From contig NZ_CP070506.1 in assembly GCF_016925675.1 (NCBI RefSeq), positions 5,268,501 through 5,332,500 on the forward strand: DNA of 64,000 nucleotides, read 5' to 3'. The notes beneath the pieces are model-generated. The model saw nothing but the letters and a program-made list of their open reading frames with translations, was not told the origin of the DNA and did no database searches. The first letter of the stretch is position 1. Every line of letters starts with the position of its first letter. Positions 1 through 64,000 of the stretch are shown here, piece by piece. The translations under genes and the position numbers were made by a program. This stretch comes from Pseudomonas hygromyciniae (GTDB taxonomy: Bacteria; Pseudomonadota; Gammaproteobacteria; Pseudomonadales; Pseudomonadaceae).

Positions 1-191
1 CTGGTGGCCCTGGATACGCCGCCGTGGTATTACCGATGGTTCTACCGCATGCCCGGCGTGCACCAGATGCGCAAGACCACCCTCGAGTTTTGCGGCATCA
101 AGCCGATCAAGACCGTGATGTTCGGGCCTGTACTGGGCTCTACCGCGGCGCAGCGCGAAAAGTGGCTGAAAAGGCCGGCACACTCTTTTGA
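1..191 (+). CDS. NAD(P)H-dependent oxidoreductase, C-terminal end (partial)
   Basis: Only the last ~62 residues are in the window. The stretch PWWYRW-like, then MPGVHQMRKTTLEFCGIKP and MFGPVLGSTAAQREKW, is what I know from the C-terminus of flavodoxin-fold NAD(P)H oxidoreductases (KefF/MdaB/YwrO type), cytoplasmic FMN quinone reductases. The open frame runs on into the next gene only because an A appears to be missing in the run at 169-172; restoring it gives a stop TGA at 189-191, just before the MerR gene. The pairing with a MerR regulator suggests an inducible quinone or redox stress function, which is inference. Substrate cannot be told from this fragment. Confidence 0.7.
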   Translation, partial: GGPGYAAVVLPMVLPHARRAPDAQDHPRVLRHQADQDRDVRACTGLYRGAARKVAEKAGTLF

Positions 192-201
192 AAGGATCTG
201 C

Positions 202-596
202 ATGTACATCGGTAAAGCCGCGCAGCTGTCGGGCACGACAATCAAAGCCATTCGTCACTATGAGGACATCGGCTTGTTGCCACTGCCGCATCGCGAGGGG
301 CGCTATCGGGTTTACTCGGCGCAGAGCGTGGAGCTGCTGACGTTTACGTGTGCGCAGCAACCGGGTTTCAAGCTCAAGGAGTTGCAGGAGATTCTGCACG
401 GGCACCATGGCGATGAGTTGCCGTGGCAGCGCGCCAACCAGGCGATAGCGCAAAAGAAACTCGAGTTGATGACGAAATCCAAGCCCTGCAACAGGTGCAT
501 GCAGGGCTGGTGGCGTTTGAGGGCAGCCTGGAGCAGGCCCAGGGTCAGTGCCAGTTTGCACGGTTGGTGGAAACCGGCACTGCGCGCAACAGCTAG
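202..596 (+). CDS. MerR family transcriptional regulator
   Basis: Starts at ATG 202 with AAAGGA at 191-196 as ribosome binding site. The first ~70 residues are a classic MerR winged helix: MYIGKAAQLSG, TIKAIRHYEDIGLL, GRYRVYS, followed by the dimerisation helix beginning with KLKELQEIL-like sequence. After about residue 92 (near 475) the frame shifts; joining to the next frame gives IQALQQVHAGLVAFEG and a C-terminus ending at TAG 594-596, total ~131 residues, normal for the family. No clustered C-terminal cysteines are visible, so a metal sensor is not indicated. It probably controls the oxidoreductase just upstream, to which it is separated by 10 bases. Confidence 0.82.
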
Positions 597-927
597 TTCA
601 GCAGATCGCCCCATTTGTTTTGCAGGGCGCGTTCTTCGGCCAGATTTCCCGCGTCATGGCGTCAACCCAGCGCTGGGCAAAACCATTGGCTGGACCCCAA
701 ACCCGAGGCCCAGCAGATTGTGGTGAAAAACCTGCAGGAGCTGAGCCTTGGCTTTATGACTAAAAGCGACTTTCAATCCAGCAGCATCGCCGTTTCATGT
801 GGGCATAAGCGGCGATCCCACCTAGTAAATTCTGCCTGCACGTAAGCCCATTCTGATTTAACAGACCACACCTCCAACCGCCCTTTTCCTGCGGCATTCT
901 CCGACGCCTTTCTTTTGCAGAGACGTC
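597..927. other. unresolved stretch between merR and rhs
   Basis: No clean gene is visible. On the plus strand, 690-760 can be read as LDPKPEAQQIVVKNLQELSLG; on the minus strand, the segment ending at the TAG complement 593-595 reads like a protein tail (QRWVDAMTREIW, then, after a shift, NKWGDLLN) that would converge on the MerR stop. Either could be the end of a small gene damaged by indels. 840-927 has GC content like the neighbours and leads into the rhs start. I do not assign a function. Confidence 0.35.
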
Positions 928-3900
928 ATGGATGCCAGCTCCTGCCCCTGATTCATCCCCTCGACCTGATCGAATACGAGCTGAACGGCTTTCACCAGAG
1001 CCTGGCGGTGTATCGCCAGCAGGTAACCAGCTGGTACGCGCAAGCCCTGGACAAGGCCAGCCATGCCACGGATTTGCCGTCGTTGCTGGGCATGGAGCGA
1101 GTGCTGCGGGTCGGCGACTCCAAGTGTCGGTGAGCATGACCGACAGCGACTTTGCTTCCAGTGTTGCCGTGTGCCCGGCAGGCGGTGAGCTGAAGATCCA
1201 GAGCAAGTTCGAGTCGGTGATGACGTGCCGCTGGGCAATCTCCAGGTGCAGGTGCTTGGCCTGGATGACGGCAGTTCCACGTTTATCCAACTGGATGAAC
1301 AGGGTCAGGCCTCCCATCACCGCGCGGCCGGCGGGCGCTATCAGGTGCGTGTGCAGGGCGGGGTGTCGCCGGCGCAGGTGGAGGCGCTGTTTGCGTCCTA
1401 CGACGGTTTGACCGTTGAGCTGCAAGCCCGGCTGCGCAAGGAGTGGAGTGGGTTCAAACCGCACTGGCAGGCCTCCACGGCGAGCGCCATTGGCAGTGGG
1501 ATATTGGCCGGGACCTGGTCAGCCATTTCCGGGGTGTGGGACAGCGTGTCGCTGGTGCAGGACATCCTCGAGACCCGGCCCAGCACATCGAACGCCTCGG
1601 CACCCAGGCCGCCGAGCTGCCCTGGCGCGTGAAGCGCCCCAAGCGATGGAACAGGCGATGCTGCTGGCCAGCGACGAGGCGGCGCTGTACCTGATGTTGC
1701 GCACGGCGATGATCTGGCTGTCGGCGTTGCTGCCCAGCCAGGTGGCGGGGAAAACCGCCGAGGTGATTACCGGGCTTGCCGTGTCGCTGCTCATTGATTT
1801 GCTGATTGCGCTGGTGTTGACCATTGCCCTGCAAGGCGCCGGGATCGCGTATCTGGGGCTGCGGCTGGCGAAGTATGGATCGCAGGTGGTTGAGCTTGCG
1901 GTGGGCTTCGTCAAAGGCGTGTTCGACATCCTCAAGCGTTTTACGGCGGCGGTGGATCGCTACAAGGCGGTGGCCGTGCGCGGCGTCGTCGGCGGCTTAC
2001 AAAAGGTGGCCTGCAGATGCACTGGGGGCACGGCGCAATACCACGCTCAAGCAACTTGAGGCGGTGGACGACGCGCCCTCCTCCGCGAAAAACCCCAACG
2101 GCGCAGCCAGCGCCAGCGCCGATAAAACCGCGACCCACGGCTGCCCGGTGTCCATGGTCACCGGCGAAGAACTGCTGACCCTAACCGATGGCGAACTGGA
2201 TGGCGTACTGCCATTTGCCTGGACGCGGCTGTATCGCACCAGTGCCGTGGAGGTGGATTGCGGGCTGGGGTTTGGCTGGAGCCATTCCCTGGCCCAGCGG
2301 CTGGTGGTGGTCGGTGATCGGTGGTGTGGACCGATCACGAGAACCGCAGTACCACCTTTCCCCTGCCGTCCGCTGCCCGCCCGGCCATCAGCAATAGCCT
2401 CGCTGAGGCAGCGATTTATCTGGGGCGGCGTCGGATGAACTGGTGCTGGCTCAAGGGGCACGGTTCTACCACTTTCAAGACGGTGTGCTGACGGCGATCA
2501 GCGATGGGTATGACAACCGCCTGCGTATTTCCCGCGATGTATCGGGGCGGATTCTGCGCCTGGATAACGATGCCGGGCGCGCTGCTGCGCTATGACCGCG
2601 GGCATATCGTGGCGGTGGACTACCAGGTGTTTCGCGTGGAAAGCGAATCGGACGACGCCTGGGTGACTGAACAGAACGTCGTTTCCTACCGCTATGACGA
2701 ACAGTGGCGACTGGTTGAGGCGATCAATGCCGTAGGCGAAAGCGAGCGCTATCATTACGACAGCCTTGCTGTGATCACTGAGCGGCAGCTGGCCGGTGGG
2801 GCGAGTTTCTTCTAGGCGTGGGAACGGTCTGGCAAGGCGGCGCGCTGTGTGCGGCATTGGGCCCGTTTTGCGCAGATGGATACGCGCTATGTCTGGGATG
2901 ACGACGGCCGCGTCACCCGCTTAACGCCGATGGCAGCCAGGAAGTGATGTGCATGACCCGCGCGCACGGCTGGTGCAGCGGGTTGATCCGGATGGCGGCG
3001 AGCATTTCAAGTCCTACGACGCCCAGGGCCGGCTGATGGTTGAACAGGATCCCCTTGGGGCGATTACGGCCTATCAGTACGACGAGGCTGGGCGCTTGGT
3101 GGCGCTGTTTCCGGGGATGACGGGCCTACCGCCTACGAGTATGAGCATGGCTTCGTACGGGTCATGCGCCGGGGTGAAGCGGTCTGGAAGTACCAGCGTT
3201 AGGCGATATCACCCGCCAGACTGATCCGGACGGCAATGTCACCGAGTACAGCTATGACAAGCGCGGGCAGCTTTTAGCGGTTTGGTATCCGGACCATAGC
3301 TGTCAGCGCCTGACCTGGAATGACCTTGGGCAGTTGACTCAGGAACAGTTACCCAACGGCAGCGTGCGCCGTTATCGCTATGACGACCCGGGCCGGCAGA
3401 TTGCCCGTGAAGATGAACATGGCGCGCTGACCCACTATCACTGGGACGCGGTAGGCCGACTGCTCAAGGTGGTATTGCCGGGCGGCGCCACCCGCGAATG
3501 AGCTACAACCCCTACGGAAAAGTCACCGCCGAGCGCGATGAACTGGGGCGTGTGACCCGGTATGAATATGCTGAGGGTTTCCCTGATCAGTCGTCGGATC
3601 AACCCCGATGGTTCTCAACTCAAGTACCGCTACGACAACACCCGCCTGCTACTGACCGAAATCGAAAACGAGTCAGGCGAGCGCTATCAACTGGCGTACC
3701 ACCCCAACGGCCTGATCCAACAGGAAACCGGCTTCGACGGCAAACGCACCACCTACGTCTACGACCTCAACGGCCACCTGCAGGAAAAACCGAGTTCGGT
3801 GACGATGACCGTCAACTGATTACCGCCTACCAGCGCGACAACGCCGGCCGCCTTATAAGAAAAACCCTGCCCGATGGCAGCACGGTGGATTACACCTACG

Positions 3901-5632
3901 ACCGCCTCGGCAATCTCTTAAGCGTCGACGACGGCCACCGGCCGCTGCATTACGAATACGACCGCCAAAACCGCCTGACCGCCGAACACCAGGGCTGGGG
4001 CACCTTGCGTTACGGCTACGACAGCTGCGGCCAACTCGACCACCTGCGCCTGCCCGACAACAACCACCTGACCTTCAACCACGACAAGGGCGCCACCTCG
4101 CCACCGTTGAGCTCAATGGCCGCACACTCACCTCACACCTGTTCAAAGCCGGGCGCGAGAACAGCGCCAGCAGGGCCAACTGCTCAGCCACTACCACTAC
4201 GACGACCAGGGCCGCCTGACCCAACACCAACACCGCCACTACACCTACGACAAAAGCGGCAACCTCACCCGCCTGCTCGACACCCGCAAGGGCCAGCACG
4301 ACTACCACTACGACCCCCGACCGCCTGACCCGCGCCGACCACTCGCAAGACGTGCAAGAACGCTTCGCCCACGACCCGGCGGGCAACCTGCTGATGCAAG
4401 ACCGCCCAGGCCCCGGCATCGTCGTCGGCAACCGCCTGTTACTACAAGGCGACCGGAATTACGACTACGACGCCTTCGGAAACCTCATACGCGAACGCCG
4501 TGGCCGCGCACAGCAACGGGTCACCGAATACCGCTACGATTGCCAGCACCGCCTGATCGGCGTGACGCAACCGGACGGCAGCCAGGCCAGCTATCGCTAC
4601 GACCCGTTTGGCCGGCGCATCAGCAAAACCGTGGCGGGCAAAACCACCGAGTTTTTCTGGCAAGGCGACAAGCTCATCGCCGAACACACCCATGGCCAGC
4701 ACCGCAGCTACCTCTACGAGCCTGACAGCTTCAGGCCGTTGGCCTTGCTTGAAGGTTTCGGGCCGGCCAATACAGGTCTTCCACTACCAACTCGACCACC
4801 TGGGCACACCGCAGGAACTGACCAGCGCAGACGGCAAAATCGTCTGGTCTGCCCATTACCAGGCCTACGGAAAATCACCCGGTTGGATGTAGGCACGGTC
4901 GACAACCCACTGCGCTTTCAGGGGCAGTATTACGACCGGGAAAGCGGGCTGCATTACAACCGGCATCGCTACTACAATCCGGATAACGGACGCTACCTGA
5001 CCCCCGACCCGGTGAAGTTGGCGGGTGGGCTGAACGGATATTTGTATGGCCCAACCCAACGGGGTGGGTGGATCCGGGGTTGAATGCGAGTCCGGGTGGG
5101 GATGGGTGTAAGCCAAGCGCGACCGTTCAGGATCCCGCGAAAAATATTGATCACGCAGAGCCTATTCTCCCGCAAACGACACGCGCAGAACGACAGGCAA
5201 AATTGATGAGCTTGCAGAAGCAAATGCCTATAGTCGTTTGAAAGAAATGGAGCAAGCATTGCCAAGAGCTCACTTCCTGGAAAAACATGGCGCGCAGACT
5301 ACGCTGGACGCTCAACTTGAAAGGGTAATGACGGCTAAAATCCAACTACAGGAGAAATCGAAAGACACGTTGATGGAAGAAGAGTCGGCCAACCAAAAAT
5401 ACCTAGCGCAGCTACCTGATACCTCAGCCACAGGGACCAATTAAATGCTATTTATCGAGCACAGCTTATACTCAGGAGAACCAACATAGCCAAATCACGC
5501 GAACCTATAGATATGGGAAAAGAAATTGGCGAGGGATACAAAAGAGCAAACTTGGAATACGGAAAGCAAACCAAAGCAAAAGTTATACTAGACACAGAAG
5601 GAAAACCCATTACTGCATATACGGACTTTTAG
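928..5632 (+). CDS. Rhs family polymorphic toxin (multiple frameshifts)
   Basis: Joined across many one-base shifts this is one protein of ~1,560 residues. ATG 928 begins MDASS-like sequence followed by HPLDLIEYELNGFHQSL. At ~1500-1900 there is a glycine-rich hydrophobic segment and two strong membrane helices (around IWLSALLPSQ and LLIDLLIALVLTIAL), as in Rhs effectors that insert into target membranes. At ~2130-2290 is a DUF6531-type entry (GCPVSMVTGEEL, LPFAWTRLYRT). From ~2290 to 4900 come more than fifteen YD repeats of the YDxxGRL form, making the Rhs shell. The core ends near 5080 with YYDRESGLHYNRHRYYNP, LTPDPV and a PNPTGWVDPGL cleavage-type motif. The variable toxin tip follows. No PAAR domain is visible at the N-terminus, so it probably needs a VgrG or Eag-type loader elsewhere. 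Secreted by type VI secretion by family analogy. Confidence 0.88.
5100..5632 (+). other. C-terminal toxin tip of the Rhs protein
   Basis: After the Rhs core the composition turns AT-rich, the usual mark of an exchanged toxin module. One missing A near 5339 must be restored; then residues run from KIDELAEANAYSRLKEM through FLEKHGAQTTLDAQLERV, IERHVDGRRVGQPKIP, SAATRYLSHRDQLNAIYRAQ and EYGKQTKAKVIL to the stop TAG 5630-5632. Conserved-looking histidines (EKHG, ERHVDG, LSHRD) and the S-x-x-x-F/Y-x-S/T pattern followed by a helix recall the BECR/RNase A-like nuclease toxins, but this resemblance is from memory and weak. Toxin activity is inferred from position. Confidence 0.6.
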
Positions 5633-5633
5633 T

Positions 5634-5993
5634 ATGAAACTACTACTAAAACTTTCAATCATCAGAAGCCTGCTATTTACATACAGCTTTGATAATTACG
5701 ACGATCTTGACAGGGAACGTTTTATTGTTTCAAAAAACGTTAATGACGACAAAGAACTTTCAGAGTTATTCGACAAACTGACGAAACCTGAGTTTCTTCA
5801 TTACAAAAAAGAAGAAAGAGAGTGGTACATCACTACACTAGAGCACTTTTTAAACCGACGAGAACTTTGATTCGGTTTTTATCTTTTCGATACTTACTTT
5901 GACGATGAAATCACTAATCAGAGACAGTTTATGAAAATCTTACTCGAATGCCTCACTCGCTATCACGCCGAGGCAATGCAGAATGAGTCATAA
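5634..5993 (+). CDS. putative immunity protein for the Rhs toxin
   Basis: ATG 5634 lies one base after the toxin stop, the standard place for a cognate immunity gene, and the segment is equally AT-rich. The first 78 residues (acidic, with FDNYDDLDRERF and KEEREWYITTLEHFL) end in a TGA at 5868-5870. The same frame then continues without another stop through YLFDTYFDDEITNQRQF and LLECLTRYHAEAMQNES to TAA 5991-5993. Either two compensating indels around 5855-5885 created the internal stop or the gene is truly truncated at 78 residues; the acidic, helix-rich continuation favours a full protein of ~118 residues. I do not recognise the family; immunity is inferred from linkage and acidity. Confidence 0.6.
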
Positions 5994-6333
5994 AATTAAA
6001 GCACCAGGGCAACCATATTCAAACTTACTATTTAAACAACGGAAAACCATGACATTCAACTCACGCCCGGCACCGCCTCACTTATTAAACTAAACCATGA
6101 CCAGAGAATAATGAAACAACAGTTACCCTCGATAACCGGGACGACTCTAGTGAGTCATAACTCAATACAACGGCAAGTTTGCCATTGATACACTCTGGGC
6201 CATTAGTCTCTGCGTGAACGGCGGCGGTCAAACTGCCATCACCGGCCAACCTGCCCCAACACCGTGCCCCAATTTGCCCTTCCCCCCTATCCGCTAGTGT
6301 CGCGCCCGTTTACCGTCAACCGGAATAGCTGCC
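5994..6333. other. AT-rich to GC-rich intergenic stretch after the Rhs module
   Basis: 5994-6170 remains AT-rich like the toxin tip and carries scraps that may be the remnant of a further toxin or immunity cassette (for example TYYLNNGK then, shifted, IQLTPGTASLIKLNHD). From ~6170 base composition returns to the chromosomal norm; a frame reading YNGKFAIDTLWAISLC has no start and no family match I know. The xseB promoter should lie at its right end. No RNA gene or terminator is clear. Confidence 0.4.
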
Positions 6334-6574
6334 ATGGCCCGTAAAAAGTTGCACTCGATTTCGAATAATCCCTCGCCGATCTGCAAACCCTGGTCGAGCG
6401 TCTGGAGAACGGCGAGTTGTCGCTGGAAGACTCGTTGACGGCATTTGAGCAAGGTATCGGCCTGACCCGCGATTGCCAGAGCGTTCTGGCGCAGGCGGAG
6501 CAGAAGGTTCAGGTGTTGCTGGAACGGGATGGGGAGTTGGCCGAAGAACCTTCGACGCGGAACAAGCGCAATGA
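6334..6574 (+). CDS. xseB: exodeoxyribonuclease VII small subunit
   Basis: Start ATG 6334 (MARKK), stop TGA 6572-6574, ~80 residues after joining frames, the normal XseB length. Visible blocks are [35 protein letters not shown] and [10 protein letters not shown], the coiled-coil hairpin by which six XseB copies bind one XseA to form the ssDNA exonuclease. Frameshifts sit near 6350-6365 and 6550. The stop overlaps the ispA start as ATGA, the usual xseB-ispA-dxs operon of gammaproteobacteria. Confidence 0.9.
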
Positions 6575-7454
6575 TCGACGTTTATCAGGCCAGCAGTCAG
6601 GCCTGGGTCAATGCTGCGCTGGAACCGCTGTTTGTGGCGCCAAGCCCGGAGCTGGCCAGGTTGTATGAGGCCATGCGCTATAGCGTGATGAACGGCGGCA
6701 AGCGCGTGCGGCCTTTACTCGCCTATGCGGCCTGTGAGGCGCTGGGCGTGGACGCGGCGCAGGCCAATGGCGCGGCGTGTGCGGTGGAGTTGATTCATGC
6801 CTACTCGCTGGTACACGACGATTTGCCGGCGATGGACGATGACGATCTGCGTCGCGGCCAGCCCACCACCCATAAAGCCTTTGACGAAGCCTGTGCGATC
6901 CTCGCCGGTGACGGCCTGCAAAGCCTGGCGTTCAGTGCCTTGCTTGATCCGCGCCTGAGCGGCGTCAATGCAGAAATCCGCCTACGTATGGTCACCGCGC
7001 TGGCCGCTGCCGCAGGTCCGGCCGGTATGGTCGGGGTCAGGCGATTGACCTCGGTTCGGTGGGCCTCAAGCTGGACCAGCAAGCCCTGAATATATGCACC
7101 GGCACAAGACCGGGGCGCTGATCGAGGCTGCCGTGCACCTCGGCGCCCGGCCAGTGGCCGCGCCGAAGCTGCGCAGTTGGCCGCCTTACAGGTTTATGCC
7201 CGGGCTGTCGGCCTGGCGTTCCAGGTGCAGGACGATATTCTCGATGTGGAAAGCGACACCGCGACCCTCGGCAAACGCCAAGGCGCCGATATTGCCCGTG
7301 ACAAGCCGACCTATCCGTCGCTGCTGGGGCTGGAAGCCGCCAAGGTCACGCTCTGGAACTGCGCGACCAGGCCCTGGCCGCCCTGCGACCATTCGACGCG
7401 GCAGCCGAGCCGCTGCGTGACCTGGCGCGGTATATCGTCGAACGCCGCCACTGA
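6571..7454 (+). CDS. ispA: (2E,6E)-farnesyl diphosphate synthase
   Basis: Condenses IPP with DMAPP and GPP to farnesyl diphosphate, feeding ubiquinone, undecaprenyl phosphate and other isoprenoids. The first aspartate-rich motif [14 protein letters not shown] lies at ~6818-6860 and the second, [11 protein letters not shown], at ~7219-7250; the N-terminal GGKRVRPLL substrate block is at ~6691. Frame breaks occur near 7030, 7085, 7160 and 7350; joined, the protein ends RYIVERRH at TGA 7452-7454, ~295 residues, the standard length. Start ATG 6571 overlaps the xseB stop, so translation is coupled. Since the gene is essential, the breaks are taken to be sequence errors. Confidence 0.93.
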
Positions 7455-7565
7455 TTACAGCGGCCATTAGCGCCGCATATCGGCCAAGTTCGGTGCTCTG
7501 CGTGGGCGGTTTGCGATGCTTGAGGTAAACTGCCGCCTCTTCTTATACCTATAACGATTCGCCTG

Positions 7566-9451
7566 ATGCCCACGACGTTTCAAGAGATTCCCGCAAGCGC
7601 CCGACCACGCCGCTGCTGGACCGTGCTAACACGCCGGCCGGCCTGCGTCGCCTGGGTAGCCGAGCTGGAAACCCTGGCCGATGAGTTGCGCCTGGAATTG
7701 CTCTACACGGTCGGTCAGACCGGTGGGCATTTTGGTGCCGGCCTGGGCGTCATCGAGCTGACCATCGCGTTGCATTACGTGTTCGACACCCCGGACGACC
7801 GGCTGGTGTGGGACGTGGGTCACCAGGCGTATCCGCATAAAATTCTCACCGGACGCCGCGAGCGCATGCCACCTTGCGCCAGAAGGATGGCATTGCCGCC
7901 TTCCCGCGCCGCTCCGAGAGCGAGTACGACACCTTTGGCGTCGGCCATTCCAGCACCTCGATCAGCGCAGCCCTGGGCATGGCGATTGCCGCCCGTCTGC
8001 AAAACAGCGATCGCAAGGCGATTGCCGTGATCGGTGATGGCGCGCTGACAGCCGGCATGGCGTTTGAAGCGTTGAACCATGCGCCGGAAGTGGACGCCAA
8101 CATGTTGGTGATCCTCAACGACAACGACATGTCGATCTCGCGCAATGTCGGTGGTTTGTCCAATTACCTGGCGAAAATTCTGTCCAGCCGCACCTACGCC
8201 AGCATGCGCGGGGGCAGCAAAAAGTACTGTCGCGCCTACCCGGCGCGTGGGAAATCGCCCGCCGCACCGAAGAATACGCCAGGGGCATGCTGGTCCCCGG
8301 CACCCTGTTCGAAGAGCTGGGCTGGAACTATATCGGCCCGATCGACGGCCACGACCTGCCGACCCTGATCGCCACCCTGCGCAATATGCGCGACCTCAAG
8401 GTCCGCAGTTCCTGCATATCGTCACCAAGAAAGGCAAAGGCTTCGCCCCGGCGGAGGTCGACCCGATTGGTTACCACGCCATCACCAAGCTCGAGCCTGG
8501 ACGCGCCCGTGGCGGCGCCGAAAAGCCAGCGGGCCGAAGTATTCCGGCGTGTTTGGCGAATGGCTGTGCGACATGGCCGCCGCCGATCCGCGCCTGGTGG
8601 GCATTACCCCGGCGATGAAGGAAGGTCTGACCTGGTAGCGTTCAGCGAGCGTTTCCCGCTGCGCTACTTCGACGTGGCGATTGCCGAGCAACACGCGGTG
8701 ATCTTTGCCGCCGGCATGGCCTGCGAAGGCGCTAGCCGGTGGTGGCGATCTACTCCACCTTCCTGCAACGCGGTTATGACCAATTGGTGCATGACGTGGC
8801 GGTGCAGAACCTCGACGTGCTGTTCGCCATCGACCGCGCCGGTTTGGTGGGCGAAGACGGCCCGACCCACGCTGGCAGCTACGACCTGTCGTACCTGCGC
8901 TGCATCCCCGGCATGCTGGTGATGACCCTAAGCGACGAGAACGAACTGCGCAAGATGCTCAGCACCGGGCACCTGTACAACGGCCCGGCGGCGGTACGCT
9001 ATCCCCGCGGCAATGGCCCGAATGCAGTGATCGAAAAAGACCTGGAACCGATCGAGATTGGCAAGGGCATCGTGCGTCGCCAGGGCAGCAAGGCCGCGTT
9101 CCTGGTGTTCGGCGTGCAACTGGCCGAAGCCCTGAAAGTGGCGGAGAAAATCGACGCCACCGTGGTCGACATGCGCTTCGTCAAACCTCTGGATGAAGCC
9201 TTGGTGCGTGAGATCGCCGGCAGCCATGAGTTGCTGGTGACCGTTGAAGAAAACGCCATCATGGGCGGCGCCGGTGCGGCGATCAGCGAATTCCTGGCGC
9301 GGGAGAATATCCTTAAGTCGGTGCTGCACCTGGGCTTGCCGGACATATACGTGGAGCACGCCAAGCCGGCGCAGATGCTGGCTGAGTGTGGTTTGGATGA
9401 AGCGGGATCGAGACTGCGGTGCGCCAGCGCATGGCCTTGCTCGGCCTGTAA
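7566..9451 (+). CDS. dxs: 1-deoxy-D-xylulose-5-phosphate synthase
   Basis: First enzyme of the MEP pathway, joining pyruvate and glyceraldehyde 3-phosphate with thiamine diphosphate. ATG 7566 gives MPTTFQEIP; stop TAA 9449-9451 follows MALLGL, ~630 residues. Seen in order: the [14 protein letters not shown] substrate loop (~7808), the ThDP/Mg motif [15 protein letters not shown] (~8035), NDNDMSIS, the [14 protein letters not shown] block with the catalytic glutamate (~8680), [12 protein letters not shown] (~8845) and a transketolase C domain. At least seven one-base shifts break it (for instance near 7605, 7868, 8210, 8402, 8500, 8725 and 9405). It is followed by a REP palindrome, not by an obvious terminator. 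It works upstream of ispA in the same operon. Confidence 0.94.
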
Positions 9452-9479
9452 TCCAATCCCGGTAAAACCCGATCAAATA

Positions 9480-9560
9480 GGGAGCTGGCTTGCCTGCGAT
9501 AGCATCACCCGGTCTCTCTGGAAGACCGAGGTGTCTGCATCTCAAGCAAGCCAGCTCCAC
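9480..9560. repeat. REP palindrome pair between dxs and btuB
   Basis: GGGAGCTGGCTTGCCTGCGA at 9480-9499 and AAGCAAGCCAGCTCC at 9545-9559 face each other across ~45 bases that themselves contain the small hairpin GGTCTCTCTGGAAGACC. This is the REP doublet form common in P. fluorescens intergenic DNA. It could act as a 3' mRNA stabiliser or weak terminator for dxs. Confidence 0.8.
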
Positions 9561-9606
9561 ATTTGTTTCTCGTTGCATTGCATGCATTGGAACCCATGGA
9601 CGGCCC

Positions 9607-11487
9607 ATGAAATACCTTCGATTTGCCCTGCCCTCCTGTTTTTACCCTCTGCGCAACTATTCGCCGATAGCCGCGACGCCGCCCTGAAGCTCCCGACGTG
9701 GTGATCAGCGCCAACCGCCAGGTGCAGGCGCGCAAGACAGCAGCGCCGCCAACACGGTCTTCACCCGTGACGATATCGACCGCCTGCAACCCTCCAGCGT
9801 CACTGACCTGCTCAGCCGCGTGCCTGGTGTACAAGTGGCGCGGACCGGTGGCCGGGGCAGCTTGCCGGGGATTTTCATACGCGGTACCAAGTCGGCACAA
9901 AGCCTGGTACTGGTGGATGGTCAGCGGATCGCCAATGCCACCTCCGGCGACAGCGGCCTGCAATACCTGAATGTCGATCAGATTGAACGGGTGGAAGTAC
10001 TGCGCGGGTCGCGCTCGGTGATTTACGGCAGTGACGCGATTGGCGGGGTGATCCAGATATTCACCCGCCGCAATGCCGGACCAGGCCTGCAACCACGCCT
10101 GAAACTGGGCTTTGGCAGTAACAGCACCTGGGAGCGCAGCCTGGGTCTGTCGGGCGGCGATGAGCGCACGCGCTTCAACCTGGGCGCGAGCCTGGATGAA
10201 ACCGCCGGTATCGACTGGAGCCACGCATCCTTCCCCAGCGACCGTGACCATGATGCCTATCGCAACAAGTCGCTGAGTCTGAATCTCAGCCATGAATTCA
10301 GCGATGAGCTGGAGGTGGGTTTTAACCCGCTGGATAGCCGGGGCAAGTCGGAATATGACAATAGCTTTGGTCGCTATGATTTCGCCACTGGGCAAAGCGT
10401 GGGCCAGAAGCCCTATACCGACTACACAGTCAGCAGTGCCAGCGCTTATATCGACGCCCAACTCAACGAGGCATGGCAGACCCGTGTGGAACTGGGCCAC
10501 AGCGAAAACCGCGACACCAAACGCGACAAGCTCAGTGCTGACTCCAGTGTGTTCAATACCTACCGCGACTCGATCAACTGGCAGAACGACCTGACGCTCG
10601 ATCAGCAAAACAGCCTGATCCTCGGCGGCGATTGGTATGAAGACTGCTTTCACGGCAGCACCACGTTCAGCGAAAACAGCCGCTGAACCGCGCAGCGTTT
10701 ATCCAGCATCGCTTCAAGGGAGAGTGGTTTTCCACAGAACTGGGACTGCGTCACGACGATAACCAGCAATTCGGCGCGCAGAACAGTTGAGCGGTACGCT
10801 GACCTTGCCTGTCAATAGCGACAACGACGTATTACTGAGTTACAGCGAAGGCTTTCGTGCGCCCACCTTCAATGACCTGTATTACCCGACACCCGATACA
10901 GCAACCTAACCTGCAGCCCGAAACGTCAAAAAGCTACGAACTGCAATGGCGCAGCTAGCTCAGCGACAGCTCACGGCTGGAAGCCTCGCTGTATCGCACC
11001 GACTTGAAAGACGCGATCATTCTCGACGGCGGCAAACCGCAAAACGTCGCCACCGCCCGCATCAACGGCTTCGAAGCCGCCCTCAAGCAAGAATTGTTCG
11101 GCTGGCAAGGCAACCTCGGCCTATCGATCATCGACCCGCGCGACCGCACCAGCGGCATACCCTGGCCCGCCGCGCCCGGCGCACCCTGAACCTGACCTGA
11201 TCGGCAGTTCGATCAACTGAGCCTGGGCGCCAGTTGGCAGGCCATCAGCAGCAGCCACGACGCCGAGGACAACAAGAACCGCCTCGCGGGCTATTACCTG
11301 GTGGGAGCGCAGCGGCTGGGCGCTGAATCGGGAAGTGGCGTTGTCGTTGAAGGTCGATAACCTGCTGGATCGCCGCTATACGCGGGCGTGGTACAGCTAT
11401 GACGATCCGAATTTCCAGAACAACCAACCGTATCGGGAAGAAGGCCGGACGTGGATGGTTGGGGTGACGTGGACGCCGCAGCTCTAA
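9607..11487 (+). CDS. btuB: TonB-dependent vitamin B12 receptor
   Basis: Outer-membrane beta barrel that imports cobalamin with TonB energy. ATG 9607 begins a signal peptide (MKYLRFALP, then [10 protein letters not shown] after a shift). The TonB box region [10 protein letters not shown] is at ~9690, the plug domain follows ([56 protein letters not shown]) and then barrel strands up to the C-terminal [20 protein letters not shown], with stop TAA 11485-11487 just after a terminal leucine. About 620 residues, as for BtuB. Frame breaks near 9640, 9690, 9740, 10685, 10785, 10895, 10960, 11160 and 11305. A BtuF-type periplasmic binding protein converges from the right, which supports cobalamin as the ligand. 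I looked for a cobalamin riboswitch in 9452-9606 and did not see one. Confidence 0.88.
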
Positions 11488-11500
11488 GGCTATTTGGACC

Positions 11501-11632
11501 GACGCCATCGTAGGCAAGCCAGCTCCCACATTTGACTGTATTCACACATCAAAGGTGGGAGCTCGGCAGGGCAGAAGATTTTGGCCACACCACAGAACAA
11601 ATGTGGGAGCTGGCTTGCCTGCGATAGCGGTC
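11501..11632. repeat. REP cluster between btuB and btuF
   Basis: TAGGCAAGCCAGCTCCCACA (11511-11530) and ATGTGGGAGCTGGCTTGCCTGCGATAGC-type sequence (11601-11628) are inverted copies of the same REP family, with a half copy GGTGGGAGCTC at 11554-11564 between them. It fills the gap between two convergent genes and may serve as a bidirectional end of transcription. Confidence 0.78.
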
Positions 11633-12429
11633 TCAGCGGTTCGGCGCAATCACCTGACACAACCTGGCCACCGCCTCCACCATCTGCCCACTGGGCCGCT
11701 CCAGCCCTTTATCCGGCACGATCAGCAAGCGCCCCTGGGCCACCGCCGCCACCTGGGGCCAGGCCTTCCAGTCGTCCAGTTGCGCTTGATCCGCCGCCAG
11801 GATCACCTCGGGATCACGCTGTAACACCGACTCGATACTGACCTGCGGCGCTGGCAACTTGAGGTCGTCAAACACATTGCGCGCACCGCACACACTTAGC
11901 GCATCGCTGATGATCTGCCCACCGCCCACGGTGTACAGCGGCTGGTTCCAAACCTGGTAGAACACCCGCAAAGGTTCGCTGCGGTAATAGCGCTGGCGCA
12001 ACTCGGCCAAACGTTGACGCAAGCGGGCAGCCAGTTGGCGACCGTCCTCGGCACGCCCCAACTGCCGGGCGATGGCTTCGACCTGGCTGCTCAGTTGTTC
12101 AAGGCTATGGGGTTCGGCGACGTAGATCAGGATGTTCAAGCGCTTGAGCTGCTCGCGCTGGGCGGGGCCGATGCTGCCGGGCCAGAGCAGCGGCAAGTCA
12201 GGCTGCAGACTGAGCAGGCGCTCCAGATCCAACTGCCCATAACGCCCCACCGAGGCCACGTTGCGCAGCGCTTCAGGCCGTTCGCCGCCGTCGAGAACGC
12301 CCACCAGCAGATCGCTGGCACCCAGCTCAACGACGATTTCAGAGAGGGACGGCGCGAGGCTGACCACCGCTGGACCGCCGTCGCCGACGCGCTGGCGGCC
12401 AGTAGCAGAACCGCCAGCCAGAGGCGCAT
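11633..12429 (-). CDS. btuF: cobalamin-binding periplasmic protein
   Basis: Type III substrate-binding protein that hands B12 to an inner-membrane ABC importer. Start ATG 12429-12427, then a signal peptide ([16 protein letters not shown]); a shift near 12385 joins it to VVSLAPSLSEIVVELGASD, the typical BtuF opening. Later blocks are LLSLQPDLPLLWPG, YQVWNQPLYTVGGGQIISDAL and ESVLQRDPEVILAAD, ending QVIAPNR at the stop 11633-11635. ~265 residues. The start overlaps the stop of the upstream membrane gene. No permease or ATPase partner is next to it in this window. Confidence 0.86.
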
Positions 12430-12847
12430 CAACCGAGCTGACGCGGTATGCGATAGAGGTAGAACAGCACCAGGGTCGACAAGGCCAGGAGAAACAGCGG
12501 CACCGCTTCGAGCCCGACGAACACCGCCAGCGCACCGATCCAGGCCGGGAACGCCGCGACCAGCAACGCCGTGCGTCGACGGGCCGCGAGGGTGATCCAC
12601 GCGGCGGGCTCTTCAGGCGTATCGAGGGCCTTGGAGGTGGCGATCAGCGCATGTTTGTAGCCATGGAAGTAACGCAGGCTGGCAAACATCGACGCGACAC
12701 CGGCGATAAAGAATGGCATTGCCAGCACCGGCAACAGTGGCTCGCCTTGGCAAACACCAGATTGATCACGAACAACGGCAACAACGCCAGCGCCAGGTAC
12801 CGCCACCAACTGAAGGACAGGCGCCGCTTGACCTGGCCGCGCGTCAC
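12429..12847 (-). CDS. inner-membrane protein of unknown function
   Basis: About 139 residues from ATG 12847 ([15 protein letters not shown]) to TGA 12429-12431, with one shift near 12750. Four hydrophobic segments are visible: [52 protein letters not shown] and [18 protein letters not shown] conserved-looking [12 protein letters not shown] loop joins the second and third. The start overlaps ribA's end and its stop overlaps btuF's start, so ribA, this gene and btuF form one translationally coupled unit. I do not recognise a family; a small transporter or assembly factor is possible. Confidence 0.72.
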
Positions 12848-13460
12848 GCTCGGTCGACCTCGCCTTGATGCTCGTTGCCCATCATGTGGTCGAGCTTGCT
12901 GGCCTTGGTCGCCAGGTAGAGTTTGTTATGCGGGTTATGCCCGGTGTGCAGCGGCACGCGCTCGGCAACGGTGATGCCCATTTCGGTCAAGGCCTTGACC
13001 TTGCGCGGGTTGTTGGTCATCAGGCGCAGGGACTGGATGCCCAGGTGTTCGAGCATCGGCAGGCAGATGGCGTAGTCGCGCTGGTCGGCGGCAAAGCCCA
13101 GCCGCTCGTTGGCCTCGACCGTATCAGCGCCACCGTCTTGCAGTTCGTAGGCGCGGATCTTGTTCAGCAAGCCAATGCCACGGCCTTCCTGACGCAGATA
13201 CAGCAGCACACCACGACCTTCACGGGCGATGGCTTGCATGGCGGCCTCCAGTTGCGAGCCGCAGTCGCAGCGCTGGCTGAACAGTGCGTCACCGGTCAGG
13301 CACTCGGAGTGCACGCGGCCCAGGACCGGGGCGCCATCGGCCACATCGCCCAGGCTGAGCACGACATGCTCGCGCCCGGAGGCTTTTTCAAGAAAGCCAT
13401 GCATAGTGAACGTGGCAAAGGGGTAGGCAGCTTGGAAGCAGCGACGAAAACGACGGGCAC
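12844..13460 (-). CDS. ribA: GTP cyclohydrolase II
   Basis: Opens GTP to 2,5-diamino-6-ribosylamino-pyrimidinone phosphate, the first step of riboflavin synthesis. The zinc-binding triad is present ([10 protein letters not shown], with SECLTG before it), followed by [13 protein letters not shown] and [17 protein letters not shown] chose GTG 13458-13460 ([23 protein letters not shown] after restoring one base near 13408) because RibA proteins open this way and reach ~205 residues; the internal ATG 13404 is the alternative. The last bases overlap the next gene. This is the only GTP cyclohydrolase II in the window with an intact metal site (compare ribBA). Confidence 0.93.
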
Positions 13461-13601
13461 CGTGTGCTCCTGATTTCAGATTTCACAGAGGCGGGCATTG
13501 TAACAGCACGTTCCTACACACGCTTAAGCTGAATTATCGCTGATAAAGATCAATCGGTTCGATTGGCCTTTGCCTTGGTTCTATGCACGATCAGCTTTTC
13601 A

Positions 13602-13704
13602 TGTAGCAGCGAGCTTGCTCGCGAAGGGCGTCAACGATAACGCGCGCTTGCAGGATAAACGTGGCGCTTTCTGGTTCTTCGCGAGCAACCTCGCTCCTAC
13701 ATAA
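13602..13704. repeat. REP-type palindrome, GAGCTTGCTCGC family
   Basis: TGTAGCAGCGAGCTTGCTCGCGAAG at the left and TTCGCGAGCAACCTCGCTCCTACAT at the right face each other over ~50 bases. It belongs to the second REP family of the window (also at 33108). It occupies most of the gap between ribA and the solute-binding protein gene. The rest of 13461-13600 holds only the ribA promoter region, with nothing else recognisable. Confidence 0.78.
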
Positions 13705-13715
13705 AGGCGGGGTGA

Positions 13716-14440
13716 TCAGAACGGATAGGGCTGGTGCCAGCGCTCGAAGATCGGTTTCAACTCGCCGCTTGCCACCAGCGACGCCATGCGCCGGTCAAAC
13801 AACGCTATCAACGCCCGGCCCCGTTCATTGTCGGTAAACCCCAGGAACAACGGCAGTTCGGCAATGTGCGTGAGCTTGAACACCGATGGGTCGTCGGTTT
13901 GGCCAAGGATGTATTTAATTTCGGCCTGGGCATCAATGTAGAAGTCGGCCTGCCCGTGCTGGAGCATCGGCAAAATCCCGCCACGCCGCTCGATCTCGTT
14001 GAAACGGTGAATATTGGGCAGGTAGTCCTCGTACTTATAGCCGCGCACCCAGGCCAGGCGGTAGGTACCCAGCGTCGCCACGTCGGCTCTGGGCTCGCCA
14101 GGCCCACGGCGTAGATGTGGTCGGCGTCATAGTTCCAGCGGGCGTACAGCACGCCTTCGGTCTCAGCGTGATAGGAACCGACCCAGGCATCTACTTCGCC
14201 ACGCCGCGCCAGGCCGACCGAACGGGTGTAGGCCTCGCTGCGGATCTTGACCTTGACCCCGGCGGGTTCGAAGACTTCCCGCAGCACGTCCCAGGCCAGA
14301 CCACTGCCGTCAGCGTTGGTGTAGTCATTCCAGGTTTCACTGGCCAGGCGGATTTGGCCGGGCACTTTGGGAGTGTCATCGGTCCATCCGGCAGATGCGC
14401 CAACGCACAGCAGGATCAGCAACCAGCGACGTAGCCCCAT
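13716..14440 (-). CDS. periplasmic solute-binding protein (transporter substrate-binding domain)
   Basis: Start ATG 14440 with a signal peptide MGLRRWLLILLCVGASAGW. The mature part has the family 3 binding fold: [55 protein letters not shown], and after a shift near 14090 LGTYRLAWVRGYKYEDYLP, QHGQADFYIDAQAE and the end PIFERWHQPYPF (stop 13716-13718). ~241 residues. No ABC partners sit beside it, so it may be a stand-alone sensor-like or orphan binding protein. Amino-acid ligand is the usual guess for this family and is not shown here. Confidence 0.8.
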
Positions 14441-14504
14441 GATGACGTCCTCCTGGGAAAGCGATCTTTCTGTAACGTTGTAAAGGGTAGCGCAGCCAGC
14501 CGTG

Positions 14505-15453
14505 TCACGGCGTCTCGCGAAAGTGCTGATAACCGCGCACGGCCGGGGTGATGTCGTTGCCACCGGCATCCAGCAGCCTCACACCTGCTCCCGCCTCCAC
14601 CCGCCCGACGACATGCACCGGCCATCCTCAGCCAGCAATGGCCCCAGCTCAGCGGGTGGCAAGGTGAACGCGAGGACGTAATCATCCCCCGCTCAAGGCC
14701 GCGGACCGCGCCTGCTCATCGCCGAGAAAGGCCAGCAACGCGGCCGACAGCGCAGCCGTTGTCGCTCGATCACCAGGCTTACGGCCGAAGCCTGGCGATA
14801 TGCCCACAATCAGCCAGCAGGCCGTCAGAGATATCCAGCGCAGACGTAGCCTTGCCCTGCAACGCCATGCCCAAGGCCAACTGCGGCTGTGGCGACCAAT
14901 AGTGGCCCAGCAGCGGCTCGGCGATTTGCGCTGCGGCGCTACGCTGCCCCAATACCAGCGGCAAGGCCCCCGCTGCATTGCCCAGGTCGCCGCCGACACA
15001 CAGCAGGTCGCCCGGCTGCGCGCCACCGCGGGTCAACGCCAGCCCGGCCGGGACACGGCCAAACACGGTGACGGTCAGGCTCAGCGGCCCACGGGTAGCG
15101 TCGCCGCCCACCAGGCCCACGCTACAGCGCTGGGCCATGGCGTTCAAAACCTGCGCATAGCGTTGCAACCAATCGGCCGCGACCGTCGGTGTGGTGAGTG
15201 CAAGGGTAAAGGCACTGGTAGGCGCCCATGGCCGCCAGGTCGCTGACGCTACCGCCAGCGAGCGCTGACCGAGCAGGAACGGATCGCAGGGGTCGGCACG
15301 CGCACGCCGGCCACCAGGGTATCGGTAGAAATCGCCAGTTGCTCCCAGGAGGAACCAGCAAGGCGCAGTCGTCGCCGATCCCCGGGCAATATCTTCGCCG
15401 CCTTGCGCCGGCGCGGCGGCGAAGTAGGTGCGGATCAGCTCGAACTCGCCCAT
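14505..15453 (-). CDS. thiL: thiamine-monophosphate kinase
   Basis: Phosphorylates thiamine monophosphate to the diphosphate, the cofactor used by Dxs. ATG 15453 gives MGEFELIRTYF, the usual ThiL opening; GEDIARGIGDDCALL spans a shift near 15375. In other frames are SLAVALSDLAAMGA-like, VGLVGGDATRGPLSLTV, GALPLVLG, SALDISDGLLADCGHIA (the second active-site loop) and LSGGDDYVLAFTLP. The C-terminus ITPAVRGYQHFRETP ends at TGA 14505-14507. ~316 residues, normal. At least six frame breaks. Located directly after nusB, as in other pseudomonads. Confidence 0.88.
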
Positions 15454-15471
15454 CAGGGAGTCAAGCGCAGG

Positions 15472-15972
15472 TTAGCGCTTGTACGCCTTCACTTCGGCTT
15501 CACGCAGGCGCGGGGCCAGCTTGTCGAGCACGCCGGTGACGAACTTGTGACCGTCGGTCGAACCATAGACTTTCGCCAGTTCGATACCTTCGTTGATCAC
15601 AACGCGATACGGCACGTCGACACGCTTGAGCAGCTCCCAGGTGGACAGGCGCATCACGCACAGTTCAGCCGGGTCCAACTCTTCGAGGGTCAGGTCCAGG
15701 CAAGGAGCCAGGGCCGTATCGATCTCGCTCAGGTTGGCATGCACGCCGTGCAGGATGTCGTGGAAGTACGGCAGGTCGGCGAAGGTGAAGTCGTTGTCCA
15801 CGCGAAACTGCGCTTCGATCTCGTTCAACGAGGTGCTGGCCATGTGGCGCTGGTACAGCGCCTGGGTGGCGAGCTGACGGGCAGCACGGCGCTTTTCGTT
15901 CTTCGACGGTTTGCCGGCGTCCGCAGGACGTGGCTCGCGTGGGTTGAAACGATCGCTCTCGTCGGAAATCAC
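15472..15972 (-). CDS. nusB: transcription antitermination factor NusB
   Basis: Intact from GTG 15972-15970 ([16 protein letters not shown]) to TAA 15472-15474 (EAEVKAYKR). NusB binds boxA RNA with S10 during rRNA antitermination. The helical core is seen: [68 protein letters not shown] and [12 protein letters not shown]. ~166 residues. The GTG start overlaps the ribH stop by four bases (GTGA), which is why I prefer it over later starts. Confidence 0.93.
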
Positions 15973-16439
15973 TTGGCCTCCAACTGCGACAGCAGCCTGA
16001 CCATTTCCGGGCGGACAGGCAGCTTCAGCGCCTTTGTTACCGGCCTTGGTGCCGGAGCGCTCGATGGTTTGCTCGATGGAATCAACGGTCAGTACGCCGA
16101 AGGCCACGGCACGCCGAACTCCATGGACACCTGGGCCAGGCCCTTGGGCACTCGCCGCCACGTATTCGAAGTGCGGGGTGCCGCCACGAATGACCGCGCC
16201 CAGGGCGATGATCGCTGCGTATTCGCCTTGCTGGGCAACTTTCTGCGCAACCAGTGGAATTTCGAAGGCGCCAGGGGCACGGATAATAGTGATATCGCTT
16301 TCGCTCACACCGTGGCGAACCAGGGCGTCCACAGCACCGCTTACCAGGCTTTCAACCACTAAGTTGTTGAAGCGGCCAACCACCAGGGCGTAGCGGCCTT
16401 TGGGGGCGATGAAGGACCTTCGATGGTCTTCATGGTCAT
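15969..16439 (-). CDS. ribH: 6,7-dimethyl-8-ribityllumazine synthase
   Basis: Condenses the butanone phosphate made by RibBA with the RibD product. ATG 16439 (MTMKTIEG); core motifs are [49 protein letters not shown] and [17 protein letters not shown]. Two shifts, near 16140 and 16015, break the frame; joined, the end is SQLEAK with TGA 15969-15971, ~156 residues. Lies between ribBA and nusB in the riboflavin operon. Confidence 0.93.
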
Positions 16440-16526
16440 TCGACAAATCTCTAAAGAGCTGGACGCGTCTATGACGCGCCCTTAGTGATATTTGAACCGC
16501 GAACAAGGAGCGATAATCGCCGGCCT

Positions 16527-17614
16527 TTATTCGGAGGGCACGTATTCTACTACTTCCAGGTCGAAACCGGATATCGCATTAAATTTCATTGGCGCGCTCA
16601 TCAAGCGCATTTTGCGCACGCCCAGGTCACGCAGGATCTGCGAACCGGCACCGACGATGCTGTAGGTGGTCGGTTTTTTCACTGGCACCTGGTCAGCGCT
16701 TTCGCGGATATGCGCCAGCAGCACATCGCCATCCACCGGATTGCCCAGCAGCAGCACGACACCGCTGCCCGCCTGGGAAACCGCGGCCATGGCGGCTCGC
16801 AGGCTCCAGCGGCCCGGCTGCTTGACCATCAACAGGTCACGCAGCGGGTCCATGTTGTGCACACGCACCAGGGTCGGCTCTTCGGCGCAGATGTTGCCCA
16901 GGGTCAGGGCCATGTGCACGTCGCCTTCCACGAGTCACGGTAGGTCACCAGGCTGAAATGCCCCAGCTCGCTGTCCAGCGGCTGCTCGGCAATCCGCCGA
17001 ACGGCACGTTCGTGGATCATCCGGTAGTGAATCAGGTCGGCAATGGTGCCGATCTTGATGTTGTGCTCGGCGGCAAAGGCTTCCAGTTCCGACGACGCGC
17101 CATGGTGCCGTCGTCGTTCATCACTTCGCAGATCACCCCACTCGGCTCGAACCCGGCCATGCGCGCCAGGTCGCAGGCAGCCTCTGTGTGGCCGGTACGG
17201 GCCAGGGTGCTACCAGGCTGGGCCATCAGCGGGAAGATATGGCCAGGGCTGACAATGTCTTCGGCCTTGGCGTCTTTGGCGGCAGCGGCTTGCACGGTGC
17301 AGGCGCGGTCAGCGGCGGAGATGCCGGTGGTCCGCCGGTGGTCGCTTCAATCGAGACGGTGAACTTGGTACCAAACCCCGAACCATTGCGCGGCGCCATC
17401 GCGGCAGTTTGAGCAGTCCGCAGCGCTCACGGCTCATGGGCATGCAGATCAGGCCACGGGCGTGCTTAGCCATGAAGTTGATGTGTTCAGGCTGGCACAA
17501 CTCGGCGGCCATAATCAGGTCGCCTTCGTTCTCGCGGTCTTCGTCATCCATCAGGATGACCATCTTGCCTTGGCGGATGTCTTCAACCAGTTCTTCGATG
17601 CTATTGAGCGCCAC
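16527..17614 (-). CDS. ribBA: 3,4-dihydroxy-2-butanone-4-phosphate synthase with degenerate GTP cyclohydrolase II domain
   Basis: ATG 17614 begins [20 protein letters not shown]. The N-terminal RibB half is clear: [16 protein letters not shown] (metal and substrate acids), [33 protein letters not shown] and [14 protein letters not shown]. The C-terminal half has the RibA fold ([49 protein letters not shown]) but lacks the Cys-x-Cys zinc site seen in the separate ribA at 12844. Frame breaks near 17405, 17330, 17095 and 16935. ~363 residues. This division matches the known Pseudomonas arrangement in which only the RibB half is active. Confidence 0.9.
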
Positions 17615-17627
17615 GCGGCACCCTTGG

Positions 17628-18280
17628 TCAGGATTTCAGGTAGCCGTTAGCGGCCAGAAAACTTTCGGTGATGTTACGGCTGCAGGCTCTGCGGCTTTTC
17701 GCCCAACAGAAGGCGCTCCAGGTAACGGCAAGCAAGTCCACTTCCAGGTTCCCCGGCGACCCGGCTGGAAAGAGGCCATGATGGTTTCGCTGAGGGTGTG
17801 GGGAATGATCGTCAGTTCGAATTCGGCGCCGTTCACGGCGTTCACGGTCAGGCTGGTGCCATCGACGGTGATCGAGCCTTTATGGGCGATGTACGCCAGT
17901 TCTTTAGGGGCCTGAATGCGGAACTCCACGGCCTGCGCGTTTCGCTGCGCGCCACCACTTCGCCGACGCCGTCGACATGGCCGCTGACCAAGGGCCGCCC
18001 AAACAGGTAGTCGGGGTCAGGGCTTTTTCCAGGTTGACCGGGCTGCCAGCCGCAAGATCATTCATCGCGGTGCAGTCCAGGGTTTCTAGGCTGACATCGG
18101 CGGCAAAGCCGTTGCCCGGCAGTTCGATGACGGTCAGGCATACGCCGCTGACGGCGATGCTGTCGCCCAGCTTGACGTCGCCAAGGTCGAGTTTGCCGGT
18201 TTCAACCAACAGGCGCACGTCGCCGCCTTTGAGGTCATGGCGCGGATGCTGCCGATGGATTCGATAATGCCGGTGAACAT
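17628..18280 (-). CDS. ribE: riboflavin synthase, alpha subunit
   Basis: Dismutates two lumazines to riboflavin. ATG 18280 gives the diagnostic [15 protein letters not shown]. The first barrel contains [13 protein letters not shown] and VSLETL; the second contains [32 protein letters not shown] and SLTVNAV, showing the internal duplication. Shifts near 18015, 17940, 17770, 17725 and 17675. The C-terminus ANGYLKS ends at TGA 17628-17630, 14 bases before ribBA. ~217 residues. Confidence 0.92.
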
Positions 18281-18319
18281 GGCCTTCTCCTGGAAAACGG
18301 TGCAGGCGTGGGCGCCGCG

Positions 18320-19437
18320 GAATACGCTCGCTGGGGAGCGGGATGGCAGTGACTCGCCAGTCGTCGCCTGCAGCGCGCATTTGCGTGATCTTGAGTTGGG
18401 GCGTCGGCCAGCTTTCAAGCGCCAGTCCAGAAAGGCCGAGCGGCAGAGCCCAAGAACTTGCCGGCGACGAAAATCACGTACTCGTCCACCAGGCCCTGCT
18501 GGGCAAACGCGCCCGCCAGGCTTGGCCCGGCTTCTACCAGCACTTCATTGACACCACGGGCCGCCAGGGCCACCAGCGCCGAGCGCAGGTCGACCTGGCC
18601 GTCGACACCCGGCACCACCAGGCATTCGGGGCCTCGGGGAACTGGTTTCCGGGGTCACGCAGGTGATGACCAGGGCCAGGCCGGCCTTGAAGAACGGCGC
18701 GTTGAGCGGCACCCGCAGGCGGCCATCGATCAGCACGCGCAGCACCGGGCGCGACATCGCCAGGGCGGTGGTCTGTGGATCCAGGCCCAGTCCGGCGGCG
18801 CGCGCGGTCAGGCGCGCGCCATCGGCCAGCACCGTATCGGCGCCGGTCAGCACCACACTGGCCTCGGCCCGCAGGCGCTGTACGGCGGCGCGGGCGGCAG
18901 GGCTGGTGATCCACTGGCTTTCACCACTGCCCATCGCGGTGCGGCCATCCAGGCTCATCGCCAGTTTGACCTGCACAAACGGTAGACCGTGTTCCATACG
19001 CCTGAGAAACCTGGGGTTCAAGGCGCGCGCCTGGCTTTCCAGTACGCCGCTGAACACCTCGATACCGGCCTGGGCCAGGCGCTGCATGCCGCGCCCGGCC
19101 ACTTCCGATTCGGGTCTTGCATGCCCGCGACCACCCGCGCCACGCCGGCCGTCACCAACGCATCGGCGCAAGGTGGCGTATGACCATAATGGCTGCACGG
19201 TTCAAGGGTCACGTACACCGTGGCACCCGGCTTTATCGCGGCCAGCGCGCAAGGCGTTGGCTCGGCATGGGGTTCGCCGGTGCGCTCGTGCCAGCCTTCG
19301 CCGACAATCTGCCCATCACGCACAATCACGCAGCCGACCCGCGGGTTGGGGTGGGTGAGGCCCTTGCGCGCCAATTCGAGGGCGCGGGCCATGTAATGGG
19401 CGTCAAGCACAGCCTGCTCAGCAGAAGGAGGGTTCAT
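18320..19437 (-). CDS. ribD: bifunctional pyrimidine deaminase/reductase
   Basis: ATG 19437 overlaps the nrdR stop (ATGA). N-terminal deaminase: HAE (in GEPHAEPTP) and [11 protein letters not shown], the zinc ligands. C-terminal reductase: [42 protein letters not shown] and [21 protein letters not shown]. Shifts near 19110, 18630 and 18430. The natural stop is not visible; the frame runs on past 18320 towards ribE, probably because bases are missing near 18318-18326, so the end is approximate. ~373 residues expected. Acts between RibA and RibH. Confidence 0.9.
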
Positions 19438-19892
19438 TCTTTGACCGGCTCACGGGCCAGGCGGTCGATCTCTTCGCGGAACTCGTTGAGGTCCTGGAAG
19501 CGTCGATACACCGAGGCGAAACGAATATAGGCGACTTCGTCGAGCTTTTGCAGCTCGCCCATCACCAGTTCTCCAACCACCAGGCTCTTGACCTCGCGCT
19601 CACTGGTCGCCCGCAGCTTGTGCTTGATATGCACCAGCGCCGCTTCCAGCCGCTCGACACTCACCGGGCGTTTGGCGCGCTGCATACCAGCGCGCAGTTT
19701 GTCTTCGTCGAAGGGCTGGCGGCTGCCGTCGGACTTGATCAGGCGTGGCGGTACCAGTTCGGCGGTTTCGAAGGTGGTGAAACGTTCACCGCAGGCCAGG
19801 CATTCGCGCCGGCGACGCACTTGATCGCCCTCGGCGACCAGACGTGAGTCAATGACCTTGGTGTCGTTGGCACCGCAGAAGGGACAGTGCAT
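19434..19892 (-). CDS. nrdR: transcriptional repressor NrdR
   Basis: Represses ribonucleotide reductase operons when dATP is high. I chose ATG 19892 because [17 protein letters not shown] is the invariant opening; an upstream in-frame start exists at 19952. The zinc ribbon cysteines are CPFC and CLACGERF; the ATP-cone follows ([26 protein letters not shown]). 152 residues, intact, ending REPVKE. First gene of the nrdR-rib-nusB-thiL cluster; its promoter should lie in 19893-20027. Confidence 0.95.
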
Positions 19893-20027
19893 GGTGGCAG
19901 GCAACAAAAAAGGGGGGCCATGGTAGCGCATCCCCGTGGCAAGACAAGCCATAGCCTTTACGGTATATAGGCTGACTATTATGTTTCTTATGTTTAGTTC
20001 ACGGATTTTGCCCTTTTGGAGCCGTAC

Positions 20028-20479
20028 ATGCCGTTACGACCGCTGGTTTTACTCACAATGTTCAGTTTTCTGGTCGCCTGCAGCAGCGAAGCGCCAAAAC
20101 CAACGGCCCCGCAGCCCACGCCGCAACAAGAGAAAAAATTTCTGGCCAGGAACCTCTCGGGCCTTTGCCGGCCTACCAGCGTGAAGTGAGCGGCACCTCA
20201 ATAGCGTACCAGCCGGCGCCGAAGTCGAGCTGGCGTTGCTGGTGATCGACGAACGCAGCCGCCCGCAACAACCGCTGGCCAGCAGCGTGCTGATCGGCAA
20301 CAACAAACCACTGGCCTTCCGCCTGCGCTTCAACCCCAAGCCTTCCCGAGCGGCGCCCGCGTTGAATTACGTGGTCGCGCCAGCCGGCCGGGCAGTTGAT
20401 CCTGCATCTGCCGGCGGTGCGTATCCAGCAGCCGATCACCCAGACCACCGGGCCACTGCAACTCGTCCGCGCACCATGA
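20028..20479 (+). CDS. YbaY-type lipoprotein
   Basis: ATG 20028 ([21 protein letters not shown]) has a lipobox VAC with cysteine 18, so the product is lipidated. After shifts near 20135, 20195 and 20340 the frame reads [39 protein letters not shown], then [18 protein letters not shown] and the end LVRAP at TGA 20477-20479, ~150 residues. The YscW/YbaY fold repeats ([13 protein letters not shown]) fit the family of outer-membrane lipoproteins related to type III pilotins. The stop overlaps the methyltransferase start. Confidence 0.72.
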
Positions 20480-21127
20480 CGCCACCGCTGCACCTGCAAC
20501 GAGCCTTGAGCGAGTTGATCGGCGGCGCGCAACTGGTGCCCTGCCCGTTACCGGGCACCGACCTGTCGTTATGGCTGCTGGACGCCGACAACATGGACCG
20601 CGCCTTCAGCCCCGAGGAAACCCGGCGCATCCCGCACGAGCCGCCCTACTGGAGCTTCTGCTGGGCCAGCGGCCTGGCGCTGGCCCGCTACCTGGCGGCC
20701 AACCCGCAGTGGGTGGCGGGCAAGCGGGTCCTGGATTTTGGCGCCGGTTCCGGGGTGGCGGATTGCCGCAGTAAAGGCCGGCGCCCTGGAAGTGGTGGCC
20801 TGCGACCTCGACCTGCTGGCACTCGGCGCCTGCCGGGCAGATGCTCAACTCAATGGCGTAACGCTGGGCTATTCGGCGGACTTCTTTGCCGAAGCCGATC
20901 GTTTCGACCTGATCCTGGTGGCGGACGTGCTGTACGACCGGGCACCTGCCGCTGCTGGATCAATTCCTCACCCGCGGGCGCGCAGCGCTGGTCGCCGATT
21001 CGCGGGTGCGGGTTTCCAGCATCCGGACTATCAGCGGCTGGGGATTCTAGAGGCGTTGACGTTGCCGGATCTGGCGGAGCCTTGGGAGTTTCGCAAGGTG
21101 AGCCTGTACCATTCGCGCAGGCCTTGA
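20476..21127 (+). CDS. class I SAM-dependent methyltransferase
   Basis: ATG 20476 ([16 protein letters not shown]). Motif I is VLDFGAGSGVAG (~20730, across a shift near 20757), followed by AVKAGALEVVACDLDLLAL and FDLILVADVLYDR (motif IV); the tail has PWEFRKVSLYHSRRP and stop TGA 21125-21127. The segment PPYWSFCWASGLALARYL before motif I is typical of the PrmA/METTL20-like protein lysine methyltransferases. ~217 residues. Substrate is unknown; ETF beta subunit or a ribosomal protein are possibilities from family knowledge. Shifts near 20945 and 21000. Confidence 0.8.
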
Positions 21128-21160
21128 GGCCATCGCCAGCAAACCGGCTCCTACAGTGCC
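21128..21160. repeat. half REP element
   Basis: CCATCGCCAGCAAACCGGCTCCTACAGTG resembles one arm of the CGCCGGCAAGCCGGCTCCTACAGT repeat at 27988-28012. Only one arm is present. The remaining bases to 21229 should hold the promoter of the next gene. Confidence 0.55.
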
Positions 21161-21229
21161 TGTCTGCGCTTTCAGCCAACTGCACCAAGCCTTATAGTTG
21201 CCCCATTCCCGCTTTCTTCGAGATACCCC

Positions 21230-22100
21230 ATGAGTGAGCCCACGCCATACATTTTCGATGTCACCACCGCTACGTTCGATCAGGCCGTCATCGAAAATTC
21301 GTTCCACAAACCCGTGCTAGTGGATTTCTGGGCCGAATGGTGTGCGCCGTGCAAGGCGTTGATGCGTTGCTGGCGCAGATTGCCGAGAGTTATCAGGGCG
21401 AGCTGCTGCTGGCCAAGGTCGATTGTGAAGCCGAGCAGGATATCGTTGCGCGCTTTGGCATTCGCAGCTTGCCCACCGTGGTGTTGTTCAAGGACGGTCA
21501 GCCGGTGGACGGGTTTGCCGGGGCGAAGCCGGAGTCTGAGATTCGCGCGTTGCTGGAGCCCCATGTGCAGTTGCCGCCACCGGCCGATGAGGACCCACTG
21601 GAGCAGGCCCAGGCGCTGTTTGCCGAGGGTCGTATCAGTGAGGCCGAGGCCGTACTGGTGACCTTGCTGGGTGAAGACAACACCAACGCCGCGGCATTGA
21701 TCCTCTACGCTCGCTGCCTGGCCGAGCGTGGCGAACTGGGCGAAGCGCAGACCGTGCTCGACGCGGTCAAGAGCGACGCCCACAAGGCGGCCCTCGCTGG
21801 TGCCAAGGCGCAGATCACGTTCCTGCGCCAGGCTGCTGACCTGCCGGATGCCGCCGACCTCAAGGCCCGCCTGGCGCAAAACCCGCAGGACGATGACGCA
21901 GCGTATCAACTGGCCGTGCAGCAATTGGCCCGCCAGCAATACGACGCGGCGCTGGAAGACTTGCTGAAATTGTTTATCCGCAACCGTAGCTACAACGAAG
22001 GCCGCCGCACAAGACACTGCTGCAAGTGTTCGAGTTGCTGGGCAACGACCACCCGCTGGTCACGGTGTATCGCCGCAAGTTGTTCGCCGCGTTGTGCTAA
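21230..22100 (+). CDS. cnoX: thioredoxin-TPR co-chaperone (YbbN/CnoX)
   Basis: ATG 21230 ([18 protein letters not shown]). The N-terminal thioredoxin domain has [12 protein letters not shown] with an intact CxxC, then [20 protein letters not shown]. From residue ~120 come TPR-like helices ([54 protein letters not shown]). Shifts near 21362 and 22005. Ends [13 protein letters not shown] 22098-22100, ~290 residues. E. coli YbbN lacks the second cysteine; here CAPC suggests redox activity as in other CnoX proteins. Its stop overlaps the stop of the convergent gene. Confidence 0.87.
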
Positions 22101-22444
22101 TCAGCGATCCAACTGTATTGCGGCGTATCCCCGCCGCTGGACACCTTCACCTTGGCGCTATGGCGCAGGCGTACCAACAGGCGCTTGCCGGCTTGGGCGT
22201 TGCCGGCCAGGCCTTCGAGGCGATCCGACAGTTCCAGCCCGCTGAGCTGCCCGGCCTCGCGCAGCGGTCCTGGGCGGCCTGCCTCAGGTTCTCGTCCTGA
22301 TTGACCGAGGCTGGCGGTGTGACAGGCACCTGCCAGTCGCCGGCGTAGCCTGCAGGTGACGCCCAGCCGCGCCCAATCGCTGTCGTCCAACTCCAGGGTC
22401 AAGTCCACGGGCAGTTCGCCGATGGTTCCACGAATTCGCATCAT
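22097..22444 (-). CDS. conserved hypothetical protein
   Basis: ~110 residues from ATG 22444 or the next codon (MRIRGTIGELPVDLTLELDDSDWARLGV) to TAG 22097-22099 (TPQYSWIAD). Two shifts near 22345 and 22280 bracket a proline/alanine-rich linker with TPPASVNQDENLRQAAQD. The C-terminal half is charged (LSGLELSDRLEGLAGNAQAGKRLLVRLRHSAKVKV). The position opposite cnoX and next to zrgA is conserved in Pseudomonas as I recall it. Cytoplasmic; function unknown. Confidence 0.7.
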   Translation of the reverse strand: MMRIRGTIGELPVDLTLELDDSDWARLGVTCRLRRRLAGACHTASLGQSGREPEAGRPGPLREAGQLSGLELSDRLEGLAGNAQAGKRLLVRLRHSAKVKVSSGGDTPQYSWIAD

Positions 22445-22528
22445 TGCTCGTCCTCCAGCACTTTTCTGACGAGCATGCTCCCATGCGCCTTGCGCTGCGC
22501 CAAGCAGACGGTCAAACTCTCAACGCTT

Positions 22529-22550
22529 TTGTTATAAGATCACATAACAA
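22529..22550. promoter_or_regulatory. Zur-like operator before zrgA
   Basis: TTGTTAT AAGATCAC ATAACAA is a 22-base palindrome with 7-base perfect arms and a GATC centre, 30 bases upstream of the zrgA start. Arms GTTAT/ATAAC are those of Zur boxes, although the spacing between them is wider than in the E. coli consensus. Zinc repression is a fitting inference because the gene downstream encodes a His/Asp-rich zinc protein. Confidence 0.6.
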
Positions 22551-22579
22551 AATATTCATTCACGCCCTGGAGTTTCGCT

Positions 22580-23164
22580 ATGCGCCGCCTGTTGCTCGCT
22601 TTGCCGTTTGCCCTGTTGCCCTGGCTGCCCTGGCGGCTGACGAACACGACCACGATCATGACCATGAACACGGCAGCCTTGGCGCCCAGGGGCATGGCGT
22701 TGCCCGCCTTAACGCGGTGCTCGATGGCAAGGCCCTGGAGCTGGAGCTGGAAAGCCCGGCGATGAACCTGGTGGGTTTCGAACACCTGGCCACCACCGAC
22801 GCAGACAAAGCCAAGGTCGCCGCCGCCCGTAAACAGTTGGAACAACCCTTGGCACTGTTCAGCCTGCCAAAAGCCGCCGGTTGTGTGGTCAGCGGCCAAG
22901 AGCTCGAAAGCCCGCTGTTCGGCGACAAGCCAGAAGACGATCATGACCACGCGACCGATGGCAAAGGCGCTGCCGCCACGACCATGATCAGAGCGAAATC
23001 CCGCCCACTATCAGTTCACCTGCGCCAGCCCCGCCGCGCTGAAAAGCCTCGACCCGGCGAACCTCTTCAAGACCTTCCCGCCACCCTGAAAATTCAGGTA
23101 CAACTGATCGGCCAGTGGCCAGCGGGTGTTGAAAACGGCCAAGACTGCCACCCTGAAATTCTGA
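22580..23164 (+). CDS. zrgA: zinc-regulated DUF2796 protein ZrgA
   Basis: ATG 22580 starts a signal peptide (MRRLLLALPFALLPLAALAA across a shift). Directly after it is a metal-binding run of alternating D and H (DEHDHDHDHEHG), and a second one around residue 120 (EDDHDHATDGKG then HDHDQSE). Further blocks: VARLNAVLDGKALELELESPAMNLVGFEH and QFTCASPAALKSLDPA; end TATLKF at TGA 23162-23164. ~193 residues. By analogy with the Vibrio zrgABCDE system, a periplasmic zinc carrier for the ABC proteins downstream. Shifts near 22622, 22692, 22973, 23005, 23070 and 23115. Confidence 0.83.
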
Positions 23165-23179
23165 CTCCACACGCTCAAC

Positions 23180-23252
23180 TGTAGGGGCTGGCGTGCCTGC
23201 GATGGCATCGGCACCGCGTAGTCAGCATCGCAGGCAATCCAGCGCCTACAGT
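23180..23252. repeat. REP hairpin inside the zrg cluster
   Basis: CTGTAGGGGCTGGCGTGCCTGCGATG and CATCGCAGGCAATCCAGCGCCTACAG are inverted across ~20 bases. It separates zrgA from the ABC genes and could lower expression of the downstream genes relative to zrgA. Confidence 0.75.
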
Positions 23253-23284
23253 TGACCGCGCTCTGCAGGTGATACTGAGTTCCC

Positions 23285-23989
23285 ATGACCCAAGCACTGA
23301 TCGAACTGTCCGACCTGGGCTTTAACTGGCCCGGTCACCCCCAGTTGCTGGATATCCCGGCGTTTCGTCTGGAACCGGGGAGACCCTGTTCCTCAAGGGC
23401 CCCAGCGGCAGCTGCAAAACCACCTTGCTCGGCCTGCTGGGCGGGGTGCGAACACCAGTCGCGGCACTATTCGCCTGCTGGGCCAGGAGTTGACTGAGCT
23501 GTCGGCCGGTGCCCGCGATCGGTTTCGGGTCGATCACACCGGTATATCTTCCAGCAGTTCAACCTGCTGCCGTTTCTCTCGGTACGCGAGAACGTCGGGT
23601 TGCCTTGCCATTTCTCCAAGCTACGCGCGCACGGGCGATCCAGCGCCATGGCAGTGTCGACCAGGCCGCCGCCGCCCTGCGCGCGCCTGGGGCCTCAAGG
23701 ACCCGGACTTGCTCGAGCGACGTGCCGATGCGCTGTCCATCGGCCAGCAACAACGGGTCGCTGCCGCCCGGGCATTGATCGGCCAGCCGGAACTGGTGAT
23801 CGCCGACAGCCGACCTCGGCCCTGGACCACGATGCCCGGGAAGCCTTCCTTCAATTGTTGTTCGCCGAATGCCGCGAGGCGGGCGCCAGCCTGTTGTTCG
23901 TCAGCCATGACCAGAGCCTGGCTTCGCTGTTCGACCGCAACCTGTCGGTGGCCGGGCTCAATCGCGCCGCCACGCCGCTCGAGGTTTGA
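23285..23989 (+). CDS. ABC transporter ATP-binding protein (zrg cluster)
   Basis: ATG 23285 (MTQALIELSDLGFNWPG). Walker A is GPSGSCKTTL as written at ~23398 (GPSGSGKTT expected; one base differs), then IFQQFNLLPFLSVRENV (Q-loop), signature LSIGQQQRVAAARAL (~23735), Walker B LVIAD joined by a shift to EPTSALDHDA, and H-loop FVSHDQSLA. Ends TPLEV at TGA 23987-23989; ~230 residues. Belongs to the MacB/LolD group. It energises the permease that follows one base later. Confidence 0.88.
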
Positions 23990-23990
23990 G

Positions 23991-25236
23991 ATGTATTTGT
24001 TCCGTCTAGCCATGGCCAGCCTGGCAAACCGCCGCTTTACCGCGATCCTCACCGCCTTTGCCATCGCCCTGTCGGTGTGCCTGCTGTTGGCGGTAGGGCG
24101 CGTCCGAGGCCCGCGCCAGCTTTGCCAGCACCATCAGCGGCACCGACCTGATCGTCGGCGCCCGCTCCGGTTCAGTCAACCTGCTGCTGTACTCGGTATT
24201 TCGTATCGGCAACGCCACCAACAACATCCGCTGGGACAGCTTCGAGCACTTCGCCGCCAGCCCGCAGGTGAAATGGGCAATCCCCATGTCCCTGGGCGAC
24301 TCCCATCGCGGTTGCCGGGTAATGGGCACCACCGACGCCTACTTCGAACACTACCAATACGGGCGCAAGCAGAACCTGCAACTGGCCAGTGGCCGCGCCT
24401 TTGCCACTGACCCTTTTGAAGTGGTGCTCGGCGCCGAAGTGGCCGACGCCCTGCATTACAAACTCGGCGACAAGCTGGTGCTGGCCCACAGCGTGGCGGT
24501 GGTCAGCCTGGTCAAGCACGATGACAAACCCTTCACCGTGGTTGGCATTCTGCACGCACCGGCACCCCGGTGGACCGCACGCTGCATATCAGCCTGGGCG
24601 GCATGGAAGCGATCCATATCGACTGGCACAACGGCGTGCCGGCCAGGGGGCGGATCAGTGCCGACCAGGCGCGAATATGGACCTCACGCCACAAGCCATC
24701 ACCGCGTTTATGCTGGGCTTGAACAACAAGATTTCGACGTTCGCCCTGCAACGCCAGATCAACGAGTTCCGTGGAGAGCCGATGCTGGCGATCCTGCCAG
24801 GCGTGGCCTTGCAAGAGCTGTGGAGCATGATGGGCACCGCGGAAAAGGCGCTGTTCGTGATCTCGCTGTTTGTGGTGCTGACTGGGTTGATCGGCATGCT
24901 CACGGCGATCCTCACCAGCCTCAATGAACGGCGCCGGGAAATGGCGATCCTGCGTTCCGTGGGTGCGCGGCCCTGGCATATTGCGAGCCTGCTGATTTTC
25001 GAAGCCTTCGCCCGGCCCTGGCAGGGGTGGTGGCGGGGGTTGGCCTGCTGTATGTGTATCGCCGCGTCCGCGGCTGTTTGCAAACCAATTACGGCCTGGA
25101 CCCCGCTGGCGCTGCCCACCCCGTATGAATGGACGCTGCTCGCCGGTATCCTGGTCGCCGCCCTGCTGATGGGCAGCGTGCCGGCCTGGCGCGCCTATCG
25201 CCAATCCTGGCCGATGGCCTGTCGATCCGTTTATGA
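23991..25236 (+). CDS. ABC transporter permease, FtsX/MacB type (zrg cluster)
   Basis: ATG 23991, one base after the ATPase stop. N-terminal helix (RFTAILTAFAIALSVCLLLAV), periplasmic core domain (DLIVGARSGSVNLLLYSVF, VLGAEVADALHYKLGDKLVLAH, LHISLGGMEAIHIDW) and then three C-terminal helices of the FtsX domain (ALFVISLFVVLTGLIGMLTA, LTSLNERRREMAILRSVGARP, LLAGILVAALLMGSVPAW). Ends LADGLSIRL at TGA 25234-25236, ~415 residues. Shifts near 24100, 24565, 24660, 25015 and 25100. Such permeases usually move lipids or proteins or act mechanically; here a zinc-linked role is inferred from neighbours. Confidence 0.85.
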
Positions 25237-25247
25237 GGAAGGCTTTG

Positions 25248-25764
25248 ATGCGTCGCACTGCTTGCGCTGTTATTGACGATGGCCCTGCCCGCCTGGGCCG
25301 CCGAGCCTCAGGACTTGTCGTGGCAGGAAATGATTCCGCCGGATGCACCGGTGGAGGTGCCGGGCATGACGCCGCTGCACGACCTGTCGAACATGGCCGA
25401 TGCCCTGTCAGCCGAGGCAGCGCCAGCGACCAAGCGGGATTTGCCCAACGCGCCGGTGGTTGCCACGCTGAACAGCCAGCACATCCGCCTGCCGGGTTAT
25501 ATCGTGCCGCTGGAGGTCAGCGAGGAAGGCCGCACCACTGAGTTCCTGCTGGTGCCGTATTTCGGCGCCTGCATCCATGTGCCACCACCGCCGTCGAACC
25601 AGATCGTGCATGTGCGCAGTGAGATCGGCGTGAAGCTGGAGGAGTTGTACCAGCCGTACTGGATCGAGGGACAGATGCAGGTCAAGCCATCTACCAGCGA
25701 GTTGGCAGATGCTGGCTATCAGATGGAAGCCGAGAAGATCTACGCCTACGAATTGCCGAACTAA
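25248..25764 (+). CDS. DUF3299 family periplasmic protein (zrg cluster)
   Basis: ATG 25248 with signal peptide MRRTALALLLTMALPAWAAE (one shift near 25262). Mature protein: LSWQEMIPPDAP, HIRLPGYIVPLEV, TTEFLLVPYFGACIHVPPPPSNQIVHV and YQPYWIEGQMQV, ending YAYELPN at TAA. ~171 residues. The GACIHVPPPPSNQ block with one Cys and His is the family hallmark. In Vibrio this family is part of the zinc uptake cluster with DUF2796 and the ABC pair; the same order is present here. Confidence 0.85.
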
Positions 25765-25892
25765 CACCGCCAATCAAATGTGGGAGCGGTGTACTTGGCT
25801 GATCACCGTTTCATTGAGCTGAGTCAAAGGCCCGACCGCAACGATCTTTACCATTGGACACAGCCAACTAAAAACGTCCTTTGGAGCCACCC

Positions 25893-26590
25893 ATGCACAA
25901 GTCATTGCTCAGCGCTTCCCTCTTCGCGCTTGCACTCGCCGCCCCTCTCGCCCACGCCCACGAAGCTGGCGACATCCTCGTTCGCGCCGGTGCCATCACC
26001 GTTAACCCGAAGGCCGATGGCGGCAGCGTCAAGGTTGACCAGGGCCATTGGCCGGCAAGGACCTGGGCGGCAAGGCGACCATGAGCAGCGACACGCAACT
26101 GGGTCTGAACTTCGCCTACATGCTGACCAACCATGTCGGTATCGAGCTGCTGGCCGCCACGCCGTTCGAGCATGATGTGAAGATCAAGAACACCTCCCCC
26201 GGCGCCGCCAACAGCAAGCTCCGGTACCCTCAAGCACCTGCCGCCTACCCTGAGCGTCGTGTACTACCCGCTGGACGGCAAATCGGCGTTCCAACCTTAC
26301 GTCGGTGCCGGTATCAACTACACCTGGATCTATGACGAACACGTAGGCAGCGGCGCCAGGGCCAAGGTTTCAACAACTTCAAGGCCGAGAACTCCTGGGG
26401 CTGGGCCGCGCAGGTCGGCATGGACTACATGATCAACGACAAGTGGATGATTAACGGTCAGGTCCGCTACATCGACATCAGCACCAAGGCCACCGTGGAG
26501 AACAGTGCTCTGCCAGCGGGTACCCGCGCCAAGGTCAATGTGGACGTGGATCCGATGGTCTACATGGTCGGTATCGGCTACAAGTTCTAA
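25893..26590 (+). CDS. OmpW family outer-membrane protein (OprG-like)
   Basis: ATG 25893 with a good signal peptide (MHKSLLSASLFALALAAPLAHA). The eight-stranded barrel motifs are there: HEAGDILVRAGAITVNPKAD, LGLNFAYMLTNHVGIELLAATPFEHDVKI, HLPPTLSVVYYPLD, FQPYVGAGINYTWI, WGWAAQVGMDYMINDKWM and the terminal MVYMVGIGYKF. ~232 residues. Shifts near 26045, 26225 and 26360. OmpW proteins admit small hydrophobic molecules. The position just after the zrg cluster matches oprG of P. aeruginosa as I remember it. Confidence 0.9.
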
Positions 26591-26613
26591 GCTAGGTTTA
26601 ACAAACGCTACAG

Positions 26614-26738
26614 CAATGTGGGAGCCCGGTTTGTGTAGGAGCTGGCTTGCCTGCGATGCAGACACCTCGGTCATCAAAGACAACGAGGCGATGCTATCGC
26701 AGGCAAGCCGGTTCCCCACAAACCGGGCTCCAATTTGT
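26614..26738. repeat. nested REP hairpins downstream of ompW
   Basis: An outer inverted pair, GGAGCCCGGTTTGTG (26621-26635) and CACAAACCGGGCTCC (26717-26731), encloses a complete REP pair of the GGCTTGCCTGCGAT family (26644-26659 with ATCGCAGGCAAGCC at ~26696-26709). It lies between convergent ompW and epimerase genes and may end both transcripts. Confidence 0.82.
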
Positions 26739-26753
26739 TATGCGGCAGACCCG

Positions 26754-27632
26754 TTAGTTATGCCGGTAGAAGCGATCGAGCAACGCCGGCAGCCCTGCAC
26801 GCCACGCCCGTGGTTTGATGCCGAATGTATGCAGGATCTTTTGCAGGCCAGCACCGCATGTTGCGGCTCGTCGGCGGCGTCTGGCCGCGCGGCGTAGGCT
26901 TGGGCGGTCGGCGCTTCGACCGCCAGCGCATGGAAGTTGCGCGCTTCGCTGAGGATCGCCTGGCCAAGGGCCACAGGCGTGGTCGCCTCCTGCCCGGCGT
27001 AGTGGTAGGTGCCCCACAACAGCGCCGCACAGTCGAGCTGCCTGAGCACCGAGATAATCACCCGTGCCGCATCGTCCACCGGCGTCAGGTTGCCCCTGCG
27101 ATCGTCGGCCAGCAACAGCTCCTCGGTTTTCTCGGCTCGCGCCAGGAAACGCCCAGGCGCACCGTCGACACTGTCATCGAGCAACCAGCCAAGGCAGCAG
27201 CACATTTGCGGGCAGGTAGCGCGCACACTCTGTTCAATACGCCATAGCACCTGGCCACGCGGGCCCAGGGCACCGGCTCATCTTTTTCGCTGTAGGCCGT
27301 GGCGCGCAGACCATCGAACACCCGGTAGCTGGACGGTTGCAACAGCGTGATGCTGTGGTGTTGGCACAGCTGCGCCAGGCGCTCGACGGCAGATTCCTGC
27401 CCGGCCAGGCGGGCCTCGTTCACGCTCTCGGCCTGGAACCAGTCGAAATAGTAGGCGAGGTTGATCAAGGCATCGGGACGGGTGTCGTCGAGCAATTGGG
27501 TAAGACTGGCGGCATCCCAGCCGTCTGGGGCAGGCGCGGGGCGAGGAAACCGATATCTTCCTCCGCACCGAGGCAAATCAGCGCCTGCCCGAGGGCATTC
27601 CCGCCGCCCAGTAACATAAGGCGCATTCGCAT
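26754..27632 (-). CDS. NAD-dependent sugar epimerase/dehydratase (RmlD-like)
   Basis: ATG 27632 (MRMRLMLLGGGNALGQALICLG) gives a Rossmann GGGNALG nucleotide motif. Further: TRPDALINLAYYFDWFQAES, LLQPSSYRVFDG, then shifted AEKTEELLLADDRRGNLTPVDDAARVI and the end GIKPRAWRAGLPALLDRFYRHN at stop 26754-26756. The YxxxK of classical epimerases is replaced by S-S-Y-R-V-F-D-G, as in RmlD-type dTDP-4-dehydrorhamnose reductase relatives. ~291 residues. Shifts near 27555, 27275, 27170 and 26840. Substrate unknown. Confidence 0.75.
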
Positions 27633-28030
27633 AGATTGAGCAGGCCCGGTCTGTTTGGAACGATGGCTATTGTCGACGGGCGTTGATGCCGTGCCGTTGG
27701 TATTTGCCAGAATCGTTGCATTTTGCGGGTTTGTAGCGCAAGCGTCACTTACTAAGTGGCGTTAAGGGTCTGCTCGTAACCAATCCTGACCCGCCCGCTT
27801 ATAGGCGCTGGCTTGCCAGCGATGGCGTACGCAATGGCGGTGCAAGGCTCGGGGGCCCCATCGCCGCATAGGTATCTACAAACTTTCAGAAACTGACGAA
27901 CTCTCCTGTGGCGAGCGGGCTTGCCACAACTGCGCTATCTGCCTGGATTTAGGCGTTGCGGCAAAATTGTGTAGATACCTATGCCTATCGCCGGCAAGCC
28001 GGCTCCTACAGTGGGTGCCGTTTGTAGAAT
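27633..28030. repeat. intergenic REP cluster with a large inverted structure
   Basis: Several REP-like arms lie here: GCGCTGGCTTGCCAGCGATGGCG (27806-27828), GGCGAGCGGGCTTGCCACA (27910-27928), and CGCCGGCAAGCCGGCTCCTACAGT (27989-28012). A separate perfect 12-base inverted pair, ATAGGTATCTAC (27868-27879) and GTAGATACCTAT (27971-27982), brackets the middle. No coding frame is convincing; 27633-27790 holds the epimerase promoter and nothing else I can name. Confidence 0.7.
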
Positions 28031-28108
28031 CGTCGAAACTTTCGCGCGAGCATCACAGTCAACCATTAACGAACGGAGGCCACTGCCCCGCCAGCCCACG
28101 GAGCCACC

Positions 28109-28883
28109 ATGGCTGTGATTCCAGAATGGGTGCCTGTCACGCCCAGCACCCATCACCCGCTTCAAGGTGCTGACGGTCAATACCCACAAGGGCTTCACTG
28201 CCCTCAATCGACGCTTCATCCTGCCGGAATTGCGCGAAGCGGTGCGGGTGTCGCAGCGGATGTGGTGTTCTTGCAGGAGGTGCATGGCACCCATGAGCAG
28301 CATCCCCGGCGCTACAGCAACTGGCCGAGCATGCCGCAGTATGAGTTTCTCGCCGACAGTATCTGGCCGCAGTTCGCCTACGGGCGCAACGCGGTGTATC
28401 CCCATGGCGACCACGGCAATGCACTGCTGTCGAAATTCCAGATCATTCGCTATGACAACCTCGACATCTCCCAGAGCGGCCACGAAAGCCGCGGGCTGCT
28501 GCATTGCGTGCTACGCCTGCCGGGCACCGGCCGGAGGTGCATGCCATTTGCGTGCACCTGGGGCTGCGCGAGGTGCACCGCCAACAACAGCTGAAATTGC
28601 TGACGCAGCGGGTTGCCGAAATTCCCGACGCAGCGCCGCTGATCGTCGCCGGCGACTTCAATGACTGGCGCCAGCGGGCGGATCGAGCGGCAGCGGCCTG
28701 CGGGAAGTGTTTGTGCAGGCCCATGGTAAACCGGCGCGTACGTTTCCGGCGCGCCTGCCCTTACTGCCGCTGGACCGCATTTACGTGCGCAACCTCAAGG
28801 TCCATCACGCGCAAGTGCTGACGGCTCGGCCCTGGTCGCACTTGTCTGATCATGCGCCGCTGTCGGTGGAGATAGAGTTATGA
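28109..28883 (+). CDS. endonuclease/exonuclease/phosphatase family protein
   Basis: Joined frames give [33 protein letters not shown] (catalytic Glu), [67 protein letters not shown] (GDFND motif) and [14 protein letters not shown] (SDH motif), the full EEP active site. ATG 28109 ([12 protein letters not shown]) is the likely start; shifts near 28150, 28255, 28530, 28700. ~257 residues. The stop overlaps the cardiolipin synthase start (ATGA). This gene, clsB and ybhN form one operon acting on membrane lipids or their head groups. Confidence 0.87.
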
Positions 28884-30141
28884 ACGGCGCCGTGGAACAC
28901 ATCGCCACCGACCTGCCGCCGGATGACGCCAGGACCGGGGATCTGGACTACGGCTGGCAGCCCGGCAACCAGCTGCAACTGCTGGAGAACGGCGAGGCGT
29001 ACTTCCCAAGGTATTCGAGGCCCTGCGCCAGGCTCGCCAGGAAATCCTCCTGGAGACATTTATTCTGTTCGAAGACAAGGTTGGCCATGAGTTGCACGGG
29101 TTCTGATCGAGGCAGCCCAGCGCGGTGTAAAGGTGGTGGTCAGTCTTGATGGCTTTGGCTGCGGCAGACTGGGCCCCGGGTTCGGCGAGTTGGCCCAGGC
29201 CGGGGTCACGGTCCAGATGTTCGACCCGGCGCCCAAGACCCTGGGGTTTCGCACCAGCTGGTTTCGCCGCCTGCATCGCAAGATCGTGGTCGTGGACGCT
29301 GCGGTGGGGTTTATCGGCGGGATCAATTTTTCTGCAGATCATCTGGCGGACTTCGGTCCCGAGAAGCAGGATTATGCGGTGCAGGTGATCGGGCCGGCCG
29401 TGGCGGACCTGCATCACTTTGCCCTGGCGCAAAGTGGGCGCCCGGTGCGTACGCGGCGCGGTTGGCGGCGACGGCAGCAACCGTCATGGGCTGCGCAGGA
29501 AGGTGACGGCCTGGTACGCCTGATCTACCGCGACAACCTGCAACACCGCAGCGATATCGAGGAAGCCTACCTGCACGCCCTGCGCCACGCCCGCCAGCGC
29601 GTGGTGATCGCCAATGCCTACTTCTTTCCCGGTTATCGCCTGCTACGGGACGCAATGCCGCCCGACGCGGCGTGCAGGTGCAGTTGATCATGCAGCCAGC
29701 CCGATGTGCTGATGGCCAAGTTAGCGGCGCGCATGCTCTACGACTATCTGCTCAAGGAAGGCGTGGTGATCCACAGTATTGCCAGCGCCCACTGCACGGC
29801 AAGGTGGCCCTGGTGGATGAAGGGTGGAGCACCGTGGGCTCGAGCAACCTCGACCCGCTGAGCCTGGCGCTGAACCTGGAGGCCAATGTGCTGATTCGTG
29901 ACCGAGGGTTCAATCAACCTTGTTCGAGCGCCTCGAAGACCTGAGCCGCAACCACTGCGAGACCATGCCGGAAAACCGCACGCCGCGCGGCTGGTTGTGG
30001 CGGGTGACCGTGGGGTTTGTGGTGTTCCATGTACTGCGGCATTTTCCGGCCTGGACTGGGTGGCTGCCCGCGCATAAACCGCGCTTGAAACCCTTTGTGC
30101 ATAACGGGAGCCAGGACCATGAGCCAAGCCCACGCGGCTGA
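28880..30141 (+). CDS. clsB: cardiolipin synthase ClsB (phospholipase D family)
   Basis: ATG 28880. Two HKD motifs are present: LHRKIVVVD with [12 protein letters not shown] (~29270) and [21 protein letters not shown] (~29795), the pair needed for the transphosphatidylation that joins phospholipids into cardiolipin. N-terminal part: [37 protein letters not shown]-terminal tail after the second [23 protein letters not shown], a membrane-contacting helix. ~415 residues, normal. Shifts near 29008, 29098, 29655, 29700, 29785 and 29920. The frame ends at TGA 30139-30141 inside the next gene; the natural end may be a few codons earlier. Confidence 0.9.
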
Positions 30142-31078
30142 TGCGCGCGTCACGCGTTCAAACGCTGGAAGAAGCCGCTGACCGTCGCGTTCTTCCTGTT
30201 GCTGATCGTGCTGTTTACCCTGCTCGCCCGGCGTATCGACTGGAGCGAAGCATTCGCCACCCTCGGCGACTTCAAGCTGCGCACGTTGGGGATCGCGGCC
30301 GGGCTGACCCTGTGCAGTTTCCTGGTGTACGCGTGCTTTGACCTGATCGGGCGGACCTACGTGCGCCAGCCCTTGCGCTGAAGCAGACCCTGCCGGTGGG
30401 CATCATCAGTTACGCGTTCTCAACCTCAGCGCCTGGGTCGGCGGGATTGCCATGCGCTACCGGCTGTATTCGCGGCTGGGGGTGAGCAACGGCAATATTG
30501 CGAAAATCCTGGCTTGAGCCTGGCCACCAATTGGTTTGGCTATATGGCCTTGGCCGGCGTGGTGTTCAGCAGCGGCCTGGTAACGATGCCGCCGGGCTGA
30601 AAACAGTAGCGGCGCCCTGCAAGGTGTCGGCGTGTTGCTGGTAGTGGCGAGCCTCGGCTATCTGGCGGCCTGTCAGTTTTCGAAGAAGCGCGCCTGGTCG
30701 ATACGCGGGATCGAGATCAACCCGCCGTCGCTGCGCATGGCGTGTCTGCAACTGGCGCTCGGTGCGTTGAACTGGTCGCTGATGGCGGCGGTGATTTTTA
30801 CCTTGCTGCCGGCCAAGCTCGACTATCCGCTGGTGTTGGGGGTGTTGCTGATCAGCGCGATTGCCGGCGTGGTGACACATATTCCGGCCGGCCTTGGCGT
30901 ACTGGAGGCGGTGTTTATCGCCCTGCTACAACATGAAGCCTCACGGGGTAGCCTGCTCGCCGGGTTGATTGCCTATCGGGCGATCTATTTTATCTTGCCG
31001 TTGCTGGTCGCCCTGGTGATGTACCTCGCAGTGGAGGCGAAGGCCAAGGCCCTGCGGGTGAAGAAAACACCCGCATGA
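30119..31078 (+). CDS. ybhN: YbhN/LPG-synthase-like integral membrane protein
   Basis: ATG 30119 (MSQAHAADA, then RFKRWKKPLTVAFFLLLIVLFTLLARR after a shift). At least seven hydrophobic helices: LGIAAGLTLCSFLVYACFDL, SAWVGGIAMRYRLYSRLG, WFGYMALAGVVFSSGLV, LLVVASLGYLAA, LNWSLMAAVIFTLLPA, LVLGVLLISAIAGVVTHIPAGLGV and YFILPLLVALVMYLAV. The HIPAGLGVLEAVF block is characteristic of UPF0104. ~319 residues; stop TGA 31076-31078. Related to the membrane half of lysyl-phosphatidylglycerol synthase (MprF). In E. coli ybhN sits by clsB in the same order, supporting a lipid role. Confidence 0.86.
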
Positions 31079-31084
31079 AACCCA

Positions 31085-31823
31085 TCATTGGGATTGGATG
31101 ATGCTCAACCGCTCGCCCACCACCATCTCGGTGATCCAGTCCACCAGGATCGAGGTGAGGCCTGCTGAGACACCGGGTCGCTCACGAATGGTCGCCACTG
31201 TCGATGATCCGATGCGTCAGCGAATGGGTCTGCTGGCATGCAGCGCGGTAGCTCATGATGGTGGCGTGGGGCACATGGTCATCGGTTTCTGATTCGACGA
31301 TCAACACATCCCCGGTAAAGGCGGCGCAGGCGTGCAGTGCGCGATTGGTTTCGGCGTGCACCAGCGTGCTGCGGTAATCCATCAAGTCGGCTTTATCCAG
31401 GTCGCGCTTGGGGTGTGCCATTGCTGGTCGCGATACAGCGCCGCACGCAGCGCCAGCCAGCGCACCGGGCGTAGGGAGGTAAGGATCGCGCCAGGTAGCC
31501 CCGTAACTGGTGCCCACCACCGCCACCGCCGAGGTGTCGATGGCGGGTGCGCCAACAGGCGATCATAGGCCGCGAGCAAGTCCGCAGGTTGTCCTGAGTG
31601 ACCCGCGACAAGGAATGCCATTGCCTGCATGCCCGCGCAAATCAAAGGTGAGGCACACGCAGCCCAGGCCGGCGATACCTTGGCCCGTTCCAGTCGCGCT
31701 CCTGGCTACCGCCCCAGCCATGCACGAACAACACCCTGGCACTTTTGACTTGGGACTGAGAAAGGTCCTGCCCATCTGTTCGTCATCGATATCAATGGTG
31801 ATGGTTTCGCTTCTAGCCGTCAT
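31085..31823 (-). CDS. alpha/beta hydrolase
   Basis: ATG 31823 (MTARSETITIDIDDEQMGRTF). Nucleophile elbow VVGTSYGGYLAA (G-T-S-Y-G, ~31500), oxyanion block VLFVHGWGGSQERD and LTFDLRGHAGNG, acid region VLIVESETDDHVPH and catalytic histidine in IIDSGDHSLSD. Ends GERLSIIQSQ at TGA 31085-31087; ~246 residues. Shifts near 31730, 31690, 31640, 31550, 31425 and 31170. Shape suggests a dienelactone-hydrolase or peptidase-like enzyme. Its start overlaps the stop of DUF3182 by 11 bases. Confidence 0.82.
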
Positions 31824-32914
31824 AGGATTTGACCGTTACGTACTTGAGAAGAAAGTCGCTGTTTTCTGCCGGGCCGCGATAGATCTCGATGGCATCGGCG
31901 GGCAGTGCTGGTCGATATAGGTCTCCACGGACGACACGCGAATCGCCCGCAGGGTGGGATCGTTGATAAAGCTCTGCAACGCCGCGACCTCCGCGCTGCT
32001 GGCGCCGCCCATGCGCCACGATTGCTCCAGCACACCGCTGCGCTGCGTGCCTTGGCTGTCAGGCCCCGGGCGATGTCGTAGTTGCGCCGCGAGGCATAAA
32101 AACCAGGATAGGCCTCATCGGCGGCGTTATCGAAGACCTGTGCCTGTTCAATGGCCAGGCGCACGTCCTCGTCCAGCGACAGGGTAAGCAACTCTTCGTA
32201 GTACCCCGGCACCACCAGCAGCTCGGAGCCGCCGTAGACCGCTTCGCCCTGCCCGTCCTGGGTCAGGTATTGCTCGCCGCAGAACTGAATACATGACCGC
32301 CGATAAAGCTTTGGCCGACGCTGTGCGTCACCACATCCTGCAGGTCTTGCTCCAACACCACACCTTTGGCGAACAGGTCGGATACATCGGCGCGGGCGAG
32401 GATTGCGTCGGATTGCTTGAGGCTTTCGACCACCTCCTGGCCCCGACCGGCGCAGGCATGCACCTGCTTCAGGCGAATCGGCCCCAACTCCAGCAACTGC
32501 ATGGCCGCGCGAGCATCTTGCACGGCAAACACGCCTAAGCCGCCGAGCACCACTGCGCGAACCCGCTCGGCAAACAACGGCGACCAGCCCTCGGGCGCCA
32601 CCGCGCCGGGGCCGTGCAGGCCGGGGTAATGGCTTTGGTGCAGATGAAATCGTGGTCGACGTAACCACCCCACAAGTCCTCCGGGCCCTTCACTCCCAGG
32701 CTGAGTGCCTGGGCAGGTCCCACCAGGGTCTGGGTGGGCAGCAGGTACAGATCCGCCTGGGCGTGCAGGTCGAGGCTGTAGCTACCGCCGTAGTCGAGCC
32801 CGAGGATCTGCGCCAGCCAGCGAGCGAGGGCGCGCGTTGGTTTCCACTTCGTGAAGGGGCGTCGGGCCGGATCGAGTGGGCCACCACGATTTTCTTACGG
32901 TTGGTCGGGGTCAT
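31813..32914 (-). CDS. DUF3182 family protein
   Basis: ATG 32914 (MTPTNRKKIVVAHSIRPDAP). Blocks: LYLLPTQTLVGPAQALSLGV, LWGGYVDHDFICTKAITHGL, FAERVRAVVLGGLGVFAVQDA, LARADVSDLFAKGVVLEQDL, GEAVYGGSELLVVPGYYEELL, YDIARGLTAKG and IRVSSVETYIDQHCPP, ending YVTVKSYDG at TAG 31813-31815. ~365 residues. The fold looks ATP-grasp-like (KGVVLEQDL, GSELLVVPG), which is a guess. The tight overlap with the hydrolase gene suggests a two-protein pathway. Shifts near 32850, 32720, 32595, 32500, 32285, 32050 and 31900. Confidence 0.75.
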
Positions 32915-33107
32915 GCGTCCCCTTGGGCAAGGCTTGCAGGTGTGTAGCACGAGGGTTGCAGGTTCAGGCCAAGCTGCAATCGGGGCAAAGGGTTGGCAGA
33001 TCAAGCGGTTAGCGTGAAGGAGATGGCATTTGGCCTGCCTCATTCTGCACGAAGCGTGATCAAGGGTCCGGCGTTCTGCACGATGCCGGGCCAGTCAGCG
33101 GGAAAAA

Positions 33108-33196
33108 ATGTAGGAGCGAGCTTGCTCGCGATAGCGGTGGGTCAGGCAAGATGCACTTACTGATAGATGCCATCGCGAGCAAGCTCGCTCCTACAT
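33108..33196. repeat. REP palindrome (REPIN-like)
   Basis: ATGTAGGAGCGAGCTTGCTCGCGAT at 33108-33132 and ATCGCGAGCAAGCTCGCTCCTACAT at 33172-33196 are perfect inverted copies over ~39 bases. It is the best preserved REP doublet in the window. The rest of 32915-33216 shows nothing else beyond the DUF3182 promoter. Confidence 0.88.
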
Positions 33197-33216
33197 GGGT
33201 GGGGTGTATCTGGTGA

Positions 33217-34193
33217 TCAGCGGGTGCCTTTACCCCGAACCGGTTGCGGTAATCATTGGGCGCAAGGCCGGTGATTTTTTTGAAGGTTGCGCGAAAGGCA
33301 CTGGGGTCTTGATAACCCACGGTCCAGGCAATCTGGTCGATGGTGGTATTGGTAAGCTCGAGCATCTGCCGCGCCTTGCCGACTCGCAGGTGCTGGCAAT
33401 ATTCGGTGGGTTTCAGGCCGGTGGCATTGCGAAAACGGCGCAGGAAGGTGCGCTCTTCCAGGCCGGCTGCCTGTGCCATCGTCGCGAGCGATACGTCCAC
33501 CGCACCGCTGGCCTGCAAAGCGTGCTGACCTTGAGGATCGCCCCGTCACCATGGCTCAGGATCGGCGCAAAATTGCTGCCGCACTGGCTGGCGCTGTCAC
33601 TGTGCTCAATCACCAGAAAACGCGCAGTGCCAGCGGCGATGCTCGGCCCATGAGGCGGTCGACCAGGCGCAGGCCCAGTTCGACCAGGCCATCAGCCCGG
33701 CGGTGGTAATCAGGTCGCCATCATCGACGATAGGTTTGTCGGCCTCCGCGCACCGCGGGAAAACGACTGGCGAAGGTGCTGGCCGAAGACCAGTGGGTGG
33801 TGGCGCTGCGCCCATCGAGCAAACCGCTGCGCGCCAGCATGATCGAGCCGATGCACACGCCTCCCAGCACTGTGCCCGCGCATGTTGCTCGCGCAGCCGC
33901 TGCAACAGCCGGGGCGGCGCCTGTTCTTCGCAGAATTCACCAATCGAGGGCAGTACCAGCACCGCCATCAAGGGTTGTTCAGGCCCAGGCAGGCTGTCGA
34001 AAGCCCGAACAGGAGTACCATCGCCACCCACCTGCCAATGGCTGATACGCAACACGGGCAACTGCTCGGCCTGATGCTCGGCGGCGATGCGATTGGCGAC
34101 CCCAAACAGGTCGGTCAAGCCGTGTACCGCGGCCATCTGCGCACCGCTGTAAATCAGCACGCCAAGCTCGACGATCGAGCGTTCCAGAGCCAT
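33217..34193 (-). CDS. GlxA family transcriptional regulator (DJ-1/PfpI plus AraC helix-turn-helix)
   Basis: ATG 34193 (MALERSIVELGVLIYSGAQMAAVHGLTDLFGVAN). The N-terminal class I glutamine amidotransferase-like domain has LMAVLVLPSIGEFCEE and, after shifts, DKPIVDDGDLITTAGLMAW. The C-terminal AraC domain is ILKVQHALQASGAVDVSLATMAQAAGLEERTFLRRF and TIDQIAWTVGYQDPSAFRATFKKITG. The frame runs on to 33060 through a REP element; restoring one G in the run near 33238 gives GTR then TGA 33217-33219, which I take as the real end. ~325 residues. Divergent from the isochorismatase-like gene, its likely target. Confidence 0.85.
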
Positions 34194-34287
34194 TGTCAGT
34201 TTTCCCCTGTTATTGTCGGTGCAGCCAATCCCGAGCCTCGCGCCAGCCACGATACTGGACGCATCAGCCCATCACGAGAAAATACTC

Positions 34288-34833
34288 ATGGCCAAGCAAG
34301 CACTTATCCTAATTGATATCCAGAACGACTACTTCCCCCAGGGCAAATGGCCACTGGCTGGTGTCGAGGCTGCCGCAGACAAGGCACAACAACTGCTCCA
34401 GGCGTTTCGCCAGGCCGGTGATGCGGTGATCCATGTGCGCCATGAGTTCACTTCTGACGACGCCCCTTCTTCACGCCAGGTTCGAAGGCGCGCACTTGCA
34501 TCCCAAGGTGCTGAACGAAAACGACGAACCGGTGGTACTCAAGCATTTTGTAAATGCCTTTCGCCAAACCAACCTGCGCGATCTGCTGAACAGCGCAGCA
34601 TCACCGACCTGGTGGTGGTGGGCAGCATGAGCCACATGTGTATCGACGCAGTGGTTCGGGCAGCGGCGGATTATGGCTACACCGTTACGGTGATCCACGA
34701 TGCCTGTGCCACCCGTGACCTGGAGTTCAATGGCAAGACCGTTGCGGCGGCCCAGGTGCATGAGGCCTGTATGGCGTCGCTGGCATTTGCCTATGCCAGC
34801 GTGGTTTCGGCGGACGAGTTCCTGAAGGCCTGA
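34288..34833 (+). CDS. isochorismatase-like cysteine hydrolase
   Basis: ATG 34288 (MAKQALILIDIQNDYFPQGKWPL). The catalytic triad of the family is visible: Asp in LIDIQNDYF, Lys in VVLKHFVNAF and Cys in GSMSHMCIDAVVRAA. Other blocks: HVRHEFTSDDAPFF, TVTVIHDACATRDLEF and VVSADEFLKA at the stop 34831-34833. ~181 residues. Shifts near 34468 and 34595. Nicotinamidase, N-carbamoyl or isochorismate substrates are all possible. Divergent from the GlxA regulator with ~95 bases between. Confidence 0.87.
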   Translation: MAKQALILIDIQNDYFPQGKWPLAGVEAAADKAQQLLQAFRQAGDAVIHVRHEFTSDDAPSSRQVRRRALASQGAERKRRTGGTQAFCKCLSPNQPARSAEQRSITDLVVVGSMSHMCIDAVVRAAADYGYTVTVIHDACATRDLEFNGKTVAAAQVHEACMASLAFAYASVVSADEFLKA

Positions 34834-34843
34834 AGGCTGACTG

Positions 34844-35595
34844 TCAGCGCGTGGCGATGATGAACAGGCGTGAAACGGCAGCAACACCGTGCCATCGGCC
34901 AGGGCCGGATAAGCCTCGCGGATGTGCGCCAGATAGGCGTCGAGGAAGGCGCCTTGCTCGGCCTCGTCCAGCGGCGCAGAATGGCCGCAGGCCCGTCCCT
35001 GAACCACCCACCACCGCCTCATGGCCGGTGAGCGGGTGGTAATAAGTGGTGTGCCATACATCCACGGCACTGCAATGCTTGCTCAACAGTTCGAAGTAAT
35101 AACTTGCCGGGTGACGAGCCTCATGTTTGACCGCGCCGATCTTGTTCGCCCACGGCCCTTGCGCTGCCACTTCACGGGCCAGGCGGTGAGCGGGCTCGTT
35201 GAGATTGTCCGGGGTTTGCACTGCCAGCGTCCCGCCCGGTGTCAGTTGCGCCACCAGGTGCGGATAGAGGCTGGCGTGGTCGGGCACCCATTGCAGCGAG
35301 GCGTTGGCGAGGATCACATCGAACTGTTGCCCAGGCTTCCAGGCGCCGATATCGGCCAATTCAAAGCGCAGTGCCGGTAGCCGCCCGCGGGCGCTGACCA
35401 GCATGTCCCGTGAACCGTCCAAGCCAGTAATCGTTGCGTGAGGAAACGTTCGGCCAACACCTCGGTGGAGCTGCCGGGGCCACAACCCAGGTCGACCGCA
35501 GTGCGCATTACCAGCAGGAATGGCGGCGACCAGGTCCCGGACGGGACGGGTGCGCTGTTGTTCAAACATCGAATACGCTGGGCAGACCAGGTCAT
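34844..35595 (-). CDS. tam: trans-aconitate 2-methyltransferase
   Basis: ATG 35595 (MTWSAQ; then SMFEQQRTRPVRDLVAAIP after a shift). SAM motif I VDLGCGPGSSTEVLAERF, motif with ITGLDGSRDML, FDVILANASLQWVPDH, VQTPDNLNEPAHRLAREVA and YYHPLTGHEAVV; end FIIATR at TGA 34844-34846. ~250 residues. The ASLQWVPDH and NLNEP blocks are the Tam-specific ones. It detoxifies trans-aconitate formed from cis-aconitate. Shifts near 35565, 35500, 35440, 35010, 34985 and 34870. Confidence 0.88.
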
Positions 35596-35690
35596 CAGGG
35601 CTTCCTTCTGGGGTAAGGGAATGCGCTACAGCTTAAGTCTCGTGGCACACGGGGACAAATGCCAGGCCTCCGGAATTTCCCTATAAACAA

Positions 35691-35722
35691 GAAACCCCCG
35701 AGGCAAAGCCACCGGGGGTTCC
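35691..35722. terminator. GC-rich hairpin left of the recombinase module
   Basis: GAAACCCCCG and CGGGGGTTCC form an 8-9 bp stem over a loop AGGCAAAGCCAC that can itself pair (GGC/GCC). Neither side has a long T run, so termination would be weak. It marks the left side of the recombinase module; 35596-35690 holds the tam promoter. Confidence 0.55.
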
Positions 35723-35907
35723 TGGTGTTACGGGATAGTCCGGGCCAAGGTGGCCTAGAACGGTTATGAGTACCAGACAGTCAGCAAGACTAACGACTGA
35801 GTGGGCTTAAGCTCATATCTTATTGGGCATTGACGGATCATCATTACTGACGCCCCGGGCCTCGTAGACACCTCCATGCCTTAAAATGAGGCCAATCAGG
35901 AGGTGCC

Positions 35908-36184
35908 ATGAGCAACCCGCGTTATCCCGAAGAATTCAAAATCAAGCAGTCAATCAAGTGACTGAAAAGAAGCTGCCTGTCGCTGAGGTAGCCGCCCGTC
36001 TCGGCGTGTCGACGCATAGCCTCTATGCCTGGATAAAGCGCCACAGCAAACCTCAAGAAGAACGGCAGCAGGATGATGATCAGCACGCTGAGCTACGTCG
36101 TCTGCGAGCGGAACTCAAGCGCGTCACTGAAGAGCGAGACATATTAAAAAGGCCGCCGCGTACTTTGCCAAGGAGTGCGGCTGA
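35908..36184 (+). CDS. IS3 transposase OrfA (helix-turn-helix)
   Basis: ATG 35908 with a strong AGGAGGT ribosome binding site. MSNPRYPEEFKI then, after a missing base near 35944, AVNQVTEKKLPVAEVAARLGVSTHSLYAWIKRH (helix-turn-helix) and the leucine zipper ELRRLRAELKRVTEERDILK. Ends AAAYFAKECG at TGA 36182-36184. The run before the overlap has five As where six are expected for the OrfA frame. Confidence 0.87.
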
Positions 36185-37054
36185 AGTACGCCTTTATCAA
36201 GCAGCGCGCGGGCGACTATTCGATTCGACGGCTTTGCCTGACGCTGAAAGTCCATCCCAGCGGTTATTACGCCTGGCTGTCTGAGCCGCAATCTGTACGC
36301 GCTAAAGACGACCAGCGACTGCTGGGTTTGATCAAGCATTCCTGGTTGGAGAGCGGTGGCGTTTATGGCTATCGCAAAATCCACGACGATCTGCGCGAGG
36401 TCGGTGAGGATTGTGGTCGTCATCGTGTGGCGAGGCTGATGCGTCTTGAAGGTCTGCGTTCTCGGACAGGTTATCGACGCCGCCCTGGAAAGTACGGCGG
36501 TAAGCCAGCAGTCGTCTCACCCAATTTGCTGAAGCGCCAGTTCGATGTTGTGGAACCCAACAAGGTTTGGGTAACCGACATCACGTACATTCGTACGTAT
36601 GAAGGCTGGTTGTATTTGGCGGTGGTACTGGATCTGTTTTCTCGGCAGGTCGTTGGCTGGTCAATGAAGTCGCAGATGACCAGTGATTTGGCTATTGATG
36701 CGTTGTTGATGGCGGGTTGGAGGCGTAAACCGAAGCAAGAGGTGATGGTTCATTCCGACCAAGGCAGCCAGTACAGCAGCTCCGATTGGCGCAGCTTTTT
36801 GAAGGCAAACAATTTGGTTGCCAGCATGAGTCGCCGAGGCAACTGTCATGACAACGCCGTGGCCGAGCGCTTTTTCCAGCTTCTGAAACGGGAACGGATC
36901 AGCGAAAAATCTACACCACGCGGAAGATGCTCGGAGTGATGTGTTTGATTACATCGAGATGTTCTACAACGTAAAACGCCGCCATGGTTTCAACAATCAG
37001 CTGTCACCGGTAGAGTTTGAAAAGCGTTACGCAATGAGCTTGCAAGGTGTCTAG
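36175..37054 (+). CDS. IS3 transposase OrfB (DDE integrase catalytic domain)
   Basis: The frame overlaps the end of OrfA and starts LKYAFIKQRAGDYSIRRLCLTL; it is normally fused to OrfA by -1 frameshifting. The rve catalytic domain shows D in WVTDITYIRTYEGWLYLAVVLDLFS, D in HSDQGSQYSS and E in NAVAERFFQLLKRE, the DDE triad. A shift near 36910 joins IYTTREDARSDVFDYIEMFYN and the end SPVEFEKRYAMSLQGV at TAG 37052-37054. Apparently an intact, possibly active element once sequence errors are allowed for. Confidence 0.88.
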
Positions 37055-37072
37055 AGAATCCGGGGCGATTCA

Positions 37073-38845
37073 GACTCCAGCGGTCGGCACCGTAGATACC
37101 GTCTTCTTCGCCGCCTGAGCCTTGCCAAGCTGAAGGCGGATACTGTCACGATGACTTTGAGTCTTTCGAGCTTGTTGGCATCACCCTTAACGCAGACTTG
37201 CTCAGTGCAATTCAGGCAGTCACGGTGCTTCTGACACGGAAGCATTGAATAGTCATGCACGCAGAAGCCGAAAATTGTGATGTGGGCAATTCCACCCCGT
37301 GGTGTCAAGGTCAGCCAACGTCACTGGCGCGTTCTCCTGATCTTGGTCAACGCGACACCAATACCCGCTTCCCTGGCCATCTCTACGTGCTCATCGGCTG
37401 TCATGTGGTTGTAGGTAGCGTTCTGCTGGATGTTGGCTCGCCCTGACCATTTAGCAATGTCCAATTGGCCTAAGCTGCCGCGCTGAGCCAGCGTATTCAG
37501 GTAGTGCCGAACTTGATGAGACCCCATAGAAATAGGGGTTCCATCAGGATTTTTATAGCCATTCCGTTCCCAGATGCTGCGCTCTTGGCCATCGATGTAG
37601 TTGATGTCGGTGGTGAACGTACTCTCCCGGAGACCAGACAACGATCGGTCGTGCTGGATAATCCATCCTCAGTTCGTTTTGTCTAAAACAGCAGAGCGCC
37701 TCGGAATACTTGATGTGCCGCTCTTTGTTGAGCCACGGCCACCCTTCGGCAGCTTGCTGTGCATGAAACCGTTCAGAAACCGCAATGTGACGTAGCCGTT
37801 CTCTGCATAAAAGGCCGGAAATGGTTTGTAGGATTTCATTCCCGCTTTCAGCTTAGCGGTAGCTACCGCCGCTACGTCACTGGATCTAACCCCAGAGCAA
37901 GGCATGCTTGGGTGTCACTTAGAGGGTGATCTTCACCGAAGTTAGGACAGTTTTCATGGCGATAGAACTTATCCGGATGGCTTTCAAGCCACTTCGAGCA
38001 TGCGCCCCGGCTCGGACATTTCTGTGAGACGGCGAACCGCTTCCTCAGCCGTTTGCACCAGAACAGTAGGAAGCCATTTAATATCAGATTCATATCCCTT
38101 CCTGCGTAAAGCCTGAGCCCGAGACGCTTTACGCCTTTGCTGTCGGTCTCCCGGTGCAGGCAGTTGAGGGGAAGGTCTTGTACTTCGCTGATGCGAGATG
38201 GAGCGCACATGCATAGCGCAAAGATTGATGTAGTGAAGCGATCTCGCGCGCCCTGAAGGTCATTGCTGAACATCTCCGCTATTGCCTGAAGCGTTCGCTC
38301 TGGAGGCATTTTGTCCTCGCGCCGTTGCTTGCCGACGGAATCAGTACGATGAATCTCCTTGGGTTTTTTACTGGGTCTTCAGGGAAATTGGTGCTGGGAT
38401 GATTCGGCTTTCATTGAGGAATTCAACGAGTTTCGCCGCTGATGCCCGCTTGATATGAACTTGCGCCGTAAGTAAACGCTACCTTGGCGGTTCATCAAGA
38501 CACTGATATCGGTCTGCGTGATGTCAGCACAGCCTTTAATTTCAAGCAAAGCAGCTTCAACGCAGCGAATGGCCTTGAACTCATTCTTCAGCTTCCTAGG
38601 GTTATGGCTTGTGATAACGAACGTATGCCTTGGCGAATGGAATGATGCCTGCGTCCGGAAGCTGCGCTTCGCTATAGCCACGAGACGGAGCACCTTTGAA
38701 GTTACCTACACCTGGCCACGTATCGTCGTACAATCCAGATCGGCACCAAACACTGTAAGCCTTCTCGGCACATGACGATGAACTCATCAAGGTTCTGCCG
38801 GCTGGCAGCTTGGGCCTTCGGAACAAACTGAAAGATGTTAGACAT
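37073..38845 (-). pseudogene. tyrosine recombinase 3 of the trio, interrupted by the IS3 element
   Basis: ATG 38845-38843 (MSNIFQFVPKAQAASRQNLDEFI) overlaps gene 2's stop by eight bases (ATGTCTAA). Catalytic pieces: Arg in MCAPSRISEVQDLPLNC (~38200), HQVRHYLNTLAQRG (HxxR, ~37520), LDIAKWSGRANIQQNATYNHM (Trp in place of the second His, then the Tyr, ~37440). After the active site comes a cysteine-rich tail, CVHDYSMLPCQKHRDC and LNCTEQVCVKGD (37190-37270). The frame is cut by the IS at 37073; a short continuation lies left of the IS, ending at 35813 or 35764 depending on the frame. ~590 residues before the IS. Several one-base shifts besides (near 38420, 38590, 37890, 37690, 37640, 37325). Confidence 0.78.
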
Positions 38846-40377
38846 TGGCGAGATCGCTCTTCATGGCATTGCAACGAGTTACTACATCACTAACTGCAAG
38901 AATGAGTCGGTCATTGACGGATGCGATCTTCAGGTCGCCTGTGCCTTCATAAACGCTGTCACGCTCAAGAATTAGCTGATCTAAGACATCCTCATGAGGT
39001 CCATCCAGCCAAGGCTGAAAATGCGAACAGGTGTAACAGGCGACCGGGGCCAGAGCTCCACAAAACCCATAGCTCCCGCAGCTACCGACGTTGCCACCTG
39101 CACTGCAATTCGCTTGAACGATCCCCCACGGCGAGCCTTGGCCTCATCAACGACAAGGACGCCTTGGAACGCTTGCGCAAGTGGAGCTAACTGTAGCGCT
39201 ACAGCTTTATCGATGCGCTCAACGATCTCGGGAATGTTCCTCACATAGACACCAGCATTTTGGATGTCGGAGGATCAAGCGCTTCGCGATGATGTATTCG
39301 CCCCTGCCCCCTCGCGAGGTTGGTCCCGGAGGGTGTAGCGGAAGCGATATGGGTTGATGTTGGTGTAAGCGCCAGTTCGGTGGCTGATAACGGCGATCAC
39401 TTCTTTAACGCTCGACATCGAGTAACCGATCTCATTCACGCGGGCATGCAAAAATCTCCTGCCAGTTGCGACTCAAGATCTTTGTTCGTGTCGTAGTGTT
39501 TGAAGGTCGGAAACAGTGGCAGCTCGGACACAAGATTCTGCCGGATAGATCCACCGAGAAGATTAGAAATAACTGATTTGACATGGCCTACCTGCTCCTG
39601 AAGAAGGGTCCACAAGTCCTCAACAACTTCAAACTTAGAGAACGACTGACGCCACCCCGTGCTTTTGCTTACCACGCGGAAAATTGATGAAGTAACGCTG
39701 CCCAACAGGGATAAGGTCTTTAATCTTCAATGCTGCAATTTGAGCTGGGCGCCTGCCAGTCATAGCTAAAATCATCGCGAAGCAAGTTTGTCCAAATCTA
39801 GTTTTCCAATCGCATAACAATCAAGCACGCCTGAGACAATAGCTTCCATCTCAATATCTGTAAGCGGCCCATTTTCTGGACACATCGATTGTACTGCGTA
39901 GCCTTTTTCATTCCCTTTTATCCTCCAGCCCTCCATCATTTTCAGGGTATCGGCGGAGGCTCCAGGATATCCAAGACTGACCCATGTGCGATGAATGCAC
40001 GCAAGAGCTGAGCTCCCAATCAGCATCAGCTATCTGTGGCGATACGAGATCATCGATTCCGACTGAATAGTGGGAGAGAATGAGTTGCTTCAAAATAAGA
40101 TTTGAATCGGCGGTACAGTGACATAGTGTAATGCGCTGAACAGGTTTCTCCATAGATGGCCAAACCTGCCTAAATGTGCGCTTGAAATCATCATTCAGAA
40201 ATGAGGGAAAAGTATCGAGGAAGAATCTGATATCTTTACTCAGCCTCCAATGGCTTGAATATATCTCCACCTCATAGCCATCTTTGGAGACAATGAAGTG
40301 CGCTCATACCGAGCTAGAGCAGCATTATTATTCATGATCATCAGAGGATTTCCCCATGTGCTTTTTTGCAAGCCCAT
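38838..40377 (-). CDS. tyrosine recombinase 2 of the trio
   Basis: ATG 40377 (MGLQKSTWGNPLMIMNNN) shares one base with the stop of gene 1. N-terminal part: YEVEIYSSHWRLSKDIRFFLD, FRQVWPSMEKPVQRITLCH, ADTLKMMEGWRIKGNEKGY. Catalytic half: Arg in AMILAMTGRRPAQIAALKIKDL (~39750), RYFINFPRGKQKHG, NINPYRFRYTL (~39340; Tyr where His is usual, then Arg) and DIQNAGVYVRNIPE (Tyr nucleophile, ~39250). The tail VLDQLILERDSVYEGTGDL and CNAMKSDLANV ends at TAA 38838-38840. ~513 residues. The expected His before the Tyr is lost in a shift near 39280. Confidence 0.78.
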
Positions 40378-41568
40378 CACAGCCTTTCCAGCCGCTTCTT
40401 GATATGGCGCTTGTTATAAATTGACGCTGTGCCAGAAGTTTCACTCCACCCCATCAAGTAAGAGCGGAGTTGTTGTTCTCGCTCAGGGGTTACGCCGTCT
40501 TTATCGCGGCTCCTCGAAAATATGTAGTTCCAATGGTGCCGAAGGGCATGGGTATGCAGACCAGAAAATTCATCGGCTAGAGTCGACAGAGTTGCAATAA
40601 ATTTTCCGAAGCCAGAATTAGAAAGCGGCCAGCCCACAGTCTGTCCTGAACGATGAATCACAAAGATATCCATGCTTACGAGCACCCGGAATCTTGTTGC
40701 GGAATTTGGCGATATGCTCATGGATTCGCTGCATGAGCTCAGGGATCAGAGGAAATGTACGCTCCCGCGTCTTAGCGACTGGCTGATAAGTTCTTGGATC
40801 GCCAGCAGAGTCTGCTCGTCGCACGATCCTGACCGTATTTTTCGCAAAATCGAAGTCTTCACTTCTGAGGTTCAGCAGTTCTCCACGCCGCATCCCTGTG
40901 AGACGAAGAATTGTGAACATCAATGCGTTCCGAAATTGAAGGCCAACGTCGGCAACCGGGTTGGATTCGCTGCCTGGCTTTAGAATTTCTTCAACCATAT
41001 CCAAAACGGAGTCATCCAGATGGGAATCAGATGTGCCTTCTTCAGTTTTATCGCCAATCTTCGGTCGATTTGCTTTGATCTGAGCCACCATGGCATCAAT
41101 TTCCTGCGCACTGGTCTCTGTTACTGGGTGCAATCTGCCTGCAAGAAATCGGACGTACCCAGCGATAACAGTGATTCAGTTGTACTGATTGTCCTGGGCG
41201 ACCCTTCTTCGACGGCCTTTAGGGACGACCTGCTTGTCCTTTGACACATATCTTCAGAGGCTTTTGCATGAAGTCCCGCAAAGAATGATCTCATGACGAC
41301 AAAGCAGCTCGCTCTGCTTAAAACGCGACTCTAGATCAAGGCCGTAGTAACTCTGCCAGGCGCATATCGCCTTGAGCGCCGATAGCGCGTTATTGATAGT
41401 GTTAATGGAAAGCGAGCGCCCACGCATCTCGGCAGTCACGTACAGCGCGGGGTAATAAAGCGGCATGCCGGCGTTATCGACGAGGATAGAAAACCTCTCT
41501 CCTGATTCCGCCTGAAACCGTCTGATTGCTAACTGCATACCCACCTCGAATTCCTTACGTAAATTCAA
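40377..41568 (-). CDS. tyrosine recombinase 1 of the trio
   Basis: ATG 41568 (MNLRKEFEVGMQLAIRRFQAE). SAM-like N-domain: SINTINNALSALKAICAWQSYYG. Catalytic domain: Arg in LRLTGMRRGELLNLRSEDFD (~40890), HTHALRHHWNYIFS (HxxR, ~40545), LMGWSETSGTASIYNKRHI (Trp and Tyr, ~40430). Stop TGA 40377-40379. ~397 residues. Shifts near 41295, 41160 and 40680. First gene of the trio; promoter expected in 41569-41610, an AT-rich stretch ending with the ssb terminator. Confidence 0.85.
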
Positions 41569-41617
41569 GGTAGGAACCTAGTTAAAACACGTCAATTTTT
41601 TTACAACGCGAAAACGA

Positions 41618-41640
41618 AAGCCCCTGCAATGCGGGGGCTT
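41618..41640 (-). terminator. terminator after ssb
   Basis: AAGCCCC TGCAATGC GGGGGCTT hairpin, followed on the minus strand by TTCGTTTTCG. It ends ssb transcription and separates it from the recombinase module. Confidence 0.8.
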
Positions 41641-41676
41641 CCAGAAGAAACTTTACAAAGAAGTCTCTACGGCTCC

Positions 41677-42188
41677 TCAGAAGGGAATATCGTCATCAAA
41701 GCTGTCGAAATCAGCAGCCGGTTGCGGTGCCGCCTGCTGTGGCGCTGGGCGCGACTCACGCTGTGGCTGCTGGCTTGGCTGTGGACGCGACTGCTGTGGG
41801 CGCGGTGCCGATTGGACATGCCGCCCTGGCCCTGTTGGTCGCCCTGTGGACGGCCGCCCAGCAGTTGCATGGTGCCTTGCATATCAACCACGATTTCGGT
41901 GGTGTAACGCTTGATACCGTCTTTTTCCCACTCGCGGGTCTGCAGTTTGCCTTCGATGCAGACCTGCGAACCCTGGCGCGTATTCACCGGCGATCTCTGC
42001 AACCTTGCTGAACATCGATACACGGTGCCATTCGGTTTCTCGACCTTCTGGCCGGTCTGCTTGTCGGTCCATTGTTCGCTGGTCGCCAGACTCAGGTTGG
42101 TCACGGCGTTACCGTTAGGCAAGTAGCGAACTTCGGGATCCTGGCCGCATGTACCGACCAATATGACTTGTTTACCCCCACGGGCCAT
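41677..42188 (-). CDS. ssb: single-stranded DNA-binding protein
   Basis: ATG 42188 ([29 protein letters not shown] after a small shift near 42172). OB-fold blocks [40 protein letters not shown] and [26 protein letters not shown]. The Gln/Pro/Gly-rich linker runs from [16 protein letters not shown], and the acidic tip [11 protein letters not shown], which binds RecO, ExoI and other partners, ends at TGA 41677-41679. ~170 residues. Shifts near 42090, 42035, 41990, 41810 and 41745. Confidence 0.93.
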
Positions 42189-42197
42189 AACGTTCTC

Positions 42198-43583
42198 CTA
42201 GGCTGGGCGCGCTGTCGGCACTGGGTTGACCAGTTGCTCGAGCGTCGCGCGATCCATAATTCGGTGTCCAATTTGATGTAAATGGTCGCCTCTTCAGCGA
42301 CCACGACTGCATCTGTTACCCCTACGACGGCCTTCAGGCGCTCTACCAGACCGCTTTCACGGATCGCCTCCGGCGATAGCGGCAAACGCAGACTTGTGAC
42401 GTAGGGAGGTTCGCGCATGGTAACAGCAAAGACCAGCCAAAGTGCAGCCAGCCCGGCGCATCCGAGGAACACAACTGACAACCGCCATGCTGGAACATCC
42501 AGCCGCCCATGATGCCGCCCAGCGCCGAACCGAGGAACTGACTGCTGGAATAAACCCCATCGCCGTGCCTTTGCCGCCTGCCGGTGAAACTTTACTGATC
42601 AGCGAACGCAGTGACGCCTCCAGCAGGTTGAACGCAGTGAAAATTACACCGTGCCGATTACCATGCCCGTAGGCTGTCGCCGAACTGCCAGAAGAATAGT
42701 TCAGTGAGCATCAATGTCGCGACGGCACCGAGCAAAACTCGTTTCATTTGCGTTTCTTCTCGCCATAGATGATGAACGGGATCATGGCGAAGAATGAAAT
42801 CAACAAGGCGGTGAGATAGACCCACCAGTGCTGTTCCCTGGGCAATCCGGCTTTTCCACCAGCGCCAGGGCAACGCGACGAAGCTGCACATCAGCATCGC
42901 ATGCAATACAAAGATACCTAAATCCAGGCGCAGCAAGTCCGGGTGCTTGAGCGTCGGCAGCAGCGCTTGCTTTGCCACGCCCGATTCACGGTGCTGCAGC
43001 GGCCCGGTGGAGCGCGGCACCATAAAGGCCACGATCACGATGCCGAACAGCGCCATGCCCCCAGTGGCGAGGAATAGGCCGTGCAATCGAACGCACGGGT
43101 CAGCAGCGGGCCAACCACCATCGCAACGGCAAACGAAAGACCGATGGTCATGCCAATCATGGCCAGGGCCTTGGTACGATGCTGCTCGCGGGTCAGATCT
43201 GACAGCAGTGCCATCACCGCCGCAGAAATCGCCCCGGCACCTTGCAGGATACGTCCGGCGATCACGCCCCAGATCGAATCGGCATTGGCCGCCAACACGC
43301 TGCCCAGGGCGAACACGATCAGCCCCAGGTAGATCAATGGCCGGCGGCCAATGCGGTCGGAAATGATCCCGAACGGAATCTGGAAAATCGCCTGGGTCAG
43401 ACCATAGGCGCCAATCGCCAGGCCAATCAAGGCTGGGGTCGCGCCTGCGAGGTCCATGCCATAGGTCGCCAGTACCGGCAACACCATGAACATGCCCAGC
43501 ATACGGAAGGCGAACACCAGGGCCAGACCGCTTGCCGCTCGGGTCTCGCCGCTACTCATGCGTTCGCTGTGGGGATCGTGCAT
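42198..43583 (-). CDS. MFS transporter
   Basis: I prefer ATG 43583 (MHDPHSERMSSGETRAASGLALVFAFRMLGMFMVLPVLATYG). The MFS signature between helices 2 and 3 is GIISDRIGRRPLIYLG. Twelve helices are suggested by joined frames (VMALLSDLTREQHRTKALAM, GIVIVAFMVPRST, LDLGIFVLHAMLMCSFVALP, LLISFFAMIPFIIYGEKK, GTAMGVYSSSQFLGSALGGI, LGCAGLAALWLVFAV). The hydrophilic C-terminal extension (EAIRESGLVERLKAVVGVTD, EEATIYIKLDTE) is a small domain not seen in most MFS proteins. Stop TAG 42198-42200; ~461 residues. Located between ssb and uvrA as in other pseudomonads. Substrate unknown. Confidence 0.85.
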
Positions 43584-43694
43584 GGAAAAACCTCGTGTGA
43601 ACCGGCGTGATTCTACCAGTCCCATCGATTGAGAGGGTATATGCGGCGCTTTGCCGCGCAGCTTTCATGTAAGGCTGAAATGGGCAAACTGACA

Positions 43695-43710
43695 GTGTAT
43701 ATTCATCCAG
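43695..43710. promoter_or_regulatory. candidate LexA box before uvrA
   Basis: Read on the minus strand the site is CTGGATGAATATACAC, 12 of 16 positions equal to CTGTATATATATACAG, ~53 bases before the uvrA TTG start. TATACT at 43721 could be the -10 element. Each half site has one mismatch, and indel errors may hide a better match. Confidence 0.4.
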
Positions 43711-43762
43711 TCTTTAGCCGTATACTCCTGCATTATTTATACGCCTGCCGTGCGAGGCCATC

Positions 43763-46566
43763 TTGGACAAGATCCTGATTCGTGGGGCAGAACCCACAAC
43801 CTGAAGAACATCGACCTGACCCTGCCCCGGGACAAACACTGATTGTCATCACCGGCTTGCCGGGTCCGGCAAGTCATCGCTGGCGTTCGATACGCCATAT
43901 GCCGAGGGCCAGCGTCGTTATGTGAGTCGCTGTCGGCCTATGCCCGGCAGTTCCTGTCGATGATGGAAAAGCCTGATGTCGACACCATTGAAGGCCTGTC
44001 GCCAGCCATTTCCATCGAACAAAAGTCGACCTCCACAACCCTCGCTCCACCGTGGGCACCATTACCGAAATTTACGATTACCTGCGCTTGCTGTGCGCGC
44101 GCGCGGTATTCCACGCTGCCCGGATCACGATGTTCCGCTGGAAGCCCAGACCGTCAGCCAGATGGTTGACCTGGTGCTAGCACAGCCGGAAGGCGCCAAT
44201 GATGCTGCTGGCTCAGGTGATCCGCAGGCACAAGGGCGAACACCTCTGTGTTCGAAGAGCTGCGCGCCCAGGGTTTTGTCCGTGCCCGGATCAACGGCAA
44301 GCTCTATGAGCTGGATGAAGCTCAAGCTGGACAAGCAGAAGAAGCACACCATCGATGTAGTAGTCGACCGGTTCAAGGTGCGTGCCGATCTGCAGCAGCG
44401 CCGGCGGAGTCGTTCGAAACCGCGCTGAAACTGGCGGACGGTATCGCCCTGGTTGCCCCGATGGACGACGAGCCAGGCGAAGAAATCATCTTCTCCGCAC
44501 GCTTTGCCTGCCCGATCTGCGGCCACGCCATCGGCGAGCTGGAACCCAAGCTGTTCTCCTTCAACAACCCGGCCGGCGCCTGTCCGACCTGTGATGGGTT
44601 GGGGTCAAGCAGTTCTTCGACATCAAGCGCCTGGTCAATGGCGACCTGACGCTGGCGGAGGGTGCAATACGCGGCTGGGATCGGCGCAATGTCTACTACT
44701 TCAGATGCTCGGGTCGTTGGCCGCCCACTACAAATTCAGCCTGGGGGTGCCGTTCAACGAGCTGCCAGCAGAGCAACAGAAAATCATCCTGCATGGCAGC
44801 GGCTCCCAGAACGTCGATTTCAAATACCTGAATGACCGTGGCGATATCGTCAAGCGCTCCCACCCATTCGAAGGCATCGTGCCCAACCTGGAGCGCCGCT
44901 ATCGGGAAACCGAGTCGGCCAGCGTGCGCGAGGAGCTGGCGTTCCTCGGCACACAGCCCTGCCCGGATTGCCGGGGCACTCGCTTGCGTCGCGAGGCGCG
45001 CCACGTGTGGGTAGGTGAGAAGACATTGCCGGCGGTGACCAGCCTGCCCATCGGTGATGCCTGCGAATACTTCGGCGTATTGAAGCTGACCGGGCGACGC
45101 GGCGAGATTGCCGACAAGATCCTCAAGGAGATCCGCGAGCGCTTGCAGTTCCTGGTCAACGTGGGCTGGATTACCTGTCCCTGGATCGCAGTGCCGACAC
45201 GCTGTCCGGCGGCGAGGCCCAGCGCATTCGTCTGGCCAGCCAGATCGGCGCGGGCCTGGTGGGCGTGCTGTACATCCTCGACGAGCCCTCCATCGGCCTG
45301 CACCAGCGCGACAATGATCGTTTGCTGGGCACGCTCAAGCACCTGCGCATATCGGCAATACGGTGATCGTGGTCGAACACGATGAGGATGCCATTCGCCT
45401 GGCGGACTATGTGGTCGATATCGGCCCCGGCGCGGGCGTCCATGGCGGGCACATCGTTGCCCAGGGCACACCAGCTGAAGTCATGGCCCATCCGGACTCC
45501 CTGACCGGCAAATACTTGTCTGGCCGGGTAAAAATCGAAGTGCCAGCAAACGTACGCCACGTAACAAAAACAGGCGCTGCATCTCAAGGGCGCACGCGGC
45601 AACAACCTGCGCAATGTTGACCTGGAAATCCCTTTGGGCCTGCTGACCTGCGTCACGGGTGTATCCGTTCGGCAAGTCCACGTTGATCAACAACACATTG
45701 TTCCCCTCAGCGCCACAGCGCTGAATAGCGCCACCACCCTGGAAGCTGCAGCGCATGACAGCATCAAGGGCCTGGAGCTCCTGGACAAGGTGGTGGATAT
45801 CGACCAAAGCCGGATGGTCGCACCCCCGCTCTCAACCCGCGACCTACACCGGGCTGTTCACGCCGATTCGCGAGCTATTCGCCGGTGTGCCGGAGTCCCG
45901 GTCCCGTGGTTATGGGCCTGGGCGCTTCTCCTTCAACGTCAAGGGCGGGCGCTGCAGGCGTGCCAGGGCGACGGTTTGATCAAGGTGGAGATGCACTTCC
46001 TGCCGGACATCTACGTGCCGTGCGATGTGTGCAGAGTAAGCGCTACAACCGCGAAACCCTGGAGATCAAATACAAGGGCAAGAACATCCATGAAACCCTC
46101 GAGATGACCATCGAGGAAGCGCGGGTGTTCTTTGACGCAGTGCGGGGCCTGGCACGCTCCAGACCTTGATGGACGTGGGCTTGTCGTATATCAAACTGGG
46201 GCAGTCGGCGACCACTTATCCGGTGGCGAGGCGCAGCGGGTGAAGCTGTCTCGCGAACTGTCCAAGCGCGATACCGGCAAGACCCTGTATATCCTCGATG
46301 AACCGACTACCGGTCTGCGCTTCGCGGACATCCAGCAATTGCTCGACGTACTGCACCGGCTACGCGATCACGGCAACACCGTGGTGGTGATCGAGCACAA
46401 TCTGGATGTGATCAAGACGGCAGACTGGCTGGTGGACCTCGGCCCGGAGGGCGGTTCCAAGGGTGGGCAGATTATTGCGGTGGGTACGCCGGAGCAGGTC
46501 TCCGAGATGCCGCAATCCCACACTGGTTACTATCTGAAGCCGTTGCTGGCGCGCGACCGGGCCTGA
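43763..46566 (+). CDS. uvrA: excinuclease ABC subunit A
   Basis: TTG 43763 ([25 protein letters not shown]) is the conserved start. DNA damage sensor of nucleotide excision repair with two ABC ATPase modules. Visible: first Walker A region [35 protein letters not shown], zinc finger [21 protein letters not shown] with CPTCDGLG, signature [28 protein letters not shown], second module [23 protein letters not shown], zinc finger CEACQGDG with CDVC, and second signature [16 protein letters not shown] with ILDEPTTGL. Ends LLARDRA at TGA 46564-46566, ~940 residues. More than a dozen one-base shifts, most in the first 900 bases. Confidence 0.95.
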
Positions 46567-46585
46567 TTTTTCGGGCCCAGCAAAA

Positions 46586-46612
46586 CCCTGTCACCGTAGC
46601 GGTGACAGGGGC
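46586..46612. terminator. bidirectional terminator between uvrA and ferritin
   Basis: CCCTGTCACCG TAG CGGTGACAGGG is an 11-bp perfect stem followed by GCTTTTTC on the plus strand and preceded by CAAAA, giving a T run on the minus strand too. It can end both convergent genes. Confidence 0.92.
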
Positions 46613-46631
46613 TTTTTCATTGCCGGCGAAA

Positions 46632-47094
46632 TCAGAACTGCGATTGCGGTAGTTTTCCAGACCGATCAACTTGATCAGACCCAACTGCTTTTCTAGCCAG
46701 TAGGTGTGATCTTCTTCAGTATCGTTCAACTGTACGCGCAGGATTTCACGGGTCACGTAGTCGTTGTGCTTCTCGCAAAGCTCAATGCCTTTGCACAGTG
46801 CAGCGCGAACCTTGTACTCCAGGCGCAAGTCGCTGGCGAGCATCTCAGGCACCGTGGTGCCAGTATCCAGGTCGTCAGGACGCATACGCGGCGTGCCTTC
46901 GAGCATCAGGATGCGGCGCATCAGCGCGTCGGCATGCTGTGCCTCTTCTTCCATTTCGTGGTTGATACGCTCGTAGAGCTCGGTAAACCCCAGTCTTCGT
47001 ACATGCGCGAGTGAATGAAATATTGGTCACGAGCTGCCAGTTCGCCCGTCAGCAACGTGTTGAGGTAATCGATTACGTCGGGGTGACCTTGCAT
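46632..47094 (-). CDS. ferritin/bacterioferritin (FtnA/BfrA type)
   Basis: ATG 47094 ([36 protein letters not shown]). Ferroxidase ligands: Glu18 ([10 protein letters not shown]), Glu51 and His54 ([10 protein letters not shown]), and later [30 protein letters not shown] shift near 46985 and one near 46655 are needed; the end is then ENYLQSQF at TGA 46632-46634. 154 residues. Haem-binding bacterioferritins have Met at position 52; here the aligned residue is Ala (E-E-E-A-Q-H), which fits the non-haem FtnA-like protein encoded beside katA in P. aeruginosa. Confidence 0.88.
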
Positions 47095-47210
47095 CGCCCT
47101 ACATCTCCCTGCTTGAAAGGCCTTAGTTTGAACCATGCTGACCTGCAGGTCACGGGACGAACGGCAGAAAAGTGAAGATTTTCAGAGAAAAGTAGCTGAA
47201 ATAACGCAAA

Positions 47211-47232
47211 AACCGCCCAAATGAGGGCGGTT
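47211..47232 (-). terminator. terminator after katA
   Basis: AACCGCCC AAATGA GGGCGGTT, followed on the minus strand by TTTGCG. It lies just beyond the katA stop. 47095-47210 holds the ferritin promoter region with no other recognisable element. Confidence 0.85.
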
Positions 47233-47249
47233 CTGCTTATCACTTAGAG

Positions 47250-48686
47250 TTAGTTAAGCGCTACACCCAGCGCAGTTGCTATTCCTTCTCCATAGGCTGG
47301 ATCGGCCTTGAAGAAGTGCTGCAACTGACGCTGAACCACATCACTGGAAACCCCAGTCATTGCACCAGCGATGTTGTTGATCAACAGCGCTTTTGCTCAA
47401 CATTCATCAGGCGGAACAGCGCACCGGCGTGGCTGTAGTAATCAGTGTCTTCACGGTGATCGTAACGATCTGCCGCGCCACTGAGTGCCAAGGCAGGTTC
47501 TGCGTACTGCGGAGCCTGTTTGGGTGCGTCGGCGTAGCTATTAGGCTCGTAGTTGGGAGCCGCGCCACCGTTGCTACCAAATGCCATGGAGCCATCACGT
47601 TGGTAGTTGCTGACTGGACTACGCGCAGCATTCACTGACAAGTGCTGATGGTTAGTGCCAATACGGTAGCGGTGCGCGTCAGCGTAAGCGAACACACGGC
47701 CTTGCAGCATGCGATCCGGAGACAAACCGACACCTGGCACCATGTTGCTTGACCGAACGCTGCCTGCTCCACTTCGGCGAAGTAGTTCAGCGGGTTGCGG
47801 TTCAACTCAATTCGCCGACTTCAATCAGCGGAAACTCTTTCTGCGACCAGGTTTTGGTCACGTCGAAGGGATTCTCATAGTGAGCGTTGGCCTGGGCTTC
47901 AGTCATGATCTGGATGCAGACGCGCCATTTCGGGAAGTCGCCGCGCTCAATGGCCTCGAACAGATCACGCTGGGCGTAGTCCGGGTCAGTACCAGCAAGG
48001 CGTGCAGCATCGGCAGGTGCCAGGTTCTTGATGCCTTGCTTGGTTTTGTAGTGCCACTTCACCCAATGACGCTCGCCATTTGCGCTGATCAAGCTGTAGG
48101 TATGACTACCGAAGCCGTGCATGTGTCGGTAGCCGTCCGGGATGCCACGATCCGAGAACAGAATAGTGACCTGGTGCAGTGCCTCAGGCGAATGCGACCA
48201 GAAGTCCCACATCATCTGCGCACTTTTCAAGTTGCTTTGCGGCAGGCGCTTTTGGGTGTGAATAAAATCAGGGAATTTCAGCGGGTCCCGGATAAAGAAC
48301 ACAGGGTGTTGTTCCCGACAATATCCCAGTTGCCTTCTTCGGTGTAGAACTTCAACGCAAAGCCACGCGGGTCGCGTTCGGTATCTGCCGAGCCGCGCTC
48401 GCCACCGACTGTAGAGAAGCGCAGGAAAGTCGGCGTCTGCTTACCGACAGCTTCAAACAGCTTGGCGCTGGTGATTGAGTGATGCTTTGGTGACCGTGAA
48501 GGTTCCGTACGCTCCCGAGCCTTTGGCGTGTACACGGCGCTCTGGGATGTTTTCACGGTTGAAGTGGGCAAGTTTCTCGATCAGGTGAAAGTCGTCGAGC
48601 AGCAACGGGCCACGTGGGCCTGCAGAACAGGAATTTGATTATCCGCAACGGAGCGCCGCTGGCAGTGGTAAGGGTTTGTGGCTCAT
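47250..48686 (-). CDS. katA: catalase, haem-containing (KatA type)
   Basis: ATG 48686 ([18 protein letters not shown]). Catalytic His in [15 protein letters not shown], Asn in [18 protein letters not shown], and the proximal haem ligand block [39 protein letters not shown] is the family signature. C-terminus [15 protein letters not shown] ends at TAA 47250-47252. ~479 residues, a small-subunit clade 3 catalase. Shifts near 48630, 48510, 48300, 47815, 47745 and 47395. It clears hydrogen peroxide and sits next to the iron-storage gene, so both limit Fenton chemistry. Confidence 0.93.
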
Positions 48687-48868
48687 GCTCAACCTCCTCA
48701 GGTCAGTCTTGGAACTGCCGGCTAATCGGCTTGAAGGAGTATTGACCAGGAAGATGACACCATCAAATTTATTAAATTATGCATATCGATAGCTAATTAC
48801 TAACGATGTACTGGCTCGCATAGCCAAAATTCAATCAAGACCCGCCATGGGCTTTTCTATCGCCCACA
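48687..48868. other. katA upstream region
   Basis: About 180 bases between the katA start and the rplQ terminator. It is AT-rich around 48757-48800 (ATTTATTAAATTATGCATATCGATAGCTAATTAC), the likely katA promoter. ATAG is present once in the OxyR-like spacing, but I cannot recognise a full OxyR site. Confidence 0.45.
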
Positions 48869-48897
48869 AAAACCGGGCACTAGGCCCGGTTTTTTTT
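48869..48897. terminator. terminator of the alpha ribosomal operon
   Basis: AAACCGGGC ACTA GGCCCGGTTT with seven or more Ts on the plus strand and TTTTTG on the minus strand. It ends the rpsM-rplQ transcript just after rplQ. Confidence 0.9.
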
Positions 48898-48910
48898 AGC
48901 GACTGTCGTC

Positions 48911-49296
48911 TTACTCGGCGGATACAGCTTCGCCAGCAGTAGCACGATCAACCAACTCGACGTACGCCATAGGCGCGTTGTCGCCAGTGCGGAAACCGCA
49001 CTTGAGGATGCGCAGGTAGCCACCTCACGGGTAGCGTAACGCTTGCCCAGGTCGTTGAAGAGCTTTCCAACGATAGCTTTCGAACGGGTACGGTCGAAAG
49101 CCAGACGGCGGTTAGCCAGGCTGTTCGTCTTGGCCAACGTGATCAGCGGCTCAGCAACGCGACGCAGTTCTTTGGCTTTCGGCAGTGTAGTTTTGATCAG
49201 CTCGTGCTCGAACAGCGACACCGCCATGTTTTGAAACATGGCCTTGCGGTGCGAGCTGGTACGGCTCAGGTGACGACCACTTTTACGATGACGCAT
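48911..49296 (-). CDS. rplQ: 50S ribosomal protein L17
   Basis: ATG 49296 ([25 protein letters not shown]), the invariant L17 opening, through [21 protein letters not shown]. One base is missing near 49024 (the change from ATREV to [28 protein letters not shown]). Ends EAVSAE at 48911-48913, ~128 residues. Last gene of the alpha operon. Confidence 0.95.
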
Positions 49297-49337
49297 GGTT
49301 CATTCCTTACCAAACTCACGTTCGGTGATTACGACGA

Positions 49338-50333
49338 TCAGGCAGTCGCCTTGTCGTCCTTCTTTAGCTTGCAGGCGGCCAGTTGTCGAGGCGCATGCCG
49401 AGGGACAGACTGCGGGAGGCCAGAACGTCCTTGATTTCAGTCAAGGATTTCTTGCCAGGTTCGGATCTTCAACAGTTCTACTTCGGTGCGCTGGATCAGG
49501 TCACCGATGTAGTAAATGTTTTCCGCCTTAAGGCAGTTAGCCGAACGTACAGTCAGTTCCAGATCGTCAACCGGGCGAAGCAGGATCGGATCGATCTCGT
49601 CTTCCTGCTCGATTACCACTGGTTCGCTGTCACCCTTGAGGTCGACGAACGCAGCCAACTGCTGTTGCAGAATGGTTGCAGCGCGGCGAATAGCCTCTTC
49701 AGGATCCAGAGTACCGTTGGTTTCCAGATCAATAACCAGCTTATCCAGGTTAGTACGCTGCTCGACACGGGCGTTTTCCACCACGTATGCGATACGGCGA
49801 ACCGGGCTGAACGAAGAGTCAAGCTGCAAGCGACCAATGCTGCGGCTTTCGTCTTCATCGCTCTGACGCGAGTCGGCCGGTTCATAACCACGACCACGAG
49901 CTACGGTGAGCTTCATGTTCAAAGCGCCGTTAGACGCCAGGTTAGCGATTACGTGATCGGGGTTAACGATCTCGACATCATGATCCAGCTGAATATCGGC
50001 AGCGGTAACCACCCCTGAACCCTTCTTCGACAAGGTCAGCGTAACTTCGTCACGGCCGTGCAGCTTGATAGCCAGACCTTTAAGGTTCAACAGGATTTCA
50101 ATTACGTCTTCCTGTACACCTTCGATGGCGCTGTACTCGTGGAGCACACCGTCAATCTCGGCCTCGACTACTGCACAGCCGGGCATTGAGGACAACAGGA
50201 TGCGCGCAGCGCGTTGCCCAGGGTGTGGCCAAAACCACGCTCGAGAGGCTCGAGTGATCTTGGCGTGGGTTGGACTGACAACCTGCACATCAATGTGGCG
50301 GGGTGTCAGGAACTCATTTACCGAAATCTGCAT
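49338..50333 (-). CDS. rpoA: RNA polymerase alpha subunit
   Basis: ATG 50333 ([19 protein letters not shown]). N-terminal assembly domain with the [22 protein letters not shown] block (broken by shifts near 50215-50245), then [32 protein letters not shown]. The C-terminal domain, which binds UP elements and activators, has [21 protein letters not shown] and, after a shift near 49455, [27 protein letters not shown]. Ends KKDDKATA at 49338-49340, 333 residues or so. Essential, so the breaks are errors. Confidence 0.96.
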
Positions 50334-50355
50334 GGATGCACCTATTTTCTAGCCC

Positions 50356-50972
50356 TTACTTGGAGTAGAGCTCGACAATCAGGCTTTCGCTGATGTCGGC
50401 GGACAGATCACTGCGAGCAGGAACGTTCTTGAAAACGCCGGACTTCTTCTCAGTGTCTACTTCTACCCATTCTACGCGGCCACGTTGGGCACACAGATCG
50501 AGAGCTTGGACAATGCGAAGTTGGTTTTTGCTTTCTCGCGAATCGCGACCACGTCACCAGCACGAACCTGGTAGGACGGGACGTTAACGGTTTGGCCGTT
50601 TACGCTTACGGATTTGTGCGATACCAGCTGACGGGATTCGGCACGAGTCGAACCAAAGCCCATACGGTATACAACGTTGTCCAGACGGCATTCGAGCAGT
50701 TGCAGCAGGTTTTCACCAGTTGCACCTTTGCCAGCAGCTTCTTTGTAGTAGCCGCTGAACTGACGCTCGAGAACGCCGTAGATACGACGGACCTTCTGCT
50801 TTTCACGCAGTTGGGTGCCGTAGTCGGACTGGCGACCGCGGCGTTGGCCGTGGATACCAGGTGCTGCTTCAATGTTGCACTTCGATTCGATTGCGCGCAC
50901 GCCGCTCTTCAGAAAGAGATCGGTGCCTTCGCGACGAGCGAGTTTGCATTTTGGACCAATGTAACGAGCCAT
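50356..50972 (-). CDS. rpsD: 30S ribosomal protein S4
   Basis: ATG 50972 ([24 protein letters not shown]). RNA-binding S4 domain [31 protein letters not shown] missing base near 50522 joins to [23 protein letters not shown] and the end SLIVELYSK, ~205 residues. S4 nucleates 30S assembly and represses the alpha operon; a possible target hairpin lies at 51842. Confidence 0.95.
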
Positions 50973-50990
50973 TCTTTACAATCTCCTGGA

Positions 50991-51369
50991 TTACACGCGG
51001 CGCTTCTTCGGCGGACGGCACCCGTTGTGCGGGATTGGCGTCACGTCGGTGATGCTGGCGATCTTATAGCCACAGCCGTTCAAAGCACGGACAGCAGACT
51101 CACGACCTGGACCTGGACCCTTGACGTTAACGTCGAGGTTTTTCAGGCCGTATTCCAGCGCAGTTGACCAGCACGTTCAGCAGCTACTTGAGCAGCAAAC
51201 GGGGTGGACTTGCGAACCGACGAACCACCAGAGGTAGCCCAAGAAAGCGCGTTACCTTGACGGTCGGTGATGGTCACGATGGTGTTGTTAAAAGATGCAT
51301 GGATGTGGGCGTGCCATCAACCACCGTCTTTTTAACTTTTTTACGAGGACGAGCAGCAGGTTTTGCCAT
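50991..51369 (-). CDS. rpsK: 30S ribosomal protein S11
   Basis: ATG 51369 ([19 protein letters not shown]). [40 protein letters not shown], then [48 protein letters not shown] to TAA 50991-50993. Shifts near 51300 and 51165. ~128 residues, platform protein of the small subunit. Confidence 0.95.
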
Positions 51370-51399
51370 GATAATTTTCCTGTCGATTCGCTGGGGCGA

Positions 51400-51754
51400 T
51401 TACTGGCGGATCGGCTTACGCGGACCTTTACGGGTACGCGCGTTAGTCTTGGTACGCTGACCGCGTACTGGAAGACCACGACGATGACGCAGACCGCGAT
51501 AGCAACCGAGGTCCATCAAACGCTTGATTTTCATGTTGATTTCGCGACGCAGGTCACCTTCAGTGGTGAACTTCGCCACTTCGCCACGCAGCAATTCAAT
51601 CTGCTCGTCGCTCAGATCCTTGATCTTAGCGGCTGGCTTACTCCAGCAACTGCGCAAATTTTCTGGCAGTAGTGCGACCAACACCATAGATGTAGGTCAG
51701 CGAGATAACAGTGTGCTTGTTATCTGGAATGTTAACGCCTGCAATACGGGCCAT
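51400..51754 (-). CDS. rpsM: 30S ribosomal protein S13
   Basis: ATG 51754 ([26 protein letters not shown]), then, after a shift near 51660, [65 protein letters not shown] and stop 51400-51402. 118 residues. Contacts P-site tRNA and the head bridge. First gene of the alpha operon proper. Confidence 0.95.
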
Positions 51755-51841
51755 TCAGTGGGCCCAAATTGACAGCTACCTACGCCCCGGAAGCCAAGAA
51801 ATAGGGCGCGAGATAATATCGCTGTAATAACAAATAATCAA

Positions 51842-51865
51842 CCCGGCAGCGCACTAGCTGCCGGG
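51842..51865 (-). promoter_or_regulatory. hairpin between rpmJ and rpsM (alpha operon leader)
   Basis: CCCGGCAGC GCACTA GCTGCCGGG is a perfect 9-bp stem. On the minus strand it is followed by TTGATTATTTGTTATT, so it could be an intrinsic terminator or attenuator. It lies in the leader where S4 regulates the alpha operon in E. coli. Confidence 0.65.
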
Positions 51866-51882
51866 CTTCAAGCGGATCACAC

Positions 51883-51999
51883 TCAGCCTTGGCGCTGTTT
51901 GTGACGCGGTTCCGCGCTGCAAATTACTCGAACAACACCTTCGCGGCGAATAATCTTGCAGTTACGGCACAGCTTTTTCACCGATGCACGAACTTTCAT
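51883..51999 (-). CDS. rpmJ: 50S ribosomal protein L36
   Basis: Intact 38-residue gene, ATG 51999 to TGA 51883-51885. [20 protein letters not shown] carries the zinc ligands CxxC, completed by the Cys in VRVICS and the His in PRHKQRQG, so it is the zinc-containing (C+) form. It follows secY by ~30 bases. Confidence 0.95.
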
Positions 52000-52027
52000 C
52001 ACCAACTCCTCGAACCTTATGGGGTAC

Positions 52028-53353
52028 TCAGCGCAACATGCCGCCGCCGTAGCCCTTCAGGTTGGCTTTCTTCATCAGGGATTCGTACTGGTGCGAAACG
52101 AGGTGCGATTGTACTTGGGACATGAAGTCCATCACAACCACGACGACGATCAGCAACGAGGTCCCGCCAAGGTAGAACGGAACGTTGGCTGCAACCACCA
52201 GGAACTGGGGCAACAAGCACACGGCCGTCATATATAGAGCACCGAACAGGGTCAAACGAGTCAGAACGCCATCAATGTAGCGCGCCGACTGCTCGCCTGG
52301 ACGAATACCCGGAATAAAGGCACCGGACTTCTTCAGGTTTTCCGCTACGTCTTTCGGATTGAACATCAACGCCGTATAGAAGAAGCAGAAGAAAATAATC
52401 CCTGCACTAAACAGCAGAATATTCAACGGCTGACCAGGAGCGATCGACTGCGAGATGTCCTGCAACCAGCCCATACCTTCAGACTGACCGAACCAGGCAC
52501 CCAACGAAGCCGGAAACAGCAATATGCTGCTCGCGAAGATAGCAGGAATAACACCGGCCATATTCACTTTCAGCGGCAAGTGGCTGGTCTGCGCAGCGAA
52601 GACCTTACGGCCCTGCTGACGCTTGGCGTAGTGAACAGCAATACGACGCTGGCCACGCTCAATGAACACCACAAAACCGATAATCGCTACTGCCAGCAAA
52701 CCGATGGCAACCAAGGCGAAGATATTGATATCACCCTGACGTGCAGACTCGAAAGACGCCCGATTGCCCTCGGAAGACCGGCGACGATACCTGCGAAAAT
52801 CAACATCGAGATACCGCTGCCAACACCACGCTCAGTAATCTGCTCACCCAGCCACATCATGAACATCGCACCAGCCACAAATGTGGTTACTGCGACGAAA
52901 TGGAAGCCAAAGTCACCAGTGAACGCTACGCCCGCCCTGCCAGACCGATGGACATGCCAACCGCCTGGACAAGAGCAAGGACGACAGTGAGGTAGCGGGT
53001 GTACTGGCTAATCTTGCGACGACCAGCTTCACCTTCCTTCTTCAACTGCTCCAGCTGCGGGCTGACGGCGCTCATCAACTGCATGATGATCGATGCCGAA
53101 ATGTACGGCATGATCCCCAGTGCAAAGATGCTCATCCGCTCCAGCGCGCCGCCGGAAAACATGTTGAACAAGCTAAGAATGGTCCCCCATTCTGTCGAAA
53201 CAGGTCTGCGAGTCGGTCCGGATTGATACCTGGAACCGGGATGTGTGCGCCTATTCGGTAGACGATAATCGCCAGGAACAGAAAACGCAGACGAGCCCAA
53301 AGTTCAGACATACCGCCTTTGCCGAGCGCTGAGAGAGCACCTTGCTTAGCCAT
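52028..53353 (-). CDS. secY: preprotein translocase subunit SecY
   Basis: ATG 53353 ([28 protein letters not shown]). Ten membrane helices, e.g. [59 protein letters not shown]-type region, [19 protein letters not shown] and [20 protein letters not shown]. Cytosolic loop [19 protein letters not shown] and the end [10 protein letters not shown] at TGA 52028-52030. ~441 residues. Shifts near 53195, 52930 and 52740. Central channel of the Sec translocon, co-transcribed with ribosomal genes as usual. Confidence 0.95.
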
Positions 53354-53790
53354 TTATTCCTCGAACTTGCCGCCAGCCGCTTCGATAGCCGAACGCGCAC
53401 CTTTGGTGGCGCTGATTCCTTGCCGATAGTGACAGCGCGAGTCACTTCACCGGACAGCATGATTTTCACACGCTGTACGTTGACGTTGATCACGTTGGCA
53501 TCTTTCAGGGTCTGCACGGTAACGATGTCGCCTTCCACTTTAGCCAGTTCGGACAAACGCACTTCTGCGCGATCCATGGCCTTCAGGGAAACGAAACCGA
53601 ACTTCGGCAGGCGACGATGCAGCGGCTGTTGACCGCCTTCAAAGCCTGGAGCGATGGTGCCACCGGAGCGGGAGGCTTGACCTTTGTGGCCACGGCCACC
53701 AGTCTTACCCAAACCGCTACCGATACCACGGCCTGGACGATGCTTTTCGCGACGGGAACCCGGCGCTGGACTCAGATCATTGAGTTTCAT
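53354..53790 (-). CDS. rplO: 50S ribosomal protein L15
   Basis: ATG 53790 ([38 protein letters not shown]), the glycine-rich L15 N-terminus. Then [18 protein letters not shown] and, after a shift near 53420, a C-terminus [11 protein letters not shown] ending one base from the secY start. 144 residues. Confidence 0.95.
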
Positions 53791-53793
53791 CGA

Positions 53794-53968
53794 TTAACCC
53801 TCGACACGCAGCATGTAGTAAGCCTTGTTGATCATCCCGATTCTCGGGAGTATCCTGGACTCCTACAGTGTGACCGATGCGACGCAGACCCAAACCCTTA
53901 ACGCACAATTTGTGGTTAGGGATGCGGCCGGTCATGCTTTTGATCAGCGTTACTTTAACGGTAGCCAT
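53794..53968 (-). CDS. rpmD: 50S ribosomal protein L30
   Basis: ATG 53968 ([31 protein letters not shown]), joined across a shift in 53836-53862 to [11 protein letters not shown] at TAA 53794-53796. ~58 residues. Present in Pseudomonas spc operons between rpsE and rplO. Confidence 0.93.
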
Positions 53969-53970
53969 GA

Positions 53971-54469
53971 TCAGAAGATCTCCTGACGCTTTTGCCACGC
54001 TTGGCGGCAATGGATTCAGGAGATTGCATAGCTTTCAAACCTTTAAAAGTGGCGTGAACCACGTTTACCGGGTTAGTCGAGCCGTAGCACTTGGCCAGAA
54101 CGTTCTGAACGCCAGCAACCTCGAGGACAGCACGCATAGCGCCGCCAGCGATGATACCGGTACCTTCAGAAGCAGGCTGCATGTACACCTTCGAAGCGCC
54201 ATGGGCGGACTTCATTGCGTACTGCAGGGTGGTGCCGTTCAGGTCAACTTGGATCATGTTGCGAAGAGCAGCTTCCATTGCCTTCTGGATCGCAGCAGGC
54301 ACTTCACGCGACTTGCCACGGCCGAAGCTAACACGGCCCTTACCATCACCAACCACGGTCAACGCGGTGAAAGTGAAGATACGGCCGCCTTTAACGGTTT
54401 TGGCTACGCGGTTAACTTGAACCAGCTTCCAATGTAGCCTTCGTCGCGCTTTTGGTCGTTATTTGACAT
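53971..54469 (-). CDS. rpsE: 30S ribosomal protein S5
   Basis: ATG 54469 ([32 protein letters not shown], joined over a shift near 54428). Then [27 protein letters not shown] and [21 protein letters not shown] second shift near 53988 restores the end EEIF at TGA 53971-53973. 166 residues. Fidelity protein of the decoding site. Confidence 0.95.
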
Positions 54470-54472
54470 AAC

Positions 54473-54822
54473 TTAGAACTCCAGCCCAGCTTCACGAGCA
54501 GCATCAGCCAGCGCTTTAACGCGGCCGTGGTACTTGAAGCCAGAGCGGTCGAAAGCCACTTGCGAGACGCCAGCGGCCTTAGCACGCGTAGCGACCAGCT
54601 GGCCAACCTAGTGGCCGCGTCGATGTTGCCAGTGGCACCATCACGCAGTTCTTTATCCAAAGTCGAGGCGCTTGCCAGGACTTTGTTGCCGTCGGCCGAG
54701 ATGACCTGGGCGTAGATGTGCTGCGACGAGCGGAACACGCAGAGACGCACGACTTCGAGTTCGTGCATTTTCAGGCGTGCTTTGCGAGCGCGACGCAGTC
54801 GAGTAACTTTTTTGTCGGTCAT
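54473..54822 (-). CDS. rplR: 50S ribosomal protein L18
   Basis: ATG 54822 ([42 protein letters not shown]). After a shift near 54608: [41 protein letters not shown], stop 54473-54475. 116 residues; binds 5S rRNA. This is the last gene, going rightwards, that contains an obvious frame error. Confidence 0.95.
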
Positions 54823-54832
54823 TTGCTATGCC

Positions 54833-55366
54833 CTACTTCTTCTTGGCTTCTTTACGACGGACGACTTCGTCCGCGTAGCGCACACCTTTGCCTTTGTACG
54901 GCTCTGGTGGACGGAAGTCGCGGATCTCGGCAGCCACTTGACCTACCAGCTGCTTATCGATGCCCTTGATCAGGATATCGGTCTGGCTAGGAGTTTCAGC
55001 GGTGATGCCTTCCGGCAGTTCGTAATCCACTGGGTGCGAGAAGCCAAGGGCCAGGTTCAAAACCGTGCCTTTTGCTTGCGCTTTGTAACCAACACCGACC
55101 AGCTGGAGCTTGCGCTCGAAGCCTTGGCTTACGCCTTGGACCATGTTGTTTACCAACGCACGCGTGGTACCGGCCATTGCGCGAGTTTGTTGATCGCCAT
55201 TGCGAGCAGCGAAACGCAGCTCACCAGCTTCTTCAACGATCTCAACGGACGAATGGATGTTCAGTTCAAGAGTACCCTTGGCACCCTTCACCGAAAGCTG
55301 TTGGCCTGCGAATTTTACTTCGACACCGGCTGGCAGCTTAACGGGGTTCTTAGCGACGCGAGACAT
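54833..55366 (-). CDS. rplF: 50S ribosomal protein L6
   Basis: Intact, 177 residues, ATG 55366 ([19 protein letters not shown]). Two L6 repeats; the C-terminal signature [24 protein letters not shown] binds 23S rRNA near the factor site. First gene of the clean part of the sequence. Confidence 0.97.
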
Positions 55367-55378
55367 GCTTATCCCCCC

Positions 55379-55771
55379 TTAGAACACAGTGCAAAGAACT
55401 TCGCCGCCGACACCGGCAGCGCGCGCAGCACGATCCGTCATCACACCTTTGTTGGTGGAGACGATAGACACGCCAAGACCGCCACGAACTTTCGGCAGAT
55501 CTTCAACGGACTTGTACTGACGCAGGCCTGGACGGCTAACGCGCTTCACTTCCTCGATGACCGGACGGCCTTCGAAGTACTTCAGCTCGATGGACAGCAG
55601 TGGCTTGATTTCGCTGCTGATCTGATAACCCGCAATGTAGCCTTCGTCTTTCAGGACTTTGGCAACAGCTACCTTCAACGTGGAAGATGGCATGCTTACG
55701 ACGGACTTTTCAGCCATCTGGGCATTACGGATACGAGTTAGCATGTCCGCTAACGGGTCCTGCATACTCAT
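55379..55771 (-). CDS. rpsH: 30S ribosomal protein S8
   Basis: Intact, 130 residues, ATG 55771 ([22 protein letters not shown]). C-terminal signature [27 protein letters not shown]. In E. coli S8 represses the spc operon by binding near rplE. Separated from rpsN by ~208 bases, far more than other genes of this operon. Confidence 0.97.
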
Positions 55772-55892
55772 GGGCTAGACGCTCCTAATACAAAAAAATT
55801 AGCCTTGCGGCTACATATGTCACCGAGAATCTCCGGGCATAAAACACACGGGCTCAGGCGAGCCGCGTATTTTAGACACACTCCGGAAATGA

Positions 55893-55916
55893 AACAAGCC
55901 CCAAAAGGGGCTTGTT
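55893..55916 (-). promoter_or_regulatory. hairpin in the rpsN-rpsH gap
   Basis: AACAAGCCCC AAAA GGGGCTTGTT, a perfect 10-bp stem with a four-base loop, symmetrical in AT flanks, followed on the minus strand by TCATTTCCGG. It looks like an intrinsic terminator or an RNase processing site in the middle of the spc operon. Confidence 0.75.
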
Positions 55917-55979
55917 CCAGATTCTAGGCCACCGGCGGTCAGTATCTTGCGATCCTGGCCACCTGGACTTCGAAAGTAC

Positions 55980-56285
55980 TTACCAGCTAGCTTTAACCAG
56001 ACCTGGTACGTCACCACGCATTGCCGCTTCACGCAGTTTGTTACGGCCGAGGCCGAACTTGCGGTAAACGCCGTGTGGACGACCGGTCAGGCGGCAGCGG
56101 TTACGCATGCGCGAGGCGCTTGCGTCACGTGGCTGCTTCTGCAGAGCTACTGTAGCTTCCCAACGCGCTTCTGGACTTGCGTTCAGATCAACGATGATAG
56201 CTTTCAGTGCTGCACGCTTCTTGGCGTACTTGGCAACCGTGAGCTGACGCTTCAGCTCGCGGTTTTTCATGCTCATCTTGGCCAT
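55980..56285 (-). CDS. rpsN: 30S ribosomal protein S14
   Basis: Intact, 101 residues. I chose ATG 56285 ([31 protein letters not shown]). This is the zinc-free long form: the [26 protein letters not shown] block has a single cysteine. Ends GLVKASW at 55980. Confidence 0.97.
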
Positions 56286-56298
56286 GGTCCTACTCCAA

Positions 56299-56838
56299 TC
56301 AGTTGCGGAACGGGAATTTGAACGCACGCAGCAGAGCGCGGCCTTCATCATCGTTCTTGGCAGTGGTGGTCAGGGTGATGTCCAGACCGCGGAGAGCATC
56401 GATCTTGTCGTAGTCGATTTCCGGGAAGATGATCTGCTCTTTCACGCCCATGCTGTAGTTACCACGACCATCGAAGGACTTGGCATTCAGGCCGCGGAAG
56501 TCGCGAACCCGAGGCAGGGAGATCGACAGCAGACGATCCAGGAACTCGTACATACGCTCACGGCGCAGAGTCACTTTGACACCGATCGGCCAACCTTCAC
56601 GGACTTTAAAGCCAGCGATGGATTTCCGAGCGTAAGTCACAACGACTTTTTGACCGGTGATCTTTTCCAGGTCAGCAACAGCGTGCTCGATGACTTTTTT
56701 GTCACCGATCGCTTCGCCCAGACCCATGTTCAGGGTGATTTTGGTAACGCGCGGAACTTCCATCACGTTCGAAAGCTTAAGTTCTTCCTTAAGCTTCGGA
56801 GCGATTTCCTTCCGGTAAATCTCTTTTAGTCGTGCCAT
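56299..56838 (-). CDS. rplE: 50S ribosomal protein L5
   Basis: Intact, 179 residues, ATG 56838 ([20 protein letters not shown]). Family signature [16 protein letters not shown] and [17 protein letters not shown]. Binds 5S rRNA and contacts S13. Confidence 0.97.
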
Positions 56839-56860
56839 GGTCTTATCTACCTAGCAGTGT

Positions 56861-57175
56861 TCAAGCATCAACCGCTTTTTGGGTCGACTTGAAGACACGA
56901 ATTTTCTTACCGTCTTCTACTTTGAAACCAACGCGGTCAGCCTTGTTGGTTTCGCCGTTGAAGATGGCGACGTTAGAAGCGTGCAATGGCGCTTCTTTCT
57001 CGACGATACCGCCCTGTACGCCCGACGCGGGGTTAGGCTTGGTATGACGCTTGACCAGGTTCAGACCACCAATGACCAGACGGTCATCAGCAAGAACCTT
57101 CAGCACCTTACCGCGCTTACCTTTGTCTTTGCCGGCGATCACGATGATCTCGTCGTCACGACGAATCTTTTGCAT
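56861..57175 (-). CDS. rplX: 50S ribosomal protein L24
   Basis: Intact, 104 residues, ATG 57175 ([27 protein letters not shown]), a KOW motif RNA-binding protein and assembly initiator. [15 protein letters not shown] at the end. Confidence 0.97.
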
Positions 57176-57186
57176 GTCGGATCTCC

Positions 57187-57555
57187 TTACAGCACTTCTG
57201 GGGCGAGCGAGACGATCTTCATGAACTTCTCAGTACGAAGTTCACGGGTCACTGGCCCAAAGATACGGGTGCCGATCGGCTCTTGCTTGTTGTTCAGAAG
57301 AACAGCAGCGTTGCCATCAAAGCGGATAATGGAGCCATCAGCACGACGTACGCCGTGACGAGTGCGGACTACAACAGCAGTCATCACTTGGCCTTTTTTC
57401 ACTTTACCGCGAGGAATTGCTTCCTTCACGGTAACTTTGATGATGTCACCGATACCAGCGTAACGACGATGGGAGCCACCCAGCACCTTGATGCACATAA
57501 CACGGCGAGCGCCGCTGTTATCGGCCACATCGAGCATGGATTGAGTCTGAATCAT
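57187..57555 (-). CDS. rplN: 50S ribosomal protein L14
   Basis: Intact, 122 residues, ATG 57555 ([27 protein letters not shown]). [21 protein letters not shown] and the end [12 protein letters not shown]. First gene of the spc operon. Confidence 0.97.
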
Positions 57556-57578
57556 ATAATTTCTCCGACCCCTAGTCC

Positions 57579-57845
57579 TTAGACTTCCACAGCGCGTTCG
57601 AGAACATCAACCAATGCCCAAGACTTGGTCTTGGCCAGCGGACGAGTTTCACGAATAGTGACTTTGTCGCCGATGTGGCACTGATTGGTTTCGTCGTGCG
57701 CGTGCAGCTTAGTCGAACGCTTAACATATTTACCGTAGATCGGGTGCTTAACGCGACGCTCGATCAAAACGGTGATGGTTTTGTCCATCTTGTCGCTGAC
57801 AACACGGCCAGTCAGCGTACGGACAGTCTTTTCGGCTTCAGCCAT
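57579..57845 (-). CDS. rpsQ: 30S ribosomal protein S17
   Basis: Intact, 88 residues from ATG 57845 ([39 protein letters not shown]); an upstream in-frame GTG at 57851 would add two residues but overlaps rpm[28 protein letters not shown] is the S17 signature. Last gene of the S10 operon. Confidence 0.96.
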
Positions 57846-57847
57846 GA

Positions 57848-58039
57848 TCACTTACCTGCCTGCTGGTTGAGCACAGTCTTCACGCGAGCGATGTCACGCT
57901 TAACTTGCGAGAGCAGATGAGACTGCCCCAACTGGCCAGTTGCTTTCTGCATACGCAGATTGAACTGGTCGCGCAGCAGGCCGAGCAGTTGCTCGTTCAG
58001 CTGCTGTGCGGATTTTTCACGAAGTTCATTCGCTTTCAT
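57848..58039 (-). CDS. rpmC: 50S ribosomal protein L29
   Basis: Intact, 63 residues from ATG 58039 ([37 protein letters not shown]). Two-helix hairpin; [17 protein letters not shown] at the end. Its start overlaps the rplP stop by one base. Confidence 0.97.
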
Positions 58040-58452
58040 CACATCACCGTCCGTTTAACAAAGGCGGTGGCGAGCGGCAGCTTTGCAGCAGCCAGGGCAA
58101 AAGCCTCACGCGCCAGCTCTTCAGTTACACCCTCGATTTCATACAGGACTTTGCCTGGCTGAATCTGGGCTACCCAGTATTCCACGTTACCCTTACCTTT
58201 ACCCATCCGAACCTCGAGAGGTTTTTTGGAGATCGGCTTGTCCGGGAATACACGGATCCAGATCTTGCCGCCACGTTTTACGTGACGGGTCAGTGCACGA
58301 CGCGCTGACTCGATCTGACGAGCGGTGAGACGACCACGAGCTACAGACTTCAGCGCGAACTCGCCGAAGCTGACTTTGCTACCGCGCTGAGCCAGACCAC
58401 GGTTGTGGCCTGTCATCTGCTTGCGGAACTTCGTACGCTTAGGTTGCAACAT
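58039..58452 (-). CDS. rplP: 50S ribosomal protein L16
   Basis: Intact, 137 residues, ATG 58452 ([24 protein letters not shown]). [39 protein letters not shown] is the family signature. Organises the A-site region. Confidence 0.97.
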
Positions 58453-58464
58453 TTGGCGTACCCC

Positions 58465-59151
58465 TTACTTAGCAGCTTTTTTACGAGGCGCTGGTGCTTG
58501 TGGTTTCAGTTCTTCTTGGCGACCACCAATTACTTCGCCTTTGAAGATCCAAACCTTTACACCGATCACACCGTAAGTGGTGTGAGCTTCGTAGTTGGCA
58601 TAGTCGATGTCGGCACGCAGGGTGTGCAACGGCACACGACCTTCGCGATACCATTCAGTACGTGCGATTTCAGCACCGCCGAGACGACCGCTCACTTGGA
58701 TTTTGATGCCCTTGGCACCAATACGCATGGCGTTTTGCACGGCGCGCTTCATAGCACGACGGAACATTACGCGGCGCTCCAGCTGCTGAGCTACGCTCTG
58801 CGCAACCAGCATACCGTCGAGCTCCGGCTTGCGGATCTCTTCGATATTGATGTGCACAGGCACACCCATTTGCTTGGTCAGGTCCTGACGCAGTTTCTCA
58901 ACATCTTCACCTTTCTTCCCGATAACGATACCTGGACGAGCGGTGTGGATGGTGATACGTGCAGTTTGGGCCGGACGATGGATATCGATACGGCTTACGG
59001 ACGCGCTTTTTAGTTTGTCTTGGAGATACTCACGCACCTTCAGATCAGCGAACAAATAGTCCGCATAAGTCCGACCGTCTGCGTACCAGACGGAGGTGTG
59101 CTCCTTGACGATTCCCAGGCGAATGCCAATGGGATGTACTTTCTGACCCAT
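58465..59151 (-). CDS. rpsC: 30S ribosomal protein S3
   Basis: Intact, 228 residues. ATG 59151 ([25 protein letters not shown]) is the conserved start; the open frame extends upstream to 59235, which I discard. KH domain [16 protein letters not shown] and the C-domain [23 protein letters not shown]. Forms the mRNA entry pore. Confidence 0.97.
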
Positions 59152-59164
59152 CTCTTCGACTCCG

Positions 59165-59497
59165 TTACTTGTCAGCAACCTTGACAGTGATATGGCAAGA
59201 CCGCTTGACGATGCGATCAGCACGGCCTTTGGCACGCGGCATGATACGCTTCAGCGAACGCCCTTCGTTGACGAAAACGGTGCTGACCTTCAGGTCATCA
59301 ACGTCTGCGCCTTCGTTATGCTCGGCGTTGGCTACGGCCGACTCCAGCACTTTCTTCATGATCTCGGCGGCTTTCTTACTGCTGAAAGCCAACAAGTTGA
59401 GCGCTTCGCCCACCTTCTTCCCGCGGATCTGGTCGGCGACCAAGCGGGCTTTCTGGGCGGAGATTCGAGCGCCCGACAACTTAGCGGCTACTTCCAT
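59165..59497 (-). CDS. rplV: 50S ribosomal protein L22
   Basis: Intact, 110 residues, ATG 59497 ([26 protein letters not shown]). The long beta hairpin that reaches the exit tunnel is [31 protein letters not shown]. Confidence 0.97.
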
Positions 59498-59508
59498 TTC
59501 CTAACCCC

Positions 59509-59784
59509 TTAACGCTTGGCTTTCTTGTCTGCCACGTGCCCACGATAAGTGCGGGTACCGGCAAACTCGCCCAGTTTGTGGCCGACCATGTCTTCGTTAA
59601 CGAGAACTGGGACGTGCTGACGACCGTTGTGTACTGCGATGGTCAAACCGACCATTTGTGGCAGGATCATAGAACGGCGCGACCAGGTCTTAACTGGTTT
59701 GCGATCGTTCTTTTCCGCCGCCACTTCGATCTTCTTCAGTAGGTGAAGATCAATAAAAGGACCTTTTTTCAGAGAACGTGGCAC
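59509..59784 (-). CDS. rpsS: 30S ribosomal protein S19
   Basis: Intact, 91 residues, ATG 59784 ([22 protein letters not shown]). [27 protein letters not shown] and [20 protein letters not shown] are the S19 signature. Confidence 0.97.
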
Positions 59785-59800
59785 TGTCGTATCCCTCTAT

Positions 59801-60625
59801 TTACTTGCGACGACGGACGATCATTTTGTCGGTACGCTTATTACCACGAGTCTTCGCGCCCTTAGTCGGGAAGCCCCATGGCGATACCGGATGACGACCA
59901 CCAGAGGTACGACCTTCACCACCACCGTGTGGGTGGTCAACCGGGTTCATGGCAACACCACGAACGGTTGGGCGAACGCCACGCCAGCGTTTGGCACCAG
60001 CTTTACCCAGCGAACGCAGGCTGTGCTCGGAGTTCGAGACTTCGCCCAGGGTCGCACGGCATTCAGCCAGTACTTTACGCATCTCACCAGAACGCAGACG
60101 CAGGGTCACGTAGACACCTTCACGAGCGATCAGCTGAGCCGAAGCACCAGCGGAACGAGCGATCTGTGCGCCTTTACCTGGCTTCAATTCGATGCCGTGT
60201 ACGGTGCTACCAACTGGAATGTTACGCAGTTGCAGAGCGTTGCCCGGCTTGATCGGTGCCAGAGCACCTGCGATCAGCTGGTCGCCAGCACTCACGCCTT
60301 TAGGCGCGATGATGTAGCGACGCTCGCCATCTGCGTACAGCAGCAGAGCGATGTGAGCAGTACGGTTTGGATCGTATTCGATACGCTCGACAGTGGCAGA
60401 GATGCCATCTTTGTCGTTGCGACGGAAATCGACCAGACGATAATGCTGCTTATGGCCACCACCGATGTGACGAGTGGTAATACGACCATTGTTGTTACGA
60501 CCACCAGTCTTCGATTTCTTCTCGAGCAGCGGTGCGTGAGGAGCGCCTTTATGCAGCTCCTGGTTGACCACCTTGACCACAAAACGGCGGCCAGGGGAAG
60601 TCGGTTTGCATTTAACGATTGCCAT
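59801..60625 (-). CDS. rplB: 50S ribosomal protein L2
   Basis: Intact, 274 residues, ATG 60625 ([20 protein letters not shown]). [32 protein letters not shown] includes the histidine-containing block needed at the peptidyl transferase centre. Confidence 0.97.
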
Positions 60626-60639
60626 GATGCACCCCTTCC

Positions 60640-60939
60640 TTACTCAGCACTGCTGCTGAAATCGAGATCTTGGCCTGGCTGAAGGGAGATAACTGCCTTC
60701 TTCCAGTCATTACGCTTGCCCAGACCGCGAGCAGTGCGCTTGCTCTTACCCAGAACATTCAGGGTAGTAACACGCTCTACTTTCACGCTGAACAGGCTTT
60801 CGACGGCCTTCTTGATTTCCAGCTTGGTTGCGTCAGTTGCAACCTTGAAAACGAACTGGCCTTTCTTGTCAGCCAGAACCGTAGCCTTTTCGGAAACGTG
60901 CGGGCCAAGCAGAACTTTAAATACGCGTTCCTGGTTCAT
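60640..60939 (-). CDS. rplW: 50S ribosomal protein L23
   Basis: Intact, 99 residues, ATG 60939 ([25 protein letters not shown]). [27 protein letters not shown] is the core. Docking site for trigger factor and SRP at the exit. Overlaps the rplD stop by four bases. Confidence 0.97.
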
Positions 60940-61538
60940 CCCAGCAGCTCCTCGAATTTCTTCACGGCCGACACGGTGATCAACACCTTGTCGTATGCGA
61001 TCAGACTAACTGGATCGGAACCTTGCACGTCACGCACATCAACGTGTGGCAGGTTGCGAGCAGCCAGGTACAGGTTCTGATCAACAGCTTCAGACACGAT
61101 CAAAACATCGGTCAGGCTCATGTTGTTCAGTTTGCCTAGCAGATCTTTGGTTTTTGGACTTTCAACAGCGAAGTCCTGAACCACGACCAGACGGTCAGTA
61201 CGCACGAGTTCAGCAAGGATGGAGCGCAGTGCTGCGCGATACATCTTCTTGTTGAGCTTCTGAGAGTGATCCTGCGGACGAGCTGCGAAAGTGGTACCGC
61301 CGCCACGCCAGATTGGGCTACGGATAGTACCGGCACGAGCGCGGCCAGTACCTTTCTGACGCCAAGGGCGCTTACCGCCACCACGAACGTCGGAACGGGT
61401 CTTTTGCTGCTTGCTACCTTGACGGCCGCCGGCCATGTAGGCCACGACTGCTTGGTGAACGAGCGTCTCGTTGAATTCGCCGCCAAATGTCAGTTCGGAA
61501 ACTTCGATCGCTTGAGCGTCATTTACATTTAATTGCAT
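60936..61538 (-). CDS. rplD: 50S ribosomal protein L4
   Basis: Intact, 200 residues, ATG 61538 ([41 protein letters not shown]). The tunnel loop [23 protein letters not shown] is present. In E. coli L4 autoregulates the S10 operon; whether it does here is not shown. Confidence 0.97.
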
Positions 61539-61550
61539 GTCAGCTTCCCC

Positions 61551-62186
61551 TTAACCGCGAGCCTTGGCCGCTGGACGTACAACCAGGTTGCCGCCAGTAG
61601 CGCCAGGAACAGCACCCTTGACCAACAACAGATTGCGTTCAGCGTCGACGCGCACTACTTCGAGGGACTGCACGGTCACGCGCTCAGCGCCCATATGACC
61701 GGACATTTTTTTGCCCTTGAATACACGACCAGGAGTCTGGCACTGGCCAATAGAGCCCGGGACGCGGTGGGAAACGGAGTTACCGTGAGTGTTGTCTTGA
61801 CCACGGAAATTCCAACGCTTGATCGTACCCTGGAAGCCTTTACCCTTGGACTGACCGGTTACATCAACCAGTTGACCAGCGGCGAAGATTTCAGCGTTGA
61901 TCAGATCGCCAGCCTGGTAGTCGCCTTCTTCAAGACGGAACTCCATGACAGTACGACCAGCTGCAACGTTTGCTTTAGCGAAGTGACCTGCTTGAGCAGC
62001 AGTCACGCGCGAAGCACGACGCTCGCCGACAGTGACTTGCACTGCACGATAGCCATCGGTTTCTTCAGTTTTGAACTGGGTGACGCGATTCGGCTCGATC
62101 TCAATGACCGTGACCGGAATGGAGACACCTTCTTCGGTGAAAATACGGGTCATACCGCATTTACGACCGACTACACCAATAGTCAT
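61551..62186 (-). CDS. rplC: 50S ribosomal protein L3
   Basis: Intact, 211 residues from ATG 62186 ([33 protein letters not shown]); upstream extension to 62219 discarded. Signature [40 protein letters not shown] contains the Gln methylated by PrmB. Confidence 0.97.
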
Positions 62187-62267
62187 GTTGTAAACCTCAT
62201 GAGTGTACGGGGCTTTCACCCGCTATGGCCGCCCATTTCAGAGCGTTACACGACTAAGACCCGAGTC

Positions 62268-62579
62268 TTAGCCGAGGCTGATCTGTACTTCCACACCGGC
62301 CGCCAGATCAAGCTTCATAAGCGCATCAACGGTTTTATCCGTTGGCTGGACAATGTCCAGAACGCGCTTATGAGTACGGATCTCGTACTGGTCACGCGCG
62401 TCTTTGTTGACGTGCGGGGAGACCAGAACGGTGAACCGCTCTTTGCGGGTAGGCAGTGGAATAGGACCACGCACTTGTGCCCCAGTACGTTTCGCGGTTT
62501 CCACGATTTCCTGGGTGGATTGGTCGATCAGGCGATGGTCAAAAGCCTTCAACCTGATACGGATTTGCTGATTTTGCAT
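62268..62579 (-). CDS. rpsJ: 30S ribosomal protein S10
   Basis: Intact, 103 residues, ATG 62579 ([44 protein letters not shown]). Also NusE, partner of NusB (15472) in antitermination. First gene of the S10 operon; the 82-base gap to rplC holds no visible structure. Confidence 0.97.
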
Positions 62580-62676
62580 TGGATTTCAGACTCCGGCTGC
62601 TATTCCCACCGAGCGCACTGCGCCCGTTAAAAGGAGGCGCAATTCTATAGACGCCCCAGATAGGTGTCAACCCAAT

Positions 62677-62705
62677 AAAAAAGCCCCCGCTGAGCGGGGG
62701 CTTTT
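62677..62705. terminator. terminator after tuf
   Basis: AAAAAAGCCCCCGC TGA GCGGGGGCTTTT, a stem of ~8 GC-rich base pairs plus flanking A/T runs, symmetrical and so active both ways. It separates tuf from the S10 operon, whose promoter should lie in 62580-62676. Confidence 0.93.
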
Positions 62706-62736
62706 CAAAGCATCGAAGCTATCTCAGAAGAGATGC

Positions 62737-63930
62737 TTACTCGATGATTTTAGCTACAACGCCAGCACCAACGGTACGGCCGCCTTCACGGATTGCGAAG
62801 CGCAGACCGTCTTCCATTGCGATGGTTTTGATCAGGGTGACAACCATTTTGATGTTGTCGCCTGGCATTACCATTTCAACGCCTTCCGGCAGTTCGCAGT
62901 TACCAGTCACGTCAGTAGTACGGAAGTAGAACTGTGGACGGTAGCCTTTGAAGAACGGAGTGTGACGACCGCCTTCTTCTTTGCTCAGCACGTACACTTC
63001 AGCTTCGAACTTGGTGTGCGGCTTAACCGAACCTGGCTTGACCAGAACCTGGCCACGCTCAACGTCGTCACGCTTGGTACCACGCAGCAGAACGCCGCAG
63101 TTCTCGCCAGCACGACCTTCGTCGAGCAGCTTACGGAACATTTCAACACCGGTGCAGGTGGTGACGGTAGTGTCACGCAGACCAACGATTTCCAGTGGAT
63201 CTTGAACCTTAACGATACCGCGCTCGATACGGCCAGTTACAACAGTACCGCGACCGGAGATCGAGAATACGTCTTCGATTGGCATCAGGAACGGCTTGTC
63301 GATAACACGAACTGGATCTGGGATGTAGCTGTCCAGAGTCTCTACCAGTTTACGAACGGACGTGGTGCCCATTTCGTTATCGTCTTTACCTTCCAGAGCC
63401 ATACGAGCAGAACCGATGATGATCGGAGTGTCGTCGCCTGGGAAGTCGTAAGTGCTCAGCAGATCGCGCACTTCCATCTCAACCAGTTCCAGCAGCTCAG
63501 CGTCGTCTACCAGGTCAGCCTTGTTCAGGTAAACCACGATGTACGGAACGCCAACCTGACGGGACAGCAGGATGTGCTCACGGGTTTGTGGCATCGGACC
63601 ATCAGCGGCCGAGCAAACCAGGATTGCGCCGTCCATCTGGGCAGCACCGGTGATCATGTTCTTCACATAGTCAGCGTGACCTGGGCAGTCAACGTGAGCG
63701 TAGTGACGGATCAGCGAGTTGTATTCAACGTGCGCGGTGTTGATGGTGATACCACGAGCTTTTTCTTCTGGTGCGCTGTCGATTTTATCGAAATCAACGA
63801 TTGCCGAACCGAATACTTCGGAGCAAACGCGAGTCAGAGCAGCAGTCAGAGTGGTTTTACCGTGGTCAACGTGACCGATGGTGCCAACGTTGACGTGCGG
63901 TAGGGAACGATCAAATTTTTCTTTAGCCAC
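62737..63930 (-). CDS. tuf: elongation factor Tu
   Basis: Intact, 397 residues, ATG 63930 ([35 protein letters not shown]). G motifs [16 protein letters not shown] and NKADLVDD; signature region [13 protein letters not shown]. Ends [12 protein letters not shown]. Delivers aminoacyl-tRNA. It follows fusA by 30 bases. Pseudomonads usually carry a second copy elsewhere. Confidence 0.98.
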
Positions 63931-63960
63931 GACAATTAACTCCTTGCCTAAAGGACTGAA

Positions 63961-64000
63961 TCAGCCTTGTTTTTTGGATACAGTTTCAGCGATGTGCGCC
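63961..64000 (-). CDS. fusA: elongation factor G, C-terminal end (partial)
   Basis: Only the last 13 codons are inside: AHIAETVSKKQG and stop TGA 63961-63963. I identify it from the tail resembling Pseudomonas EF-G and from the conserved rpsL-rpsG-fusA-tuf order. Confidence 0.75.
   Translation of the reverse strand, partial: AHIAETVSKKQG

What the first reader, a model, noticed from the sequence alone, without database searches (positions are those of the whole stretch)
35813..41568. Three tandem overlapping tyrosine recombinases forming a cargo-free mobile module
Seen: three minus-strand genes of ~397, ~513 and ~590+ residues, coupled by overlaps of 1 base (40377) and 8 bases (38838-38845), each with Arg, an HxxR-like block (HALR, YRFR, HQVR) and a Tyr nucleophile block. 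They sit between the ssb terminator and tam with no other gene. Known: recombinase-in-trio (RIT) elements, Tn554-like transposons and gamma-mobile-trio islands use several tyrosine recombinases. The lengths here, with genes 2 and 3 much longer than RIT proteins, and the cysteine-rich end of gene 3 do not fit RIT well. Inference: this is a recombinase module of the trio/GMT type that either lost its cargo or moves alone.
Basis: partly seen in the sequence, partly recalled or inferred. Interest (0 to 1): 0.78.

Follow-up and report, generated by a model that had tools for sequence, protein, structure and literature searches.

The report
Truncated GInt island beside ssb
Three tandem recombinase genes next to a Pseudomonas ssb gene are what remains of a known kind of mobile genomic island (a GInt): an insertion sequence sits where relatives carry the end of the third recombinase gene, the fourth recombination gene and the cargo, so this copy is likely no longer able to move.

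Summary
The three recombinase genes are real but are not a cargo-free RIT/GMT module. They are ginA, ginB and about nine tenths of ginC of a GInt (Genomic Island with three Integrases, Bardaji et al. 2017), inserted at the 3' end of ssb. Both ends are readable: attL overlaps the ssb stop (~41675-41685) and attR is at 35754-35763, matching an empty site in a relative. Relatives at the same site (two at 92% DNA identity) carry intact ginABCD; four measured islands are 9 to 30 kb. Frameshifts occur at like rates in gin genes, ssb and neighbours, so they are most likely assembly errors. By-products: in the 76 sampled relatives GinC keeps a full tyrosine-recombinase catalytic set (reported missing in GinC), its predicted fold is that of a tyrosine recombinase, and the target is the SSB C-terminal-tip codons. 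A different, intact, cargo-free four-gene element lies elsewhere in the genome.

The parts
35692..35721 (.). hairpin shared with the empty-site relative G203, so the native ssb-side hairpin, now separated from ssb by the island
   Evidence: sequence; flank 88% identical to G203 over 210 columns
35754..35763 (.). attR core CCTAGAACGG (hybrid end, right end of the island)
   Evidence: empty site of G203 and attR of relatives
35764..35847 (.). retained last 84 bp of the island (3' end of the GInt)
   Evidence: 85% identical over 92 columns to the right end in G281, weaker match in G136
35848..37072 (+). IS3-family insertion sequence, ISPsy29-like (terminal repeats TGAATCGCCCCGG; the left end lacks two bases)
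   Evidence: 93.3% to copies annotated ISPsy29; other copies in the genome fix the ends; rve hit of the 254-aa ORF 36175-36939, 106.6 bits
37073..38845 (-). ginC, about 600 of 671 codons; 3' end missing
   Evidence: DNA match to G198 and G204 starts at 37073
38838..40341 (-). ginB (506 aa in relatives)
   Evidence: NCBIfam NF041502 for the intact relative
40328..41568 (-). ginA (408-416 aa in relatives)
41617..41640 (.). hairpin inside the left end of the island, likely terminator for ssb
   Evidence: sequence; similar hairpins after ssb in most of the 30 occupied loci printed (by eye)
41675..41685 (.). attL core CCTCAGAAGGG, overlapping the ssb stop at 41677-41679
41677..42188 (-). ssb, target gene (frame broken in this assembly; C-terminal tip codons intact)

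Best explanation
The trio is a remnant of an ssb-type GInt: ginA, ginB and most of ginC lie between an attL at the ssb stop and an attR at 35754-35763, and an IS3-family element stands where relatives have the end of ginC, ginD and the cargo, probably after an IS-associated deletion, so this copy is likely immobile. The intact ancestor would have integrated by tyrosine-recombinase strand exchange between a circular form and attB, the codons for the SSB C-terminal tip (inferred from the ends and from published tests on another GInt). Insertion gave ssb another stop codon and another hairpin and left the SSB tip codons in place (seen in the sequence). The small frameshifts are most likely assembly errors, not decay (inferred from equal rates in gin and housekeeping genes). 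That ginD is essential was shown by others in another GInt and was not tested here.
For: Two same-genus genomes match 37070-41580 over its length at 92% and one at 69%, with intact ginA, ginB, ginC and ginD at ssb. Bardaji et al. (PMC5385486, parts 1-3 of 6 read) define GInts by ginABCD, report mutants of each gene unable to excise or integrate, and find six GInts at ssb with attL overlapping its end. Both att cores were read off against the empty site in G203 and the right ends of relatives. The IS abuts ginC on one side and the last 84 bp of the island on the other. GinD: none in the own genome, found in 5 of 5 relatives by the same search. gin identity and flank identity disagree (G204 92% against 80%, G136 69% against 84%, G107 66-73% in pieces against 90%), as expected of a mobile unit.
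Against: GinD, a defining gene, is absent from the window, so this is not a complete GInt. The IS is repeated in the genome and the assembly is error-rich here, so a collapse that hid ginD and cargo is not excluded. No transfer or excision was tested. Missing target duplication is weak evidence: 2 of the 5 other IS copies examined also lack it (by eye).
Confidence: 0.9

Rival explanations
1. A recombinase-in-trio (RIT), Tn554-like or gamma-mobile-trio module.
For: Three tandem tyrosine recombinases. A VPA1267-family gene (NF040697, 177.6 bits) follows ginD in relatives; VPA1267 and VPA1270 are Vibrio locus names that I associate from memory with a gamma-mobile-trio island.
Against: RIT recombinases are given as 315-410 aa with 34-bp terminal inverted repeats (PMC10214605, passages); the intact relative has 416, 506 and 671 aa. 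Relatives have a fourth gene, ginD, and the ssb target of GInts. NCBIfam at E 0.01 gave no gamma-mobile-trio name for GinA-D, though I did not verify that the library holds such models.
Confidence: 0.04
2. The genome really holds a complete GInt here and the assembly collapsed or lost ginD and the cargo at the repeated IS.
For: The stretch is error-rich (74 deletion events against a relative) and the IS has three other copies at 99% in the genome.
Against: Both flanks of the IS belong to one island, the right flank being its last 84 bp; the IS is only 1.2 kb; ginD is nowhere in the 6.29-Mb assembly.
Confidence: 0.07
3. The frameshifts are true decay of the gin genes (pseudogenes).
For: None of the three gin genes has an intact frame in the window.
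Against: Indel events per kb are 9.6, 10.0 and 5.6 in ginC, ginB and ginA, 5.9 in ssb and 8.7 beyond it up to uvrA. ORFs of 300 aa or more cover 25% of the window but 81% of L001; L002, on the second contig, is also low at 33%.
Confidence: 0.06

Closest known systems
GInt (Genomic Island with three Integrases; Bardaji et al. 2017, PMC5385486), ssb-targeting families
   Same: Order ginA-ginB-ginC, ssb 3' end as target with attL overlapping the gene end, imperfect repeats of about 10 nt; intact relatives add ginD and cargo.
   Different: ginD, the end of ginC and the cargo are absent here, an IS3 element is in their place. GinC of this clade keeps the first Arg and the Tyr reported missing in GinC.
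SE (strand-biased circularizing integrative element; PMC10214605, passages read)
   Same: Four-gene recombination module, 6-bp site logic; a cargo-free SE of 6,353 bp is reported.
   Different: Order is intA-tfp-intB-srap; the paper separates SE and GInt proteins by clustering. The second element of this genome (L001) may be of this kind; the window's is not.
RIT (recombinase in trio)
   Same: Three adjacent tyrosine recombinases.
   Different: 315-410 aa each with 34-bp inverted repeats (PMC10214605, passages); here 416/506/671 aa in the intact relative, plus ginD.
Gamma-mobile-trio island
   Same: Island with a recombinase core; a VPA1267-family gene may be shared by some ssb-type GInts (recalled link, not tested).
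   Different: No gamma-mobile-trio name among NCBIfam hits of GinA-D. The defining paper was not held.

Membership tests
GInt | ginA, ginB, ginC in this order, three tyrosine recombinases | tested here: met
   Order and homology; ginC lacks its last ~70 codons; fold of intact GinC
GInt | fourth gene ginD | tested here: not met
   Absent from window and genome, present in 5 of 5 relatives searched. Hence filed as a remnant, not as a complete GInt
GInt | site-specific insertion flanked by short imperfect direct repeats | tested here: met
   CCTAGAACGG (35754-35763) and CCTCAGAAGGG (41675-41685); empty site in G203
GInt | cargo of 2.5 kb or more after ginD | tested here: not met
   None in the window; attR-to-ssb distance 9.2 to 29.6 kb in four relatives measured (from positions)
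GInt | short AT-rich 3' end | tested here: inconclusive
   84 bp kept; 56% AT for 82 of them against 41% in the window and 49% in the gin genes
GInt | excision as a circle | not testable with these tools
   needs PCR or reads
RIT | three recombinases of about 315-410 aa, all with the catalytic Tyr | tested here: not met
   416, 506, 671 aa in the intact relative; lengths for RIT from PMC10214605 passages
RIT | 34-bp terminal inverted repeats | not tested
   only direct att repeats were examined
gamma-mobile-trio | GmtX, GmtY, GmtZ homologues | tested here: inconclusive
   no such name among NCBIfam hits at E 0.01, but presence of the models in the library was not verified
Tn554-like | TnpA, TnpB, TnpC homologues | not tested
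   no Tn554 sequence was compared
IS3 family (ISPsy29-like) | IS3-type transposase and matching terminal repeats | tested here: met
   orfA frame is broken in this assembly

The most novel reading that the evidence does not exclude
In the ssb-targeting GInt clade all three recombinases are active enzymes: GinC, published as lacking part of the catalytic set, keeps Arg, Lys, His-x-x-Arg, Trp and Tyr in nearly every sampled member. Three different strand-exchange enzymes plus GinD would act together on one site, the codons of the SSB C-terminal tip, a target so conserved that one element type can settle across Proteobacteria without harming its host.
Probability: 0.4. Interest if true: 0.5.

Novelty: new member of a known kind. 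Interest (0 to 1): 0.33.

Why it matters
It turns an apparent new trio element into a known but little-studied one, gives its ends, and shows a likely way for a GInt to die: an IS and a deletion remove the fourth gene and the cargo and leave most of the recombinases. The GinC result bears on an open question, why GInts need three recombinases and whether GinC cuts DNA. The target result offers a simple reason why unrelated GInts converge on ssb: the attachment site is the coding sequence of the SSB tip.

Tried and rejected
RIT, Tn554 and GMT: see rivals and membership rows. Fixed chromosomal locus: rejected (20 of 398 genomes with a DNA match, own included; empty site in G203). tam as part of the element: rejected, it lies beyond attR. 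GinC as a non-recombinase: sequence profiles found nothing in the PDB with the 11-row alignment at E 0.01 and one chain at E 0.63 with the 32-row alignment, but the AlphaFold model matches Cre, XerH, Tn1549 integrase and XerA. Second element of the genome (L001) as the same family: profile comparison of its gene 2 with GinC and GinB, gene 3 with GinB and gene 4 with GinD gave no real match; gene 3 matched GinC over one 80-residue stretch only (probability 67%). VPA1267 plus RecD2-like pair as a fixed part of the GInt core: both follow ginD in 14 of 58 loci with 3.2 kb or more after ginD, a RecD2-like gene alone in 5 more, so recurrent, not universal; the word helicase does not occur in the main text of Bardaji et al.. 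Searches for print on ginABCD with ssb gave only that paper; I make no claim that the GinC or tip-codon points are absent from print.

Full report
What was checked. The window lies in a 6.29-Mb genome of two contigs. Three minus-strand genes occupy 37073-41568, broken by stop codons. Of nine pieces scanned against Pfam, one piece of gene 1 passes the Phage_integrase cut-off; one further piece of gene 1 and one of gene 2 are below it; six give nothing.

What they are. A DNA search of 398 same-genus genomes with 37070-41580 matched 20, the window's own included; only two candidate places per genome were scored. G198 and G204 match over the whole length at 92%, G136 at 69%. There the genes are intact: ginA 406-416 aa, ginB 506 (G136: start uncertain), ginC 668-671 and a 137-aa ginD. 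This is the ginABCD operon of GInts (Bardaji et al. 2017, PMC5385486; parts 1-3 of 6 read; passages). That paper reports that mutants of each of the four genes neither excise nor integrate in the GInt tested, that cargo is 2.5 to 70 kb, and that six GInts sit at an ssb gene with attL overlapping its end.

Ends. All 199 same-genus genomes searched have the ssb region; in most listed matches homology begins at query 55-60, that is window 41674-41679, the ssb stop. In G203 the empty site reads GGTGGCCCTAGAACGGAATATC; the window has GGTGGCCTAGAACGG followed by TTATGAG at the right junction and CCTCAGAAGGGAATATC at ssb. The chromosome side of the right junction is 88% identical to G203 over 210 columns. 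Right ends of relatives carry the same motif, for example AGAACGG-TTATGAACACCAG in G136; G198 and G204 have variants of the core. From the positions, attR to ssb end is 9.2 kb in G253, 18.2 kb in G107, 25.1 kb in G198 and 29.6 kb in G136; in the window it is 5.9 kb, 1.2 kb of it an IS.

The IS and the loss. An IS3-family element, 93.3% identical to copies annotated ISPsy29, lies at 35848-37072. Three other copies at 99%, two full-length ones at 83% and two partial ones are in the genome. It abuts ginC near codon 600 of 671 on one side and, on the other, the last 84 bp of the island, which match the right end in G281 at 85% over 92 columns. Its flanking triplets differ (TAC, GAC); of five other copies read by eye, three have a 3-bp duplication and two do not. 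A GinD search found nothing in the genome and hit 5 of 5 relatives. The likeliest reading is an IS-associated deletion; assembly collapse at a repeated IS is the main alternative.

Frameshifts. Against G198 the stretch from ginC to uvrA shows 74 deletion events in all, and 3 insertion events within the five features counted; indel events per kb are ginC 9.6, ginB 10.0, ginA 5.6, ssb 5.9, the rest 8.7. Stop-to-stop ORFs of 300 aa or more cover 25% of the window, 81% of L001 on the same contig, and 33% of L002 on the second contig, so the contrast is not unique to the window. Equal rates in essential and gin genes point to assembly error. Substitutions in ginC, ginB and ginA fall mostly in third codon positions (69 of 112, 72 of 114, 39 of 76), as under purifying selection.

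Past movement. gin and flank identities disagree: G204 92% against 80%, G136 69% against 84%, G107 66-73% in pieces against 90%.

Target. A scan of public genomes with the GinC alignment gave 79 loci (80 best of 88 kept). In 49 of 62 with 900 bp or more upstream of ginA, ssb lies within 900 bp. In the 50 loci read (no minimum upstream length), the SSB ends in DDIPF in 47, DEIPF in 2 and DDVPF in 1; among the 30 printed, a G+C-rich hairpin mostly follows the stop. I infer that attB is the tip-coding sequence and that the island supplies the new stop region and hairpin.

Elsewhere in the genome. A different four-gene element (378, 542, 613, 135 aa) lies at L001 7952-13213. Ten of ten gin-free loci compared join its flanks with a 6-base overlap. 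About 84 bp follow its fourth gene and 186 bp precede its first, so it is intact and cargo-free. Its gene 2 has no Phage_integrase hit, gene 3 has one (29.0 bits). Gene 2 has relatives on 148 plasmid records, the eight listed mostly annotated hypothetical protein, two of them in Vibrio. The order suggests an SE-type element; this was not tested against known SEs.

Verdict. A truncated copy of a known element type.

Noticed in passing
L001:7952-13213 (G000 C1 about 773951-779212): Intact four-gene recombinase element (378/542/613/135 aa) without cargo, 6-base direct overlap CCACTT at its ends, empty sites in ten of ten gin-free loci compared; possibly SE-type. In G045 a truncated copy sits at the same place, 98.9% identical while the flank is 89.8%.
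   Followed up: partly
L027:5621-8352 and relatives: Directly after ginD, a VPA1267-family gene (146 aa) and a RecD2-like helicase gene (~765 aa) recur: both in 14 of 58 loci with enough sequence.
   Followed up: partly
L102:11358-17124 (plasmid pPAD8 of P. aeruginosa, NZ_CP061074.2): A related ginABCD set sits beside a plasmid-borne ssb gene, so the target is also used on plasmids.
   Followed up: no
window 1-64000: Frameshifts by small deletions run through the whole window: no stop-to-stop ORF above 443 aa, and 25% covered by ORFs of 300 aa or more.
   Followed up: partly
   Followed up: no
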